Below, piece by piece: positions 1 through 64,000 of a stretch of DNA of 64,000 bases. Each line of letters begins with the position of its first letter. Position 1 is the stretch's first letter. The notes beneath the pieces are model-generated. The model did not search any database and had not been told where the DNA came from. It worked only from the letters and a program-made list of their open reading frames with translations. The stretch is from assembly GCA_029233985.1 (NCBI GenBank), contig JARGOK010000001.1:63581-127580 (forward strand), in the 5' to 3' direction. A program made the position numbers and the translations under genes. The DNA is from Candidatus Altimarinota bacterium (lineage in GTDB: Bacteria; Patescibacteriota; Gracilibacteria; JAUYGZ01).

Positions 1-1
1 T

Positions 2-607
2 GACAACTACTTTCTTCATTTTCAGACTGCTTCTTTATTGTGGAATGAATCTCAGATTAACTCTGATTTTTCTGACAGTATTAGCCTTCAAAAACTTTGG
101 AACAACCTGCAAAGTATTGAAAGAAGAATCCTCACCAATGATTTTGGACTGGTCATAGAAATGGAACCCAATCTTTTTGACCCTGTAACAGACGATAAAG
201 GCGAAGTGATCCTTGGGCTTACACCTCGATATGCAAATATTGGTGCAATTTTAAAAAATGGGCCATATGCTCACTCCGATAGATACTCAATAGCTTGTAT
301 TCTTTATGAGATGATTTCAGGTGAAAATGCTCAATCTGGAAGAGAAAGAACCTCAAAAATATTTACTGTGCCTGATGGACTCACAAATATTCAACAAGAA
401 GTAATGAGAATTGCAGTACGAGTATTAAATGATGAACGAGAACAACTGCCTCATGTTGATAATGAAAAAGAATGGCAAATCACTAAAGAGTTCTTGGAAG
501 ATGTTCAACGTCATCTTCACAAATATTCACTCATTATTGCTCCTGGCTTTTTCCGTTCAATATTTTATCAGGTGATAAATATATTGAAATGCCCTTCTTT
601 TGACTAG
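2..607 (+). CDS. Protein kinase-like C-lobe, 5' end outside window
   Basis: The frame is open to the left edge, so only the C-terminal part (about 200 residues) is visible. Seen: ILTNDFG, resembling the DFG of kinase subdomain VII, then about 20 residues later TPRYANI in an APE-like position, then SDRYSIACILYEMISG, which matches the D-x-Y/W-S-x-G-x-x-L-Y-E-M/L-x-x-G signature of subdomain IX. From family knowledge this is the Ser/Thr kinase C-lobe order. No HRD catalytic loop appears in the 55 residues before DFG, so it could be a pseudokinase or a divergent kinase. The C-terminus ends with a hydrophobic stretch (IIAPGFFRSIFYQVINIL). Stop TAG. The next gene has its own promoter, so this ends a transcription unit. 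Confidence 0.5.
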   Translation, partial: DNYFLHFQTASLLWNESQINSDFSDSISLQKLWNNLQSIERRILTNDFGLVIEMEPNLFDPVTDDKGEVILGLTPRYANIGAILKNGPYAHSDRYSIACILYEMISGENAQSGRERTSKIFTVPDGLTNIQQEVMRIAVRVLNDEREQLPHVDNEKEWQITKEFLEDVQRHLHKYSLIIAPGFFRSIFYQVINILKCPSFD

Positions 608-624
608 GATATCCTTACAGATAA

Positions 625-652
625 TTGACAATCCTAAAAGATAACATATAAT
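625..652 (+). promoter_or_regulatory. Sigma70-type promoter of the 287-residue gene
   Basis: Perfect TTGACA (625-630), 16-base spacer, perfect TATAAT (647-652). The predicted transcription start is near 659, about 22 bases before the GTG start at 681. Confidence 0.75.
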
Positions 653-680
653 TTCACCTATTGAACTCTAACACTATGCT

Positions 681-1544
681 GTGAATTCACATGTCAACAG
701 CCTTGGCCTAAACGACCAACAAATGGATCTTTTTTCGCGAGTTATTCCCTCACCTGAAAAACTCGGCATTATTTTAATGGAAGGTCGTCACCATAGGTTT
801 TCTCGTTTTGAGAGAGGTTTTGAAGCGTTGTGCGCATTGGCAAGTGGTGATGAAGCGACATTACGAGTCATGAAAGCTTCTTCTGTTGGACTGCTAAATA
901 AAATGAATGATGCCGTATGGAACCTTTGTTATCAAAAGGAAGGGTTTGATGAGCTGCTTCCGCCCTACCCTTTTGAATCGGTTCGAAGTGTCCGTGAAAA
1001 TATTATGGAAGTATGCAAAAACCTGCAAGTAGCCACCAATGATACAGTGCTGAATCAAGAAAGGAACTATTCTTTGCTGACCCAAATGTTATGTGACCTC
1101 TTAAAGCAACATCATAAGCTTTTCCAAACAGAAACTGGAACTATCGCAAGGCTCAAAAAATGTATTCCTATTTATTGCTCAGACAACCTCAAAGAGTTCT
1201 TATCTCTTGAAGAGTCTCCGCTCACACTATGCCATGAAGTTGAGCATTATGTGCGAGCACTCACTGAAAGCAAGGTCTCATCTGATCTTCAGATACCTGC
1301 TGAAATTCGTTCTTTGCTCGTCTGGAGAGATGGTGATATAAGAAACCTCAAGAATCAGAGACTCATGACGCTTTTATCTCAACTCAGTCTTCATGAAGAA
1401 GAACTTTTAGAGACTATAAAACATGCTCACAGTGATTTTTCAAAAGTTCCTACACAAAAACTCGATCGATTTCATGCGGAACTTATGGATCTCGTTGAGA
1501 TATATCTCCTTCGCCATCAACAAGAAGAGAGTAAGATTGCTTAG
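681..1544 (+). CDS. Hypothetical protein, 287 aa
   Basis: I do not recognise this protein. It is soluble and mostly helical, without a signal peptide or membrane segment. The frame starts at GTG 681, just downstream of a consensus promoter; an in-frame ATG at 723 is the alternative start. Nearby ATGs at 676 and 691 are out of frame. It contains CHEVEHY, formally an HExxH match, but no further zinc ligand or gluzincin context is evident, so no protease function is claimed. Stop TAG. murB follows after 41 bases and may be co-transcribed. Confidence 0.75.
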   Translation: MNSHVNSLGLNDQQMDLFSRVIPSPEKLGIILMEGRHHRFSRFERGFEALCALASGDEATLRVMKASSVGLLNKMNDAVWNLCYQKEGFDELLPPYPFESVRSVRENIMEVCKNLQVATNDTVLNQERNYSLLTQMLCDLLKQHHKLFQTETGTIARLKKCIPIYCSDNLKEFLSLEESPLTLCHEVEHYVRALTESKVSSDLQIPAEIRSLLVWRDGDIRNLKNQRLMTLLSQLSLHEEELLETIKHAHSDFSKVPTQKLDRFHAELMDLVEIYLLRHQQEESKIA

Positions 1545-1585
1545 CTCAATACTGAAGGCTATCATTGCTGTACTAGAGAAACTTT

Positions 1586-2584
1586 ATGAACCTCGAAGAA
1601 CACAAACCGCTTAAAAAACTGACCTGGATGAAGGTCGGAGGTCCAGCAGATTATTATGCTGAGATTTATACGAAAGCAGATCTTCTGGAGGCTTTTGGGA
1701 TTGCGAAAAAGAAAAAACTGCCCGTACTTTACTTGGGACAGGGGAGTAATATGATTATGCCAGACGAAGGGATTAGGGGAATGGTGCTGAGATTGATGAA
1801 TGGGCGAATAGGATGGGGGGATGATGCTGAAGATTCTGAGGATGTAGGATTGGACAGGATTGCAACGATTGAAGAAGATGGAAATGGAGAAAAAAAGCTG
1901 TCCGGTTCCCCTCTTAAAGGGGTAGGGGCCCAGGAAGGAACAGATGATTTTGAACGAGTCTATGTAGAAGGAGGAGTTATTCTTGCTAAGTTCATTAGAG
2001 AAGCTCGGAATCGGAATTTGAATGGACTTGATAATTTTGTTGGGATTCCTGGAACAGTTGGGGCGGCGGTAAGGGGAAATATTGGGATACCGGCAGAAGA
2101 GTTTTGTGAGATTATTGAATCGGTAGAGTGTTTTGATGGAGAAAGGTTCTTTACGCTGACTCCAGAAGAATGTGAGTTTCGCTACCGGCACAGCAAAATC
2201 AAGGATGAGTATTGGCTTGTCTGGTCTGCCAAACTCCGACTACGGAAAGGGGAACCTCCCCATAAGGATGAGTGGCTCATGGAACGAATTGCAAAACAAC
2301 CAAAAGGTCATAGTTGTGGGTCATTTTTTAAGAACCCAGATCTCGATAAGGAGCTCTATGCAGGGAAAATAATCGATGAGATGGGGCTGAAGGGAATGAA
2401 GATTGGAGGTGCATTTATTTCAGAACAACATGGGAATTTCTTGATGAATGATGGGTCGGGGACTGCAGGTGAGATTGCAGAGCTGGCGAAAATGGTCAAA
2501 GAAAAAGTTTTTGAGGAGAGAAAAATTGAAATGGAGAATGAGGTACTGCTTTATGATGAAAGATGTGAGCTCATTGAACTATAG
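1586..2584 (+). CDS. murB: UDP-N-acetylenolpyruvoylglucosamine reductase MurB
   Basis: FAD- and NADPH-dependent reduction of UDP-GlcNAc-enolpyruvate to UDP-MurNAc, cytoplasmic peptidoglycan precursor synthesis. Seen: MKVGGPADYY near the N-terminus, LGQGSNMI (FAD-binding), FVGIPGTVGAAVRGNIG (the family IPGTVGGA motif), and CGSFFKNP with the family's catalytic serine at residue 246; the C-terminal ENEVLLYDE carries the expected glutamate. ATG 1586 has a weak AGAG ahead of it. Length 332 aa is slightly long. Residues about 80-120 hold a low-complexity insert containing an in-frame palindromic repeat (SGSPLKGVGAQEG). The gene converges on the 1703-residue gene with only 3 bases between stops. Confidence 0.95.
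   Translation: MNLEEHKPLKKLTWMKVGGPADYYAEIYTKADLLEAFGIAKKKKLPVLYLGQGSNMIMPDEGIRGMVLRLMNGRIGWGDDAEDSEDVGLDRIATIEEDGNGEKKLSGSPLKGVGAQEGTDDFERVYVEGGVILAKFIREARNRNLNGLDNFVGIPGTVGAAVRGNIGIPAEEFCEIIESVECFDGERFFTLTPEECEFRYRHSKIKDEYWLVWSAKLRLRKGEPPHKDEWLMERIAKQPKGHSCGSFFKNPDLDKELYAGKIIDEMGLKGMKIGGAFISEQHGNFLMNDGSGTAGEIAELAKMVKEKVFEERKIEMENEVLLYDERCELIEL
1902..1931 (+). repeat. Family A palindromic element inside murB
   Basis: GGTTCCCCTCTTAAAGGGGT with a GGGG tail matches the family seen at 21.7, 30.1, 55.7, 56.6 and 59.4 kb. It is translated in frame within a loop of MurB that is normally shorter. The hairpin is CCCCT/AGGGG. Confidence 0.65.
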
Positions 2585-2587
2585 TGG

Positions 2588-5500
2588 TTATTTTTGATTC
2601 GGCGGAATACGAACAATGCCCTCTTTCCCCATTTTACTCCTGAGCTGAAGAACCTTCTCCTCAGACAATCCAATGGTATAGACTATTGGATTTGATTTTC
2701 GTCTTGTATAGAGGAGTTCTCCTACATGTCGTGCATCTATCTCAAATGTGTTTTCAGAACCCCTATCTGATTCGTTTTTCTGAGTGGTCTCTTTATCCTG
2801 AGAGTTTTTAAAAAACTCCAAAGTGAAATTTACTCGAGATATATACGGCTTGAGAGGTGAATCATCAGATACCTCATACCAGGAGTCTTTTGTATTGTGT
2901 GTTGTTCTTTGAGTAATTCTTATTGTTGGTATCTGTTTTGTAAGTTGTCTCAGGTATTCAACAAGCTTTTTTGCATTTTCCAGAGGGTTTTTTCCACGTA
3001 TGCTGGTTTTATGAGGCATTTTCAAGGCTTTTCCCATAAAGGTCACGACGAGCTTGTCGATCCAATAGTCTCCATCTGAATCTTCACGTTGTTTGCTTTG
3101 AAGAAACTGCATCATTTTTACAATTTGCTCTGCAAAGGCCTGAGGGTCCCTTGCATAATCACTTAATTCAATAAGGAGACTTCCATATTTTTGAGCGGTC
3201 AGCTGATATTCTGGAACCTCAAGTGTTCCCTTGCCACGATCTCTCAAATACTTTGTATCATCACCATACTGATACGCTTTAAACCCATTAAATTCACCTG
3301 TAGTTACATATGATTTTTTGGGAACTAAGGAGCCATTTATAATATCAAAATATGAATGAGGGTTCTTTAATTGTGTCTGACGGTGTTCAAATTGAATTCG
3401 CTTCATTAGCTCTGCAGCATCAAAATGAAATACACTCTGCTTGTCGTTTGATACTTCTTCATATGAAAAGCTTTGACGAAAATTTTTGAGTTCTTTTTCG
3501 CGCTGTGCAATACGTGCATCCAATTCTTCTCGCTTGAGTTCAAAAAGCAATGAGCGGTCTGGACTCTGAGGTCTAAAACCAGGAGTCACTTCGTAAACAA
3601 ATTCACGATGGGTTTCGAGATTTTCTATTGATACCGAAATTTTCACAAAGGTTCTTTTTGATGTCTGAAAGAACGTTACATTCTCCACTGTTTGACCATT
3701 ACTTGGCCTTAATCCCTGGCAGAGGGGATACTGAATATCTGCTCTGCCATCGTGTGAAGTATTCCCAAGAATTGTTTTCTTCATGAGAAAGGTAAAACCA
3801 TTTTTGACCGTGTATTCAATGCTCCAAAATCTTCCATGAGGACCAATGCCACGATAGCTTGTCTGCAGATCAGTTCCATAACGCTGTTTGTTTTCGGCAC
3901 CAAATGAACTTCCCGTTTCGAGGTTGTAAAAGCGTTCGGGTACACCATCTGCAGCAACAATATAAGGAATACCATTGATATAATGAGTCAATCCATCGGT
4001 AGACAATCTTGGTAATGGACGAGTAGTGCTACTGAGGTCATACAGTCCGTGGTCTCCATACAAAATACCCTCACCCATCTGTGCCTCTGCCCCTTTTTGG
4101 AAAATACCCCTCGGATCTTGCAACTCTAGCAGCTCAGGGTTTTGTGCTTTCAAATTTACAATAAAGATCTGTGATCCATTATGCACCAGAACACACCCTG
4201 ACCATACACTCTGAAATTTTCCATACCCCTTCAAAAAAACCACATCACTTTCTCCGACATTAAAAGGAATTTCAACAGCCTTTTTTGAGTCTGGATCAAA
4301 AAGGCATTTCCTTCCTTTTAATCTAGATTCTTTCATCACTATCACACAAGCTGGATTCTCGAACTCATCTGAAGTTAGAATATGATGCTCTGACAGAGTC
4401 ATTCCTGTTGCAAAACTAGCAACAGGATAAAGATTTTTATCAGCCAAAATATCCATCAGCATTGGATTTCCATTTTCATCAACAGGTCCTAAAAGAACAC
4501 TGTGCTCTGTCTTAGTAAGAGTAACTCCTTCTTGTGATGAACTCTGGTCATCCATCATAGAATAAAACTTCATTTTTTCATTTGAGCAAGCAACGAGTAC
4601 TTTACTGGATTCTCCAACAAAAATTGCGCAATCTCCTCCTTTTGTAGAATAAACCTGACCCAGTTGAGAATAACCGTCTGGCAGCTGAAAAGAATGTGAC
4701 GAAACCTGGTCATTCTCATAAGTGGTCATTGTCATATTGCCATTCACTGCTGGGACGAGTTTGCAAATACGATCTTTACTCGAATCGAGGGTCTCGCGTG
4801 GAGAATACCCTCCCTTCAAAAGCAAAGCCTTCTGTTTGTTTTGATCAATTCGTAAAATCTTTCGTAGACCTATTGGTTTTTTGTTTTCAAGAAAGACTCG
4901 AATATCAGTATTTCCTTGAGGAGAGGTATCTTCTAACATTTCATGAAGCTTTGCTTTCTCTGGGTCTTCAGAGAGGTCTATGTAGATCAATGGGTCATTT
5001 TGTACAAGTAATATGTGACCTTGAGATCCTAATTTTTTCACGACCCTCATGTTTTTCATATCAATCTCACCATTGAGTCTCAGCTCAAAAATACGATCAT
5101 CATCACCTAACTCAGCTACAAAATATTTGCCATTTTTTTTATATGAAAGAATTGGAATCGGCTGTCTATCGTCTTGAGCCCCCTCCACCCAAGCCATGTT
5201 TTCAGCATCACTTGGGATAGTAATTCTCTTGTTCAATACTCTCTCTGAGTACTCAGATACTTTCTCATCAGAAAACCGTATCAGCTGTGTCTTTCCACCT
5301 ACGTAAGTCACAAGTGCTGCATATCCATATGATGTTGGAATCCTATCAAAAGATCGTACCCCCTCTCCAAAAATCTGCATACTCTCCAAACGGAAGCGCT
5401 GATAGAGATCTAAATATTGACGTGGTATACCCGGTACCTCATCAATCAATTGAATCATCTGATTGTAAGGGACATTTCCATCTGGGTACTTGATAAAAAG

Positions 5501-7699
5501 AACGCTAAAATAAAACTTGTTACCACTTTCTTTACAACCAGTGAAATACTGTTGAAGGTGTTCTGGAATCAACTCATGAATTTTTTCTGGGATACTTTCA
5601 AGAGCCATGAGGTACTCTAATCGAGCCTCATCACAACCATTTCCCATCAGTCCATGGATCTCGAATAAAGCATTGGATCGCTCTTGTATCTTGGCTTCAA
5701 ATCTTCTTTTGACTTCGAGCATCTGAGCTTTGAATTTTTCAATAGCTCTCTGCTCTTGCTCATACTCATGTTGCTGACGTGCTGAGATGATCTTATTTTC
5801 CAAGCTGTTGATTTCCGGGAGCTTTTCAAGACCATCTGAACTGATATCTGGAGGACCGGAGTATCTCCCCATAAAGTTTGAAATATTGAAATCAACCAAA
5901 GGGAGATAACTTGGAACAGAAAGAAAGCGATCTTGGATATACTGAAATTTTCCTTTAAGGAGAGATCTCAATGACTTCAGGCATTTGCGTATCGAGGAGT
6001 CCTCCAGCTGTGACACTTTTTGTTCTTCAAAACGCGCTAACATCTGCTCTGCTGTAGCAGCTTGAATAACACCAGCTCTCAGTAAAAAAAATGTCACTAC
6101 TACCTGCATCCTCAGATTTAGACCCTCAGCCTGTAGCAAATAGTGATCTAAATACAGCCTTCCTTTGAAGAGCTTTAAAAAACTTTCTGTCTTCATCTTG
6201 CCTGAGAGCATTTGATCAGCTTCATCTTTTGAAAGTGCTGCGAGGTTCATGAGCTTTGTTTGCAATTTTTTGGTGTCACCAGAACAATAGCTGGTCTTGA
6301 GTTCTTTTGGGCAGAGCAAATGGATCACAGCTGCCATAAGCACATACTGATGATAGGCCATTTCTAATTTTTTTCCGCTGTACAGTTTTTCTTGAGTATA
6401 GAGTTCATTTGCCCCCTCTATTACCACTGCATGGTCTGCACTAAAGCTTCCTTGAATCGTCGAATGGTCGAGTTCATGCACAAGAGTTGCTTTGTTGTTT
6501 CCACCGAGAATATTGAGTGCTATCTCTCCATAATACTTGGGGATGAGTGGACGCTTTGAGAGACCAGCTGCAGTAAAGCTCTCCTTTACAGTGGTGAGTG
6601 TCAGTCGTGGAGCCCCTCTCAAGACCATTCTTTGCAGTGCAGATGGATTGTTTTTGAAGAGATCATACTGTTGACGATAGTATTTTTCGGTATCGAATTT
6701 CTTCATAAAATGAAATGCCACGTTCTTTACTGGACCAGTCAAAAAAATATTCATTTCTTCCCTAAGCTCAGCTGCTAGCACAGGGATCCACTTTTCAAAA
6801 TCTGTCTCAGTGAACGATTCTTTTGGTGAAAGCTCTTTTAATTTTTGCTCATATCTCTGGAAAAACCTCGCGCTTGGTTGCTCCAATACTTTCCGCTCCT
6901 TTTCTTCAAATTTTTCTTGTTCTTCTTTTAGTTTTTCATCAGCTTTTTTAATATCACTATTTACTCCTTCTCTTTCATTTTGTGATTTACTTTGACTGAT
7001 GACCTCAGTGGAACCAGAGCCGATATTCATACCCTCAGTCTCTAAATCCTCCGTTGCGTACCTTTGTGGGAATATATCCCGATGTCGCTCACGAATCTCT
7101 TTCCGAATCTCTTCGATATATGTTCCAGAGAGTGATCCCAATATCTCCAAGTCCCTTCCTTGTTCGATGGCCTTTAGGTGAGATTCAATTGTATCTTGAT
7201 TGTGATAAATCTGCCCCAAAGCAATGGTCATCTTCTCACGGATCCCAGAAGAGGTATCTGCTAGTTTCTTTTGTATAAGCTCTCGTTCTAGCTGCCTCCC
7301 AAAATCTTGATACTCCTGGAGAGGATCGTGTTGTGGAGCCTCTCCTATGAATTCAACTGAGAAATTTGGAAAGTTTTTATTACGATTCTGAGCTCGCTCC
7401 ATACTCCTCGAAAAGAGGAGCGCCTGAGAATCATAAAAATCTTTGAGATAGCTGAGCAAACGTTGCTGAGTCGGAGATTGATCCAAGCATTCAAAAAGAC
7501 GATTGTATTCAGAACGAACTGACTTGAGCAATGATTTCATTTTTTTTGCGCTCTCTCGTCGAATTTCAAATGGAGCAGATACATGGTCAATCTGGGAACA
7601 CAAAATATGGGATCGAATTTGAGTCTCCTGAAAAGGAAACAGGTTGTTTAGGTCCTGAATGTTGTTGCATACCTGCTCTTTAGCACTCATTTGAGCCAT
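2588..7699 (-). CDS. Giant protein (1703 aa), putative HExxH metalloprotease
   Basis: Unknown giant protein with no signal peptide or membrane segment. The N-terminal ~550 residues are helical with coiled-coil stretches (Glu/Lys-rich about 230-280). Residues 404-435 contain LVHELDHSTIQGS, an HExxH zinc motif (H408, E409, H412), followed by EGANELYTQ about 20 residues later, which fits a gluzincin-type third ligand. The middle (about 800-1450) is rich in beta-type patterns with repeated G/D turns, like a propeller or repeat domain. The C-terminus returns to mixed helices. ATG 7699 is used; ATG 7690 is also possible. A TATAAT at 7741-7746 lies 42 bases upstream, without a good -35. Protease activity is inferred from the motif only. 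Confidence 0.7.
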   Translation of the reverse strand: MAQMSAKEQVCNNIQDLNNLFPFQETQIRSHILCSQIDHVSAPFEIRRESAKKMKSLLKSVRSEYNRLFECLDQSPTQQRLLSYLKDFYDSQALLFSRSMERAQNRNKNFPNFSVEFIGEAPQHDPLQEYQDFGRQLERELIQKKLADTSSGIREKMTIALGQIYHNQDTIESHLKAIEQGRDLEILGSLSGTYIEEIRKEIRERHRDIFPQRYATEDLETEGMNIGSGSTEVISQSKSQNEREGVNSDIKKADEKLKEEQEKFEEKERKVLEQPSARFFQRYEQKLKELSPKESFTETDFEKWIPVLAAELREEMNIFLTGPVKNVAFHFMKKFDTEKYYRQQYDLFKNNPSALQRMVLRGAPRLTLTTVKESFTAAGLSKRPLIPKYYGEIALNILGGNNKATLVHELDHSTIQGSFSADHAVVIEGANELYTQEKLYSGKKLEMAYHQYVLMAAVIHLLCPKELKTSYCSGDTKKLQTKLMNLAALSKDEADQMLSGKMKTESFLKLFKGRLYLDHYLLQAEGLNLRMQVVVTFFLLRAGVIQAATAEQMLARFEEQKVSQLEDSSIRKCLKSLRSLLKGKFQYIQDRFLSVPSYLPLVDFNISNFMGRYSGPPDISSDGLEKLPEINSLENKIISARQQHEYEQEQRAIEKFKAQMLEVKRRFEAKIQERSNALFEIHGLMGNGCDEARLEYLMALESIPEKIHELIPEHLQQYFTGCKESGNKFYFSVLFIKYPDGNVPYNQMIQLIDEVPGIPRQYLDLYQRFRLESMQIFGEGVRSFDRIPTSYGYAALVTYVGGKTQLIRFSDEKVSEYSERVLNKRITIPSDAENMAWVEGAQDDRQPIPILSYKKNGKYFVAELGDDDRIFELRLNGEIDMKNMRVVKKLGSQGHILLVQNDPLIYIDLSEDPEKAKLHEMLEDTSPQGNTDIRVFLENKKPIGLRKILRIDQNKQKALLLKGGYSPRETLDSSKDRICKLVPAVNGNMTMTTYENDQVSSHSFQLPDGYSQLGQVYSTKGGDCAIFVGESSKVLVACSNEKMKFYSMMDDQSSSQEGVTLTKTEHSVLLGPVDENGNPMLMDILADKNLYPVASFATGMTLSEHHILTSDEFENPACVIVMKESRLKGRKCLFDPDSKKAVEIPFNVGESDVVFLKGYGKFQSVWSGCVLVHNGSQIFIVNLKAQNPELLELQDPRGIFQKGAEAQMGEGILYGDHGLYDLSSTTRPLPRLSTDGLTHYINGIPYIVAADGVPERFYNLETGSSFGAENKQRYGTDLQTSYRGIGPHGRFWSIEYTVKNGFTFLMKKTILGNTSHDGRADIQYPLCQGLRPSNGQTVENVTFFQTSKRTFVKISVSIENLETHREFVYEVTPGFRPQSPDRSLLFELKREELDARIAQREKELKNFRQSFSYEEVSNDKQSVFHFDAAELMKRIQFEHRQTQLKNPHSYFDIINGSLVPKKSYVTTGEFNGFKAYQYGDDTKYLRDRGKGTLEVPEYQLTAQKYGSLLIELSDYARDPQAFAEQIVKMMQFLQSKQREDSDGDYWIDKLVVTFMGKALKMPHKTSIRGKNPLENAKKLVEYLRQLTKQIPTIRITQRTTHNTKDSWYEVSDDSPLKPYISRVNFTLEFFKNSQDKETTQKNESDRGSENTFEIDARHVGELLYTRRKSNPIVYTIGLSEEKVLQLRSKMGKEGIVRIPPNQK

Positions 7700-7856
7700 G
7701 AATAGTAGAAAAGTGACGATTATCTTTCATACATCATACTATTATAACATGTTTTCTATTTTTTAACCATCCATGAACCTAAATAATGAGAGACAAACAA
7801 TAGTACATCATCTGGATACCATGCCAAAAAACCCTCGATTATTTGCCGTATTCGGC

Positions 7857-7862
7857 TATAAT
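7857..7862 (+). promoter_or_regulatory. -10 element of the murA-truB operon
   Basis: TATAAT preceded by GGC; no good -35 is visible. It lies downstream of the farthest upstream in-frame start (7843), so that start would be outside the transcript; this supports the ATG at 7897. Confidence 0.5.
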
Positions 7863-7896
7863 AAAACCCCTATTCGTATGCTTTAAGAAGAATTTT

Positions 7897-9237
7897 ATGC
7901 GCTTTCTTGTAAACGGTGGACGACCTCTCAGAGGCTCAGTAGATATCTCAGGATCAAAAAATGCAGCACTTCCTATATTGGCGGCAACCTTGCTATCCAA
8001 AGAAGAAAGTGTGCTCACGAATGTCCCTGATATTCGAGATATTCACAAAATGTTGGAGATTATGGAGCATTTGGGGAGTCAGTTTTCTTTTGAAAATAAT
8101 ACGATTCGAATCCAGACAGAATCTATCAAAACAACTGAAATACCATTAGGGCTTGTAAAAACAATGAGAGCTTCTATTTTGCTCGTCGGACCAATGCTGA
8201 TCCGAACTGGTCATATTCGTATTGGGTTTCCAGGTGGATGCGTACTCGGGAAGCGGCCTATTGATACGCACCTGGATGCTTTTAGAGCACTTGGTACCGA
8301 TATCACCGAAGAAGAAGAATATATTGATTTTAAACTCCAGTCTCCGCAGGCTGGAAAAGTCGTCTTGAAGGAAATTTCTGTGACCGCTACTGAGAATATT
8401 CTTATGTTGGCGGCTGGGATACCTGGAGATACAGAGATTCGATTGGCAGCACAGGAACCTCATGTGGCAGATTTGTGTGAATATTTAAAGAGTTGTGGTG
8501 TGGAGCTCTCAGGAGAGGGAACTCATGTAGTGAAGGTAAAGGGAACACCGGCTATTCATGGGGCAGAGCACCGAATTATTGCTGACTATTTGGAAGTGGG
8601 GACTTTTGCTATTGCTGCAGCTGCTACGCAAGGAGATGTGACTCTCCAAGGGATTCGAATGCATGACCTCGATGCTCTCTGGCAAAAACTAGAAGAAATG
8701 GGGGTGATTTTGGATTTTGGTCAGAGCTCAGTACGAGTACGAGGAGTAAAACAGATGGCTCCGATTGCGAAGCTCGATACAGGAATTTTTCCGAAGTTTC
8801 CGACAGATCTTCAGGCTCCATTTGTTGTGCTTTTGACTCAAGCTCATGGTGTCTCAAAAGTATTTGAAACCTTGTTTGAAGGACGATTGAATTACTTGTT
8901 TGAACTGGAGAAGATGGGAGCACGATTTGAGTTTTTGAACCCTCATCAAGCGATTATCCTCGGTCCGAGTGAATTGAAAGGAGCGCCGATTGCATCATGT
9001 GATATCCGAGCTGGAGCAGGAATGGTAGTGGCGGCTCTGATGGCAGAAGGTGAAACAGAGATCAGCAGTATTAATTATATCGATAGAGGATACGAACGAC
9101 TCGATGAAAAACTTCGGCATCTCGGTGCAAATATCGTGAGAATGCAGAGTGAGCAGGATATTGAAGCTCAACAGAGGTCTTTGGCTTCTTTTGCTGCAAA
9201 AGAGAAGAGTGGAGTAAGTTCTGAAGTTAATCGATAA
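7897..9237 (+). CDS. murA: UDP-N-acetylglucosamine 1-carboxyvinyltransferase MurA
   Basis: First committed step of peptidoglycan synthesis: transfer of enolpyruvate from PEP to UDP-GlcNAc in the cytoplasm. Seen: MRFLVNGGRPLRGSVDISGS with KNAALP following, the family N-terminus; FPGGCVLGKRP with catalytic cysteine at residue 115, exactly the E. coli number. Cys rather than Asp at this site predicts fosfomycin sensitivity (inference). The C-terminal DIRAGAGMVVAALMAEG and INYIDRGYERL are also typical. The 7897 start is chosen because the extra upstream 18 residues have no family counterpart and precede the -10 element. truB starts 3 bases after the stop. Confidence 0.96.
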   Translation: MRFLVNGGRPLRGSVDISGSKNAALPILAATLLSKEESVLTNVPDIRDIHKMLEIMEHLGSQFSFENNTIRIQTESIKTTEIPLGLVKTMRASILLVGPMLIRTGHIRIGFPGGCVLGKRPIDTHLDAFRALGTDITEEEEYIDFKLQSPQAGKVVLKEISVTATENILMLAAGIPGDTEIRLAAQEPHVADLCEYLKSCGVELSGEGTHVVKVKGTPAIHGAEHRIIADYLEVGTFAIAAAATQGDVTLQGIRMHDLDALWQKLEEMGVILDFGQSSVRVRGVKQMAPIAKLDTGIFPKFPTDLQAPFVVLLTQAHGVSKVFETLFEGRLNYLFELEKMGARFEFLNPHQAIILGPSELKGAPIASCDIRAGAGMVVAALMAEGETEISSINYIDRGYERLDEKLRHLGANIVRMQSEQDIEAQQRSLASFAAKEKSGVSSEVNR

Positions 9238-9240
9238 TGT

Positions 9241-9972
9241 ATGAATGGGATTCTTCTCATCGACAAACCAACCGGCCTGTCTTCTTTTGATATCTTGAAG
9301 CAAATCCGCAAGAAACTGGATGTCAGGAAAGTGGGTTTTTTGGGAACACTGGACCCATTGGCGACAGGTCTCTTAGTGTTCTTTGTAGGAGGTGCTACAA
9401 AATTGATCAAGTATTTTGAAGAAACGGAGAAGGTGTATGAGGTGGAAATGGAGATAGGAAAGGTATCGGATACCTATGACAGGACGGGGGAGATATCTGC
9501 CACCTCCGCAGGGACGCGACAAGGCACGTCCCTACGAGAAACATACGAGTCGTTTCTTGGTCAGCAGTGGCAAATTACTCCGGCTTTTTCAGCAGTGAAA
9601 TTTCAGGGAAAGAGAGCATATGAACATGCACGGGAGGGGAAAATTATTGATTTGGGTAAGCGGCAAGTGAGCATTCATGAGATTGAAATATTGAGTGAAA
9701 ACAATCCGATCTATTCTCTTCGAGTCCGATGTTCATCGGGAACCTATATCCGTTCCTTGGTTCATGAAATGGGAGAAATGATGGAAACCGGCGCCATTAT
9801 GAATGAACTGCGAAGGACTCATGTGGGGCTCTTCTCTGTAGATGAGGCGGTTCAAGTAAAAAATCTCAAAACGACAGACCTCAGAGATCTTGCTGCTGAT
9901 ATCATCGAAAAAATTGATTGGAAGCGCTTTGCTGAAAGTGATAAAAGACAACTCTTGAAGACTTTTGGCTAA
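9241..9972 (+). CDS. truB: tRNA pseudouridine-55 synthase TruB
   Basis: Makes pseudouridine 55 in the T-loop of tRNAs. Seen: GILLIDKPTGLSSFD at the N-terminus, GFLGTLDPLATGLL with catalytic Asp38, AFSAVKFQGKRAYEHAREG, and VRCSSGTYIRSLVHEMG. At 243 aa it lacks the C-terminal PUA domain, like short bacterial forms. Residues about 87-100 (ISATSAGTRQGTSLRE) are translated from a palindromic repeat in a loop that varies in the family. It is translationally coupled to murA (3-base gap). Confidence 0.95.
   Translation: MNGILLIDKPTGLSSFDILKQIRKKLDVRKVGFLGTLDPLATGLLVFFVGGATKLIKYFEETEKVYEVEMEIGKVSDTYDRTGEISATSAGTRQGTSLRETYESFLGQQWQITPAFSAVKFQGKRAYEHAREGKIIDLGKRQVSIHEIEILSENNPIYSLRVRCSSGTYIRSLVHEMGEMMETGAIMNELRRTHVGLFSVDEAVQVKNLKTTDLRDLAADIIEKIDWKRFAESDKRQLLKTFG
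9510..9533 (+). repeat. Family B palindromic element inside truB
   Basis: AGGGACG (9510-9516) and CGTCCCT (9527-9533) form a perfect 7-bp inverted repeat with a 10-base loop. GGGACG...CGTCCC palindromes are a common type of dispersed repeat in bacterial genomes. Here it is read in frame inside TruB. Confidence 0.6.
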
Positions 9973-10076
9973 TGTCTGCTTTCCACCGGAGTTCGCAAAC
10001 TGTCAATAGTTGTTTTCACTCGATACTTGATCGATGGGGTGTCTTTCCGTAGACTTCGTAGTAGTAGCTAATCTTA

Positions 10077-10490
10077 ATGATTTCAAAAATGAGAAATTGG
10101 ATACGTTCATTCGCGCTGATGTCACTCTTACTCGGAGTCTCTGTCGGAGCCGTTCACTTCTTTGGGGCTGATGCCCTTGCTCAAGGAGTCTTTGGAGTTG
10201 ATAGAAATATCGTTCCAGAAGAAGTTGTTCGTGCAACTGGAGGAGAAGACAGTATTATTGATTTAATCAGAACTATTATCAACTACTTCCTTGGGTTCCT
10301 TGGGGTGTTGGCAATTGCAATCGTAATCTACGGTGGTTTTATGTATGTAACTGCTGGAGTCAACGAATCTGGAGCAGAAACAGGAAAGAATATTTTGACT
10401 TATGCTGCTATTGGTATCATGATCATCCTCTTGTCTTTTGTCCTCGTCAACACACTCCTTCAGGCTGCAGTGCCAGGAGCTGGACAATAG
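10077..10490 (+). CDS. VirB2/T4SS-type pilin-like membrane protein
   Basis: Small membrane protein of 137 aa. Seen: signal peptide with basic start and hydrophobic core, likely cleaved after ADALA (residue 35); TM helix 1 about 66-93 (FLGFLGVLAIAIVIYGGFMY); TM helix 2 about 105-130. This two-helix topology after a cleavable signal matches the TrbC/VirB2-like T4SS pilin families found alone in many CPR genomes. It could be a pilus subunit for DNA uptake or host contact (inference). No other type IV secretion genes are nearby. Monocistronic, ending in a strong intrinsic terminator. Confidence 0.8.
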   Translation: MISKMRNWIRSFALMSLLLGVSVGAVHFFGADALAQGVFGVDRNIVPEEVVRATGGEDSIIDLIRTIINYFLGFLGVLAIAIVIYGGFMYVTAGVNESGAETGKNILTYAAIGIMIILLSFVLVNTLLQAAVPGAGQ

Positions 10491-10512
10491 TAAAAACCCC
10501 TTACAAACAGAT

Positions 10513-10540
10513 AAAGCAGGTTTCAACACCTGCTTTTTTT
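10513..10540 (+). terminator. Intrinsic terminator after the pilin gene
   Basis: AAAGCAGG (10513-10520) pairs with CCTGCTTT (10529-10536), loop TTTCAACA, T-run to 10540. Confidence 0.85.
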
Positions 10541-10572
10541 GTATATGGTAAATCTGAATCTGATTGAAAACT

Positions 10573-11199
10573 ATGAAGCATGTAAAGCTGAGCTCGTTCC
10601 TGAGAAAGGAAATAGAAGTTGTCCCGTCATTGGGGTGGTTTGGATTGGCTTCTGACCCACCAACATTGGCTCATCGAAAAATGGTAGATGCTGCGCTGGG
10701 GTCTGGATTAGTAAAAAAAGTGGTAGTATTTCCTGCAGCAGATCTGCCATACAAGTCTTTTCATGCGACGGATTTTCAACGATTGGATATGCTGGGTGCT
10801 TGGAAAGATGAAGCAGAGTATACAGATGATGTGATCATCAGTCATTTTGATATTATGAGAGACACTGCCATGCTTTGGAAAGACCTCTGGAAAAAAATCA
10901 GTTCTTTCAAACCTCAAGTGAATCACTACCTCATCGTTGGTTCAGATCAGTACTTGGCTGTAAAGAAACACTGGGAGGGAGGGGAAGAATTGTACGAGCA
11001 GGCACAGTTCTTGATTATTCCACGAGCAGGGTATGAGATCACAGAGGGTGTTCCTGAATACCACAAGCTCCTGAATGTAGAGCCAGTTGAAGGATCCAGT
11101 AGTGGAGTGAGGTCTGGGGAATTGTACGATGTGGATGATAAGGTAAGGGGGTATATTTTAGAGACGGGATTGTATAATGAGGTCAAACAAGACGATTAG
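10573..11199 (+). CDS. nadD: Nicotinate-nucleotide adenylyltransferase-like (NadD family)
   Basis: Nucleotidyltransferase expected to join ATP and nicotinate mononucleotide to give deamido-NAD. Seen: GWFGLASDPPTLAHRKM, the family G-x-F-G-x-x-x-D-P-x-H-x-x-H region with TLAH in place of the HxGH end, LIVGSDQY, and GSSSGVRSGEL, which matches the ISSTxIR motif. ATG 10573 is preferred over TTG 10564. The neighbour is nadE, the next step in NAD synthesis, which supports the assignment. Length 208 aa is normal. Substrate choice within the family is inferred from context. Confidence 0.85.
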   Translation: MKHVKLSSFLRKEIEVVPSLGWFGLASDPPTLAHRKMVDAALGSGLVKKVVVFPAADLPYKSFHATDFQRLDMLGAWKDEAEYTDDVIISHFDIMRDTAMLWKDLWKKISSFKPQVNHYLIVGSDQYLAVKKHWEGGEELYEQAQFLIIPRAGYEITEGVPEYHKLLNVEPVEGSSSGVRSGELYDVDDKVRGYILETGLYNEVKQDD

Positions 11200-11307
11200 G
11201 TCCTATTGCTGGTTCCACGCCTCTGGCTAAAGCCCAATAGCTCTCCCGTTCCAAACAGAGATCTGAAGCCAGTCATTTTTCACTTTCTATTAAACTCACG
11301 ACTGATT

Positions 11308-12249
11308 ATGACACTTACTCCTGACAAAAATACTATCATTATAGCCAACGCTTCAAAGGCCCTCGCGGAGTATTGCATCAAGTATGGTATTCATAATACG
11401 GTGACAGGAGTCTCTGGAGGACTCGATAGTGCTGTGACGATTTTCCTCAGTCAGAAAGCGAAGGAAGTAGCGGCTGAGAAAGGATTTGAGTTGCGATCAC
11501 TGGGACTGATTTTACCATGCCATTCTGATCCAAAACATGCAGTGCTGGGAAAAAAGGTGATCAAGGCTTGTGGAGCAGAATTACTAGAGGTGGATCTAAC
11601 GGGCGTGTTTGATTTCACTGAGAAGGCAGTTTTAAAGCCAGTCGCAGATGCGGTCGCTGAATACCATAATGGGGCTCAGAAAGAACGGTATCGGACTTCA
11701 CAAGGCAATGTGAAGGCAAGACTAAGGATGGGGCTAGGAACCTATTATGTAGCAAATATGGTGAATGGATTGGTGCTGTCGACTGATAATTATTCTGAAC
11801 TGATGATGGGATTTTGGACGCTTCATGGAGATGTGGGGGACTATGGAATGATACAAAACCTCTGGAAAGGAAGCGAATTGATTGAAATAGCTCGTGAACT
11901 AGAAGTTCCTCAAGAAGTGATTGATTCTGCTCCTACCGATGGACTAGGAGTGTTGCCAGGAGGTGATGAAGCTCAGCTCGGTGCGCCCTATCCGGTAGTG
12001 GATGAGATTTTGAAAGAACTCGTTCAAAATGGGTATGATCTCGATGGACCTATTGAACAGCTCAAGCAGCTGGGCTCCAATCAGAGACATGAAGCCAGCA
12101 ATTCCGACTTGGACTCTGAAGCCATCCATTATTCAGAAACATGGAGCCATCCACTACAGTTGGTTCAAAAAATTGCCAAGCGAGCTTTTGGGAATGCTTT
12201 TAAGCGGAAGAGTCCCGTGAACTTAAGTAGGGAGGAATTGGGACTGTAA
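11308..12249 (+). CDS. nadE: NH3-dependent NAD+ synthetase NadE
   Basis: Amidates deamido-NAD to NAD using ATP and ammonia. Seen: the PP-loop SGGLDSA at residues 36-42, YRTSQGNVKARLRM, VLSTDNYSELMMGFWTLHGD (substrate and Mg binding), and PTDGLG. There is no glutaminase domain, so it uses free ammonia. ATG 11308 gives 313 aa; the upstream extension to 11206 has no family counterpart. It follows nadD by 108 bases, and the two complete NAD from nicotinate mononucleotide. Confidence 0.95.
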   Translation: MTLTPDKNTIIIANASKALAEYCIKYGIHNTVTGVSGGLDSAVTIFLSQKAKEVAAEKGFELRSLGLILPCHSDPKHAVLGKKVIKACGAELLEVDLTGVFDFTEKAVLKPVADAVAEYHNGAQKERYRTSQGNVKARLRMGLGTYYVANMVNGLVLSTDNYSELMMGFWTLHGDVGDYGMIQNLWKGSELIEIARELEVPQEVIDSAPTDGLGVLPGGDEAQLGAPYPVVDEILKELVQNGYDLDGPIEQLKQLGSNQRHEASNSDLDSEAIHYSETWSHPLQLVQKIAKRAFGNAFKRKSPVNLSREELGL

Positions 12250-12256
12250 AGACTGC

Positions 12257-12766
12257 TTACTCTTGACTAAAAAACTCTGGAGAGTCTGACAGAGTTGGGG
12301 TTTCGCCATTGACTCGTTTTTCTAGAAGGTTCATTGCTCCATACCAGAGATCATATTGAAAGAGCATCTCAAGTTTTTCTTTCGTATAAAACCCGATCAT
12401 AAGCTCCCAAACCTCCCAGACCATTCCCACACTGAAAACTTCATGATCGTTTATCTCTGAAATTGGACTGATAACTACAAGATCATCTGTATCTTCATCA
12501 TTCCTATAAATCAGAACTCCATTTTCACTCAATTCTTCTCTAATTTGGGGAGAAATTTTTGGAAAGGGAATAAAGTATAACTCTTTCATTTCTGAACATT
12601 CTTCGTACCTGTTGATATTTGACATAGGGATAGCAAGTTGCTGGAGTAGTGCCAAAAAGGCTTCTCTCAAAGCACGTTGAGTGCTTTTAACCTGCGGATC
12701 AGCTGCTCTCTTCTCAGCTAATTGATAAATCGCTTTTTTAAGATCTTCTGAAGGGCGTAATTGCAT
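12257..12766 (-). CDS. Hypothetical protein, 169 aa
   Basis: Unrecognised soluble protein. The N-terminal LRPSEDLKKAIYQLAEKRAADPQ is a helical segment reminiscent of ribbon-helix-helix or toxin-antitoxin antitoxin starts, but that is weak. The rest is mixed alpha/beta and acidic. It converges on nadE with 7 bases between stops and is transcribed from a perfect TTGACA-16-TATAAT promoter only about 37 bases upstream, so it is probably well expressed. Confidence 0.75.
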   Translation of the reverse strand: MQLRPSEDLKKAIYQLAEKRAADPQVKSTQRALREAFLALLQQLAIPMSNINRYEECSEMKELYFIPFPKISPQIREELSENGVLIYRNDEDTDDLVVISPISEINDHEVFSVGMVWEVWELMIGFYTKEKLEMLFQYDLWYGAMNLLEKRVNGETPTLSDSPEFFSQE

Positions 12767-12785
12767 CTTTTTCTAAAGTTAATAC

Positions 12786-12814
12786 TTGACACTGTTCTCT
12801 TGGTGTGCTATTAT
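12786..12814 (+). promoter_or_regulatory. Promoter of the structured ncRNA
   Basis: TTGACA (12786-12791), 17-base spacer, TATTAT (12809-12814), with an overlapping TATAAT at 12812-12817. It reads rightward into a region with no credible protein gene. It overlaps the leftward promoter of the 169-residue gene. Confidence 0.65.
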
Positions 12815-12837
12815 AATATGAACCTTTAAATTGTCAA
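12810..12837 (-). promoter_or_regulatory. Consensus promoter of the 169-residue gene
   Basis: Read on the minus strand: TTGACA (12837-12832), 16-base spacer, TATAAT (12815-12810). The predicted start is near 12803. It shares its -10 bases with the rightward promoter, so the two polymerases would compete. Confidence 0.75.
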
Positions 12838-13298
12838 AGAAAACTCAACCAATTCTTCTCATGTGGAATGGTGAGAGTAGGGGGCTCAGCAGTGCACCAT
12901 CGCACAAACAGAGAGCTAACGTAATTATTGACGTTCTCTCGGTCAATCTCAAGCGAAACACCTGTTCTGCTGATCTCCCTACTGTCCGACTTTGCAAGCC
13001 TGTTGATAGCAGACTTCTGAAGTACTCCCCTTGATGCACCTCCTCGACTTGTCGAGCCGCTCTGCACACTTATGGGACGAGGGCGTGACCTCGTAAAAAT
13101 AAACGAAAGGATGGTTGGAGCGAACTTTTCTTTGCGCGAATCTTCGGATTTCACAAAGAGAAGGTGACAATGTTGTATCAAACTCTATCAAGGGATACAA
13201 CTGCTCAAGAGGAACGTATGCTGCAGTGTCAAAATGCAGTCCTAGAAATTCTTCTCGAGCACCGCAGGTACTGCCTGCCTCATGGCAGGCAGTACCTG
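12821..13298 (+). ncRNA. Candidate large structured non-coding RNA
   Basis: About 480 bases without a plausible protein gene, driven by a near-consensus promoter. Many local helices can be drawn: AGTAGGG/CCCTACT (12876/12977) enclosing TCAGCAG/CTGCTGA (12886/12967); GAGAG+AACGT with ACGTT+CTCTC (12911-12940); ACGAGG/CCTCGT (13077/13089); a long stem 13125-13163 capped by a UUCG loop; GTTGTATC/GATACAAC (13172/13194); CTGCA/TGCAG (13221/13235); and a 15-bp terminal hairpin. I do not find the conserved cores of RNase P RNA, tmRNA, SRP RNA or 6S RNA. Strand is inferred from the promoter. Confidence 0.55.
13265..13298. repeat. Perfect 15-bp hairpin between convergent units
   Basis: CAGGTACTGCCTGCC (13265-13279), loop TCAT, then its exact complement to 13298. 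It ends the ncRNA candidate and lies 5 bases after the glycosyltransferase stop, so it may terminate both. No long T-run follows on either side, so it could also be a REP-type element. Confidence 0.6.
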
Positions 13299-13303
13299 AT
13301 AAA

Positions 13304-14449
13304 TTAGTTCTTTTGAAGACCAGAAATCTGGTCTTGTTTTAGGTTACTCAGAATCTTTTTTGTCATTTTTTCCCAAGAAAATCGCTTTAGGTTTTGTTTT
13401 CCTTTTTCGATATATTCAGTTCTTAACTGAGGTTTTTTTAGGAAGCGCCCTATTTGAGCTGATATTTCGTCTACATTTTCTGGATCAAAGAGAAGCGCTG
13501 CATCCAGACAGACTTCAGGAAGAGAAGCACGATTTGAGCAAGCCACAGGAACCCCAAGCTTCATCGCTTCTAGTGGAGGCAAGCCAAAGCCCTCGTACAA
13601 ACTCGGGAAAACATATACTACAGCACCAGACATCAGTGAGATGAGCTCCTCATCAGTAACGAAGCCCGTCAGGACAACTCGGTCTGAAAGCTCGAGCTCT
13701 GCGATGAGTGCTGGGATTTCTGTATAGGCCGGGTCTTTTTTCCCAGTGATGACAAGCTGGATATCATGCCCCTTGTCTACAAGTTTTTTGAATGATTTGA
13801 GAAGATTGAGAAGGTTTTTGTGAGAACGCCAGACCCCGGTGTAGATGAGGTAAGGCTTTGATACTATAGACCCCTTGGATCCCTTGAAAGAGGGAGCGTT
13901 TTCAGCTTGAAAGTGTTCTGGTACACCTTCATAAACAACACTCACTTTCTCATCGGCAACCTTGTATTCTTTCTGGAGATCTTTCTTTGTACACTCTGAA
14001 ATAGCGATGATGTGCTGAGCATGCTTCACTGTCATCTTCATGATAAATTTATAAACCCAAATCTGGATCTGTTTCTTTAGGGTCCACTTTGGCGTGTATT
14101 CCTTGTAGGGGAAATAATGCAGCGTGAGGTCGTGAATAGTGACGACGAAGGGTTTTTTGTAGCGAACCGGGACATTGAAGTGAGGGAAGTACATCATGTC
14201 GACAGGTTCGTTGTGAAGAAAACTGTACCACTCTGTTTGTTCCTTCAGTGAATAATGAGGGATATCTACTTTCTTTTTTGTCCATCGATCGTTGGGTTCT
14301 TGAAAGGTTTCGAACTCTTCAGGATTCAAATAAATGGTAAATCTGTTATTTTCATCCAAGTGAGCTGCATGTTTTACAAATTCGGCAACGTAACGACCGA
14401 TTCCGGTGTATTTTGGGGAGTACATACGAGCGTCCAAACCAATTGTCAT
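13304..14449 (-). CDS. Glycosyltransferase, GT4 family (GT-B fold)
   Basis: Retaining glycosyltransferase for cell-surface polysaccharide or glycolipid. Seen: MTIGLDARMYSPKYTGIGRY start with the glycine-rich acceptor-side loop, VVTIHDLTLHYFP, IAISECTKKDL, YLIYTGVWRSHKNL with the KN motif, and SLYEGFGLPPLEAMKLG, the E-x7-E nucleotide-sugar motif of GT4. Length 381 aa is normal. The start is set at ATG 14449 because the 16 residues upstream are translated from a terminator hairpin. The sugar and acceptor cannot be told. Confidence 0.92.
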   Translation of the reverse strand: MTIGLDARMYSPKYTGIGRYVAEFVKHAAHLDENNRFTIYLNPEEFETFQEPNDRWTKKKVDIPHYSLKEQTEWYSFLHNEPVDMMYFPHFNVPVRYKKPFVVTIHDLTLHYFPYKEYTPKWTLKKQIQIWVYKFIMKMTVKHAQHIIAISECTKKDLQKEYKVADEKVSVVYEGVPEHFQAENAPSFKGSKGSIVSKPYLIYTGVWRSHKNLLNLLKSFKKLVDKGHDIQLVITGKKDPAYTEIPALIAELELSDRVVLTGFVTDEELISLMSGAVVYVFPSLYEGFGLPPLEAMKLGVPVACSNRASLPEVCLDAALLFDPENVDEISAQIGRFLKKPQLRTEYIEKGKQNLKRFSWEKMTKKILSNLKQDQISGLQKN

Positions 14450-14460
14450 GAGTAAAGTGA

Positions 14461-14514
14461 AAAATAAAGCGATGTGATTGCGACTCTGCGCTCGCAATCA
14501 CATCGCTTTATTTT
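14461..14514 (-). terminator. Perfect 23-bp inverted repeat, terminator of the pseudouridine synthase gene
   Basis: Arms 14461-14483 and 14492-14514 are exact complements (core GCGATGTGATTGCGA), with an A-rich left end and T-rich right end and an 8-base loop. It sits 8 bases after the pseudouridine synthase stop and just before the glycosyltransferase start. Confidence 0.75.
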
Positions 14515-14522
14515 ATATTTCT

Positions 14523-15215
14523 TTATTTCCCTACTATCCTCCATTCCCCAGGCTTCATACTCCCCAGGTTCCATTTTCCAAACTTTGTCCGAACCAATTT
14601 CTTCACTGGTTTTTTCAAGCAGAGAAACATGTTTCTGATCTGCCGTTTCTTTCCTTCAGTCAGAGTGATCTCCAGAGTCGTTCGTCCGTCTTTTTTGTTG
14701 TACGATATGAAGGATGCTTGAGCTGGGGCAGTACTATATTCGAGCAAACGCATACCTCCACGTATTTGTTCGAGTTCTTTTTCAATGACCTGTCCACGCA
14801 CGGTGACGATATAGGTTTTCTTTTTTCCGTAATTGGGATGGGCGAGCTTGTTGGCCAAGTCTCCGTCATTGGTAAAGAGAAGGAGACCTTCTGAATCTTT
14901 ATCCAGACGACCGATGGAATTGAGGGATTGGAGGTTGTCCGGGAGGAGATCGTAGACGGTGCGCGTTGCTTGGTCTCGGTTTTTTGTACAGACGTATCCC
15001 TTTGGTTTATTCAGTAAAAGAAGAACTGTTTTTCTTCGAGAGGGTTTTCCAAATGTTGGTCCTCCTTTGATCCGCACAGAATCAACTTCAGGATCTATTT
15101 TTTGTCCGAGCACAGGAGGCTTATCGTTTACTAAGACTTTTCCTCCTTCGATAAGATCGTCTGCTTTTCGTCGAGAACAGTAACCAGACTGAGCGATGAA
15201 TTTATTGAGACGCAT
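14523..15215 (-). CDS. Pseudouridine synthase, RsuA/RluB/RluE family
   Basis: Modifies uridine in ribosomal RNA. Seen: S4 RNA-binding domain at the N-terminus (MRLNKFIAQSGYCSRRKADD), then LLLNKPKGYVCT, and the catalytic GRLDKDSEGLLLFTNDG with Asp105, LTEGKKRQIRNMF near the end. Length 230 aa. ATG 15215 is the natural S4-domain start. The exact target (16S or 23S site) is not decidable from sequence; RluB-like is most likely by the N-terminal S4 domain and length. Confidence 0.92.
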   Translation of the reverse strand: MRLNKFIAQSGYCSRRKADDLIEGGKVLVNDKPPVLGQKIDPEVDSVRIKGGPTFGKPSRRKTVLLLLNKPKGYVCTKNRDQATRTVYDLLPDNLQSLNSIGRLDKDSEGLLLFTNDGDLANKLAHPNYGKKKTYIVTVRGQVIEKELEQIRGGMRLLEYSTAPAQASFISYNKKDGRTTLEITLTEGKKRQIRNMFLCLKKPVKKLVRTKFGKWNLGSMKPGEWRIVGK

Positions 15216-15288
15216 GAGAGAAGGGAATAGAATTGCAAGGATAGAAATGATTGCTAAGAGCAAGTAGATTTGAGGAGTTAGTATAGCA

Positions 15289-15981
15289 TTATTTCATCAC
15301 TTTTTCGAAGGATAACATAGTTTTAAGGTCAAATTGCCCTGGGGCAGTTTTGGAGTCGAGGGAGACAAAGTTGAGGGTGTTTCCGATGTGCTTGGCAAAG
15401 AGTCTAGTGATAATGCCTGCTTCTCCCATTCCAAGGATGATATGAGCTTGTTTTTTACGCTTGAGATCAAGCGCGAGGTTCATCAATCGTTCAATATCCT
15501 GAACATTGTGACACATGGTAGCGACTTTGATGATATCGGCTTTTTTTTCTTTCATTTGACCTACTTTGCTATGAAGAGTCTTCTTCACTGGTGTTTTAGT
15601 GAAATCGTGATGAGAAAGAATCAGTTTTGCCTTCTTTTTTGCTGTTTTGAGCCGCTGAATCTCTTTAGATTGGGAATGAAGCCCTATGTCTATAAAATCA
15701 GCTCCTGAATGCGCTGCAGCGACCAGGAGATCAACCTTTTCTTTGTCTGACCCCTTGTATTTTCCTCTTTCAAGATTGTTTTTGCAAACAACTACCAGTT
15801 TCTTTGTAGTTTTCTTTTTCAACTGTTTTATCAGAGCTGAAATGAGCTCAGGAGTAAGGTATTTCTTATTGAGGTGATCAATCCAGATCTCAATGGCCTG
15901 AACTTTTCGTTCTTTTGGAATAGCCTTGAAGATGGCTTCTGGAGTCTTTGCTTGGATTGGTACGGTGAGAAGAGGAGTCAT
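15289..15981 (-). CDS. aroD: Type I 3-dehydroquinate dehydratase
   Basis: Schiff-base dehydratase of the shikimate pathway converting 3-dehydroquinate to 3-dehydroshikimate. Seen: AIEIWIDHL near the N-terminus, ILSHHDF with the catalytic His (124/125), ADIIKVATM with the Schiff-base lysine K152, LGMGEAGIITR and FVSLDSKTAPGQ closing the TIM barrel. Length 230 aa is normal. No other shikimate gene is in the window. The 342-residue gene lies 29 bases upstream on the same strand, so the two may share a transcript. Confidence 0.93.
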   Translation of the reverse strand: MTPLLTVPIQAKTPEAIFKAIPKERKVQAIEIWIDHLNKKYLTPELISALIKQLKKKTTKKLVVVCKNNLERGKYKGSDKEKVDLLVAAAHSGADFIDIGLHSQSKEIQRLKTAKKKAKLILSHHDFTKTPVKKTLHSKVGQMKEKKADIIKVATMCHNVQDIERLMNLALDLKRKKQAHIILGMGEAGIITRLFAKHIGNTLNFVSLDSKTAPGQFDLKTMLSFEKVMK

Positions 15982-16010
15982 GGAGAGGGATTCAGGAGAC
16001 TTAGTATATT

Positions 16011-17039
16011 TTATAATGCATCTAAAACCTTCTGAACTTCGGCTTTTATCTCAAGCCATTTTTCATGTATATCTACAAAATTCTTATTAAAGACTTCTCC
16101 TACATGTCTGTATTTCTCATGAGCTCTTTCTCTTGCACTGTCATAAGCACGAAGTGCTTGAGGAGCATTTTGCCCACTATAATCTCCAATAAGTACTTTA
16201 TTACCTCTATCGAAGTAATAATGTGAAAAATAATCATATTCTTCTTCTACCATGCCTCGTCCTCCTCTACCACCAGGATCAGGGTCTGCACGTACTATTC
16301 TAGTCCCCACCTTTCTTTTGATATGAAGTTCAGATAAAACTTTATCCACTGCCCATGATTTATGATTTGCAGTGATTGTTTTTTCGTAATGTGGATATGC
16401 TTCAATATTAATTAAATCTATTATGTTTTTTAACATTGCTAAATCTGGGTTCCCATCTTTTTCACTTAATTTGTACAATGAAAACATTGCAATAAGTCTA
16501 AAACTAACTGCATTGCAATATATTGAAAGGGCATCTATTCCTAATGAGCTTGTATGAGACATAATGTCGCCTGCTTTGTCCATTATAACTGGTAACCTAT
16601 TGTATCTGTCGGGAGGTACGTCTTCTGCATGTTTAGAATACTCTCTAATACCTCTAAGTATACTTCTTGTTTCGTTGAACCAGTGCCTGATGTCATGTTC
16701 ATTGAATTGTTGCTGAAGCTGAATGCGAATCTCAGATCTCACAAATTCTTTTATTTCTGAAACAGCATTATTTATCATTTCTTGCATGAGTTTCAGTTCT
16801 CTATCTTTATCTATAATCTTAAGGAAATCTAAGGTGCGAATAAATGCTTCTTTTCCAACATAACTTAAGGCTCCGTTAACTATCATCATGCCAATTCCTG
16901 CCCAAGAAAAGGGTTCGATTACTTTTAGTTCTTTAATAGCATTTGGATCAGAGTTTTTATCATCATTGATGACAAAAACTCTTGGTTTCAATACAGCTTC
17001 ATCATCTTTACCTTCTACTGAAGAATTTACATTTTCCAT
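16011..17039 (-). CDS. Hypothetical AT-rich protein, 342 aa
   Basis: Unrecognised. Residues about 40-65 (EPFSWAGIGMMIVNGALSYVG) form a moderately hydrophobic helix followed by long amphipathic helices. This is loosely like helical domains of pore-forming toxins, but that is only an impression. A glycine-rich loop lies about 255-265 (PDPGGRGGRGMVEEEYDY). Base composition is visibly more AT-rich than neighbours, and the gene is next to tRNA-Glu, so horizontal acquisition is possible. ATG 17039. Confidence 0.7.
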   Translation of the reverse strand: MENVNSSVEGKDDEAVLKPRVFVINDDKNSDPNAIKELKVIEPFSWAGIGMMIVNGALSYVGKEAFIRTLDFLKIIDKDRELKLMQEMINNAVSEIKEFVRSEIRIQLQQQFNEHDIRHWFNETRSILRGIREYSKHAEDVPPDRYNRLPVIMDKAGDIMSHTSSLGIDALSIYCNAVSFRLIAMFSLYKLSEKDGNPDLAMLKNIIDLINIEAYPHYEKTITANHKSWAVDKVLSELHIKRKVGTRIVRADPDPGGRGGRGMVEEEYDYFSHYYFDRGNKVLIGDYSGQNAPQALRAYDSARERAHEKYRHVGEVFNKNFVDIHEKWLEIKAEVQKVLDAL

Positions 17040-17187
17040 AATAAAAAGAGAAATTAGTAAAACAGAGATTGCTCATTCTTTATGAGTACAGAAAATCAGA
17101 TAATAAAAAATGAAACTCAATCTCATTTGATAAGTGTATCAAATTTTTTTGGGTTTCGAAACATATTTCTCTATCTTAAGCAAATAA

Positions 17188-17208
17188 GTAGACACAAAAA
17201 CTGTCTAC
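17188..17208 (-). terminator. Hairpin downstream of tRNA-Glu
   Basis: GTAGACA (17188-17194) and TGTCTAC (17202-17208) pair with a 7-base A-rich loop. A second inverted repeat, TTGATA-AGTG-TATCAA, is at 17127-17142, next to a T-run on the plus strand. These are probable 3' processing or termination signals for the tRNA transcript. Confidence 0.5.
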
Positions 17209-17256
17209 ATCAGCTCATTCTATTAAGAATATAAGCTGATAATAAAATGTTGTGAT

Positions 17257-17331
17257 TGGTAGCGCCAAGGGGAATTGAACCCCTGTTTCCGGAATGAAAA
17301 TCCGGCGTCCTAACCACTAGACGATGGCGCC
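17257..17331 (-). tRNA. tRNA-Glu (UUC)
   Basis: A full cloverleaf can be drawn on the minus strand: acceptor GGCGCCA with TGGCGCT (terminal G-U), D-arm region ATCGTCTAGTGGTTAGGA, anticodon stem CCGGA/TCCGG around loop TTTTCAT (anticodon TTC), T-arm CAGGGGTTCAATTCCCCTT, and an encoded CCA end. Length 75 bases with CCA. Confidence 0.97.
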
Positions 17332-17356
17332 ACGAACTGTTTGAACAGCAAGAAAT

Positions 17357-17384
17357 ATTTTATTGAAAAACACTCGAAAGTCAA
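17357..17384 (-). promoter_or_regulatory. Promoter of tRNA-Glu
   Basis: On the minus strand TTGACT (17384-17379), 16-base spacer, TAAAAT (17362-17357). The predicted start near 17350 leaves a short 5' leader for RNase P. It overlaps the 3' end of the upstream regulator gene. Confidence 0.6.
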
Positions 17385-17388
17385 CCTT

Positions 17389-18174
17389 TTAAGTACATTT
17401 TGGATCTTTTGAAGCAACGGACCACATAAATGAGAATAATGTCTTCAGTGTATTAGCCATTAATTCGCTCTGAACCATGACGGCGATGTACTCACCATCA
17501 TTGGATGAAAAATACAGTACCGTGTTTCCAGAGAGATAGAAACTGCCTGGAAATTCGTACTGAGGCGGCAAAAACCTTCTTTCTCTGAGTTCATGAGGTT
17601 CATTCGTGAGTTGTCTGCGGATATTTTTTGGAACGGCTCCCATCAAGACTTTGAGATTTATCTTCTTTTTTATTCTCAGGGGGATGTAATATTCATTATC
17701 GTTTTTTAGGACTTCAGGATCTTTCAAAAAATCATAAGAGGTGATGCATTTTATTTCTTTTATTCCCTCAACGAAAAGCGTCGAATTAAAAGCTTCGATA
17801 ACCTGATCGACTCCTTCAAAGAACTGTACCTTAGGGACTGAAGAACGATTGGAATGCATCAGTGACAAGAGAGGAATGACTTGTTGGACATTTTTTATAT
17901 GTTTCTCCAATCCTTTCACCTGTTTCGACAAACTTGTAATAATCAACTCAGGGTTTTTACAGGAATAATACTGCGTATTACGTTTGTAGAGTTTTCTGAT
18001 AATTCCCTGTTCGCAAAGGGAATCCAACACGCCACGAACAGTGGAGCGGGGGATATGTGTTGCTTTTCCGACTATTGAAGCAGCTTGTTCACCATGTGCG
18101 AGAAGATGAAGATAGACCTGGCTTTCATGATGTGTCAGACCTGTTTCTTCGAGAATTCGTTGAATGTTATTCAT
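17389..18174 (-). CDS. TrmB-like transcriptional regulator
   Basis: Predicted DNA-binding regulator. Seen: N-terminal winged helix-turn-helix (ILEETGLTHHESQVYLHLLAHG, then PRSTVRGVLDSLCEQGII), a coiled-coil linker about 80-105, then a C-terminal domain with the weak PLD-like pattern of TrmB relatives. The start ATG 18174 (261 aa) is preferred over ATG 18219. The -10 element at 18221-18226 ends 1 base before 18219, so the longer form would precede the transcript start. A TGGCG-N8-CGCCA inverted repeat in the leader suggests autoregulation. The ligand is unknown; such regulators often sense sugars. Confidence 0.8.
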   Translation of the reverse strand: MNNIQRILEETGLTHHESQVYLHLLAHGEQAASIVGKATHIPRSTVRGVLDSLCEQGIIRKLYKRNTQYYSCKNPELIITSLSKQVKGLEKHIKNVQQVIPLLSLMHSNRSSVPKVQFFEGVDQVIEAFNSTLFVEGIKEIKCITSYDFLKDPEVLKNDNEYYIPLRIKKKINLKVLMGAVPKNIRRQLTNEPHELRERRFLPPQYEFPGSFYLSGNTVLYFSSNDGEYIAVMVQSELMANTLKTLFSFMWSVASKDPKCT

Positions 18175-18190
18175 AGATTTACTTATTAAC

Positions 18191-18208
18191 TGGCGAAATT
18201 GACCGCCA
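18191..18208. promoter_or_regulatory. Candidate operator of the TrmB-like regulator
   Basis: Perfect inverted repeat TGGCG-N8-CGCCA, centred about 20 bases downstream of the -10 element and immediately before the preferred start codon. The position fits a repressor binding to its own leader. Confidence 0.45.
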
Positions 18209-18220
18209 TATTGAGCCATT

Positions 18221-18250
18221 ATTGTATCTATGTTTAGATTACTTTGTCAA
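18221..18250 (-). promoter_or_regulatory. Promoter of the TrmB-like regulator
   Basis: Minus strand: TTGACA (18250-18245), 18-base spacer, TACAAT (18226-18221). Start predicted near 18214. Confidence 0.6.
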
Positions 18251-18289
18251 CTAGCCACGAGTGTTTATTAGCACCTAACCCTTCTCACC

Positions 18290-19717
18290 ATGTTTCTTAA
18301 TAAAAATTCTTATCAGCCCACAAAAGACTCCAAATTGGAGCGGGAAGTATCAAAAATAAAAACTTCCTTTTCTCAAAGATTAGATTTCCAAAGTGCATTT
18401 GACCCTGTCATTGAAGCAACTCGAGAAAGCATCTCCCAGCTTCCTGAACTTGCTGAAGCTGTGAGAGCTCTCAGTGAAGCTGGAGCAAGTTTTATTCGAT
18501 GTGAAACGCAATTCAACTCGGGATACTATGCGCGAGATTTTCGGATACGAAAAGATGCTGATAAACATATGGAAACCCTGAAAAAATACTGGTCTGATCC
18601 AGCTCATCCTTCATACAATATCTGGAAAATCCTTGATCTCACCAAAAAGGAGCAGGAACAAAAAGAATCAAACGTGAAGAACATGTGGAAACACGGGTTC
18701 AAATCAAATGAAACAAGCCTCAGTACCGAAACGGTCTGGAGACGGATAAAGGGCATAGATGTTGTCCTCAGAGGCTTTGTAGCTTCTCGAAAACACAGCG
18801 AAAAGAAGCAGGCTTTCGAAGATGAGATCACAAAACATGCAGGAGCTTTTTCTTTTGAAAGTACTGTGAATATGAGATCTGCAACTGCAGTGAAAATCCT
18901 CTTTAATAAACCTGAACTTGGGCTCCCTCTACAAGCGTTGATCAAGCGAACTCTCGAACTCAATCCTGAAGCCTACATTATTGACATTGAGCCTCGTAAT
19001 GATGGATACGTCCGATATATGGAACCTTTTAACGAGAACACTCTTCCAGAAGATTTTTATATCCAATACCATCAATTTTTGCTCGACCTTGATCCTGCCT
19101 TGCAACATATCTTTACAAAAGTTGACGAACTAAAATTGATTCTCGCCAACCTCAATGAAGAAGTGTATCTGGAGTTGCCTCACCAAGCATATACTGTCCA
19201 ACGTGGCATTGATTTTCAAAAATTCCTCTACGCTAAGAAGCTGGATGGAGCTGGATGGGGATTTACCAATCTCTTAGCAGAACCCCATATCGGATTTGGA
19301 GAATATCTAGGCGCAGCCAAAGCCTGGCAGATCATCTCATCTATAGAGAAAATAAACCAATATGGAGTTCGCCTCAAAGGCCCACTTGTTTTGAACCGTG
19401 ACCCATACCACATACAGGCTGTTTCTCACTTCTTGGATAACCCAGACGAAATGATTCGATGCCTGCTCTTTCATCCTCACCTAGGAACTCTTCCGAATGT
19501 AACTCCACCTGAGAGAGATATGACTAGGGAAGAAAATCGTGAAAGGATTTTATATGAACTCAAAAATGGTATCTGGGACGAAAACCCCTTTGCACAAAGC
19601 TCCAAAATGATGACTTACAAATCTCTTCAGGACTACTCAATTGTCAAAAAGACCCCTCAAGGTGGCATTAGGTTTGTGTATTACAACAATGATGACAAAG
19701 AAGGACTAGACTTTTAA
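18290..19717 (+). CDS. Hypothetical protein, 475 aa
   Basis: Unrecognised cytoplasmic protein without signal peptide or TM helix. The N-terminal half is helical and charged, the C-terminal half mixed with several well-formed beta/alpha patterns (VLNRDPYHIQAVSHFLDNPD). It is divergent from the TrmB-like regulator with 70 bases to that gene's upstream ATG and may be its regulatory target (inference). It overlaps the convergent 241-residue gene by 4 bases at the stop codons. ATG 18290 is the first in frame. Confidence 0.75.
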   Translation: MFLNKNSYQPTKDSKLEREVSKIKTSFSQRLDFQSAFDPVIEATRESISQLPELAEAVRALSEAGASFIRCETQFNSGYYARDFRIRKDADKHMETLKKYWSDPAHPSYNIWKILDLTKKEQEQKESNVKNMWKHGFKSNETSLSTETVWRRIKGIDVVLRGFVASRKHSEKKQAFEDEITKHAGAFSFESTVNMRSATAVKILFNKPELGLPLQALIKRTLELNPEAYIIDIEPRNDGYVRYMEPFNENTLPEDFYIQYHQFLLDLDPALQHIFTKVDELKLILANLNEEVYLELPHQAYTVQRGIDFQKFLYAKKLDGAGWGFTNLLAEPHIGFGEYLGAAKAWQIISSIEKINQYGVRLKGPLVLNRDPYHIQAVSHFLDNPDEMIRCLLFHPHLGTLPNVTPPERDMTREENRERILYELKNGIWDENPFAQSSKMMTYKSLQDYSIVKKTPQGGIRFVYYNNDDKEGLDF

Positions 19718-20439
19718 GCAGGTGCTTCTTCCACAGCCATTGGCTCAGCTTTCTGATATTTTGAGAAGGCCCAAATAAAGCTCATTGAAAATGTGAGCAT
19801 CAATCCTTGTTGAATCATTCCATTGAGGGTCTCAGTTGATGATTTGTGAGTCACCCATTTAGCGACAGCAAAATCAGTGAGATTCCAAATAGAGTTCCAT
19901 GCGAAAAAGAGAGCAATAGCAAAAAGAAACCCCATGAAAACGTAATGCTTTTGAATGGTTTTCTTGATGAGCTTCTCTTCTTTCTTTCGAAATCCACTAA
20001 GTGATGGCTGGAGATCGAGTGTCCGTTGGTGGTTTTTGATTCGAAAGCGTTTGATACGTGCATAAACTCTGTCTGCCTTGGCTTTGTCTGCCAGTAGGGC
20101 AATGTGATGAAAATAATGTTCAGAGAGCTTTCTGACATACAAGAGATGGCCTTGTGCTCCTTCATTCTCAGAGTACTCTGTTTCCGTAATCTCATGCTTT
20201 AGTATCTTCGTCAGGTTACCGATATAGTGAAGCGCTTTTTCTTCATCGGTATCCTTACTTTTGAGCTCTAAAAGAACCATCAGGTAGGTCATTCGAGCTG
20301 CTTGCAATGGAGATGTATTGTCATCTACGGAAGAGAGGAGTTGTTCTGAAACACTCAAGACTTGCTCTTTTTCTAGGAGACTATAATTGTCATTGACGAG
20401 GTTTTCTATTGAGTGCCAGTTCATATTTTTTTGGGTCAT
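19714..20439 (-). CDS. Hypothetical two-helix membrane protein, 241 aa
   Basis: Unrecognised. The first 160 residues are soluble and helical, perhaps TPR-like (ALHYIGNLTKILKHEI, LLYVRKLSEHYFHHIALL). They are followed by two TM helices at about 166-187 and 206-226 and a short acidic tail. No signal peptide. Probably anchored by its C-terminus with the large domain in the cytoplasm. The gene follows a terminator hairpin, so it has its own transcript. Confidence 0.75.
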   Translation of the reverse strand: MTQKNMNWHSIENLVNDNYSLLEKEQVLSVSEQLLSSVDDNTSPLQAARMTYLMVLLELKSKDTDEEKALHYIGNLTKILKHEITETEYSENEGAQGHLLYVRKLSEHYFHHIALLADKAKADRVYARIKRFRIKNHQRTLDLQPSLSGFRKKEEKLIKKTIQKHYVFMGFLFAIALFFAWNSIWNLTDFAVAKWVTHKSSTETLNGMIQQGLMLTFSMSFIWAFSKYQKAEPMAVEEAPA

Positions 20440-20499
20440 TTTTATTTTTGCTATCAGAGTATTATAGCAGAAAATGACTCTTTTTTCAAGATATAGAGC

Positions 20500-20531
20500 C
20501 AGTAAAGCCCCTCAGACAAGGGGCTTTACTG
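20500..20531 (-). terminator. Hairpin terminator after the AstE-like gene
   Basis: CAGTAAAGCCCCT (20500-20512) and AGGGGCTTTACTG (20519-20531) are a perfect 13-bp stem with a 6-base loop, 6 bases beyond the stop of the AstE-like gene. There is no T-run on the minus strand. Confidence 0.7.
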
Positions 20532-20537
20532 AATGTT

Positions 20538-21446
20538 CTACTGCACTTCTTTGGCCAGATAAACAAATGGCTCAGTAAGAGCATCACTACCGTCCTTGTA
20601 GCGATCAAACGGCCTGCTGAAGAGGAGTATTCCCTCCTCATCAGCCTGGTAGATTCCCTTAGTGTCCCGAGCGATGACTTGATCCTTATAGACGGGCTCA
20701 AAAGATTTTCTGATGAAGCCTTCATCATATGCAATGGTTTGAGGGTCACCTACAAACTCCATCTGTGAGACCTCCAGCCAAGTATTCTTTTCAACTTTTT
20801 TTGGTAGAGTTATCTCTGAGATAGACTCGGTATACATGAGGTATCTGAGGATATTAAAGACCTGAGCAGAAATATCCACTTTGCCTTCTTCTCCAAGCTC
20901 AAGAGTCATACAAGCTTTCCCCTCAGCCACAAAAGCATCTGATGTGGATCCTGTATCATTGATATAGGAAGGATAAAGGACGTTGTATTGGACATCCAAT
21001 TGTTGAGCAAGCTTTTTTTGAAGATCTGTCTTTCCTGGAATAACGGTGAACGCTCTTGCTCCAGGATTGATCGGGACAGTGTGCAGATCGAGAGCGACGT
21101 AGAGCTCAGAGAAGACCGGTAGCAATTCTCGAGCTCTAATGTCTTCTAGAGTGTTTCCATCTGGTCCATTTTTCTTATAAACCCGATTCATATCGAATTC
21201 CACAAAACGTTGATTGATCTTGTACGCTTCAGGATTGACCATCACCAACATCAGATTTCCTCTGAGTTGGTTTCGGATGAGGTCGAGAACGATTGGAAGA
21301 ACCGTAAACGGAGCTCTTTCATTGCCGTGAGTCGACAATAGTATTCCGACATTCTGCCCTTCACCAGAGCCCTCGATCACTTTTGTGCCGAGGACTCCCT
21401 TGATATCAGACGAACTCATTAGTTCATCTGCTAAACGATTTTTCAT
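20538..21446 (-). CDS. Succinylglutamate desuccinylase/aspartoacylase-family zinc hydrolase
   Basis: M14-type zinc carboxypeptidase fold hydrolase that removes an acyl group from an amino acid or related amide. Seen: STHGNERAP with zinc ligands His40 and Glu43, FVEFDMNRVY (substrate-binding Arg), ALDLHTVP with zinc ligand His122, and MTLELGEEG with the likely catalytic Glu. Length 302 aa fits AstE/AspA members, but the substrate cannot be deduced and no arginine-degradation genes are nearby. It is preceded by a structured leader with a terminator 20 bases before the start, so expression is probably attenuated. Confidence 0.85.
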   Translation of the reverse strand: MKNRLADELMSSSDIKGVLGTKVIEGSGEGQNVGILLSTHGNERAPFTVLPIVLDLIRNQLRGNLMLVMVNPEAYKINQRFVEFDMNRVYKKNGPDGNTLEDIRARELLPVFSELYVALDLHTVPINPGARAFTVIPGKTDLQKKLAQQLDVQYNVLYPSYINDTGSTSDAFVAEGKACMTLELGEEGKVDISAQVFNILRYLMYTESISEITLPKKVEKNTWLEVSQMEFVGDPQTIAYDEGFIRKSFEPVYKDQVIARDTKGIYQADEEGILLFSRPFDRYKDGSDALTEPFVYLAKEVQ

Positions 21447-21467
21447 GATAAAAAATTATTAAAATAT

Positions 21468-21615
21468 AAAAAAACACCTCCGAAAGAGATGTGCTAGGGT
21501 TTCCCATACTGATATTATGAATCGCCTAACGGCGATGGAAGACAGCATGAGAACCCATCTGGATATGATGGTTTTGTGGGAACTGAAGGTATGTGGTGGC
21601 TGTTGTGTTCATAGG
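21468..21615 (-). promoter_or_regulatory. Attenuator-like leader of the AstE-like gene
   Basis: A transcript starting near 21615 would run about 150 nt to an intrinsic terminator: stem 21493-21475 (CTC/GAG and CAC/GTG with a bulge) then a U-tract at 21474-21468. The terminator ends 21 bases before the start codon of the downstream gene. Upstream are competing helices: ATGGGAAACCC (21507-21497) can pair with GGGTTCTCAT (21556-21547) or with GTTCCCA (21583-21577), and AACCATC/GATGGGTT form a third. A six-bp hairpin ATCGCC/GGCGAT (21521-21536) covers the stop codon of a short leader ORF. Confidence 0.6.
21526..21612 (-). CDS. Putative leader peptide, 28 codons
   Basis: An ATG-TAG frame starts within about 3 bases of the predicted transcript start, so it would be a leaderless message. 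The 28-residue product contains NHHIQ and ends AVFHRR, with four His and two final Arg. It is not dominated by one amino acid, so which tRNA it would sense is unclear. Its stop codon lies inside a hairpin and its 3' half overlaps the competing helices. Confidence 0.4.
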   Translation of the reverse strand: MNTTATTYLQFPQNHHIQMGSHAVFHRR

Positions 21616-21621
21616 TTATTA

Positions 21622-21650
21622 TTTATACCCTTGGTCGATAGGGAATGCAA
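21622..21650 (-). promoter_or_regulatory. Promoter of the AstE-like leader
   Basis: Minus strand: TTGCAT (21650-21645), exactly 17 bases, TATAAA (21627-21622) followed by TAAT. Confidence 0.65.
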
Positions 21651-21666
21651 GGAGTTGTGCACCCAA

Positions 21667-21765
21667 ACCCTAGCCTCTTTAAAAGGGGAATAAGGCTCTC
21701 TTCCCAAAAATTATATTATTTATTCACTGTTCGGTTCCCCTTGCAAGGGGTTGGGGGGGGCTCTA
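21667..21765. repeat. Complete family A palindromic doublet
   Basis: Two hairpin motifs in a roughly 100-bp unit: CCCTAGCCTCTTTAAAAGGG at the left and GGTTCCCCTTGCAAGGGGTT at the right, with an AT-rich middle. The right half is nearly identical to the single copy at 30.1 kb in reverse orientation. The right edge supplies the TAG stop codon of miaA. Confidence 0.8.
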
Positions 21766-22698
21766 GCCCTTCATCCACTTCACCTCTTCATCCTTTCTCA
21801 GCCACGTCAACTGACGCTTTGCATAGTTCCTATTCACCTGCTGAAGCTTTTCGAGGAGCTGCTCACGAGTCACTTCACCTTTTATATGAGGAACCACTTC
21901 CTTGCAGCCGATAGAAGTAACCGATGGCCAGGCGAGCTCGAGAAGGATGTCTGGATTGCCTCCGGCGTGGCGGTTGATGATGCCTTGGACTTCTTTGACG
22001 AGGCCTGAATCGAGCTGATGAGATGTTCGTTTATTGATGCGGTCGTAGAGAACTTCACGATCCCATTGCGGAGCTATCTTGTAAACATCGTATTGACGCT
22101 CTGCCTTTTGTGCGATGTCTGATTTCTTTTGTCCGGTTTGTTCGTAGATCTCAAGGGCTCGGATAATGTAGCGTTTGTTTTTTGCTGCACGAAGATGATC
22201 AGCACTTTCTGGATCTACCTGTGCAAGCTGTTCGAGAAGAGTATCGACATCGAGTTTTTCTAATTCATCACGACGCTCCATACTGGGTTTCCCTGGGGGG
22301 ATTACAAAATTGTCGATGACGGCATCAGTCCACAAAAATGTCCCTCCACAAAGGATGGGGAGCTTGCCTCGAGACTGAATATCTGCAATAAGAGCATCAG
22401 CTTTTTCTTTGTACTCTGAAACATTGAAGGGATGAGAGAGGGGAGTGCAGCTGAAGAGGTGATGAGGAACGCCTTCTTGTTCTTCCTCTGTAGTCAAAGC
22501 GTTTCCAATCACGATTTCTTTGTAGACCTGACGAGAATCAGCATTGATGACTTCACCATTAAACTCCTTTGCCAACTGGACCGCCAGTGATGTTTTTCCA
22601 GATGCTGTTGGACCCACCACGGCAAGGAGTGGTTTGCTAGAAGAGCTGAGGAAGGCTTTTAGCTGATCTTCTGTCTGCTTTAAGGTGATTGTCTCCAT
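21763..22698 (-). CDS. miaA: tRNA dimethylallyltransferase MiaA
   Basis: Adds the isopentenyl group to N6 of A37 in tRNAs reading UNN codons. Seen: P-loop VGPTASGKTSLA (residues 28-39), INADSRQVYKEI, the family DSRQVY motif, LCGGTFLW (family VGGTGLY), and a C-terminal NYAKRQLTWLRKD, matching the conserved QFAKRQ-T-W-R motif. Length 311 aa. The stop codon is provided by an adjacent palindromic repeat. No MiaB partner is in the window. Confidence 0.96.
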   Translation of the reverse strand: METITLKQTEDQLKAFLSSSSKPLLAVVGPTASGKTSLAVQLAKEFNGEVINADSRQVYKEIVIGNALTTEEEQEGVPHHLFSCTPLSHPFNVSEYKEKADALIADIQSRGKLPILCGGTFLWTDAVIDNFVIPPGKPSMERRDELEKLDVDTLLEQLAQVDPESADHLRAAKNKRYIIRALEIYEQTGQKKSDIAQKAERQYDVYKIAPQWDREVLYDRINKRTSHQLDSGLVKEVQGIINRHAGGNPDILLELAWPSVTSIGCKEVVPHIKGEVTREQLLEKLQQVNRNYAKRQLTWLRKDEEVKWMKG

Positions 22699-22756
22699 AG
22701 ATCCCCATTATTTGTTTAAATCAGCTGTTATCAATTGCCCGACAGTTCCTTTGTTA

Positions 22757-23170
22757 TTATTCATACAATTCTTCGAGTATTTCTTTTAATTCATCAGCAA
22801 CAGCTTTGTTGATTTCTTCCACAAGTTTTGCATCTTTTACATCGCTTTTTGCGATAGATAAATCTCTAAACAGAGCTAGTTCTATGAGATTAGACATCAA
22901 TATTTCATCTAAATTTACATCGAGCAAAAGCTTCAAAAATTCTGCTCTAAATGAGGCTTGTAAGTTTTTTTCAATTAAACTAAAGCTGTTTCTTAGCATC
23001 CCTTTTATTCTATCGGCAACTTGTATTTGACGAGAATCGTCTTGGATGTCGAAATGCCGAACAGCAGCCAATATTGGACCTGGAAGGTGAGGATATTTTT
23101 GCTCTGAAAATGTTCGGTCTTCAGACTCCATATTTGAAAGTGAAACGGTAGACTGAGAGAGTGTTTTCAT
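22757..23170 (-). CDS. Hypothetical protein, 137 aa
   Basis: Unrecognised, small, acidic and helical. It has no signal peptide or TM segment. It is the third gene of the VanW / transglutaminase-like operon (22 bases after the previous gene) and precedes miaA by 58 bases on the same strand. The C-terminal VADELKEILEELYE is an amphipathic helix. Confidence 0.7.
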   Translation of the reverse strand: MKTLSQSTVSLSNMESEDRTFSEQKYPHLPGPILAAVRHFDIQDDSRQIQVADRIKGMLRNSFSLIEKNLQASFRAEFLKLLLDVNLDEILMSNLIELALFRDLSIAKSDVKDAKLVEEINKAVADELKEILEELYE

Positions 23171-23192
23171 ATTTGGTTTATGAGACTTAATT

Positions 23193-24131
23193 TTAAAGGA
23201 AACCAGTAGAGTTGTATAGTTTTTTACCTTTTTCAGATTCCATGATCTTGTGTCCGTTCGAATCTTTATAGACTATTTTTTTTATATTTTTCGGATCAAA
23301 GTTTGGATCGAAAAGATAATAGGTTCCTTCTATTTGGCAAATTAACCATGCATGGGCTCCTGAAGCTTTTTTTCCATTTGTAAATTTGACATCTATTCTC
23401 CCTCTTTGTAGCGAAATATTGAGTTTTTCTGCTTCTCCAAGAACTTTTCCAAATAATTGGATATGTCGACAAGCAGCATGACCAGTTTCAGGAATATCTC
23501 CAAGATTCCATTGAGGATTTTGAAACCCAAATGAAAAATTTTCTCCAAATTCATTATTATTGATTGGCTGGTAACGATTGAAACAAAGATCTCTGAGGTA
23601 ATCAAATAAACACTCTAGTTTTCCATAGTCACTTAGTTTTTGATTGCTTTCAGAACATTTCTTTCGGTACTCATCAATATTTCTCTTCAGTTTCTCGTCA
23701 TCTTTACTATTTACCAGTATTCTTTCCCTTCCTTCAAAAAGAAGTTTTCCGTCTTTTTTTTCAACAAACGAACAAGCTCTTACACTCAACCTTACTTCTA
23801 AAGCATCATCAGTTGAAAATGATCCAACTTTTTTTGCTCTTTTTGTAGCAAAATACCGATACAAACACTCATGAGGATTTTTTTCATCTCGAATATTTTC
23901 TATTGGAACTAGGTACTGGTATCGAGATTTAGAAATAAACCCTTCGGGAAGTGTACCCAAAAGTATATGATTTTTATCATATTCAGTTTCACGCCGAGCT
24001 AACCTCAGTAAGTCTTTTCTGGATTCTAGAATGATTGGTTCTTTAGCAGTATAGGGATTTGTTGAATTTTCTGATTGGTTTTCATCAGGCTCTTTTTTAT
24101 CCAAATTATTTGATTCAAGTGAGCCAGACAT
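23193..24131 (-). CDS. Transglutaminase-like cysteine protein, 312 aa
   Basis: Predicted papain-fold enzyme. Seen: GHAACRHIQLFG with Cys221, GAHAWLICQIEGTYYLFDPNF with His260 and Asp275. The C...HAW...FDP order and spacing match the catalytic triad of transglutaminase-like proteins (which in bacteria are mostly peptidases or amidases). The N-terminal 200 residues are not recognised. There is no signal peptide. It lies 3 bases downstream of the VanW-family gene, so it may act with it on the cell envelope or on a shared substrate (inference). GSLES- and NQSEN-rich low-complexity start. Confidence 0.7.
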   Translation of the reverse strand: MSGSLESNNLDKKEPDENQSENSTNPYTAKEPIILESRKDLLRLARRETEYDKNHILLGTLPEGFISKSRYQYLVPIENIRDEKNPHECLYRYFATKRAKKVGSFSTDDALEVRLSVRACSFVEKKDGKLLFEGRERILVNSKDDEKLKRNIDEYRKKCSESNQKLSDYGKLECLFDYLRDLCFNRYQPINNNEFGENFSFGFQNPQWNLGDIPETGHAACRHIQLFGKVLGEAEKLNISLQRGRIDVKFTNGKKASGAHAWLICQIEGTYYLFDPNFDPKNIKKIVYKDSNGHKIMESEKGKKLYNSTGFL

Positions 24132-24134
24132 ACT

Positions 24135-25808
24135 CTATTTATTATATCGACTTACAATCTCATAATCCCTTTTTTTTCCATCTGCGTAGGTGACCTCATG
24201 ATCCCAAATAAGAGTTTTGGCACCATAGAATGGTTTGTACTCTTTTCGAGGATTGAGTGCCACTTCTCGACCATCTGGTACTCCATAAACAACTACAAAG
24301 GCTTCCTCTGTGTCTGGTCTGCTATAGCTATAAAAGAACAAGTGACTGTCATAATCATTGATCGCTTTTACATCGAGCCCTTGAGATGGGTAAATCGTGG
24401 CATCGAGTCCGTATCCTCCAGCTTGATAATAGCTCAGATCCCAACTGTGATTTTGTCGCATGGTGATAGGGAGCCCGATATTGAGGAGTGAACGAAAGAA
24501 TGTTGTAGAAACTTGGCATATTCCGCCGCCAAGTGATTTTGCGGCACTGTTTCCAAAAATTGCGTAGCCTTCTTTAAAATCATAATTAATGGGCCCAGTC
24601 ATATGATTAAAAGAGAGTTTTTCTCCTGGAGCAACTACAACACCATTCAACCGATCAAGTCCTGTTTGAATATTGTGGACTCGATTTGCATCGTTTCCTT
24701 TAGAATACTCTGACCAGCCAACCGCGAGGATCTCAAGCATCTGTCCGTCGAGATCTGAGTATACACTCACTGGTATTTCATAGGATCGGACTACAATTCT
24801 TTTGTCTTCAGAGAAAAGCTTCGCATACATGTCATTTTTTATTTCTTGTGCATCGAGTCTTTTTCCTTCTCTGAATTCGCCCTCTATGACAGCTTTATTT
24901 CTCTTGTATGTTGTTGTTTCTGTCGCAATCAATCTTACTCTGCTGGGTTCTTCGAAATAGCTATCGACAAAATCATCTACCCATTGATCAATTTTTTCTG
25001 TATTGATACGCACTTCTTCACCTTCAATAATAAGAAAATCCTTGTCTGACTCAAGATCGAGAGTGACTTCTTTCCCAGCAATATCAAAGACGAATGGATC
25101 TCTTACCATTTGAAGTATCCGCTGATAAACTTTTATTGCTGAACGGTTTCTTTTAGGAGCCAATGATGATGTTTGAATTTCTATTTGTGGATCAAGGTTT
25201 CCATATTCTAGTTGGGAAACAAGCTGAGAATAGGAAGACTCAAAATCTTTTTCTGAGATAACTATTCCACGTTCATGGCGATGGAAAGTCCAACCATCTG
25301 CCTCAGTCCATCCATAAAACTCTGGAACTGCGGCGATTTCGAAATATGATCGGAGTTGTTTGAGAAAAGACTCTTTTTTTAGATTATCCTGGAGTAACAG
25401 TGCGTGAAGAGAGTCTGCATCTGCAGATCCATGGATGAATTTTTCAACTGTATCCTTTTTTTGTGGATAGAGTTGGCTCAGGATTGACTCTCTCGAAAAC
25501 TCCAACCCCATACTCCTCAGACTTACTTGCTGTTGCATTTCTCCATCTACAAAGAGGTCAATCAATTGATTGTTTTTTTCTGCAATCACAATATCAGTAC
25601 TCCCAAAAACAGATGTAGATTCTTCGTCTAAAACTGGGGGATTTTCTATCATAATATTTGCTACGATCTCTTTTCTTCCAGTGGAAAGGCTCCCAAAGAG
25701 AAGAATAAGTAGAAAAAGACCTAAAATTCCAAGCCCTACTTTTCTACGATTTTTCCGCCGAATGGAGTGCTTTTTTGAGGGTGCTGAAAGAAGAAGAATG
25801 TCAGACAT
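24135..25808 (-). CDS. VanW-family membrane-anchored protein
   Basis: Cell-envelope protein of unknown biochemical role. Seen: basic N-terminus then one TM helix (about 23-42, GLGILGLFLLILLFGSL), an extracytoplasmic region of about 330 residues like the peptidoglycan-binding domains that precede VanW, and a C-terminal VanW domain (about 375-520) with NIQTGLDRLNGVVVAPGE, SLGGGICQVSTTFF and GLPITMRQNHSW. VanW is named for a vancomycin-resistance cluster but is widespread without resistance, and none is implied here. First gene of a three-gene operon with a good promoter. Confidence 0.92.
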   Translation of the reverse strand: MSDILLLSAPSKKHSIRRKNRRKVGLGILGLFLLILLFGSLSTGRKEIVANIMIENPPVLDEESTSVFGSTDIVIAEKNNQLIDLFVDGEMQQQVSLRSMGLEFSRESILSQLYPQKKDTVEKFIHGSADADSLHALLLQDNLKKESFLKQLRSYFEIAAVPEFYGWTEADGWTFHRHERGIVISEKDFESSYSQLVSQLEYGNLDPQIEIQTSSLAPKRNRSAIKVYQRILQMVRDPFVFDIAGKEVTLDLESDKDFLIIEGEEVRINTEKIDQWVDDFVDSYFEEPSRVRLIATETTTYKRNKAVIEGEFREGKRLDAQEIKNDMYAKLFSEDKRIVVRSYEIPVSVYSDLDGQMLEILAVGWSEYSKGNDANRVHNIQTGLDRLNGVVVAPGEKLSFNHMTGPINYDFKEGYAIFGNSAAKSLGGGICQVSTTFFRSLLNIGLPITMRQNHSWDLSYYQAGGYGLDATIYPSQGLDVKAINDYDSHLFFYSYSRPDTEEAFVVVYGVPDGREVALNPRKEYKPFYGAKTLIWDHEVTYADGKKRDYEIVSRYNK

Positions 25809-25830
25809 ATATATTTTTAAATATCTTACT

Positions 25831-25859
25831 ATTTTATCTTATTTTCTATATTTTGTCAA
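25831..25859 (-). promoter_or_regulatory. Promoter of the VanW operon
   Basis: Minus strand: TTGACA (25859-25854), 17 bases, TAAAAT (25836-25831). Start near 25824, 16 bases before the ATG. Confidence 0.7.
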
Positions 25860-26154
25860 CCTACGATACTATCTGTAACTTGGTATGAATATTTTTCTAA
25901 AAAGAAGGTTGTTGATAGCAACATCCAAGGGACGCAAAATACGCTCCCAGTACATCATTTGACGCCATATGGAATTAAATATGCTTTCTCTTTACTATCA
26001 GACCTCGTTGAATATTAAACTGAATTGCTGAACAACGATTAGAAAAAAATTCCCACCTAAAGCCTGCTCCATAAACTTTACTACCGGCAGAAAAAACAGA
26101 CATTATGTGTCTAAAAAATTGATAGCTTATTTGATACAATTGGCTTCAATTTTT
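25860..26154. other. Non-coding stretch with terminator
   Basis: This stretch holds the terminator of the ppdK operon (26091-26112), and an imperfect GGGACGC...GCTCCC hairpin at 25931-25952 that may be a decayed family B element. Otherwise nothing recognisable; a 22-codon ORF on the minus strand overlaps the hairpin but has no support. Confidence 0.5.
26091..26112 (-). terminator. Terminator of the ppdK-lipoprotein operon
   Basis: Minus strand stem AGACA/TGTCT with a 5-base loop, then G and a run of six T (26096-26091). It lies about 43 bases after the lipoprotein stop. Confidence 0.65.
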
Positions 26155-26403
26155 TTAACGTACTCTTTCCAAACACTTCAATCTCAGCGTTGAAGCCGCA
26201 ATCTGACTGCAATATGAGGGATCTGAAGTTTTCTCCGCGAGTTTTTGAAGGCAAGCATTCTTTGGTTTTTCAGCAAGAAGAAGACATTTTTCGCTGCTTT
26301 CTATGTCTCCCGAGTATGGACGGCTTACCTGAGCGGTGAGATCAGGCTTGGAAGCACATCCCATCAGGATTGCGGAGATGAGAAAGATCATGAGCTTTCG
26401 CAT
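26155..26403 (-). CDS. Small lipoprotein, 82 aa
   Basis: The signal peptide MRKLMIFLISAILMGC ends in an ILMGC lipobox, with the acylated Cys at residue 16. The mature part is 66 residues with four further cysteines (EKCLLLAEKPKNACL, SYCSQ, LKCLE), which could form two disulfides outside the membrane. Function unknown. It starts 9 bases after ppdK and is probably co-transcribed. Confidence 0.8.
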   Translation of the reverse strand: MRKLMIFLISAILMGCASKPDLTAQVSRPYSGDIESSEKCLLLAEKPKNACLQKLAEKTSDPSYCSQIAASTLRLKCLERVR

Positions 26404-26412
26404 AAGAGTGGA

Positions 26413-29025
26413 TTAATCATTCTTTTTTAGTTCGGCTTGTGCAGCTGCCAGTCGTGCGATCGGCACACGGAATGGCGAACAAGACACATAGTCAAATCCG
26501 AGATTAATGCAAAATTCTACCGAAGAAGGTTCTCCACCGTGTTCTCCACAGATCCCGAGCTTGATATCTTTTCGGACGGACTTTGCTTTTTCAACGGCAA
26601 TTTTCATCAGTGCTCCGACGCCTTCTTGATCGAGTACAGAAAAAGGGTCACTCTTTATAAGACCTTTTTCTTGATAGGTTCCGAGAAATTTTCCTGCATC
26701 GTCACGTGAAAACCCGAAAGCCATTTGAGTCAGATCATTCGTCCCAAAGGAGAAGAACTCTGCTTTTTCTGCTATGCGGTCTGCAACGATACATGCTCGT
26801 GGGATTTCTATCATGGTTCCGACTTTATACTCGAGTTCGATTCCTGATGAGGCTATCAGTTTGTCGGCGTGTTTTCGGATTTTCTTTTCGAGATTGGTGA
26901 ATTCTTCTGAGAGAGAAACAAGTGGAACCATAATCTCTGGAATCACTTTTTTCCCATCTTTTTGAACTTCGAGGGCTGCCATAATGATAGCCTTTGCCTG
27001 CATAATACTCAGCTCTGGATATGAAACTCCGAGACGACACCCACGATGACCAAGCATTGGATTAACTTCTTCGAGGTCGACTATTTTTTCTTTTACTTCT
27101 TCAGACGTCATACCGAGCTCAGCAGCTACTTTTTCAATTTCTTCATCATCGTGAGGAACGAATTCGTGTAGCGGTGGATCAAGGAGTCGAATGGTGACAG
27201 GAAGGTCATCCATGATTTTGAAAATCTTTATAAAATCGTCTTTTTGATATGGGAGGAGTTTGTCGATAGCTTTAATTCTTTGCTCGTGTGTATCTGAAAG
27301 AATCATTTCACGGACATGGAGAATCCGTTCTTGATCAAAGAACATGTGCTCTGTTCGGCAAAGACCGATCCCTTCGGCCCCAAAATTGATAGCATTTTGT
27401 GCATCGTTTGCTGTTTCAGCATTCGTGCGAACTTTGATAGTGCGGATTTCATCAGCCCATCCCATGAGTTTTTCGAAGTACTCGTCGAGCTGTGGAGGAA
27501 TGGTGGCAACTTCTCCCAGCATCACCTCTCCTGATGTTCCACAAATAGTAATAATATCACCTTCCTTTACTTCTACGTCTCCACAGATGAACTTTTTCTC
27601 TGCGTAATTAATCTTGATATCACCAGCTCCAGCCACACAGCATTTCCCCATACCACGAGCTACTACTGCAGCGTGTGAAGTCATCCCTCCGGTAGACGTG
27701 AGGATTCCTTCTGCCGAATTCATTCCAGCAATATCTTCTGGAGATGTTTCGTGTCGAACGAGTACACATTTTTCATTGTTTTGCTTAGCTGATACGGCGT
27801 CATCAGCTGTAAAGACAACCCTTCCGCAAGCAGCACCAGGTGAGGCTGGTAGCCCTTTACTGATCACTTCTGAATCTGCTTTTGGGTCAACTGTCGGATG
27901 CAACATTGGCTCAAGAGAATTCGCGTCAACACGAAGGATAGCGGTCTTTTTATCAATGAGTCCTTCGTCGATCATGTCGAGTGCGATGCGGACGGCTGCT
28001 TTTCCGGTGCGTTTTCCTGTACGGGTTTGGAGTATGTAGAGTTTTCCTTTTTCGATCGTGAACTCAATATCTTGCATGTCTTTGTAATGAGCTTCAAGTT
28101 TATCGAATATATCAGTGAGCTCTTTGTACACTTCTGGCATTTGGTTTTTGAGATCTGCAATCTGCTTTGGTGTTCGGATCCCAGCTACGACGTCTTCTCC
28201 TTGGGCATTCATCAGGTATTCTCCGAAGTATCCTTTTTCTCCTGTGGACGGGTCTCTGGTGAAAGCTACCCCTGTTCCACTTGTTTCTCCCATATTTCCA
28301 AAGACCATGGTTTGAACATTGACAGCTGTACCCCAGTCGTGAGCAATTTTATTGATGTTTCGGTATGTAATGGCTCGTTTATTGTTCCATGATTGGAAGA
28401 CAGCATCTAAGGCTCCTTGGAGCTGGTCCCATGGGTCGTCTGGGAAGTCGTTTCCACAATGTTCTTTGACTGTTTCTTTGTAGATACCTACAAGCGCTCT
28501 GAGGTCTTCTGGGGTCATTTCAAGATCGTCTTCGTATCCTTTTGATTTCTTAAACTCCACGAACTTTGCTTCGAAATGATGATGACTCACACCCATCACG
28601 ACGTTTCCGTACATATTAATAAAACGGCGATACGCATCATATGCGAATCGCTCGTTGCTTGTCTGTTTTATGAGTCCCTGAATGGTCGTGTCATTAAGCC
28701 CAAGATTGAGCACCGTATCCATCATTCCGGGCATGCTGACTCTTGCACCAGATCGAACAGAGAAGAGGAGGGGCTTGTCAGCATCACCGAATTTTTCCCC
28801 CATTTGCTGCTCAACTTTTTCTACTGCCTGGTGGATTTTTTCCTTGAAGTTTGGAGCATGGCTTTCGTTCTTTAAAAACTGAATACAGTATTCAGTCGTT
28901 AGGGTGAAACCAGGAGGGACCTGAAGACCGAGCGTGGTCATTTCAGCAAGATTCGCTCCTTTTCCTCCGAGAAGGCCTTTCATGTCTTTTGAGCCTTCGT
29001 CGAAGTGGTAGATGTATTGTTGCAT
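26413..29025 (-). CDS. ppdK: Pyruvate, phosphate dikinase
   Basis: Reversibly interconverts PEP, AMP and PPi with pyruvate, ATP and Pi; a PPi-saving step of glycolysis or gluconeogenesis often found in reduced genomes. Seen: the N-terminal ATP-grasp domain (GLLGGKGANLAEMT, VSMPGMMDTVLNLGLND), the phosphohistidine domain STGGMTSHAAVVARGMG with catalytic His451, and the C-terminal PEP-binding barrel (IGLCRTEHMFF, LGHRGCRLGVSYPE, GTNDLTQMAFGFSRDD, and CGEHGGEP with the catalytic cysteine). Length 870 aa is full size. Confidence 0.97.
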   Translation of the reverse strand: MQQYIYHFDEGSKDMKGLLGGKGANLAEMTTLGLQVPPGFTLTTEYCIQFLKNESHAPNFKEKIHQAVEKVEQQMGEKFGDADKPLLFSVRSGARVSMPGMMDTVLNLGLNDTTIQGLIKQTSNERFAYDAYRRFINMYGNVVMGVSHHHFEAKFVEFKKSKGYEDDLEMTPEDLRALVGIYKETVKEHCGNDFPDDPWDQLQGALDAVFQSWNNKRAITYRNINKIAHDWGTAVNVQTMVFGNMGETSGTGVAFTRDPSTGEKGYFGEYLMNAQGEDVVAGIRTPKQIADLKNQMPEVYKELTDIFDKLEAHYKDMQDIEFTIEKGKLYILQTRTGKRTGKAAVRIALDMIDEGLIDKKTAILRVDANSLEPMLHPTVDPKADSEVISKGLPASPGAACGRVVFTADDAVSAKQNNEKCVLVRHETSPEDIAGMNSAEGILTSTGGMTSHAAVVARGMGKCCVAGAGDIKINYAEKKFICGDVEVKEGDIITICGTSGEVMLGEVATIPPQLDEYFEKLMGWADEIRTIKVRTNAETANDAQNAINFGAEGIGLCRTEHMFFDQERILHVREMILSDTHEQRIKAIDKLLPYQKDDFIKIFKIMDDLPVTIRLLDPPLHEFVPHDDEEIEKVAAELGMTSEEVKEKIVDLEEVNPMLGHRGCRLGVSYPELSIMQAKAIIMAALEVQKDGKKVIPEIMVPLVSLSEEFTNLEKKIRKHADKLIASSGIELEYKVGTMIEIPRACIVADRIAEKAEFFSFGTNDLTQMAFGFSRDDAGKFLGTYQEKGLIKSDPFSVLDQEGVGALMKIAVEKAKSVRKDIKLGICGEHGGEPSSVEFCINLGFDYVSCSPFRVPIARLAAAQAELKKND

Positions 29026-29499
29026 TGATGGTGAAACAAGGAATATATAATGCTACTTTATCAGGTTTTGATGTGTTGTGAAGGGTGAAATAGGGGAGGC
29101 TGTGAGGGGTGGGTTGTCTGAATCGCAGATTTAGATGATGGGTATGATTTGCGCAGATTTTTTACCATCGTAGCTGAGGATGAATATCCTCAATGGTTTT
29201 TATAAATGCAATATGCGGATTGTGAATACATCGGCGATACATATTATTATATAGGTGGAACTGTTGATTTTTTTGATACATATAAAACAATCGAATGTTG
29301 TAGTACTTCAACAGCCCCAAATGTGACTTTTGATGGCTCTAAAATCTCTAAATGAAGTATAGTTGGTTTGCTCGATGCCTCAGAAATATGGCCCTTTGTT
29401 GTATTTGGGTTTGAGGTTTTAGTTTTATGATGGCATCGGGAGTGATCTTTGATGTTGTCTTGTTTTTTTTGGGTCATATGAACCCGAGGAGATTTATTT
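29026..29499. other. Non-coding stretch between ppdK and the zinc protein gene
   Basis: It contains a family G hairpin, TGAGGA-N6-TCCTCA at 29175-29192. On the plus strand the frame of the downstream gene is open from ATG 29206 apart from four in-frame stops, all TGA (29353, 29428, 29443, 29479). It encodes an ordinary-looking peptide (QYADCEYIGDTYYYIGG). It may be a decayed gene. No promoter was recognised. Confidence 0.4.
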
Positions 29500-29961
29500 A
29501 TGTTTAATTTCTCAAAATTTCTGCAGCAATTCAAGAATGCGAATCTGCGCAGACATCAACCGGTCAACCAAGTTGAATTGGTGAATTACAGTCTACGAAA
29601 GGCTATTGCCAATCGATTACAGTCTGAGCGATACATACAAAGCCTTCCCAAAGTGGAAAAGTTTTGTGAATACTGTCAATTTCACTGCTTTGCCTGTGAA
29701 GGGAGGGGAGTGAAGATCGGGAACTGGTATGATCACTGGTTTGGATCTAGAGTTGGCTTTCACTTTCCGAAAATTGAATCGTGTTGGTGTTGTCAGGGAT
29801 CTGGGCTAGCGAAAAAAAATCGCTGGTGCCGACGCTGTAGAAACTTACATGGCTGCTTTTCCTGTCCGTCTAATAATCCGGCACAGATGACGTTGTTGAA
29901 TGGGATACCACAGATTTTTTTTAACCGTAGACGAGAACTGAAATTCTCAGTGATTTCTTAG
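29500..29961 (+). CDS. Cysteine-rich, DnaJ-zinc-finger-like protein, 153 aa
   Basis: Predicted zinc-binding protein. Eleven cysteines: CEYCQFHCFACEGRG (56-70), CWCCQGSG (95-102), CRRC and CFSC (110-122). The CxxCxGxG-like units (CFACEGRG, CWCCQGSG) resemble the DnaJ/HSP40 cysteine-rich domain and would bind two zincs. No J domain is present. The N-terminal 50 residues are basic and helical. ATG 29500 has a good GAGGAG Shine-Dalgarno 9-14 bases upstream, one of the clearer ones in the window. Function unknown. Confidence 0.7.
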   Translation: MFNFSKFLQQFKNANLRRHQPVNQVELVNYSLRKAIANRLQSERYIQSLPKVEKFCEYCQFHCFACEGRGVKIGNWYDHWFGSRVGFHFPKIESCWCCQGSGLAKKNRWCRRCRNLHGCFSCPSNNPAQMTLLNGIPQIFFNRRRELKFSVIS

Positions 29962-29988
29962 AATATCGCATGCGAGATGTGAAACCAC

Positions 29989-30011
29989 CGGCGAGAATTT
30001 CGATTCTTGCC
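29989..30011. repeat. Family G palindrome
   Basis: GGCGAGAA, 6-base spacer, TTCTTGCC, flanked by CC and TACGG. Related to the GGCGAGGA...TCCTCGCC copies at 36.9 kb and inside tsaD. Confidence 0.55.
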
Positions 30012-30071
30012 TACGGATACGGGATGGAATGTTGAGAACAGGCGAAGAACACCATCCACGCCTTCGGTTTG

Positions 30072-30101
30072 TTGTGATAATGGGTGTTTCTGGGCTATAA
30101 T
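30072..30101 (+). promoter_or_regulatory. Promoter of the dihydrouridine synthase gene
   Basis: TTGTGA (30072-30077), 18 bases, TATAAT (30096-30101). The transcript would include the family A repeat in its roughly 95-base leader. Confidence 0.55.
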
Positions 30102-30123
30102 GGACTGCCTAGACTCGATTCAG

Positions 30124-30156
30124 AGACCCCTAACCCCTTACAAGGGGAACCGAACA
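30124..30156. repeat. Single family A palindrome
   Basis: CCCCTTACAAGGGGAACCGA in a region reading GACCCCTAA on the left and ACATT on the right. It is the near-exact reverse complement of the right half of the doublet at 21.73 kb. Confidence 0.7.
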
Positions 30157-30202
30157 TTTCGATCCTCCATATCTTTTAAATCCTCTAGATCTTCCATATC
30201 CT

Positions 30203-31207
30203 ATGCCCTTCTCCTGGTCCCAATACAACAATGAAAACCCAGCCGTCATCCTGTCGCCAATGTCGGGGTATACCGATAGTCCGTTCAAGCAAATTGTGCG
30301 AAGTGTGAGCCCAAAGACTGTGCTAATGACGGAGTTTCTTTCGGTTGATGCGATTTATTACCAGTCAGACAAAACCTTTCGGATGATGGAATTTGCAGAA
30401 GAGGAGACGCCGGTGATCTTGCAAGTGTTTGGGAAAGAACCCGAGAGATTTGTGCATGCAGCTAAAATCGCGGAAAAGATGGGGTATGACGGAATTGATA
30501 TTAATATGGGATGTCCTGCAAAGAAGGTGATCCGGAGTGATCATGGATCTGCTTTGGTGAAGATTAAGAATCGATGTGTGGCCATGGATATTGTGGCAGC
30601 CATGGCGAGTAGTGTGAAAATCCCCGTAAGTGTAAAGACACGGATTGGTTGGGATAATTTTGATGACCTGATTGATTTCTCGAAGGCACTCGAACGTCAT
30701 GGATGTGCAGCACTCTCTGTTCATGGACGAACGACGAAACAAGCCTACCTGGGAAAAGCCAATTGGGATCCGATTTATGAGCTCAAAAAACACCTGTCTA
30801 TACCTGTCTTTGGAAATGGTGATGTGACCTCAGTGGCGACTTTTCGAGAAAAACTCGGACCTTTGGATGGTGTTTTGATAGGAAGAGGATCTTTTGGGGA
30901 CCCATGGATTTTCCGTGATGTGCATGAGTACATCGATCATCCTGAGCAATATGCAGATATGTCTGACGAAGAGCTCGACACTGTTTTTCCACGTGCTGGG
31001 AAGATTGATTGGGAGTTTAAAAAACCTATTATTCATCGCCATGCAGAGCTACAGGTGCAGTGTCATGGAGAAGAGCTGGGAATGCTCGAAATCCGAAAAC
31101 ACCTTGCGGCATATATAAAGGGGATTGATGGGGCGAGTAAGGTCAGGGCGAAGCTGATGCAGGTGAAGAAGTTGGAGGAGATAAAAGAATTGGTGGAGGG
31201 GTTGTAG
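30203..31207 (+). CDS. dus: tRNA-dihydrouridine synthase (DusB-like)
   Basis: FMN- and NADPH-dependent reduction of specific uridines in tRNA. Seen: ILSPMSGYTDSPFKQI (FMN-binding start), VLMTEFLSVDAI, DGIDINMGCPAKKV with catalytic Cys104, SVKTRIGW, ALSVHGRTTKQAYLGKANW and GNGDV...GVLIGRGSFGDPWIF closing the barrel. The C-terminal helical domain ends with RAKLMQVKKLEEIKELVEGL. Length 334 aa normal. DusB-like by motif spacing; the target uridine is not decidable. Confidence 0.95.
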   Translation: MPFSWSQYNNENPAVILSPMSGYTDSPFKQIVRSVSPKTVLMTEFLSVDAIYYQSDKTFRMMEFAEEETPVILQVFGKEPERFVHAAKIAEKMGYDGIDINMGCPAKKVIRSDHGSALVKIKNRCVAMDIVAAMASSVKIPVSVKTRIGWDNFDDLIDFSKALERHGCAALSVHGRTTKQAYLGKANWDPIYELKKHLSIPVFGNGDVTSVATFREKLGPLDGVLIGRGSFGDPWIFRDVHEYIDHPEQYADMSDEELDTVFPRAGKIDWEFKKPIIHRHAELQVQCHGEELGMLEIRKHLAAYIKGIDGASKVRAKLMQVKKLEEIKELVEGL

Positions 31208-31217
31208 GGATCATGGT

Positions 31218-31334
31218 GGCTCCAGTCCTCTGCGAGAGACTTGAGCCCCCATGTTTGGGGTGTGTCTGGGCGACTGGACCACCCATGTTTGGGGTGTGTC
31301 TGGGGGCTCAAGTCTGCTGGAAGCGACTGGAGCC
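31218..31334. repeat. REP palindrome with internal tandem repeat
   Basis: The arms 31218-31250 and 31302-31334 match over GGCTCCAGTC (10 bp) and AGACTTGAGCCCCC (14 bp) around a mismatched centre. Between them CCCATGTTTGGGGTGTGTCT plus GGG is repeated twice with a 34-base period (31248-31270, 31282-31304). Confidence 0.85.
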
Positions 31335-31378
31335 CTGGATGGTGGAGTGTTAGGATCAATGTATTCCTATCACTAGAT

Positions 31379-31927
31379 ATGCCTACACTAAGAATATCCC
31401 ATGAGAATGAGGACAAAATGCATTTTGTCACCATAACGATAGTTGAATGGATCAATATCCTTACAAAGGAAAGATATTTTGAAATTCTTGGCAAGAGCCT
31501 TGACTATTGCCGAAAACACCTTGGTCTTGTGCTTTTGGAATATGTTTTTATGACAAATCATATTCACCTTATCATTGATTCAAAGGATGGGTTCAAGATC
31601 TCTGAACTGATAAAGTCGTTTAAGTCACACACCACAAGAGAATTCAGAAAGGCACTAGAAACCGATAATAGAAGATATATCCCTCGATTGCTCTCTACCA
31701 GTTATGACAAAAAGAAGGGGACGATTTTTCAAATATGGAAAAGAGAGAATAAGCCACAGGTCATTCTCAGTGATGAATACCTCGAGAAATGGACACATTA
31801 TATCTGGATGAACCCAGTGAAAGCTGGTTATGTAGAACTCCCAGAACACTGGAAATGGAGTTCTGCAAATGATCGATTAACGATAAATCGTGGACCTGTA
31901 GAATTGGATGAATATGAAGACTTTTAA
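31379..31927 (+). CDS. REP-associated tyrosine transposase (Y1/IS200-like)
   Basis: Single-strand DNA transposase of the HUH superfamily, expected to cut and join REP hairpins. Seen: HFVTITIVEWI strand, VFMTNHIHLII with the HUH histidines His61 and His63, and the RAYT-type C-terminus HYIWMNPVKAGYVELPEHWK with the likely nucleophilic tyrosine in HYIWMNP, then WSSA. The start is ATG 31379; the longer frame to 31241 is translated from the REP repeat and is rejected. 182 aa, apparently intact. Confidence 0.9.
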   Translation: MPTLRISHENEDKMHFVTITIVEWINILTKERYFEILGKSLDYCRKHLGLVLLEYVFMTNHIHLIIDSKDGFKISELIKSFKSHTTREFRKALETDNRRYIPRLLSTSYDKKKGTIFQIWKRENKPQVILSDEYLEKWTHYIWMNPVKAGYVELPEHWKWSSANDRLTINRGPVELDEYEDF

Positions 31928-31947
31928 TATGCCCTCTAAACCATTTT

Positions 31948-31980
31948 GGCTCCAGTCCTCTGCGAGAGACTTTAGCCCCC
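31948..31980. repeat. Downstream REP half-element
   Basis: Begins GGCTCCAGTCCTCTGCGAGA and differs from 31218-31250 at one base. It lies 21 bases after the RAYT stop. Confidence 0.85.
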
Positions 31981-32028
31981 GCCTCACCTCCAATAACCCC
32001 CACCTCTGAATTCGGATAGACATTCGTC

Positions 32029-35000
32029 TTACGTCAGTTTTGCCACATTGATCCTAAAATCATCCATTTGCTTCATTCGGTCATGACCATTTAAATTTAC
32101 CAATCCAAAATTTCTATTTGTGATATTGGCACTGAGATTCTTCTTCCCTGCAATAACGTTTACTTGCCTCAGAAAGCTGGCGATTGTCTTTTTGAACTTT
32201 TCAGCTGGGTCAAATTCCATTGGCTCGTAGGTTTGACGACCAGTTTCCGAATCTTTTTTTCCTGTTGAATGGTTCACTCCAAGTGACCCAACAAACTGAT
32301 GCCCCGTCATTTCTTTGAAATCTTTCCTGAGATCATTCCCGAGAGCATCAGAACCATCGAGCATAGTTGCACTTTGCCCCATTCGCTGTTGTGGCCCTGT
32401 ATTTCCAAGAATCAGCTTTTGATAGTTTGTCGTCCCCTTGGACCGGTCCTCTTGATACGGTCTTTTGAAATCGATTGATCCATCAGGATTGAGATGATAG
32501 TCCTTCTTTCTCCCGACACTACGAGAAAGATATGAAGTATAACCACAGGCTAACGCGATCATTTTGTATGCGTAATAACAGGTCCGATCGAAGTCGAGTT
32601 GCTCCTCCTCACCACCATCGTCTGGGAGTGAGTCTAAATGGTTCATTTCAGCTACGAAGCGATCTTGAACTCCTCTGTACGAAGCAACAATATCATGCGG
32701 ACGTGCGTCCATATTTCCATTGGTATCTGTGGTCAATCCTTGTTCTATCTCTGACCACTCGTAAGACGGAGAGAAAATATGAATACAGGAATTATCCATC
32801 TTTCGGAAGTGTTCTACTTGAGCCTGCCGAGCTTTCTGGAGTTCGTGAACAGTTACACTGATCTCCTCCATATCATTTTTGCTGGCTTCGTACTTTGCCT
32901 TCGTGTTTGGAAAACCCCACTTTCCATCCTGCCGAACTCCCTTTAGTTTTAACTTGCAGGCACCATCATAAAAAGCCAAGAAAGGGTTTTTTGAAGGATT
33001 TTCACAAAATGGTTTCCCTCTGGATTCTCTATACTGGTCTGCAAGTCCACTGTACTCAGCCTGCATTGGTTCTTGAATAGAGTAAGAAGGAAGATCATTG
33101 GAATGCTCATTTTGGAGCTTCCTGACTTGATTGGCAGGTATATATCCTTCGATAACCAAAGCTTGCATCAAACCAAAAGTAGCCCATGAATCCTGCCCTC
33201 CTTCGAGCATCTCCCATTCGATAATTCCATACATTTCTGCAGGATGCATATCTGCAAGGATTTTTTTTCCAGCCGAAGAACCCAAGTTTTCCCATATTGA
33301 TCCTAATTTTTGAAGCTTTTCAATACCGGTCATGGTTTTTGCGCTTTCCTTGTACTCATTTTTTTTAGAATCAAAGGATCCCGTCGCCTTATTTCTCAGG
33401 TTTTGAAAAGTTCCATCTCCCCACATCTGGTCTATTGCAGCTTCAATTTTTCCATACATATGTGCAGAAATTTCTTCATCACCAAGAATTTGATCTCGAG
33501 TAAACTGTGTCGGAACTCTGAGTGTGGAAAATTTATTAATATTGTTGATCACTTGCGGCTCTAAAAGTGCGTCGATATTGCAGTATCCTCTGGTCTCAAA
33601 GAGCTCTTCAACAGCTGCTTTGAACTCGAACATTTCACTAGGATTGTGCATTCTCTCAAGGACTTGAGTATGTCCAAAATCACCCATAGAATCCTTGTAA
33701 AAGGATACTCTGGCATTTTCATTGTCCTGATAGTTTTTATTAAATTCTGGCTCCATAAAAGTCCCCTGAAAGATCTTTGACCCCAGTAGATTTGCATTCA
33801 TCTCCACCCAATCATCAGTCCTTTTCGTCATGTTTTCCCAGGCTTTTTGGACGAGAATAAACAGCGACATCGGTGCAATGAAGTCTGTGTTTTTTGAAAA
33901 CTCGTCCACATAATTGAGTGAAAGCCCCACAGGGTAATACTTTGCGATTTCCCAACTTTCACCTAATGCGCGTGGCACATAGGTCTTCACTCGACCCATC
34001 GTATGTCCGAATTCATGAACATTCGCCTCTAAGATCTTGTCTTCTGATTCAAAGGTGTTTTTGAGGTGATCGTGATAAGGATCTCCTTCTTGGACCCCTG
34101 CTCCAGCACCAGCTGTCGAGCTATCTGAATCAGCATTGGTGAAGAATCCTCCTGGAATCTCATCATTTCGAGCGGATTCTCTTGCTCTTTGTTGTGCTTC
34201 TTCTTGTGGAATAAAGGTTTCTTTGTAGCATTTGTCATGCGCGAGAGTTGTACTGAGCTCATTGATTCCCTCATGATTTTGTGTGAGATCACTTTCGTAT
34301 TTCAACTGATCGTCACCATCTGTTTTATAATTCGGAAAGGCACCAAAACGGTAATTCTGAACATTTTTCATCATAGTATTGGTCTTCTCCTGACTCTTGA
34401 GAGTCCCGACTGGAAACCAATCGACATCGGAAATGAGCCCTTTTCCTATGGTCTGCATCAGCATTCCCATATGCATCACATCATTGGATTTGATGGCAGT
34501 CATCAGCTTTGTCATGAGGTCTGCCGAACGGTCTTTGAATGTTGCGGGTTTGTTTCCGAGGCTGATCACTTCGTGATGATTGTAGAGAGGTACACCATCG
34601 TGCATAAAGAGGTCTCCATTGGTCATGTACCGCATCGCGGTGAGAGGATGATCGAGAGTCATCAAAGTCGCCATCTTTCTGTAATAGGATGACCCTTGTG
34701 AATCTGGACGTGCAGTACCTGTGGATGAGTTGTATTCCTGAAAGAATGTTTCAAAGAATTTTTTTACTTTTTTTGGGTCGGAGATATCGAGATTTTCTGC
34801 GGTGAGCTCGACCGTCCCTTTGAAATGTTTCTCGAGAACTTGTCGCTGAGGGATAATATTATTTGGATGGTTTTTCAAGAAATAGTGAATCTGTGCCTGC
34901 TCGAATGGTGGAATTTTCGAGAGATACTCTCCTGCGTATGCGGGGGTTTCTTTTGTGAAAAAATCTTTTCCTTGTTTTTTGAAGTAGTCTTCTGGAAGTC

Positions 35001-36588
35001 CTGCGTGATGAAATATTCTCCGAATAGCAGCCGTATAGGCGTCGATAGATTCTTCTGGAAGCATGCCGTCTTCTCCGAGGGTATTCGAGAGGCTCTCGAG
35101 AGTTTCTATTTCTGAACGGATGCTTTGGACTTGTGTTGGTGACATTTGTTCCTCAACTTGAGAAAGATCTTCAGACTGCTGTTGGTGTTTTTTGAAGCTC
35201 CGGTAGGCAATGAAGATATTGGCCCGCGGTTGATTCATCAGATACTTTTCTATCTGCTGTTCAGTTTTTCCGAGCTTTTTCATCATCTCCACCTTCACAA
35301 TATCTTGGTATTTTTTAATCATTTCAGCAGTTTCTTTTGAAGAGGTCAGTCCAGCCACATCATTTCTAAGCTGTTGACCGGTTTCTGCATTGTCAAAATT
35401 TTCAGAAATGTATCTCAATTGTTGCCTTTGTGTGACGCTTGCTGTTTTTTCTGGAAGAGCATCAATATTTTTTGCAGGTTTTGCCCCATGGTATCTATAC
35501 TGATCAATCCATTTGAGAATTTTGTCCGTTGTTTTTTTTTGTTCTTTTTCAAGTTTCTTTTTTCGTTCTGTTTTTTTCTCAGCATCTATGTCAGTGAATT
35601 CCATTAGGAAAATTTCAAATTCGTAGCCCTTGATATCACTAAGAGCTTCGGTTACGAGCTCTGCCATGGTTTCGTCTCCTTCGATAATATCTGGAGAAGA
35701 GAGCAGTCTGTTGGATTCCTCAGGACTAAACCCTGGCTTGTGATCTCTGACGAATTCAGAAAAATCAGCTGTAAGTTTTTCTTGTGAACTGTCCTTCATA
35801 TCGAGATACATCTTCTTGAGCCCGTCGTGATGTTTTTGTCCTTTGTCGAGATCAGACTGGAGGGCATCGTAGATGTCATTAATTTGCTCAATGGCTTGTG
35901 AAACATTCTTTCCCTCTCTGACATTCTTCATAAGAGCGTCAAAAAGATGCGCTTCCATGTAGCGGTCTTCGAGAGTGGGGGACTGTTCTCCAGTTCGCTC
36001 TTTTCCGTACCTCTTCATGATTCCCACCAGGGAAGTGGCTCTACTGAAATGCTCTTTGAGCCTGATTTGAACCGTTTGGTCTGTGAGATCCAAGGTATCG
36101 AGGTCACTATCAAGAGCCTGAATATTTTTGAGTTGTTGTCGGACCTCCACCTTTACGATTTGCTCGTATTTATCGACGAGCTCCTTGCTGACATCGAACA
36201 TTCCTTCTTTGATCAGCTGCTCTGGAGCGTATCGAATAACCTCCCATTCCTCATGTGAAATCTCCGAAAAATCAATATTTTCCAGGAGTTTTTCCACGTT
36301 TTCTTGTATTCCCGAACTCATTCCTTTGATTCTCTCATATATTTTTCCTTCGAGGGTTGATTCGAGGTTTTGTAGATATTGAAACCTCTCTAGGGTCTCG
36401 AGTTTTTGTTGGAGATCTTTTTTGAAAGGCGCCTTGAAATGATCCCCATAGGCTTTCTGGAGGCTTTCCTTATTTTCCTCTACAAATTCCTCGAACTCAG
36501 CAGAATCCTGAAGAATCTTCTTTATTTCGGCGATACCTATGACGTTTTCACGATTGTATTCGAATTGTTTGAGAGTGTTCTTTTTCAT
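32029..36588 (-). CDS. Giant protein (about 1519 aa), HEFGH motif
   Basis: Unrecognised giant soluble protein. The first 550 residues are charged and helical with coiled-coil stretches. Near residues 854-863 NVHEFGHTMG is an HExxH zinc motif (H858, E859, H862) followed about 17 residues on by RALGESWEIAKYYP, which carries Glu residues that could be a third ligand. A metalloprotease is possible but unproven. A serine/glycine-rich run (DSDSSTAGAGAG) lies just before. ATG 36588 is preferred over ATG 36624 because the predicted transcript starts near 36621. It follows the giant operon, separated by a 393-base gap with palindromes. Confidence 0.65.
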   Translation of the reverse strand: MKKNTLKQFEYNRENVIGIAEIKKILQDSAEFEEFVEENKESLQKAYGDHFKAPFKKDLQQKLETLERFQYLQNLESTLEGKIYERIKGMSSGIQENVEKLLENIDFSEISHEEWEVIRYAPEQLIKEGMFDVSKELVDKYEQIVKVEVRQQLKNIQALDSDLDTLDLTDQTVQIRLKEHFSRATSLVGIMKRYGKERTGEQSPTLEDRYMEAHLFDALMKNVREGKNVSQAIEQINDIYDALQSDLDKGQKHHDGLKKMYLDMKDSSQEKLTADFSEFVRDHKPGFSPEESNRLLSSPDIIEGDETMAELVTEALSDIKGYEFEIFLMEFTDIDAEKKTERKKKLEKEQKKTTDKILKWIDQYRYHGAKPAKNIDALPEKTASVTQRQQLRYISENFDNAETGQQLRNDVAGLTSSKETAEMIKKYQDIVKVEMMKKLGKTEQQIEKYLMNQPRANIFIAYRSFKKHQQQSEDLSQVEEQMSPTQVQSIRSEIETLESLSNTLGEDGMLPEESIDAYTAAIRRIFHHAGLPEDYFKKQGKDFFTKETPAYAGEYLSKIPPFEQAQIHYFLKNHPNNIIPQRQVLEKHFKGTVELTAENLDISDPKKVKKFFETFFQEYNSSTGTARPDSQGSSYYRKMATLMTLDHPLTAMRYMTNGDLFMHDGVPLYNHHEVISLGNKPATFKDRSADLMTKLMTAIKSNDVMHMGMLMQTIGKGLISDVDWFPVGTLKSQEKTNTMMKNVQNYRFGAFPNYKTDGDDQLKYESDLTQNHEGINELSTTLAHDKCYKETFIPQEEAQQRARESARNDEIPGGFFTNADSDSSTAGAGAGVQEGDPYHDHLKNTFESEDKILEANVHEFGHTMGRVKTYVPRALGESWEIAKYYPVGLSLNYVDEFSKNTDFIAPMSLFILVQKAWENMTKRTDDWVEMNANLLGSKIFQGTFMEPEFNKNYQDNENARVSFYKDSMGDFGHTQVLERMHNPSEMFEFKAAVEELFETRGYCNIDALLEPQVINNINKFSTLRVPTQFTRDQILGDEEISAHMYGKIEAAIDQMWGDGTFQNLRNKATGSFDSKKNEYKESAKTMTGIEKLQKLGSIWENLGSSAGKKILADMHPAEMYGIIEWEMLEGGQDSWATFGLMQALVIEGYIPANQVRKLQNEHSNDLPSYSIQEPMQAEYSGLADQYRESRGKPFCENPSKNPFLAFYDGACKLKLKGVRQDGKWGFPNTKAKYEASKNDMEEISVTVHELQKARQAQVEHFRKMDNSCIHIFSPSYEWSEIEQGLTTDTNGNMDARPHDIVASYRGVQDRFVAEMNHLDSLPDDGGEEEQLDFDRTCYYAYKMIALACGYTSYLSRSVGRKKDYHLNPDGSIDFKRPYQEDRSKGTTNYQKLILGNTGPQQRMGQSATMLDGSDALGNDLRKDFKEMTGHQFVGSLGVNHSTGKKDSETGRQTYEPMEFDPAEKFKKTIASFLRQVNVIAGKKNLSANITNRNFGLVNLNGHDRMKQMDDFRINVAKLT

Positions 36589-36627
36589 ATGAGAGAAAAT
36601 TCCTGTTTTTATTAGGATTATCATACT

Positions 36628-36656
36628 ATTTTACCATATTTTATTGTTTTTAACAA
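36628..36656 (-). promoter_or_regulatory. Promoter of the 1519-residue gene
   Basis: Minus strand: TTGTTA (36656-36651), 17 bases, TAAAAT (36633-36628). Confidence 0.5.
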
Positions 36657-36766
36657 TAGCCCTGTGTCTTTCAGGGATTATACAGGGTGGTTTAGTGATG
36701 TTCACGGAAGCAGCGTGATGGTAGTCACGGTTCTTTTAAGAAGGAGGGCAGTGAGAGGAGGAGTGT

Positions 36767-36835
36767 GCTGGCTCCATGTCTCCGTACCGGAGCCGGAGGG
36801 TAGAGTGGGCTCTAGTGCGGAGACATGGAGCCAGC
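36767..36835. repeat. Perfect 18-bp inverted repeat element, 69 bp
   Basis: GCTGGCTCCATGTCTCCG (36767-36784) and its exact complement (36818-36835) flank a GC-rich 33-base centre. The GGCTCCA start recalls the RAYT-flanking repeats at 31.2 and 31.9 kb, so it may be a distant substrate of the same transposase (inference). Confidence 0.8.
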
Positions 36836-36888
36836 AATATTGGATGGCACGGATTTTTTATAGCGATAGTGGAGGTATATTCGAAAAC

Positions 36889-36912
36889 AGGCGAGGAAAT
36901 GAATCCTCGCCC
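36889..36912. repeat. Family G palindrome
   Basis: GGCGAGGA, 6-base spacer, TCCTCGCC. The same arms occur in frame inside tsaD at 59784-59807. Confidence 0.65.
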
Positions 36913-36981
36913 GTGAGTGTGTTTTTGTAGGAAATCCCATAGAACTGAGAACATCTAGATCTTCACGAATCACATAATGTT

Positions 36982-39900
36982 CTACTCTTCATCTAGCGCA
37001 AAAGACCAAGGCTCATTTCGCTCCTCGGCGATAGCTCGTGCTATTTTTTTTGCTATTGGAATGGCATACCAGGTATTGAGGGATGGGTCGAATACGAGAT
37101 ATTCATTTGTACTTCGAGCTGATAAGAGTTGGCTGCTAGATCTCCCAAAGAAATCGTGATCAGGTCTTTTTGTGATGAAGAAACTTTCTCCCTCGCTTTC
37201 CTCGCATCCAAACATCTTGAATGTTTCCAATGAAGAAACTTCCCCAAGCTCAAAAGCATCGATCAGAGCAGTTCTTCTGGCTTTCTCAAAGAAGACTTGT
37301 TCATCCTCAAGAGAAATCCATTCTTGAGAAAACTCATTAAAGACTTCAACAGTATTGTTTTTTACCTGTGTCAGTAATATTTCACCATGATAGTTGACAA
37401 CAAGTGGCAGCTCACCATCAATAATAATGTCGACTACCCCAAGAGCTTTTTTGTTTTCCTCAGAAATAAGACCAATTGGTACTTTATCAATAATTGATGG
37501 AGTCTTTGGCTCTTGAGATTTTTTAGACTCTATCTCTTCAGATCCCATCTCACCAGCTAAAACATCTACATCATCTCCTGGAACCTCCAGATCGAGGCCT
37601 CCAAAGAGGTCTTCGTCTGTACTCGAAAACTCATCATCTTCGTCATCATCTCCAATGATGGCCTCCTCTTCCTCATCCCCCAAAAATGAAGTATTGAGAT
37701 CCACTGGATGAGCATTCATTTCGTATCCTTCAAGAGAAAAAATCCAGTTTGGTTCTGTGTCTGACTTGCTTGATGACGAGGTATCAAAAGACATGAGTTG
37801 AATTCTTCCAAATGCCGTCATTAATTCTTCAATGAGATTTTGAGGAAGGTTTACAAGAGTCCCATTGTTGCTCTTTCGAACACTATGGATCCGTTCTCGT
37901 GCTTTTTTTACACGATTTAAGTATTCTTCTTCTATTCCTGCCTGGTAGTCATCCATATTTGTGGATTCAAATTCCAAGAGAGTCTCATCTGCAAGACGAT
38001 GTTTTATTTTGAAACGAGTGTAATGCATCTGGTATTGATCAAGGCCTTCGGACCTTCGTGATGCTCCAGAACGTTTTGATGGACGATTTAGACTCAGTGC
38101 ATACGAATTGTATTTATGAGGTCTCACAGTAGCTGATTTTTTGAAGGTAAAGAGACGTGTTTCAAATTTTCGATGTTTCTTGTCGTTGTCTGACTCCACT
38201 TTTCCCGAATACACTTCCAGTAGCTCAAACCCAAAGATATTCTTCATCTCGAGTACAAAAGCTTTTCTCTGTTCTTCAAGAGTGAAATCTTCGGGAATGG
38301 TCATTGTTAGTACGCCACCTATTTTCAAAACACGATTTATTTCCACGAGAGCTTTTGCTCTATCACTATTGCTCACGAGATTACTTCGGTTGGAGTGTCC
38401 CATATTGTGCATCACATGAGCAATATTGACCGCATCAAAACTCTCATCGATAGCCTGGAGTTTTGTGAGCGGACAAATTCTGATATCTGGTCTCCGATGA
38501 AGCACACCACGTCTTTTTTCTAGAAGCTTTTGGCCTTCATCAGTCATCGATTGATTGAGATCAAAACTGGTGATAGTGATATCTTCTCGAACGACCCCAA
38601 GAGTATTTTCTAGTGCTAGAAGACCCGCTCCTAGATCAGCTACTTTACTGAGTACATTCCCAAGACTCTCTGATGATTTGAGAAGGACACTCGACACAAC
38701 ACGATTTGTCATACTACTTTCACTCCCCACAGAATACTTCGCACTTATTTCAGCATATTCTTCTCCAAAGAGGTCTATTGAGCTGGATAACTCTCTTTCA
38801 TCTTGGTTTTCTAGAGCTCGATTCATAGCCATAAGTCTTTGTCGGTCCCCCTGAATCAGGTCTGAAGCTCTACTCCCAACAATGAATTCATATTCTGTTT
38901 CTTGGCCAGCTGACCCATGATCTCCACCTTCGACATAGTCCAAGTCTTCTGGATTGAGCGTACCTCCATAGATCATCCTTTTGCTGAGATGATCTTTGTA
39001 CTCTTTGTGAGATTTGATTCCCTCTAAAATCAGTCCTTCAAGCATAAAGCTATAGACATTTGCGCTAGTTCCTTCTCTGTCGACTCTTTTGACAATTTGG
39101 GCATCGTCATCCTTTCGAAATCCAAATCCATGTCTGACCATAGTACTTACTTCGAAAAGATTAATTCCCTCTCGAATAATAGACTCCCAAGCGGCTAGTA
39201 TTCGTTTCTTTTGGGGAGGTTCGATACTTTTGAGCCATGTATGGAGCTCTGAATACTCTTCACTTACGAGGATTCGTCGAAATTTTCTAAAGTCTGTTGC
39301 TCCCGATGCAATAATTTCTCTCATTTGTGGTATGTGTTTTTCACTATTCTCAGTTTTGCCGTGGAGATACTGAGCAGTGAAAGCCATGAGATCTTCTTGA
39401 TGTTTTTGCTTTGCATCCAAAATACTTTTTTTATTGCTCGATGCTTTATTGAGATGCTCATCGCATCGATAAAGTGCCCGAATGATTTGAAACATTCGAA
39501 TACTGTAATCCCACTCTGGAAACCTGATCCAATCGAGCAAGTATTGTCGCTGGCGAGGGCTTCGGACTGAACCGTGAAGAACTTTTATTTGAACTTCATC
39601 TAGACCATGTTTTTTGTCGAGCTCGAACTTGAGCTGCTCTATAAACGATGGTACGTGCATTTGCCCCTTCATTCTGGTGAGCATCCCTTGCAATCTAAAA
39701 CACTCCGTCATGAGTGCTGAACCCTCACCATTATCAAACAGAGCTTCTGAAAAGATTCGTGCTGTTTCATCAAGAAAAATGTTTTTTACTGGTGTAGGGC
39801 TAATGAGACGTGGGTTCTTGAGGATTTTGTAAATCGTGGAAAACTTCACCCCGACCGACATCGGAGATTGCACGGTTTGTTCGTACATCGATGCGACCTC

Positions 39901-42201
39901 TGGCTCCAAGGTAATATTCACTTCGTTTACGGATTTCTCCCACTGTGTTTGCGGGCTTTCCAAGCAGAGATTAAACTTCATAAAAGCTGTTCTGAGTCGG
40001 ATCGGATCCACTTTATTTAGAAGATCCCTCATCGTCACTCCTCTCAGATCCGCTTCGCTATGTTTGCTTTTTATCTCATTTGCAACACTCTCGAAAAGAT
40101 CTGGCCGAGCAAGTGCAAACTGAGGTCCCAAATCCTGAGGACCATTTGGTGCTGGTGTACCAGACAACATCAAAAATGGAGCTTCTGAAAGCTGAACGAG
40201 TTCTCGAAGTGCAACGGTGTATGCCTTTGTAGGTTTGTCGGCGTTTTGTGGCTCATCAGGGACTATCAATGTGGGTTTGAGCCTCGACAAGTGTACAGCG
40301 ATTTTGATCCCCTCCATCCATTTCACCTCTTTTTTGCGGAGTTTGAGTGCATAAGCTTTGTCTTTATTTTCTTTTTCTGATCCATTTTCTCCTACCGCAG
40401 GTTTTCTTTTCTTTACCAAATCTTGAAGGGCGATATCAATAATCTCTGACTGAGTAAGCTCTCCTGCTGAATAAGCTTCTTGAGTCTTTTCATCTGCATT
40501 TACGAGTTCTTTGATTTTTTTATGATTGAATTGTGCTCCTCCAATCTTCAAGGTCATTTTTATGTCGTTCAAAAGCTTTTGATTGACCTCGTTTTCATGG
40601 ATGGGGACAATCCTCTCATTTCTTGTACTAGGAAGCATACTATAGGGAACGATAATCATTTCATAATCATCAAGAATGCCATTTTGTATTTGCTTTGCGG
40701 TAATACTCGCATCGAGAACAAATGTGCTGGGTTGCTCGTCTCCATCTCGATAATGCTCTTTCACCTGAGCGGCAATTTCGCTGGCTAGTTCAGGTTTTGG
40801 GACAATATAGATCATTTGATTCCTCTTGTTTGGTCTCCGTATTTTTTCGTATACATAAAAACTTCCCAGGGTTTTTCCTTTCCCCATCGAAAGCGTCAAC
40901 AGAATTCCTTTTAGGTCTTCGTAGCTATCATCATTCCTGACGAGTTTTTGCATTTCATTTGTAACGATACGCTGAACAAGAGAAGGGGAGCGATATTGTA
41001 CATTTGGATCACTCTTACTGGTGACAATGTGCCCCAATCGACTCGGTAATTTCATCCCATTACCGTCACTATTTAGGACGTATTTTATTTCATTGTACAG
41101 ACGAGTATAGATCTTCCAGTGAACTACCTGAGATTGATCGAGATATTGCTCTACAATCTCTCTGAGCCGCTTTAGATAGACTTGAGCATCGCCATCGAAT
41201 TCCGATAGAGGCTTTCTGTCGAGTTCTTCAGAAAGTTGCTCACAAACCTTTCTTCTCAAGGCTAAATACACAATTTCTTGAATACTTGCTACTTCAATAA
41301 TCGCCAAAGGTAAATTTGCGAACTTTTGTCCATCAATGGAAGGCTTGCTTTTGATCACTCCAATATACCGAGGAATAATACTCATCGCTCTTTTGAAATC
41401 GAGATGAGGAGAATATTTTGAGACAAGAAAATCGGCAAGAGCTTCGGGCCCAATGGATTCTGCGAGTGAACGATATGTTTCGATATCTTTTAAATACTCT
41501 TTTTCCTTTTCACTCAGATCTCCGTCGTCAAATCGAAACCTTTTTTTGAGGATTTTTGGAATCATGCGCTTTACTTGATTCCAATCTCTCCGACCCCCCT
41601 CTGAACGATCAAGGACGGCTTTTTCTAACTGATCCGAGAGCTCTGGATAGCGGAGCTGGAGCCAATACCTGGTGATGACTACATCACTGGGAGTTTCTTC
41701 TATAATTTTTAATAGCTGCTCGACAACTTTGGCAATTGCTGCTCGGTTTCTATTTTTTTCGTTTTGAGCTGTAGCAAGATGACTTGAGTCAGATTTTTGA
41801 ATCTCATAGTACATTCCCAGAGCTGCTTTTGATGGATTATCGATAAGCTTGTCCTCATGATTTGAAATTCTTTTGCAAACAACCTCAATATCATCTTTCT
41901 TGTAGCTCTTTGGGAACTTTAGCATTTGGAGATTGAGTCTCTTGTAATGTGTTCTTGAATGATGAATGATTTCGAATATTTCTCGGTAGCTCGAAAGTTT
42001 TTCGATTGAATCATTGGCTTTTAGCCCTTCAAAGATGGAAGTATAACAAGCTCTGAGCTTTCTCATAATGAACTTGAAAACCTTCATCTGAGATTCTGTG
42101 AGACCTTCAGTATGGAGAGCGCTAAAATCTTCAAAGCTAGGCTCTACAATTTTTTCCCGCAGGGCTTTGAAAGTAATTCGTTTGCCTATAGAATTGGACA
42201 T
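36982..42201 (-). CDS. SNF2-like helicase fused to SAM methyltransferase, 1739 aa
   Basis: Two enzymes in one chain. Helicase part: Walker A LSMGKGKT (residues 437-444), DEPQ box at 649-652 in place of DEAH, LSGTP (679-683, motif III), VLHGSVRSPRQRQYLLDW near 874, and QIVKRVDREGTSANVYSFML, matching SNF2 motif VI. Methyltransferase part: VADLGAGLL with Asp1189 (motif I), TSFDLNQSM, FDAVNIAHVMHNM, EINRVLKIGGVLTMTIPE, a class I methyltransferase of type 11. No NPPY motif, so a DNA adenine methylase is unlikely. The 400 N-terminal residues are helical and unknown. A very acidic linker lies about 1500-1540. It ends a three-gene operon; a TATAAT over the previous stop (42222-42227) may be an internal promoter. 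Confidence 0.85.
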   Translation of the reverse strand: MSNSIGKRITFKALREKIVEPSFEDFSALHTEGLTESQMKVFKFIMRKLRACYTSIFEGLKANDSIEKLSSYREIFEIIHHSRTHYKRLNLQMLKFPKSYKKDDIEVVCKRISNHEDKLIDNPSKAALGMYYEIQKSDSSHLATAQNEKNRNRAAIAKVVEQLLKIIEETPSDVVITRYWLQLRYPELSDQLEKAVLDRSEGGRRDWNQVKRMIPKILKKRFRFDDGDLSEKEKEYLKDIETYRSLAESIGPEALADFLVSKYSPHLDFKRAMSIIPRYIGVIKSKPSIDGQKFANLPLAIIEVASIQEIVYLALRRKVCEQLSEELDRKPLSEFDGDAQVYLKRLREIVEQYLDQSQVVHWKIYTRLYNEIKYVLNSDGNGMKLPSRLGHIVTSKSDPNVQYRSPSLVQRIVTNEMQKLVRNDDSYEDLKGILLTLSMGKGKTLGSFYVYEKIRRPNKRNQMIYIVPKPELASEIAAQVKEHYRDGDEQPSTFVLDASITAKQIQNGILDDYEMIIVPYSMLPSTRNERIVPIHENEVNQKLLNDIKMTLKIGGAQFNHKKIKELVNADEKTQEAYSAGELTQSEIIDIALQDLVKKRKPAVGENGSEKENKDKAYALKLRKKEVKWMEGIKIAVHLSRLKPTLIVPDEPQNADKPTKAYTVALRELVQLSEAPFLMLSGTPAPNGPQDLGPQFALARPDLFESVANEIKSKHSEADLRGVTMRDLLNKVDPIRLRTAFMKFNLCLESPQTQWEKSVNEVNITLEPEVASMYEQTVQSPMSVGVKFSTIYKILKNPRLISPTPVKNIFLDETARIFSEALFDNGEGSALMTECFRLQGMLTRMKGQMHVPSFIEQLKFELDKKHGLDEVQIKVLHGSVRSPRQRQYLLDWIRFPEWDYSIRMFQIIRALYRCDEHLNKASSNKKSILDAKQKHQEDLMAFTAQYLHGKTENSEKHIPQMREIIASGATDFRKFRRILVSEEYSELHTWLKSIEPPQKKRILAAWESIIREGINLFEVSTMVRHGFGFRKDDDAQIVKRVDREGTSANVYSFMLEGLILEGIKSHKEYKDHLSKRMIYGGTLNPEDLDYVEGGDHGSAGQETEYEFIVGSRASDLIQGDRQRLMAMNRALENQDERELSSSIDLFGEEYAEISAKYSVGSESSMTNRVVSSVLLKSSESLGNVLSKVADLGAGLLALENTLGVVREDITITSFDLNQSMTDEGQKLLEKRRGVLHRRPDIRICPLTKLQAIDESFDAVNIAHVMHNMGHSNRSNLVSNSDRAKALVEINRVLKIGGVLTMTIPEDFTLEEQRKAFVLEMKNIFGFELLEVYSGKVESDNDKKHRKFETRLFTFKKSATVRPHKYNSYALSLNRPSKRSGASRRSEGLDQYQMHYTRFKIKHRLADETLLEFESTNMDDYQAGIEEEYLNRVKKARERIHSVRKSNNGTLVNLPQNLIEELMTAFGRIQLMSFDTSSSSKSDTEPNWIFSLEGYEMNAHPVDLNTSFLGDEEEEAIIGDDDEDDEFSSTDEDLFGGLDLEVPGDDVDVLAGEMGSEEIESKKSQEPKTPSIIDKVPIGLISEENKKALGVVDIIIDGELPLVVNYHGEILLTQVKNNTVEVFNEFSQEWISLEDEQVFFEKARRTALIDAFELGEVSSLETFKMFGCEESEGESFFITKRPDHDFFGRSSSQLLSARSTNEYLVFDPSLNTWYAIPIAKKIARAIAEERNEPWSFALDEE

Positions 42202-42222
42202 AATTGAGTGATGAGTGGATTA

Positions 42223-45200
42223 TTATAATTGAGAGTCAAACTTTCTTTCTTTCAACTGCAAGGCTTGAAGCTCTCCTCGAGTGAGAGTCATAGATACCTC
42301 CAATGCTTGGATATTTTCAATCGTATCAGGATTAGATTTGGCGAATCGGAGTCGCTTTTCAAGCGATATGAGAGCTTCTTTTGTTTTTTGAATATTTTCC
42401 TTAAGAACGTTATATTGCCCCTGCTTTTCATTTAATTTTGGATGAGAAAAGTATGAAGGATGAGCTTTCCAGTAATCCATTTCTTGTTGTTCTAGTGTGC
42501 GCATCTCGACCTTTTGAGATGCCAAGTGCCATTTCTCTTGTTTTTTAACCAATTTGTATCGATATCTAAAAGATCTCAGGCGGACGATAACTGCTGGGAA
42601 AAAATGGCATGAAACAAATCCATCAAGATCCTCATTAATCCAACGTGAGAGAGCCACCGCCTCACGAGTAGCACTGTGTATTCGGGCATTATCATTCACT
42701 GGACATTTTTCAGTGACCTTCTTTAGCCAATCCAGATGATCTGATAGCTCTTCACGTTGTTCCTTTGTGAGGACGTTCATTGAAGTGACTTGGATATCAC
42801 TGGCATCTGTGACTTCGAGGATTTCTTCTGCCAATCTTTTTCCATACTCGAGTAAGGCTACCATCACGGAATTCTTGATAGAATCTAGTGTTGACTCTTC
42901 AAACTCCGGCTGAATTTCTTCTAATACACGTGAATACAGTGTGGAATCATATAATTTTCCTTCCTCATTTCTTAAAACTTTATTAAAGTATTTTGCAATA
43001 AAATCGCTGCATCTTTCCATATCAACAAACTCGTCAATTGTGATATCAGCGAGTTCAGATTTCATGTCAGCATTGTTCTTTGTTCGACGCTTGAGTTCTT
43101 CTTTGATTTCGTCATACACAATCTCTCGAATAAGGTTTCGTTCTTCATTGAGAAGTTGAGGACGTTTTGAGTAGGCTTTTTGTTTCCTTGTATTTTCTCT
43201 ACCATCCAATGAATGGCTATAACTTGCTGATTTTTTTGCAATTTCCACATCCTTTTTGAGGCCTGGAACTACTTTTTTTACCATTTCTGCGAATATTTTG
43301 GCAAATGTTTCTGGATTGAGCTGCCCAAGTTGAGCAAGGACTTCTGGACTTTGCTGAAGCATGCCTAGGACTTGTCGCTGAGTAGCTTTTTGCAAGAAAT
43401 CTTCTGCTGACTCGTTTTGAATTTGAGGGACTGCTGGAATTACAACGTCTGCAGACGTGTATGAAGGAATATCGACTCCAAAGCCTGTTCTATTTCTGTC
43501 TCCTGTGTTTCCACCGGATGCACTAGCTCCTGATCCCACATCAACAGGTGTGACTTCAGTACTCTGTGGAGGAGAAGGCTCTCCTGCTGGTACAGGTTCT
43601 TCAGTCGGATCTGGGGTTTTTGTTGGATTAGTAGGAAGCTCGATATCGCTATTTTTTGACTTCGGGCTGAGGTCTTTCTCTTTTTGAGTACGAACTCCTG
43701 GTTCTTCAGTTTTTGAACCTGGAACTTTTGGGTCGCCATTTTTTTTGTGAGCTCCACCCACTGATCCAGAATCTTTCGGACTTGGATCGCCATCCACCTC
43801 ATTCCCTGCCTCTTCTTTGGGATCAACCACGGTCACTCCAAACTCTGCCCTTATCTCATCCATCTCTTTCCGCAACTCACGAATATTTTCTGGCGTTAGG
43901 ATAACCATACTTTCTTCCGAAAGCCTCTTTTCAAGTATTTCAAGGAACTCAAAGTCTTCGGCTGTGAATGTTTCTGTCTCTTTGTTTTTTGACAGAAGAG
44001 CATAGTGACCATCAGCTAGTATAATTCCCAGTTCGTTCAAGAGCACCGCTGTTTCAATCGAATCCTTAAATTCTTTCGTTGGTTTTGTATTTGTCAGGTC
44101 ATCGAGAGCTTCATCTTTTCTCCCGAGATCATTAAAATTCTGAGCCTGCACATCCAAAGCACCTCCTCCCTGGAGATTAGTATTGCTGTCTTTCACGAGG
44201 CTTCTAATTTCCCTCACCAAGCTTTCGATCTCCTCACGCTGATCTGAGGTGATCATTCCCTCGGGATTTTCTTTGAGCCAGTTTTCTACTTCGATCAGTT
44301 TTTCGAGGTCTTCCTCAGGAATAGACTCCATCTCTTCTGTTTTTTCGAGGACCATGATCATGACTTCTTCGAGTTTTCCATTGAGGTCTTTTATGATAAG
44401 TGCTGCAACAGTATCCTCTTCACCATCTGAGGCTGCCTCAGAAACAATTGATTCGAGGTGTTTTTTGAAAAGCCCCTCAATTAGCTGTTCATTTCTCTTT
44501 ACAAGAGGGCTTGAAACCTGAGCATTGAGCATTTTCAATAGTGCTGGAACCATTTTTCTTCTCTCATCTTCTAAAAACTCAGCATCTTCGAGAATGATTT
44601 TCACTTCCATAATATCTCGTTTTTTTGCTCGAAGAGAGTTGTCGATGAAAGTTGCACAAGCTTTTCTTTCGAGATCTGTGAGCTCAGGGAAGAGAGATTT
44701 TTGCAATATGTCGACTTGATTTCCACCTGTCACATGAGCAATGTACTGTAGAGCTGGAACGGTGATGTCATCCAGCGAGAGGGAAGTACCTTTCAAATAC
44801 TCTGTGCTTTCGCTCCCTTCCCATTCTTGTATTTTCCCCAACCAAGACTTTACGAGTTTGTTTGAAGCTCCTGAAAAGTCCATCGCCCATTTCTTCAAGG
44901 GGTCGTGAATGACCTTTGTCCATTCGCGTTCGAAATAGGTGTCGGTCTTGAGCTGATTCCTGCTTTCGAGACCTTTTGCTGAGCCGATTGCATGCGTGAT
45001 GATATTTTGGATGGCATCCTCATAAGCGATGATATCGAGTGGTTCTTGACCTGATTCAATTTTTTTGAGCTTTGCCTTTCCATTCAATTGCCCGTCTTTG
45101 TAAGCATCCCAAAACTGTTTGGAGTGATGCACAAATCTTTCGACACTTGCACGAGCCAGTGAAAACACCTTCTCTTGACTCACTACCTTGACCCCCTCGA

Positions 45201-48200
45201 GACGATTATTGAGGTCAGACACCAATTCTGGATCCATCCCCTGGGTGTGTAGCTGGAGGTTTCCGAGGAGGGGAGTGTCGGTGAGGAGTTGGTAAGGATT
45301 GTAGTGTAGGACTTCTTTTTTTTGCTCAGCAAGAAGCGGAGCAAGAATTGCCTCTCTACCCTTGCCTTGATGTCTCATTTTTTTATCCTTTATTTTTGAC
45401 ACAGAGCTCTTTTTTTGTCCTATTACAGAATTTTTTTGGTATTTTAGTACAAGATTGTTAAATGTATCGATAAGCTGAAACCGTTTCTTTGCTCTTGTGA
45501 CACTCCTTGCATTTACAGGAGCCCCATCTCTTATCTTGAAGGCAAAGCTATCGATCATTTCGTAGAGCACACCTGGCGTGGCTTTTAAGTTTTTGAGACC
45601 AAAAAGCATTTTTACAGTATCGATCTCTGTATATTTCTTATACCATCCTGATATCGACGCCTGATATCTCCCTCCTTGTTCTATGGTTTTTTCGGAGTGA
45701 ATCGTCAGCCACCGTGTTTCATTATCGAAGAGATATTGGGAAACTTCCTCATGATAGTGTCGCTTGCTAAATTTTGTCCGAGAAGATTTTTTAATAGATG
45801 AGGCAGCCATATCTAAGGCCTTTATCGCTTCCAGCACAATTTCACCATGAGGAATTGTACTTCTTCCCGATTTGTACGCTTCTCTTATTCTCTGAAATTC
45901 TTTGTGTTGGCTCGCTGCTGCTTCCAATTGGAACTCCATAAAATTTGCGACAATATCTATTGTAGCCAGCAAATATGTCTGCGCTGATTCTTGGTCTTTT
46001 TTATTTAAGAAATAGTGCTGTATTTCTTCAGCCATTTTGGCTGATTGCCGCATGAGTAACTGGTGACTCAGAGAGTGGATATCAAGCTTGAGGTCACCAT
46101 AAAAACCCTCACTGTAGAGGTATGAAACCGGACACTTGAGATGTGCTGGAATATTCATTTGCTTTTCTTGATTTTTTGCCACCACATCTAAATCCAAGCC
46201 CTCCTTACTGATTTCTTCGTAGTGATTGTGAGAAACAAGCCGAATTTCATCTGATTCCCAGATATCAACCGGCTCTGTATATGTGACCATATCCAAAAGC
46301 AACATCTCAGCTTGAAAGTGCAGATGCTTGTAGTTCTTAAATTTTTTAGGGTCATCGAGGAGAAGACTTTTTGCATAATTTTTTTTATTCTTTTGAGTAT
46401 GACTTTTTTTTCTAGCCTGAATCAAACTCTCTCTGACTTTATCGCTCATTGGTACACCAGTGTAAGTATCCAAGATCTGAGACACAAAGCCTACAGATAT
46501 CTCCTTCCATTTCTTTGATGTATAAATAGACTCGATTTTTTTTTCTGATTCTGCAAGAGTAAGAACAACGTCCCAAACATCACACAAGTCGATTAATACG
46601 TTTTCAGCGATAATCTCCCACTCTTTTTTATCTCTTCCGTTGATCTTTTGATAATATCCAAAAATACTTGAAGAAATGTTTGATTTATCTAGTGGAATTT
46701 CTTGAGCATTCTTCAATAGACGCAGATGGACTTTTACTGAGCGAATTGCTGCATCATAAAGTGCAGAGGCAACTTTCTGTCTTGGTATACTGAGCTTATT
46801 GTAGCGCTCTACCAGTACCATAAACTGCTTTTCTATCTCCTCAGACCGCTTCCGATCCATCATCTCTAGAGTGACACTATATTTTTTTTTCTCATTTTCT
46901 GAAACAACAATGAAGGTTTCAGTGGGGAGGAAGGATTCATCGACTGACTCTTCTTTAAGGACGCTCATACTATCTCCAGGATAGACTCGGAAGCTTCTTT
47001 GGTAATTCAAGGTCTCTTCTGTTGCATCGATGTATGCTGATATTTGATTTTCTGAGACATGTCCAGATTGCCTGATATAGCCTAAAAGCCCATTCATTCT
47101 TTTTGTTTTAAGCACTTCTGATGAGGTCTGATCTTCGAGTGAGGTGAGAATAATAGGAAGTGTATTGAGAAGTTCTTGTGTTCTTTCTGGAGACGCATGT
47201 TTCTCTTCTTTATCAAGAGAGAAGGGTAATTCTAAAGCCATGCATTGAAGAGTCATCGGAGTGAGAAAGTGCTCATTCACTTTCTTGCTTGTGTTTAATT
47301 TCACAATCTCATCCTCTGAAGTAAAATTCACTGCCTTCCTTCCGATATTTAGATTTAAAGTGAGCTCCCTGTAGAGTTGCGTAATGAGCTTTGAATTTTT
47401 AATCAACAGTTCATCTTCGGGTGCTTTATTTTTTACACTCGAAATAAGCTGCCGCGACATTCCTTGGAGAAATTTTAAAATAGCATTTATGTTTTTGTTT
47501 ATTCGAAAAAGAACTTCTCCAGAAATAAGTTTTTGAAAGCCAATTTGACTTTGGATGTCTTGCTTACTTTGAATACCAGAATTAACTGCAGACGTGACAC
47601 TTGCCACATACAATCTCAAAAATCTCAGAACCTGTCTTTGCTTGTCGATTTCTAACTCACTGCGTATTTCGTCATTGATTTCTTCGATAACCCTATTCCA
47701 CCTTTTGATCTCCATCTCCGCAGGTTTGTATTTGAGTTTAATTTTAAACAGCATGTTTCCATCAATAGCAGTCTGGATGTGATCAGTGTCTTTATCTAGT
47801 CTAAGATGCTCTGGGATGATCTCAATTGCCTTGAGATACTCTGATTGATGTTGGTTTTCGGACATCTTGTCTCCTGGGTATTCACGTCTTGTAGCCAGGT
47901 ATTTTGCCATTTCCTGTGAAGCAAGAGCGTGTTCATCGATATCTTCTTGGGTGAGATCTCCTTCTTTGGTTTTACATACATACCCATTAAAACCACCTGT
48001 GAGTCTTTCTAAGATCAGTTTAGAAACATTCCTCATATCTACATACTCTGCTTTTACAAGAGATATCAGATGTGATGACTCAAGGCGTTCAGAGGCTTCG
48101 TCAAAGCTCAGGTTTTTCTTTGGAGATCCTTTTTTGAGACGGACAGGAAAAGCCAGTAAAATGAGCTGCAGTGATTGTTCGGTTAGCTGATGCGAACTAT

Positions 48201-50031
48201 AGTTTAATTCAGATTCATTCCATGGCACATTGTCGACAAAATCGTCTTGAAAGCTAAAACCTTGAGGGTCAGCCGATAAAGACTTCACAACTGTTTTTGC
48301 AAAACGAGTATTGAGATCCTTTCTGTTTCCTGACGCATCCCAGATTTCTTTTCCTTCTTGTAAAAGACGGATGACAACATGAGTATGATCTTTGAGATAC
48401 TTCAAAAACTGAGCTTGGATCACATCGAGTTTGATAGGGAGGTTTCCTGCAAGAGTTCGTCCGATATTTTTTTGAACAGGTTTTTCAAGAGCAGCTTTAC
48501 TTATATAACTAAATAAGCGACCAGCAATCACTCGAAGACCTTGATAAGCTTGAGCTTGTTGTATTGGATTGAGTTCTTGTCTGATGAGTTCATTGATTTC
48601 TAATACACATTTTTTTTCTAGACTCAGACTTTTTGTTCTTTTCTCAAAACGTATCTTCATTGGGGAAACTCCGTCCATATCGATGGCTTTTTGGAGAATA
48701 TCTGAGTCGTGTTCGATACGATTTTCTTTTGGAATACTTTCTATCATATCGCAATACCGAGGGAACTTAGAACGCTCAGATTCGTTGAACCATTCATCGT
48801 GAAGATCTTGAGTCCATAGTGGCACAGGCGAAATATTTTTCACCCTTTTTATTTCAGCATCGTACTTTCCCCATCCTTCTGATAAGCCTCTGGAAATATC
48901 GAGTAATATTCCACGTACAGAAACCTCAGTAGACATCAGACTGAGTGTTTCGTTTTTGAATTGATACCGAGAGACTCCCATATACGAAGGGAGTAGATCG
49001 AAATATGCTTCTAGATCTTTTTTTTGATTTTCAATAGTTACATCAAAATCTGTGTAGTGCTGTACCCATGCGATGAGCACTTCTTTTTTAAAGAGATTCA
49101 ACTGTTGTAATTCCATCCATCCATCCAGGTCATTTTTCAAATGTTTCATCAAAATATTGACTATTTTGACATGAAAAGAAGCGTGTAAAAAGACGTCAGA
49201 ATCATTGTAGTTTTTTATCATCTCTTTGACAGAAAGAAGACTTTTTGGCAACTCTGGGAACTCATAGTTTTCATCAAAAAAGGGATGATTTTTTATTTGG
49301 GCAATTACATATTCTGGATTTGTAAAACAGATTAAGGTAGATAAGTTGGCATTTATAGTAACGATTGCCTGCCACATCAGCATTTTTTGAGTTTCTTCGC
49401 TTATTTCTCCGAATTCTGCAAAGAATGTGTCTATTTGTGCTTGAAGATCCTTCGCCTGAGAAGCGTTTAAAATTTTTGAGATAATGCGAGGTCCATCTGG
49501 TACTTCATCTGTATTGAGAGATCCGGATACGGTGAGAAAGCCATCTTTTTCTCCTGTTTTTGTCAGCAAAAGGGGAATTTTCCCATCCCAATCCTTTGGG
49601 AAATCTTGAAGTACTGTGTTTTCAGACTGAGCAGGTACCTTTCCCTCTGGGCTATTTTGAGCAGACGGCATTTTCATATGCTCTGAGCTTTGGATAGCTG
49701 GCATACACTCCGAATTTTTGAGGCTCTTGGCATCACATTTTTTGATATCATTGATCAAATCTGTTATTTGATCTGATAGGGCATCATTCATTGCGAGGTG
49801 TTTGCCAGACAAGACCAGCACAAGGTTTGCCAAAAGAACTCTGTCTCCATCTTCATCGAAACTCACCTCTTCTTGCAATAAATCTTCGAGTTCTTTTCGA
49901 AATAAAGTGTATTCACTCAAGATTTGTTCATTTCCATCTTTTTTTAAGAAAGATGCTATTTCGTTTAGATGAAGCTTCACAATTTCTCGTGCAATTTGGT
50001 CATTGGATGGTGATTGAGCTGAAGTGTTCAT
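42223..50031 (-). CDS. Giant helical-repeat protein, 2602 aa
   Basis: Unrecognised, the largest protein here. No signal peptide or TM helix. At least three imperfect repeats of about 310 residues start near 390, 710 and 1010; two of them open with REYPGDKMSEN and FRVYPGDSMSV. Each has an Ile/Pro-rich strand, a K-x-K segment, then long helices. Residues about 2060-2190 form a low-complexity linker rich in Pro, Glu, Ser and Gly (PTKTPDPTEEPVPAGEPSPP), followed by a charged helical C-terminal domain. The start lies 5 bases after the 1560-residue gene with no Shine-Dalgarno, suggesting coupled translation. A scaffold role is conceivable; no enzyme motif was seen. Confidence 0.75.
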   Translation of the reverse strand: MNTSAQSPSNDQIAREIVKLHLNEIASFLKKDGNEQILSEYTLFRKELEDLLQEEVSFDEDGDRVLLANLVLVLSGKHLAMNDALSDQITDLINDIKKCDAKSLKNSECMPAIQSSEHMKMPSAQNSPEGKVPAQSENTVLQDFPKDWDGKIPLLLTKTGEKDGFLTVSGSLNTDEVPDGPRIISKILNASQAKDLQAQIDTFFAEFGEISEETQKMLMWQAIVTINANLSTLICFTNPEYVIAQIKNHPFFDENYEFPELPKSLLSVKEMIKNYNDSDVFLHASFHVKIVNILMKHLKNDLDGWMELQQLNLFKKEVLIAWVQHYTDFDVTIENQKKDLEAYFDLLPSYMGVSRYQFKNETLSLMSTEVSVRGILLDISRGLSEGWGKYDAEIKRVKNISPVPLWTQDLHDEWFNESERSKFPRYCDMIESIPKENRIEHDSDILQKAIDMDGVSPMKIRFEKRTKSLSLEKKCVLEINELIRQELNPIQQAQAYQGLRVIAGRLFSYISKAALEKPVQKNIGRTLAGNLPIKLDVIQAQFLKYLKDHTHVVIRLLQEGKEIWDASGNRKDLNTRFAKTVVKSLSADPQGFSFQDDFVDNVPWNESELNYSSHQLTEQSLQLILLAFPVRLKKGSPKKNLSFDEASERLESSHLISLVKAEYVDMRNVSKLILERLTGGFNGYVCKTKEGDLTQEDIDEHALASQEMAKYLATRREYPGDKMSENQHQSEYLKAIEIIPEHLRLDKDTDHIQTAIDGNMLFKIKLKYKPAEMEIKRWNRVIEEINDEIRSELEIDKQRQVLRFLRLYVASVTSAVNSGIQSKQDIQSQIGFQKLISGEVLFRINKNINAILKFLQGMSRQLISSVKNKAPEDELLIKNSKLITQLYRELTLNLNIGRKAVNFTSEDEIVKLNTSKKVNEHFLTPMTLQCMALELPFSLDKEEKHASPERTQELLNTLPIILTSLEDQTSSEVLKTKRMNGLLGYIRQSGHVSENQISAYIDATEETLNYQRSFRVYPGDSMSVLKEESVDESFLPTETFIVVSENEKKKYSVTLEMMDRKRSEEIEKQFMVLVERYNKLSIPRQKVASALYDAAIRSVKVHLRLLKNAQEIPLDKSNISSSIFGYYQKINGRDKKEWEIIAENVLIDLCDVWDVVLTLAESEKKIESIYTSKKWKEISVGFVSQILDTYTGVPMSDKVRESLIQARKKSHTQKNKKNYAKSLLLDDPKKFKNYKHLHFQAEMLLLDMVTYTEPVDIWESDEIRLVSHNHYEEISKEGLDLDVVAKNQEKQMNIPAHLKCPVSYLYSEGFYGDLKLDIHSLSHQLLMRQSAKMAEEIQHYFLNKKDQESAQTYLLATIDIVANFMEFQLEAAASQHKEFQRIREAYKSGRSTIPHGEIVLEAIKALDMAASSIKKSSRTKFSKRHYHEEVSQYLFDNETRWLTIHSEKTIEQGGRYQASISGWYKKYTEIDTVKMLFGLKNLKATPGVLYEMIDSFAFKIRDGAPVNARSVTRAKKRFQLIDTFNNLVLKYQKNSVIGQKKSSVSKIKDKKMRHQGKGREAILAPLLAEQKKEVLHYNPYQLLTDTPLLGNLQLHTQGMDPELVSDLNNRLEGVKVVSQEKVFSLARASVERFVHHSKQFWDAYKDGQLNGKAKLKKIESGQEPLDIIAYEDAIQNIITHAIGSAKGLESRNQLKTDTYFEREWTKVIHDPLKKWAMDFSGASNKLVKSWLGKIQEWEGSESTEYLKGTSLSLDDITVPALQYIAHVTGGNQVDILQKSLFPELTDLERKACATFIDNSLRAKKRDIMEVKIILEDAEFLEDERRKMVPALLKMLNAQVSSPLVKRNEQLIEGLFKKHLESIVSEAASDGEEDTVAALIIKDLNGKLEEVMIMVLEKTEEMESIPEEDLEKLIEVENWLKENPEGMITSDQREEIESLVREIRSLVKDSNTNLQGGGALDVQAQNFNDLGRKDEALDDLTNTKPTKEFKDSIETAVLLNELGIILADGHYALLSKNKETETFTAEDFEFLEILEKRLSEESMVILTPENIRELRKEMDEIRAEFGVTVVDPKEEAGNEVDGDPSPKDSGSVGGAHKKNGDPKVPGSKTEEPGVRTQKEKDLSPKSKNSDIELPTNPTKTPDPTEEPVPAGEPSPPQSTEVTPVDVGSGASASGGNTGDRNRTGFGVDIPSYTSADVVIPAVPQIQNESAEDFLQKATQRQVLGMLQQSPEVLAQLGQLNPETFAKIFAEMVKKVVPGLKKDVEIAKKSASYSHSLDGRENTRKQKAYSKRPQLLNEERNLIREIVYDEIKEELKRRTKNNADMKSELADITIDEFVDMERCSDFIAKYFNKVLRNEEGKLYDSTLYSRVLEEIQPEFEESTLDSIKNSVMVALLEYGKRLAEEILEVTDASDIQVTSMNVLTKEQREELSDHLDWLKKVTEKCPVNDNARIHSATREAVALSRWINEDLDGFVSCHFFPAVIVRLRSFRYRYKLVKKQEKWHLASQKVEMRTLEQQEMDYWKAHPSYFSHPKLNEKQGQYNVLKENIQKTKEALISLEKRLRFAKSNPDTIENIQALEVSMTLTRGELQALQLKERKFDSQL

Positions 50032-50036
50032 GGTTT

Positions 50037-53000
50037 TTATTGAGAAGATTGAGAAGTATTGTTTTTCTTCTGATGGCGGTTTTTTAAGGTAAGCATAATG
50101 AGGTCTCTGCAGGTATTTAAAGCATTTAATCGTTCTTGCTCATTGTTATATGTATCATCATTTAGGAGATCTGTTACAGCATTTGATATGACACCGGTCA
50201 TATCCTCTAATGCTACCGATTGAGATTCGTTTTTATGAGTCGTAATCTCAATACCCTCTTGATCAGCTGTTTTTTTTGCATAATTGAAAAGAGCCTCTGC
50301 TCCAAAAATCTCAGCATGAAGATCTGGCTCGAGAACAGGGATTTTAGCGTCTCTGCTCTGAGTACGGAGCCGGCTAGCGGCTTCGAGAGAAAGATGTTCG
50401 ACAATATAATCGAGCCCATGAAGCTCAGTCTCGTAAAGACCTGGTACTTTATTTTTTTCTAAGCCTTTCATATTATCGTATGCACGCTGTAGCACTTGAG
50501 AAATGACGGCGTTTGTTTGATCATGATTTGGGAAGCGATGTACAATACTTTTCTTGAGATGATTGATTAAAAATCTTTTTTTATACATCAGGGTCAGGTC
50601 TAGAGGTGATTTTTTTCTGTGCTTCCAGAGAGCTTTACAAGCTTTAATAAGCAACATCTCCTGTCGGAGTTCCAATTCTGCGTCGAGTGTTTTTAGAGGC
50701 TCTCCAAGCTCCTCTTTTCTTAAAATTATCTTCAACTGATCGTAAACAGCGTTCCAAGCGTAATTCCGATAGGCTTGAAACCAGTCGTATATCTCGAAAA
50801 ATTTGAGTTTTTGGGCTTCGGTTGAGACGGATGCTGACATCAGGAATCGATCTATCCGATCATTTGCTTTTTGGTAACTCGCTCTGCTGATCGGTTTGAT
50901 ACGAATGCTCTTTTTTTTGATGATGTCTGGATGCTTGAGATTGCAATCCTGAGCATATGCGACTGAGCTGTACCCGGAGTTTTTTTCTTCCATCAATACC
51001 AAATTGATTGTTTCTCCAGATGCCATCACTTCCTGAACAGAACGAAGAGGGAGGTCTTGAGGACTCATCTTTACACTCAGTTGAGCATTAGACTGAGGGG
51101 TTTCAGAAGGAATTTTTAGGGATCTTCTAGGGGTGAGGAGAGGGTGATTCAGGTCGGACTGAAGAGCTGGGATCCTTAAGGTGTCTTTTTTATTTGCTCC
51201 GTATGTCATATTGATAGCCAAACAAGACCTGATCATTTCGATAAAATGATCCCAGCTGAGATGTTGTTCTCGAAAAGGAAGGGTTTGTCTACCAGATATC
51301 AATTGTTGACTCATCTTTTCATCAGACAGCTCAGTTATTATTTTTTTGCAAAAGGAGTCAATCATCTTCGCAAGAGGCCCTGCCTCCATGCTCATTTTCA
51401 ATTTTCTTGATGAACTCAAGAAACCGTTTTTGATCATCTCAACAGCATGTTTTTCTGCAAATTCCAAGAGTGCTATCGTAAAATCTTGTTTTGAATCCAC
51501 TCCCAGTATGCTAAAGATCTCGAGACAGTCTTCCATTATATTCAACCGATGTGCAGCTTCATGGTAGGCACTGTAGGGTTCATTTCCCGTAATGGCTGCT
51601 CCTATTTTTTCTTTGAGCAGTGTCTTCACAGCTAATGGTGATGGATTGTTAGGATTGTTAGTAAAGGCAAAAAGAGCACTCTTTATCAAAGTACCTTCGA
51701 ATTTGATGATGACTTCGTGAAATCTTTGCCATAGTTTCTTGTGCTCTTCAGGCAAAATTTGATACTTTTCCGTAAATTCTTGGAAGCGTTTTTGGAGTAT
51801 TTCTTCCTCTTCTGAAGAAATCAGACATATCAAGAACTGTTTTTGACGATGACTCGCTTGAGATGGGAATTCATCTGGCTTGTAGATATCACAAGGGATC
51901 ATACCAGTGTCTGGAAGTGACATCGACCTCAAGAATACGGTCTGAGGGAGGAGCGGGTTTACGAGCTCTTGAGCATCAGGGAGAGGCACGTCCCGAGCTG
52001 CTTTTTCAAGTTTTGATGAATTTCCATACACTTCTGCTTCTAGAGAAGGTTCGAGGATTTGTAGCCGAGACAAACCATTGGTGTTTTTTTTGGAAAGAAT
52101 AGCAATATAATCATACTCAAGGTACTTGAGAAACTTTTTAAAATCGGCAAGAGGAGTCCCGTCTGTGCACTTCAGTTTAGGTGTTGAGTTTATCAATTCA
52201 TCAAGGAGTTCTTCTGTGTAGAGCTTTTCAAAATGTGGTTTTAAATTTTTAGAATTAACTTCATGATCTATACCACTGTTTTGCAATTGATATTTGAAAA
52301 ATTGTTCAGGGTTTTTTGCTATATTTTTGATGATTTCGGAGCTACTAGCTTGTGTTTCCCACAGAGAAACCAAGAGTTCTACAATGGACAAATAAGAGTC
52401 TATAGAAGCATTTGTGACTATGGTTTTATTTTTTGAAAGAATTTTCATGCACCTCTTTCTTTTTGATCTAGAAGTTTTCCTTAGACATCCACTCACTGAT
52501 CCAGTGCACAAACTTCCAACAACAAATACTGCATCTTCAAAAATTTTAAAGAATCTTTTTTCTTGTTTTTCACTCATTGGAGAGAGCTGGCTTATCAGAT
52601 CATTCCACCTTTTTTTATATCCTTCGAAGTCTGCTCTTTGGAGAGGAAAAATTTTCACTCGATCTTTGTTTTGTGAGGTTCTGTGGTACTCCTCATCTGT
52701 CATCATTTTACATGGGAGCTTTCCGGGTTGCCATTGCTGAATAACAACAGATGTCGAAGCATCTGGATTGAGGTACTCAGGTGATTTTTGGTTTACAGAT
52801 CCGAGTGCTTTTCCTTGAATCACTGAGGAATTTTCACTTTCAACATCCTCATGTTTTTTGAGGGATTTATGTAGTGTATGAAGAGGATCTAATACGTCCG
52901 ACTCAAGAACTGGGATTCGAAGTTTATGAGATACTTGAGAAGAAGACACTCCAAGTATATTGTGTGATGTAGTCCATCTAATAAAATCGAGAAAATGATC

Positions 53001-54719
53001 AAAGCTCTGCGTGTAGTCTACGGTCAATTTCAATCCCGGGTTATTCATTACTTTATAAATATTATTCTTCTCATTAAAAGCTTTGATAGACTTATCAAGA
53101 TAGCTCAGCATGATCCTTCCATGCTCAGAGTCTTTTTCTAGCAAATATCGATATTCGTCATTATTATTTTTCAAATCGTTCAGCAAATGGTCCATCAAAT
53201 GCCTCTGTATATATTCTCTTATCCCTATGATACGTTGACTTTTTTCATATGACTTGAGCTTCATAAAACACTCCAATATCCCTCCCATTGCATTGAGTAT
53301 TGTGACTGCTTCTCCATAGGCACTATATGGGCTTTTCAAGTAATAATGTGCACCAAAACTCTTAAAAAGCATTCTTATGTATTCATCGTTTTTTTGAAGA
53401 GGAGTAAGTGCTGTATGAATTGCTGAAGATTCTATGCCTCCAACCTCAATAAGAAACTGTAAAAATGCTTTTCTTTTCTCGGAGCCAAAAGATGATATGA
53501 CACTTTTCAGGTCTGCATAAGTATTCCTAAGAGTTTCTTCTTGGGAAGGAGTTATCAGCCTCATTAATATTTGACTATTGTTTTGCACTCTCTCTCCATC
53601 ATATTCTTCATTTAGAGTAATTTCACAAGGGATCATCCCTGACTTTGGGAGTTCCTTTATCTTGAATACCATCTCTTTTGCATCAGGAGATTTTCTTTCT
53701 GCTGCTGTGAGAGGTAGAGGAGTAAAAGTGAAGTATTGACCTTCTGTTGACTCATGAATCACTTCATTTTTTTGAGCTAATGGTACATACGTACTCTCTT
53801 CACCAATAAGGTGCAGGTACTTTTGACGATCTTCATCAGAAAGAAGAGGAAGGACAGCTTCTGACGTCTTTGCAAGCCTCTGTCCATAATATGTTTCTTC
53901 CCTCATAAGAAGATCTACTCGACTTCCCATAGTCATTTTTTTCCCCTCAAAAGACCTCATTAAATCATCGATATGCTTATTGATATAACTCTTTAGTTTT
54001 GGTTTCAATTCTCTTTCCTCAAAATGCATACCAGGTGCTAATGATGCAAAGATTGTTTTCAATATCTCATCAGCCATTTCTTTTTTAGCATATTTTTTGA
54101 TAGCAGAACCCCTGCTCATTGTTGTAGGAGCAGCAAAGAATTTTGCAGAGTTTTTTTGACAATAATAATTCGCTTCAATTTTTTTTTGAGGATCTATTAC
54201 CCCACCTTTTATAATATGCTCAGAAGATTTTGCTAAGGCACTATTTAGTTCTGTCAAAGAGCTCGTCCAACCTATGATGAGCTGTCTCCTCAATTGTTCT
54301 ACAATTCCAAAGGTTTTATTAAATTCCTCTCTCTCTCCTTCAAAAAGATCTCTGAGCTCATTTTCCATTTTTGCTACTTTCTCAAGATCTAGATGAAGAA
54401 CCTGAGAAAATGTTCCTCTCATGAGTTTTTCATCTTTTTTTGGCTTTGGGAAAAGTCTTTGATTGACCGCATTATGATACTCCGTGACACTTTTACAGCT
54501 CGAAACATCATCAGCAAAATAGAAGGGTTCGATAGTCAATATTTCTCTTTTTTCTGGAGATTCAGCAGCCGTACTCACTTTTTTTCTTATTTCTAAGACT
54601 CCATCACGAAACTCAGCAGAATTCCCTAATGATGGTTGAATCTTTTTCTTAGGCCCTATTTTCTCGTTTGGAGCTCTTTCTTGAGAGTTTTGCCGATTTT
54701 TTTTCTTTCTTTTAGCCAT
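50037..54719 (-). CDS. Giant repeat protein, 1560 aa
   Basis: Unrecognised. The Lys-rich start MAKRKKKNRQNS could bind nucleic acid. Four repeats of about 290 residues: each begins with a short beta motif (GMIPCEITLNEEY near 361, GKLPCKMMTDEEY near 666, GMIPCDIYKPDEF near 940, a weaker one near 1234). Each closes with LRIPVLESDVLDPL, LQILEPSLEAEVYG, LRIPALQSDLNHPL or AKIPVLEPDLHAEI. The repeats share the layout of those in the adjacent 2602-residue protein. ATG 54719 is chosen over TTG 54749 because the -10 element lies at 54749-54754. First gene of the giant operon. Confidence 0.75.
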   Translation of the reverse strand: MAKRKKKNRQNSQERAPNEKIGPKKKIQPSLGNSAEFRDGVLEIRKKVSTAAESPEKREILTIEPFYFADDVSSCKSVTEYHNAVNQRLFPKPKKDEKLMRGTFSQVLHLDLEKVAKMENELRDLFEGEREEFNKTFGIVEQLRRQLIIGWTSSLTELNSALAKSSEHIIKGGVIDPQKKIEANYYCQKNSAKFFAAPTTMSRGSAIKKYAKKEMADEILKTIFASLAPGMHFEERELKPKLKSYINKHIDDLMRSFEGKKMTMGSRVDLLMREETYYGQRLAKTSEAVLPLLSDEDRQKYLHLIGEESTYVPLAQKNEVIHESTEGQYFTFTPLPLTAAERKSPDAKEMVFKIKELPKSGMIPCEITLNEEYDGERVQNNSQILMRLITPSQEETLRNTYADLKSVISSFGSEKRKAFLQFLIEVGGIESSAIHTALTPLQKNDEYIRMLFKSFGAHYYLKSPYSAYGEAVTILNAMGGILECFMKLKSYEKSQRIIGIREYIQRHLMDHLLNDLKNNNDEYRYLLEKDSEHGRIMLSYLDKSIKAFNEKNNIYKVMNNPGLKLTVDYTQSFDHFLDFIRWTTSHNILGVSSSQVSHKLRIPVLESDVLDPLHTLHKSLKKHEDVESENSSVIQGKALGSVNQKSPEYLNPDASTSVVIQQWQPGKLPCKMMTDEEYHRTSQNKDRVKIFPLQRADFEGYKKRWNDLISQLSPMSEKQEKRFFKIFEDAVFVVGSLCTGSVSGCLRKTSRSKRKRCMKILSKNKTIVTNASIDSYLSIVELLVSLWETQASSSEIIKNIAKNPEQFFKYQLQNSGIDHEVNSKNLKPHFEKLYTEELLDELINSTPKLKCTDGTPLADFKKFLKYLEYDYIAILSKKNTNGLSRLQILEPSLEAEVYGNSSKLEKAARDVPLPDAQELVNPLLPQTVFLRSMSLPDTGMIPCDIYKPDEFPSQASHRQKQFLICLISSEEEEILQKRFQEFTEKYQILPEEHKKLWQRFHEVIIKFEGTLIKSALFAFTNNPNNPSPLAVKTLLKEKIGAAITGNEPYSAYHEAAHRLNIMEDCLEIFSILGVDSKQDFTIALLEFAEKHAVEMIKNGFLSSSRKLKMSMEAGPLAKMIDSFCKKIITELSDEKMSQQLISGRQTLPFREQHLSWDHFIEMIRSCLAINMTYGANKKDTLRIPALQSDLNHPLLTPRRSLKIPSETPQSNAQLSVKMSPQDLPLRSVQEVMASGETINLVLMEEKNSGYSSVAYAQDCNLKHPDIIKKKSIRIKPISRASYQKANDRIDRFLMSASVSTEAQKLKFFEIYDWFQAYRNYAWNAVYDQLKIILRKEELGEPLKTLDAELELRQEMLLIKACKALWKHRKKSPLDLTLMYKKRFLINHLKKSIVHRFPNHDQTNAVISQVLQRAYDNMKGLEKNKVPGLYETELHGLDYIVEHLSLEAASRLRTQSRDAKIPVLEPDLHAEIFGAEALFNYAKKTADQEGIEITTHKNESQSVALEDMTGVISNAVTDLLNDDTYNNEQERLNALNTCRDLIMLTLKNRHQKKNNTSQSSQ

Positions 54720-54748
54720 AGTAAAGGTGGTGTTGACTGAGGTTGACA

Positions 54749-54754
54749 ATTATA
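54749..54754 (-). promoter_or_regulatory. -10 element of the giant operon
   Basis: TATAAT on the minus strand, about 30 bases upstream of ATG 54719. No convincing -35. It lies just beyond the terminator of the upstream gene. Confidence 0.45.
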
Positions 54755-54765
54755 GTATATATCCT

Positions 54766-54789
54766 AAAAAAAGAAAGGCTTTTTGCCCT
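54766..54789 (-). terminator. Terminator after the 260-residue gene
   Basis: Minus strand: AGGGC, loop AAAAA, GCCTT (one G-U pair), TC, then seven T. It separates the 260-residue gene from the giant operon, so they are probably separate transcripts. Confidence 0.65.
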
Positions 54790-54820
54790 CCTTAATGGTG
54801 ATTGGAATGATGAGACTACG

Positions 54821-55603
54821 TTATGTGTCATCGTCATCATCGTCGTCATCTGAGAGAGGGTCTTTGGAGGGTTCCGGGAGGAGACCACGGTCGTCGGCTA
54901 ATTTGTGCAGTCGCTTTAGGGCGTCCTTCCAATACAAGTCTGCAAAATTTTGAATTCTATCAGTCTCGATCTCTTGGCCAGAAGACTCAAAGAATCGAGT
55001 GATCATGACTTCAGAGAGATTGACCATGTTTTTGTCTACTCCGTGGTGGTGTGCGAGAGCGAGAATCGTTTTCATCGGATGAAAAGAAGCATGAGAAAAG
55101 ATGAGCTGAGTCCATCCTGAGAGGGCCTGAGTCAGTTCTTGACCGTATTGGACCAAGGCCTTGGTATTTTCTTCAAAGGATTCATTGGGTTTTTCGTCTG
55201 GTATGAGGTCTTGCTCATCTTCGAGGATGGTATTTGCCAAGGTTTCCTTCATTTCTGGGTAAACTAAGCTAAGCACAGCAAGAATAATGGTCACAGGAGT
55301 GTTTCGCTCTAGGAGTCGGCTAATAAGGAGGATCAGTCGGTCTTCATTCCGTCTCTGCATAAACTCTCGAATCAAGTCAGCAAGACTTCCTTCTCGTTTC
55401 TTAGCTTTTTTCTCTTGTTTCCGCTGAGCTTTGGTTGCTTGAGCCGTTTTTCGGCGTTCTTCTGCAGCTCGTTCAGCAGCTTCTTCGGAAACTCCTGTGG
55501 CACCTTCGTCAGGCCCAAAACTCTCGCTTGGTCCGCCTTCTTCGGCAAAGTAGAGGAAGCGTTTGGGGAGGAGGGGAGATGGATTGTGGAGTGGGTGGAT
55601 CAT
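54821..55603 (-). CDS. Hypothetical protein with poly-Asp tail, 260 aa
   Basis: Unrecognised cytoplasmic protein. A disordered Glu/Gly start is followed by a basic helix rich in Arg/Lys (ERRKTAQATKAQRKQEKKAKK), then a compact helical domain (DLIREFMQRRNEDRLILLIS) and a terminal run of eight Asp. FSHASFHPMKTILALAHHHG resembles FLHASFHVKIVNILMKHLKN in the 2602-residue protein, so the two may share a domain (inference). ATG 55603 is chosen; the 24 residues upstream read through a dispersed repeat. Confidence 0.65.
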   Translation of the reverse strand: MIHPLHNPSPLLPKRFLYFAEEGGPSESFGPDEGATGVSEEAAERAAEERRKTAQATKAQRKQEKKAKKREGSLADLIREFMQRRNEDRLILLISRLLERNTPVTIILAVLSLVYPEMKETLANTILEDEQDLIPDEKPNESFEENTKALVQYGQELTQALSGWTQLIFSHASFHPMKTILALAHHHGVDKNMVNLSEVMITRFFESSGQEIETDRIQNFADLYWKDALKRLHKLADDRGLLPEPSKDPLSDDDDDDDDT

Positions 55604-55639
55604 GTATGTGGTGGATATCTGATACTCAATGAAAATTTT

Positions 55640-55790
55640 AACTTTGTCATGCCGACCGAAGGAGTGATAACGCAATGAAGCGGAGAGATCCCTTTGAGCG
55701 AGCTAAGGAGAGGGATTTCGACGCTGCCTCTCCTGAGCCCCGGGCCCCTTAAAAGGGAAGACACACTCCGAACGCTCGCAATGACGTGTG
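55640..55790. repeat. Composite dispersed repeat before valS 3' end
   Basis: On the minus strand it reads GTCATTGCGAGCG at one end and GGTCGGCATGAC at the other, enclosing AAATCCCTCTCC / AAGGGATCTCTCC and a family A core CCCCTTAAAAGGG (55746-55757). TCATTGCGAGCG-type repeats are common in many bacterial genomes. Confidence 0.6.
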
Positions 55791-55811
55791 TTTATTTTTG
55801 TTTTTTTATTC

Positions 55812-58493
55812 TTACAACTGTTCTAACTGCTCCTGACATTTTTTCAAACTCTCGCGTGATGTCGCCAATCGCTCTTTTTCTGCAGCTACCACTTGTTCGG
55901 GGGCATTCTTGGCGAACTTTTCATTACTGAGTTTAGCATCCAATTTTTGAATGTAATCCTCAAGTTTTGCAATTTCCTTTGTCAGGCGCTCTTTTTCCTT
56001 GTCAGCATCTACCATACCAGCGAGTGGTATGTGGATTTCAAGACCTTCAACGAATTTTGAAGTGGATCCTTCTGGAGCCTCACCGCTTTCTTTTACCGTG
56101 AGAGACTCGAGTCGCCCGAGGAACTCGATGATGGATGCATTGTCTGAAATCAATTGATGGTGTTCTTTACTCACAATTTCAGCCTCAATTTTTTTGGCGG
56201 GCTCTACCTGGTATTCCGCTCTGAGGTTTCGGATCACAGAAATCGATTCACGGATGAGTTCGAATTGCTTGTTTGTCTTGTCGCCTGAGAATCCCTGGAT
56301 TGTTGGCCACTCAGCAGATATCAGCATGCCTTCTTTAGCTACGTGTTTCCACAGCTCTTCGGTCACGTATGGTGTGAATGGATGCCAGAGCTTAAGGAGC
56401 GTTTTGAGAATATACATGAGGATTTGATCCGTTGACTGAACGAGAGACTCGTCCTGCTTTTGAACCTTTGTGATCTCGATATACCAATCCGCAAGGTCAT
56501 TCCAAGTAAAAGCATAAAGATTTTCTGCAGCTTGGGAGAATTTGTACTCGGCAATGTCCTTCGAGGTCGACTCAGATATTTCCTGGAGACGACTGAGGAT
56601 CCATTTGTCTGCCAAGGTCTTTGGCTCAACTTTCGGTCCCCCTTTTAAGAGGCTAGGGGTCTCTTCCACAGATATCAGGACATACCGCGCTACGTTCCAG
56701 AGTTTATTGACGAAATTTCGGTACCCGGCAATTTTTTCATCGTAGAGCCGACTGTCGTTTCCTGGTGAAGAGCCGACGAAGAGTGAGAGTCGAAGAGCAT
56801 CTGCACCGTACTTGTCGATCACATCCAAAGGATTGATACAGGTTTCTGGATTGGACTTGCTCATTTTCTTTCCTTCTCGTGTCCGAATAAGTCCATGCAA
56901 GTAGACTTTTTCAAAAGGCACCTGCCCGGTCATGTAGGTCGTCATGAGGATCATCCTGGCCACCCAAAAGAAGAGAATATCGTATCCTGTTTCGAGGACC
57001 TGAGTCGGGTGAAAAGTTTTGAAGTCGTCGTGTCCATCAATCCATTTGAGAGGAGAGAAGGTAAAAAGACCAGCAGAAAACCACGTATCGAGCGTATCTG
57101 AATCTCGTGTCCATCCTTCTCCGGGCGAGTCTTCTTGAACTTTTACGTCGTCCATGTCCGAGTCGTTGATCCACACTGGAATTTGATGTCCCCACCAGAG
57201 TTGCCGGGAAATACACCAGTCGCGAAGGTTGTCGATCCATTGAAAGTAGGTTTTGTTGAATCGGTCGGGGATGATCTCGATTTGTTGGTCGCGAACCACG
57301 TGTTGCATCACTTCTTTGAGTGAGTAAGCCCGTCCTTTTTCCAGCTGGAGACCTTCGTGATCCCATGAGTCTACTGGGTGATTGACATCGATAAACCATT
57401 GCTTTGAGACGAGTGGTTGAATGGGTGTTTTGCATCGAGAACAGACTGAAAGGTTTTGAGGAATGTCTTCAACATTCGACATGAGTCCAGCTGCCTCGAG
57501 GTCCTGGGCAACCGCTTTTTTTGCTGCTTCAACCTCCATACCTGCATATTTGCCAATACCTTTGGCGATGGTTCCATCTTCCATAATGACCTGAATCCTT
57601 TCAAGTCCGTGATTCTTTGCCATTTCATCATCCACAATACTGTGGTTTGGAGTGACACCGAGAGCACCAGTTCCAAATTTCATATCAATGTGTTCATCAC
57701 CTATCACAGCTAATTTAAGTTTTTGCCCGAGAAAATTGGCTTCTAGGGTATTACCAATGAGGTGCTTGTAGCGCTTGTCTTCAGGATTTACCGCTACACC
57801 TGTATCTCCTAATTTTGTCTCAGGACGAGTCGTGGAGATTTCAAAAGGGAAATCCTTGTCGTACTTGAACGTGTAAAGCTTGGCAGTCGTCTCTTGATAA
57901 TCCACTTCATCATCCGAAATAGTGGACTGACATCGGGTACACCAGTTTACAATTCTATTTCCTCGATAAATAAGTCCATCCGTGAACATTTTTTTGAAGG
58001 TGGTAAAGACGGTCTTACTCAAGCTTTCGTCGAGGGAGTAGTATTCCCGTGACCAGTCACAGGAAGATCCCATTTTTCTTGTTTGGTTTCGAATAGTGTT
58101 TTGTGATCCTGCTACGAATTCTTCGATCATCTTGATAAAGGTTTCTCGACCGTAGTCGTGCCGGGTCTTACCTTCTTTTTCCATCACGTCTTTTTCTACT
58201 TTGTTTTGAGTCGCAATCCCAGCGTGGTCTGTCCCAGGTACCCAGAGTGTAGGGTGACCTTTCATCCGGTGAAAACGAATCATGATATCCTCAAGAGCGA
58301 GCATCACAGAATGTCCTAAATGGAGCGTTCCCGTTGCATTCGGAGGCGGCATGGTGATCACGAAAGGTTTTTTATCGGACTCCATATTTGGCTCAAAAAC
58401 ACCTGATTCTTCCCACATTTTGTAGAGGGCATCTTCGTAGTCTTTGGCAACGTAAGCTTTGGGGAGTTCATTTTTTTGAGTCTTGTCGGACAT
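55812..58493 (-). CDS. valS: Valyl-tRNA synthetase
   Basis: Charges tRNA-Val. Seen: PPPNATGTLHLGHS (HIGH motif as HLGH, 58-61), GTDHAGIATQ, ISTTRPETKLGDTGVAVNPE in the editing domain, IPVWIND, GYDILFFWVARMI, the KMSKS signature at 543-547, then the anticodon-binding domain and a C-terminal coiled coil (about 820-893). Length 893 aa is full size. One short in-frame palindromic element sits between the catalytic core and the anticodon-binding domain (ETPSLLKGGPKVEP). Expression is controlled by a valine attenuator upstream. Confidence 0.97.
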   Translation of the reverse strand: MSDKTQKNELPKAYVAKDYEDALYKMWEESGVFEPNMESDKKPFVITMPPPNATGTLHLGHSVMLALEDIMIRFHRMKGHPTLWVPGTDHAGIATQNKVEKDVMEKEGKTRHDYGRETFIKMIEEFVAGSQNTIRNQTRKMGSSCDWSREYYSLDESLSKTVFTTFKKMFTDGLIYRGNRIVNWCTRCQSTISDDEVDYQETTAKLYTFKYDKDFPFEISTTRPETKLGDTGVAVNPEDKRYKHLIGNTLEANFLGQKLKLAVIGDEHIDMKFGTGALGVTPNHSIVDDEMAKNHGLERIQVIMEDGTIAKGIGKYAGMEVEAAKKAVAQDLEAAGLMSNVEDIPQNLSVCSRCKTPIQPLVSKQWFIDVNHPVDSWDHEGLQLEKGRAYSLKEVMQHVVRDQQIEIIPDRFNKTYFQWIDNLRDWCISRQLWWGHQIPVWINDSDMDDVKVQEDSPGEGWTRDSDTLDTWFSAGLFTFSPLKWIDGHDDFKTFHPTQVLETGYDILFFWVARMILMTTYMTGQVPFEKVYLHGLIRTREGKKMSKSNPETCINPLDVIDKYGADALRLSLFVGSSPGNDSRLYDEKIAGYRNFVNKLWNVARYVLISVEETPSLLKGGPKVEPKTLADKWILSRLQEISESTSKDIAEYKFSQAAENLYAFTWNDLADWYIEITKVQKQDESLVQSTDQILMYILKTLLKLWHPFTPYVTEELWKHVAKEGMLISAEWPTIQGFSGDKTNKQFELIRESISVIRNLRAEYQVEPAKKIEAEIVSKEHHQLISDNASIIEFLGRLESLTVKESGEAPEGSTSKFVEGLEIHIPLAGMVDADKEKERLTKEIAKLEDYIQKLDAKLSNEKFAKNAPEQVVAAEKERLATSRESLKKCQEQLEQL
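56635..56667. repeat. Family A element inside valS
   Basis: On the minus strand it reads GACCCCTAGCCTCTTAAAAG then GGGGACCG, closely matching the left half of the doublet at 21.67 kb. It is read in frame in a linker of ValRS. Confidence 0.65.
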
Positions 58494-58563
58494 GAGGAGA
58501 GGAAGGTTATGAAAGTAAACGTATTGTAGTGGGTTTGCCTGGAGAGATCAAAGTTTGAATAAT

Positions 58564-58683
58564 AAAAAAACCGTCTGGGTGACGGCCTCTGTGAAATCAT
58601 TTTTCGAAGAGCGTCCCCTAGACAAGAGTTTTCTTTTGGACGACGACGACAGTTTGAAAAGATTTCATAGTAATTTATAACAC
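58564..58683 (-). promoter_or_regulatory. Valine attenuator of valS
   Basis: The leader of about 190 nt holds a Val-rich leader peptide, then two exclusive helices. Antiterminator: GACGCTCT (58615-58608) with AGAG and CGTC (58590-58587, 58584-58581; two-base bulge). Terminator: CCGTC (58585-58581), loop ACCCA, GACGG (58575-58571), then TTTTTTT (58570-58564). The CGTC bases are shared. A ribosome finishing at the stop codon would cover the antiterminator arm; one stalled at the valine codons would leave it free. This is the classical attenuation design. Confidence 0.85.
58618..58668 (-). CDS. valS leader peptide, 16 aa
   Basis: MKSFQTVVVVQKKTLV then TAG. Five of sixteen residues are Val, with codons 7-10 being four consecutive GTC. 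The start lies about 15 bases after the predicted transcript start. The stop lies 2 bases before the antiterminator arm. Too short for normal gene calling. Its only likely role is to sense charged tRNA-Val. Confidence 0.8.
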   Translation of the reverse strand: MKSFQTVVVVQKKTLV

Positions 58684-58689
58684 CTTTCA

Positions 58690-58717
58690 AGTATACTATT
58701 GAGGTAATGAAAGTCAA
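58690..58717 (-). promoter_or_regulatory. Promoter of the valS leader
   Basis: Minus strand: TTGACT (58717-58712), 16 bases, TATACT (58695-58690). Start near 58683. tsaD begins 15 bases beyond, on the other strand. Confidence 0.7.
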
Positions 58718-58731
58718 TTATTCCCTTTATA

Positions 58732-59889
58732 ATGCGGATTCTCGCCATCGAAACATCTTGTGATGAAACAGCCTGTGCCATTGTAGAAAATGGATGGAAA
58801 GTGCATGCCAATGTGATTGCGTCATCGCTAGATCTCCACAAAAAAACTGGTGGAGTAGTACCAGAAGTAGCAGCACGGGCACATGTGGAGGCGATCATGC
58901 CGGTGATTTCATCCGCGATGAAAGAAGCACAAAATCCAAAATCCAAAATTCAAAAAAGTATTGCTAAGGTGGCCAAGCTTTTGAATTTTGAATTTTGTGC
59001 TTTGGATTTTGAGAGCATTGATGCCATTGCAGTAACTGTAGAACCCGGTCTCCAAACCTCTCTCCTGGTCGGTATCGAGACTGCCAAGTGGCTCTCATAT
59101 TTATGGAAGAAACCCTTGATTGAAGTGAATCATATTCGAGGACATGTGTATGCGAACTGGCTAGAGAGAGACCCAAAAAAAGAGCCCATTCAGTTTCCCG
59201 TGATGTGCCTGAGTGTCTCAGGCGGACACAATGAACTGATCCTGATGCGAAGCCATGATGATTGGGAAGTGGTGGGGGAATCGCAGGATGATGCGGCTGG
59301 AGAGGCTTTTGATAAGGTAGCGAGGATTTTGGGATTGGGGTATCCGGGAGGACCGGTGATAGAGGCTATGGCTGAGAAGAAAACCCCGACTTCTTTTAAA
59401 AGGGGAATAGCCCCGTGTGATGATGGGGAGGAGGTGCTTGGTTCCCCTTGTAAGGGATTCGAGGTCAAAGAGGGGAAGGCGTTAAAATTCCCTCGAGCCT
59501 GGCTCAACCAAAACCGATCAAATAAATGGGATGGAACGTCGTATAATTTTTCTTTTTCAGGATTGAAATCAGAGGTCTTGAGAGAAGTACAGAGAAGAGG
59601 AGAGCTCACCGAGGAAGATCAGAAAGAAATTGCTGCTGCCTTTCAAGAAGCGGTGTGTGAAGTCCTGGTGACGAAGCTGATAGGGGCTGCGAAGAAGTAT
59701 GAAGTGAAGGAAATACATCTGGCAGGAGGGGTGAGTGCAAACAAATATCTCCGAAATATGATTCAAGATTCCCTCCCAACCGAAGGCGAGGATGGTCTTC
59801 CTCGCCTAAGGGTCCGATGGCCTAAGAAAATGGAATACTGCACGGATAATGCGGCGATGATTGGGGCTGCTGGGTTTTTCAAAAAATAA
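58732..59889 (+). CDS. tsaD: tRNA N6-threonylcarbamoyltransferase TsaD, with in-frame repeat inserts
   Basis: Transfers the threonylcarbamoyl group to A37 of tRNAs reading ANN codons, as part of the TsaB-D-E complex. Seen: ILAIETSCDETACAIVE, GGVVPEVAARAHVE, VNHIRGHVYANW with the metal-binding histidines, MCLSVSGGHNELILM, GLGYPGGPVIEAMAEK, KFPRAWL, YNFSFSGLKSEVL, LAGGVSANKYLR and CTDNAAMIGAAG. At 385 aa it is about 45 residues longer than usual. The excess falls in three places (residues about 67-93, 218-246 and 350-359), each translated from a palindromic repeat. The reading frame is intact and all core motifs remain. Confidence 0.96.
   Translation: MRILAIETSCDETACAIVENGWKVHANVIASSLDLHKKTGGVVPEVAARAHVEAIMPVISSAMKEAQNPKSKIQKSIAKVAKLLNFEFCALDFESIDAIAVTVEPGLQTSLLVGIETAKWLSYLWKKPLIEVNHIRGHVYANWLERDPKKEPIQFPVMCLSVSGGHNELILMRSHDDWEVVGESQDDAAGEAFDKVARILGLGYPGGPVIEAMAEKKTPTSFKRGIAPCDDGEEVLGSPCKGFEVKEGKALKFPRAWLNQNRSNKWDGTSYNFSFSGLKSEVLREVQRRGELTEEDQKEIAAAFQEAVCEVLVTKLIGAAKKYEVKEIHLAGGVSANKYLRNMIQDSLPTEGEDGLPRLRVRWPKKMEYCTDNAAMIGAAGFFKK
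58928..59012 (+). repeat. Family C palindrome inside tsaD
   Basis: GCACAAAATCCAAAATCCAA at the left and TTTTGAATTTTGAATTTTGT with GCTTTGGATTTTG at the right are inverted copies around a 22-base centre. It adds about 27 residues between AMKEA and ESIDAIAV, which are contiguous in ordinary TsaD proteins. Confidence 0.8.
59383..59470 (+). repeat. Family A doublet inside tsaD
   Basis: CTTCTTTTAAAAGGGGAATA at the left and GGTTCCCCTTGTAAGGGATT at the right, the same order and spacing type as the doublet at 21.67-21.77 kb. It adds about 28 residues between MAEKK and KFPRAWL. Confidence 0.8.
59784..59807 (+). repeat. Family G palindrome inside tsaD
   Basis: AGGCGAGGA, loop TGGTCT, TCCTCGCCT, a perfect 9-bp stem. 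It is translated as EGEDGLPRL in a loop before the conserved CTDNAAMI motif. The same arms occur between genes at 36889-36912. Confidence 0.75.
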
Positions 59890-59900
59890 TATTTGGGAAA

Positions 59901-59928
59901 GCCACCGGTCCACGAATGGACCAGCGGC
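59901..59928. terminator. Hairpin between convergent tsaD and serC
   Basis: GGTCCA/TGGACC stem around a CGAA tetraloop, extended by GCC/GGC ends across an internal mismatch. A T-rich run follows on the minus strand. It may be a bidirectional terminator or a further palindromic element. Confidence 0.5.
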
Positions 59929-59955
59929 GTATTTCCCCTCTGTCAATTATCTAGA

Positions 59956-61122
59956 TTATTCAGAGTAGAACCAGGCGAGCCACTCAAGCGTCAACTGGAG
60001 CGACTCCGTTTGAATGGTCGGACCACACCAAAACCGAAACCCTGGCGGTGCCTTTCCATAATTTTTGAAGTCAAAGGCGACATCACGTTCTCCCATTGCA
60101 TCCACAATGAGTCCTGGACGTGACTTGAGTTGATCTTTATTCAATCCGCTCCTTGTAGGATCCAATTCGAGCGTCACACTCGAATGCGAACGAACCAGGG
60201 GATCATTACACAAGAAACGAATCCAGTCGTGTTTTTCGACCCAATCTTCGATGACCTGATAATTTTCATCGGTCTTCTGGACCATCCAGCTCAAACCGCC
60301 TTTATCCTTCATCCACAATAGTGCACGAATCCATGAGCCTACTGCCTCCCAAGCTGGCGTATTTATCGGTTTGGTCTGCTCGAAGATGCCTTTGCTCACC
60401 CCCTTGTCATCGATCAGGCGATGAAGTTTGATCATGGGCCACTTCTTGCTTTTCAGAGGGAATTGCGAAGCGCAGAGCACTGCTCGAGGAGACAGAACTA
60501 TGGCGCAAGTCTGAGCATCGGCTCCGAAAGCCTTTTGGGCTGGAAAAACCACGATGTCGCACTTGCTCCAATCGATATGCATACACCCGGCGCCACTGGT
60601 GGCATCCACGATCACCAATCCTTCACGGTGATCTGGTATAAAGTCCCAGTTGGGAACTTTCACACCTGAAGTGGTACCGTTGGCAGTGATGACCAGGTCG
60701 TTCGACCCATCATAGCATCTCAGGTCTGGGAATAGGCCATAGCGATTCACTCCCAAGTCTGATACGACGAAGCTTTTGTCGACTTTGCGCAGCTCACGGA
60801 GATCCGTCAGCCAGCCTGATCCGAAAGCCTCCCAATGAGCGACGATGACAGGATTTGGGCCGAGGAAACTGTGAAATACTGCTTCCAGACCACCTGTAGC
60901 GCCTCCGCCGTGAAGACCAACTAGGTGAGTACTAGGAATTTCTAGAACCTCCCTGATCAAATCTTCAAGAAGCTTGAGATCTTTTCGACCCTCACTCGAA
61001 CGGTGAGACCGTCCGAGGGGAGGGGAATAAGACTTTATCCCTCCATACGGAGGTGCCGTTGGACCTGATGAATACATCTTAAACCGTGGTTTTTTTTCTG
61101 GCTTTATCACAAAAGACTCCAT
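59956..61122 (-). CDS. serC: Phosphoserine aminotransferase-like, class V PLP enzyme
   Basis: Predicted serine biosynthesis enzyme (phosphohydroxypyruvate to phosphoserine), of the subtype found in alphaproteobacteria and some archaea. Seen: YSSGPTAPP start, LGRSHRSSEG, LHGGGATGGLEAVFHSFLG, AHWEAFGSGWLTDL, ITANGTTSGVKVPNWDFI, IVDATSGAGCMHID, VVFPAQKAFGAD with PLP lysine K197, and APPGFRFWCGPTIQ. ATG 61122 (388 aa) is preferred; the upstream 20 residues are not part of the family. The gene looks more GC-rich than neighbours, and no other serine genes are nearby, so transfer is possible. Confidence 0.88.
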   Translation of the reverse strand: MESFVIKPEKKPRFKMYSSGPTAPPYGGIKSYSPPLGRSHRSSEGRKDLKLLEDLIREVLEIPSTHLVGLHGGGATGGLEAVFHSFLGPNPVIVAHWEAFGSGWLTDLRELRKVDKSFVVSDLGVNRYGLFPDLRCYDGSNDLVITANGTTSGVKVPNWDFIPDHREGLVIVDATSGAGCMHIDWSKCDIVVFPAQKAFGADAQTCAIVLSPRAVLCASQFPLKSKKWPMIKLHRLIDDKGVSKGIFEQTKPINTPAWEAVGSWIRALLWMKDKGGLSWMVQKTDENYQVIEDWVEKHDWIRFLCNDPLVRSHSSVTLELDPTRSGLNKDQLKSRPGLIVDAMGERDVAFDFKNYGKAPPGFRFWCGPTIQTESLQLTLEWLAWFYSE

Positions 61123-61211
61123 GACTGACTTCAAAAACAATGAAGTCGAGAAAAATAAACAGAGAGAAAACAGGCCATTCACGATGAATGACTGTTTCTC
61201 GACGAATTGTC

Positions 61212-61237
61212 AAAAAACGCTGCTCCAAGGAGCAGCG
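61212..61237 (-). terminator. Intrinsic terminator after the 488-residue gene
   Basis: Minus strand: perfect 9-bp stem CGCTGCTCC/GGAGCAGCG with a two-base TT turn, followed by TTTTTTG. Confidence 0.8.
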
Positions 61238-61298
61238 GCATGATGGTGCGATATCTTGTTTTTGTCAATCTTAGAATGCCCACGAATAAGAACAATAG

Positions 61299-62765
61299 TC
61301 ATGCTCTTTTTCTCATTTCAGATTCTTCTGATATCGAAAAACCTGCATTCGACAATTTCTTTTGAACAAAAGCCTTAAAAATTTCGTAGTTCCTCCCATT
61401 CACTGAATTTTGCCCAATGGCCTCAAAAGGATCGATTCGAATAATTCCTTCATAGTTTTCATTTGAATATGTCAGAATGGCTTCATCTCTCAGACCATCC
61501 CTGATTTTGTCGTGATAAATTGTTCCATCAGCTTCTACGAGATACATTTTTCCACTTTTTATGTGTGTCACTCTGAAATCAACTTCAAAGAGAAGAACCC
61601 GAACACTTGTTTCGATACTATATTCATCATCTAGAATCTCCGTAAGAGCCTGAAATGTTCTTCTTTCTAACCAGCTTTTTTTTTCTTTTACGCTTATTTT
61701 TTGAAGGGTTGAATCATTGTTAAATTCTTCTTGAGCTTTCTTGAGATATGGTTTTGCAAGAGGATGTTTTAACATCATCAATCCGATGGCTATCTTTGAG
61801 AGATCATAATAATACTTCGTTATATTCATTTCGACAGCTTGTTGTTCTGCAAATTCAAAAATATCTACCAACAATCCACTTTCTTTAGGAGTTAGGTTCA
61901 TTCCCAAAGAAGCGATGTTTTTCAACAGATCTGATACTTCAGCGTGTGATATTCTTTTAAACAAATGATCCGAGAAGAGTCTTTCTTTCAAGAGTTTCAA
62001 AATTTCTCGATCATGAATCTGTGGACCAAGATAGGATTTGTATAAGAATGAAATGGTGCGTGGTGTCATCTGTGGAAGATGCCCTAAAACATATGTTCGT
62101 ATTTTTTGGTAGAGTCCTCGTGCTTTCTCTCGGACACCTGAAATACTGAGTGATTCATCATTCACGACTCTCTCTAAATCATTTTTCACAGCCCTGCCCA
62201 GAGCATTCATTAGGTTTCTTACAAAGGAACCATCTCCTTTTTTGACCACATTATTTTTTAGAAACTTCATAAGCTCATCTAAACCAAAATCATCCTGAAG
62301 AGACAAATTGTAGAGTTTGCTATCTACAAATCCGAGGTATGTTGTTGAACGTTTTGGTTGGACTTTTTGAAATGTTCCATTTCCAAAAGAGTCAGAAGAG
62401 TTCTTCTTGGATTCTTGAGGTGTTGGAAGCTTATGTTGTTGTATTTCGCTCAGAACAGAAAGAAAAATATTTCTTATTTCTTGGACTCTTTTGAGTATTT
62501 CTTCGGTATTCCCTACATCTAAGAGACCGAGAGTCTTTGAGAGAACAAAAGATTCACGAATATTCGAATACTCACTAATTGTACGAGATAATCCATCTCT
62601 AGAATGAGACCTGGCTTCACTTTTTTCCGATCCCATTTCATCGATATAGAAGGTGATCCTTTCGAGAAATTTTTGTTGATCTCGAGAAGTTTTCCCTTGC
62701 ATGTAGTGTGAGCCCAGAACTTTCCTGACATCACTTTTGCAAATATGGAGCCTTTTACTTTTCAT
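61299..62765 (-). CDS. Hypothetical protein with nuclease-like C-terminus, 488 aa
   Basis: Unrecognised. The N-terminal 350 residues are helical, possibly repeat-like. Near the C-terminus FEVDFRVTHIKSGKMYLVEADGTIYHDKIRDGLRDEAIL (quoted in pieces: FEVDFRV, LVEADGTIYHDKIRDGLRDE) has the D...E-x-D-G-x-x-H pattern of RAP or DUF559/Vsr-like PD-(D/E)XK folds. These act on nucleic acids, but the match is by eye. One of only two genes ending in TGA. ATG 62765. Transcribed alone between two terminators. Confidence 0.65.
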   Translation of the reverse strand: MKSKRLHICKSDVRKVLGSHYMQGKTSRDQQKFLERITFYIDEMGSEKSEARSHSRDGLSRTISEYSNIRESFVLSKTLGLLDVGNTEEILKRVQEIRNIFLSVLSEIQQHKLPTPQESKKNSSDSFGNGTFQKVQPKRSTTYLGFVDSKLYNLSLQDDFGLDELMKFLKNNVVKKGDGSFVRNLMNALGRAVKNDLERVVNDESLSISGVREKARGLYQKIRTYVLGHLPQMTPRTISFLYKSYLGPQIHDREILKLLKERLFSDHLFKRISHAEVSDLLKNIASLGMNLTPKESGLLVDIFEFAEQQAVEMNITKYYYDLSKIAIGLMMLKHPLAKPYLKKAQEEFNNDSTLQKISVKEKKSWLERRTFQALTEILDDEYSIETSVRVLLFEVDFRVTHIKSGKMYLVEADGTIYHDKIRDGLRDEAILTYSNENYEGIIRIDPFEAIGQNSVNGRNYEIFKAFVQKKLSNAGFSISEESEMRKRA

Positions 62766-62840
62766 AAGGTTTGTATAAGTGGAGATAGTACCACAAATAG
62801 CGATAAGTCATAGCTTAAAGCTCTATACCAAGTTTTTATC

Positions 62841-62868
62841 AAAAAGAGACCGGTAACACCTGGTCTCT
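62841..62868 (-). terminator. Terminator of the DsbA-like operon
   Basis: Minus strand: perfect stem AGAGACC/GGTCTCT with a 10-base loop, running into TTTTTG. Confidence 0.8.
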
Positions 62869-62891
62869 ATATGACATCACTTGGATATTTT

Positions 62892-63503
62892 TCAAAGAAA
62901 TACACGTTTTACCTTGTCCCAAAGCCCTAACTCATAGGCACCTGAACAACTTCCTGGGTCTGGATGCTCGTTGTGCTTATGCGCGTCTTTTGTAATGGTT
63001 TCATATTGGGCTTTTATAATTTCCTCTACAGATTCTGCTCCGTAGCTTATTAAAAGGGTGTCTTCGGAAGTTATTAGTTGGTTTGAAACATCCCTTGTAG
63101 GTTTTCCATTGAGGATATATTTGAGAACTCGAGAAGAATCAGAGGTATAAACGCTTCCATCATCAGTAATAAAAACATCAGCACTGAGTGTAAATCCAAT
63201 ATTTGCGAAAAAATGTCCCCAAGTGACTCCTTTGTCATGAACATGAATCACATGATCTTCGTTATTGTGCATGTGAGCACGTTCCTTTGGGAGGATTTCG
63301 GTCACATAGGCTGGTTTGCAGCCGGCGACATCTTCCATATATCTATCATCACTCAGGTCGAGGAGTTCACCATTGAGATATACTCCATAATTGGCATGAT
63401 GATGAGTGATTTTTGCAGAATAAGACAGGACTAGATACGCTGCTAGGAGAATGGCACCAGCGACAAGACCGATAACGAAATATAATGTTTTGTTCGTTTT
63501 CAT
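62892..63503 (-). CDS. His-rich membrane-anchored protein, 203 aa
   Basis: One N-terminal TM helix (about 7-27, YFVIGLVAGAILLAAYLVL), then an exported domain with many histidines: ITHHHANYGVYLNG, AHMHNNEDHVIHVHDKGVTW, and HKHNEHPDPGSCSG near the end. This suggests metal binding outside the cell. The tail CSGAYELGLWDKVKRVFL is basic. It lies 10 bases after the DsbA-like gene and shares its transcript, so it may take part in oxidative folding or metal handling (inference). Stop TGA. Confidence 0.7.
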   Translation of the reverse strand: MKTNKTLYFVIGLVAGAILLAAYLVLSYSAKITHHHANYGVYLNGELLDLSDDRYMEDVAGCKPAYVTEILPKERAHMHNNEDHVIHVHDKGVTWGHFFANIGFTLSADVFITDDGSVYTSDSSRVLKYILNGKPTRDVSNQLITSEDTLLISYGAESVEEIIKAQYETITKDAHKHNEHPDPGSCSGAYELGLWDKVKRVFL

Positions 63504-63513
63504 AATGTGATGT

Positions 63514-64000
63514 TTATTTACTAAAGGCTTCTAATATTTTTTTTAATTGAGAGAGGCTCAGTGCTCCTCTGTAGAGTTTATCATTGATCAAAGTGGAAGG
63601 AATCTCTCTTATCCCAAATTCCTGTCCCACCACTTTATCGAGGAGTATTTCTTTGCCGGCAGCAGTGCTCGTATAGTCCATTAAAAAAGTACTCTTATTG
63701 AGTCCGAGTTTTTCGGCTGTTTGGATGAGATATTCATCAATATTGATAGATTGTGTCCAAAGTGATTGCTCTGCAAAAAGATTTATCAAATATAGGTTGT
63801 GTTGAGATTGCTGATGAGCCGCGAAAAGGGCTCTGTGAGTGTTATCGGCAAAGCGATGCTTTGACAGCGGATAGTCTCGGTATTGGATTACAAGCTTTCC
63901 AGATGAGACCCATTCGTCTTCTATCTGCTGAATAGTCTGGTGAAATTGTCTGCAAAATGGACACTGCGCATCAAAGAAGACGACCATTTGAATAGGAGCA
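63514..64000 (-). CDS. DsbA-like thiol-disulfide oxidoreductase, N-terminus outside window
   Basis: Thioredoxin-fold oxidoreductase of the DsbA/Thioredoxin_4 type. Seen: APIQMVVFFDAQCPFCRQF with the CPFC active site, YRDYPLSKHRFADNTHRAL, and FGIREIPSTLINDKLYRGAL with the cis-proline. The frame continues past the right edge, so the ATG at 63987 is internal and a signal or membrane anchor is probably lost. It would oxidise exported proteins. The His-rich membrane protein follows in the same operon. Confidence 0.9.
   Translation of the reverse strand, partial: APIQMVVFFDAQCPFCRQFHQTIQQIEDEWVSSGKLVIQYRDYPLSKHRFADNTHRALFAAHQQSQHNLYLINLFAEQSLWTQSINIDEYLIQTAEKLGLNKSTFLMDYTSTAAGKEILLDKVVGQEFGIREIPSTLINDKLYRGALSLSQLKKILEAFSK

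Follow-up and report, generated by a model that had tools for sequence, protein, structure and literature searches.

Background

Leader-peptide attenuators of aminoacyl-tRNA synthetase operons are known for pheST in gamma-proteobacteria and for trpS and leuS in Streptomyces (PMC1262725). The element described here resembles them in having a short cognate leader ORF, mutually exclusive antiterminator and terminator structures and a synthetase gene downstream. However, its target is valS, its host is a member of Patescibacteria (CPR) without Shine-Dalgarno usage, and it shows no sequence relationship to those systems. In Bacillus, histidine leader peptides take the place of T-boxes in front of hisS* and hisZ; the authors of that report, noting that leader peptides had earlier been shown only in Proteobacteria and Actinobacteria, suggest convergent origin or transfer (PMC2965389). 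The Bacillus case is similar to ours in that a T-box and a leader peptide are exchanged on the same synthetase family, but here it is thrS that shows the exchange, inside a single Patescibacteria class, and the leaders of one genome also serve valS, hisS, pheA and ilvB. T-box riboswitches (RF00230) control the same genes in response to the same signal, tRNA charging, and are found before valS and thrS in other Patescibacteria, whereas the valS element lacks the T-box sequence, stem I and specifier loop and would use the ribosome as its sensor.

Our literature search, which mostly did not extend to subscription papers, found no leader-peptide attenuator in Patescibacteria or on valS. It is possible that a valS leader has been predicted elsewhere, for example by Lopatovskaya et al. 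2010 (cited in PMC4833913), who reportedly dealt with attenuation in amino acid and aminoacyl-tRNA operons. The mechanism considered here, classical ribosome-mediated attenuation, is a known one; the target valS and the host group Patescibacteria/CPR appear to be new.

Organization of the valS leader region

The window (the whole analysed stretch of 64,000 nucleotides) is part of a 1.66-Mb host genome assembled in five contigs. The leader region sits between valS and its divergent neighbour tsaD (58732-59889), the latter named from its sequence without a family search. All components of the original prediction, namely the promoter, a 16-codon ORF with four GTC codons, the antiterminator and the terminator, were found in place, on the minus strand:

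58690..58717, minus strand: promoter-like TTGACT-16-TATACT that would drive the leader (10/12 consensus matches)
58618..58668, minus strand: leader ORF MKSFQTVVVVQKKTLV*, 16 codons, ATG start and TAG stop (from the sequence)
58639..58650, minus strand: Val run of four consecutive GTC codons; a ribosome at any of the four suppresses the terminator in the folding test
58638..58642, minus strand: arm 1, CGTCC within the Val run, complementary to GGACG at 58616-58612 (from the sequence)
58608..58617, minus strand: arm 2, the 5' arm of the antiterminator, with its core GACGCTCT at 58615-58608 (from the sequence and folding)
58577..58590, minus strand: arm 3, AGAGGCCGTC(A)CCC, the 3' arm of the antiterminator and, via CCGTC, also the 5' arm of the terminator (from folding)
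58564..58590, minus strand: intrinsic terminator, CCGTC-ACCCA-GACGG with flanking pairs and T7 (terminator scan)
58523..58551, minus strand: possible second promoter TTGATC-17-TACAAT between the terminator and valS (9/12 consensus matches)
55812..58493, minus strand: valS, valyl-tRNA synthetase of 893 aa, the presumed regulated gene (Pfam; NCBIfam valine--tRNA ligase above cut-off)

Both Pfam and NCBIfam thus bear out valS as the downstream gene. Named matches of its product at 42-55% identity are mostly from Patescibacteria, e.g. Uhrbacteria, Magasanikbacteria and Falkowbacteria. TGA is a sense codon in valS and thrS of same-class families, which suggests a position on the Gracilibacteria side of the CPR; there is no in-frame TGA in valS of the window genome.

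The promoter-like hexamers, TTGACT (58717-58712) and TATACT (58695-58690), are separated by 16 nt. The leader ORF reads ATG AAA TCT TTT CAA ACT GTC GTC GTC GTC CAA AAG AAA ACT CTT GTC TAG. It has no Shine-Dalgarno sequence, which is no objection, because the host genome hardly uses one: a Shine-Dalgarno-like 4-mer precedes 4% of ATG-start ORFs against a background of 15% and is therefore avoided. The stop codon (58620-58618) is followed by GGGACGCTCT, then AGAGGCCGTCACCCAGACGG and then seven T ending at 58564. The antiterminator core GACGCTCT begins 2 nt past the stop, as had been predicted, and pairs with AGAG-GC-CGTC (58590-58581) in a helix of 8 bp with a 2-nt bulge, which RNAfold lengthens by GGG:CCC and GTCT:AGAC. 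The terminator has 10 pairs, four of them G-C, in the terminator scan; its core of just five strong base pairs counts against an attenuator. It lies between the leader ORF and valS, the arrangement that characterizes leader-peptide attenuators. No Rfam family matches the window at gathering score.

Folding and statistical tests

For the folding test, the RNA was folded from the edge of a ribosome with its A site at a chosen codon. With the ribosome at each of the four GTC codons of the run, mean terminator pairing was 0.00; it rose to 6.6 at the isolated GTC that directly precedes the stop and to 6.8 at the stop itself. The terminator is thus restored with the ribosome at the stop codon, where it would cover arm 2. 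In silico, the antiterminator and the terminator are therefore mutually exclusive and selected by ribosome position. In the absence of a ribosome, the fold from the leader ATG favours the terminator, and the default state of valS would thus be off. As a control, 147 unselected pairs of a short ORF and a terminator from the host genome were treated in the same way, and one switched like the valS leader.

Taken singly, the promoter hexamers and the terminator are weak evidence, since shuffling a 600-nt region produces each of them about once or less. Their combined arrangement is not due to chance, as judged from Val enrichment in the leader ORF (p=7e-5; of the 20 amino acids only Val passes), from the folding z of -3.4 for 58564-58637 and from shuffling of the spacer. 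In the latter, suppression was obtained in 12/300 shuffles and the full switch, suppression plus restoration, in 6/300, which makes the valS element by itself only moderately significant.

Other leaders in the host genome

A scan of all contigs found 93 intrinsic terminators preceding ORFs of at least 200 aa. Four further genes of the host genome, identified by Pfam and NCBIfam, have cognate leaders; each leader has a terminator behind it and switches on folding:

L185:7331-9118: thrS, leader MNTVSTTSTTTTTLLSPEVV with eight Thr in eleven residues
L160:15533-16840: hisS, leader MIQKLSHHHSHFIHLI
L152:18242-19228: pheA (chorismate mutase/prephenate dehydratase), Phe leader MNTPLYSFGTFFYFSF
L205:12920-14668: ilvB, Val/Ile/Leu leader MNASFVILVNVVGIPLN

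When amino-acid genes with upstream terminators were tested for a cognate label, 6/11 passed against 0.45 expected (P=7e-7); this gene list was compiled after the scan, and one of the six passes, the Met case, does not switch on folding. That candidate, MNQTLNTIIMMMSSTICLKR, precedes a homocysteine S-methyltransferase gene (L157, upstream of 4046, minus strand). Similarly, the leader MKNTIIIIDL precedes thrC (L203, upstream of 5860) and looks cognate for Ile. We do not claim either of them because folding gives no switch. The Asn/Asp-rich leader MHSNNDININDSN with a terminator before aspS (L200, upstream of 18044) switches only partly; it would sense Asn more than Asp, and asnS is also present in the genome. 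Terminators without a cognate leader were found upstream of pheT, ileS and cysS.

Two further observations concern genes mentioned above. The ORF behind the Ile-rich leader (L203:5860-7680) encodes threonine synthase with a fused C-terminal portion that matches 2-isopropylmalate synthase and resembles a regulatory domain; this fusion suggests isoleucine feedback. The IleRS ORF (L183:8389-12879) is 1496 aa long and has a histidine phosphatase domain (PF00300) inserted before the anticodon-binding domain; ORFs of relatives are about as long (1464 and 1476 aa).

Distribution among relatives

A Val leader was absent from all of the other valS upstream regions examined, about 190 drawn from three partially overlapping sets (63 from the class, 77 usable from named genomes and 64 from across the phylum). 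The original prediction had named the lack of the Val codons or of either helix in related genomes as grounds for rejection, and for valS this is, formally, what was observed: in the two comparable family members, G001 and G002, the Val run and the terminator are absent, the tsaD-valS arrangement is kept, and ValRS of G001 is 73% identical to that of the host. The valS element is a singleton with no ortholog to align and so draws no support from covariation. T-box sequences precede valS in other Patescibacteria (L126 and L131; the motif also occurs in L411). In G001, a 33-codon Val/Leu/Ile-rich ORF ending in ILVVLIVLFVFLSL (L010:1403-1504) overlaps the valS start (TTTATGA); no terminator accompanies it, and the overlap may reflect translational coupling.

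In place of valS covariation, it is the pheA leader that supports such a mechanism in this lineage, being conserved in all three family members, the host, G001 (MNASNNNWFYFYFFSA) and G002 (MSISKAFYSFYFWNFSA). All three have terminators and the same switch despite diverged peptides and stems. The GAGAAG/CTTCTC arms are invariant; further in, both strands of the antiterminator helix have changed between genomes and remain paired in the predicted structures, a comparison of three sequences read from the folds rather than a formal covariation count.

Across the class, thrS has a Thr leader in six genomes of the class set (families f1, f3, f6 and f17) and in an additional f6 genome. His leaders occur before hisS in families f18 and f23, and ilvB of family f7 is preceded by Val/Leu leaders. 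When 179 class upstream regions were screened for each of the 20 amino acids, 9/10 hits were cognate: thrS gave T six times and one other residue (Y), hisS gave only H (twice) and valS only V (once). Twelve class genomes, mainly of family f10, have T-box motifs before thrS (L269, L272, L276, L278, L279, L282, L305, L307, L310, L316, L318 and L321); these score below the Rfam gathering score where the Rfam search covered them. On thrS, the class makes interchangeable use of leaders and T-boxes. The patchy distribution of leaders is as expected for short elements that are easily gained and lost. Contrary to the impression in the original prediction that such an attenuator is unusual in a CPR bacterium, the valS leader is not an isolated case.

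Discussion

Based on these results, the region very probably is a ribosome-mediated (leader-peptide) transcription attenuator of valS, as originally predicted: the in silico switch falls exactly at the Val codons, and the four sister leaders switch as well. RNA polymerase would start at the promoter near 58690, with a ribosome translating the 16-codon leader behind it. If Val-tRNA is plentiful, the ribosome would reach the TAG and cover arm 2 (GACGCTCT), leaving arm 3 and arm 4 (CCGTC:GACGG) to form the terminator, and most transcripts would end near 58564. If Val-tRNA is scarce, the ribosome would wait some 30 nt further upstream, at the GTC run; GACGCTCT would then pair with AGAGGCCGTC, the terminator would be blocked and valS transcribed. 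Such a scheme presumes that the leader is translated, that transcription and translation are coupled in the host and that the element responds to Val-tRNA charging.

The opposite reading, an unlikely one in our estimate, is that a spurious Val-rich short ORF happens to precede an ordinary terminator and that the promoter-like site at 58551-58523 drives valS. That site, if real, would bypass the attenuator, although about one promoter-like site is expected by chance in the valS upstream region. The absence of the element from every relative examined points in the same direction, as do the shuffles in which a random spacer suppresses the terminator or switches fully. On the other hand, coincidence would have to account for Val being the sole enriched amino acid and the one that matches the gene, for the fact that four more cognate leaders of the host switch alike and for the near absence of non-cognate hits in the 179 upstream regions. 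Nor does the terminator have an obvious other job, since no gene ends on the minus strand upstream of it, tsaD being divergent.

Even if the terminator is genuinely regulatory, the short ORF might be incidental to it and the control exerted by a T-box, a riboswitch or a protein that binds the RNA, for instance ValRS itself. The T-boxes before valS in other Patescibacteria make this conceivable, but the lack of any Rfam family at gathering score, the lack of a match to RF00230, with its T-box sequence and stem I, anywhere in the host genome at E<=0.001 and a leader that, at about 100 nt, could not accommodate a T-box with its stem I render it highly improbable, all the more so as ribosome position alone suffices for switching in the folding test. 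Finally, the leader could work mainly through translation, by ribosome loading or re-initiation for valS, rather than through transcription termination. Leader ORFs near a gene may, according to one proposal, increase initiation through re-initiation (PMC4833913), and the ORF overlapping the valS start in G001 has no terminator. In the window, however, 124 nt separate the leader stop from the valS start (58618 to 58493), with a T7-tailed hairpin between them, and the cognate leaders of relatives also carry terminators; we regard control through translation as extremely unlikely. Transcription attenuation by the leader peptide remains our preferred reading.

It is tempting to go further and to speculate that in this Patescibacteria class of nearly Shine-Dalgarno-free genomes T-boxes have repeatedly been replaced by independently invented leader-peptide attenuators. 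In the host, the resulting regulon would comprise valS, thrS, hisS, pheA and ilvB; aspS, thrC and a methionine-synthesis gene, with their Asn/Asp, Ile and Met leaders, might also belong to it. We put this broader scenario forward tentatively, as rather less probable than not.

The reduced genomes of CPR bacteria are often assumed to be poor in regulation. The set of leader attenuators indicates that at least some of these bacteria would have transcription coupled to translation and would use the ribosome alone to sense tRNA charging, and it predicts that leaders without a Shine-Dalgarno sequence are translated. It would extend attenuation from Proteobacteria, Actinobacteria and some Firmicutes, where the literature consulted places it, to CPR, adding valS and thrS as targets. 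Moreover, a class in which a T-box and a leader peptide are exchanged on the same gene offers an opportunity to study the turnover between them.
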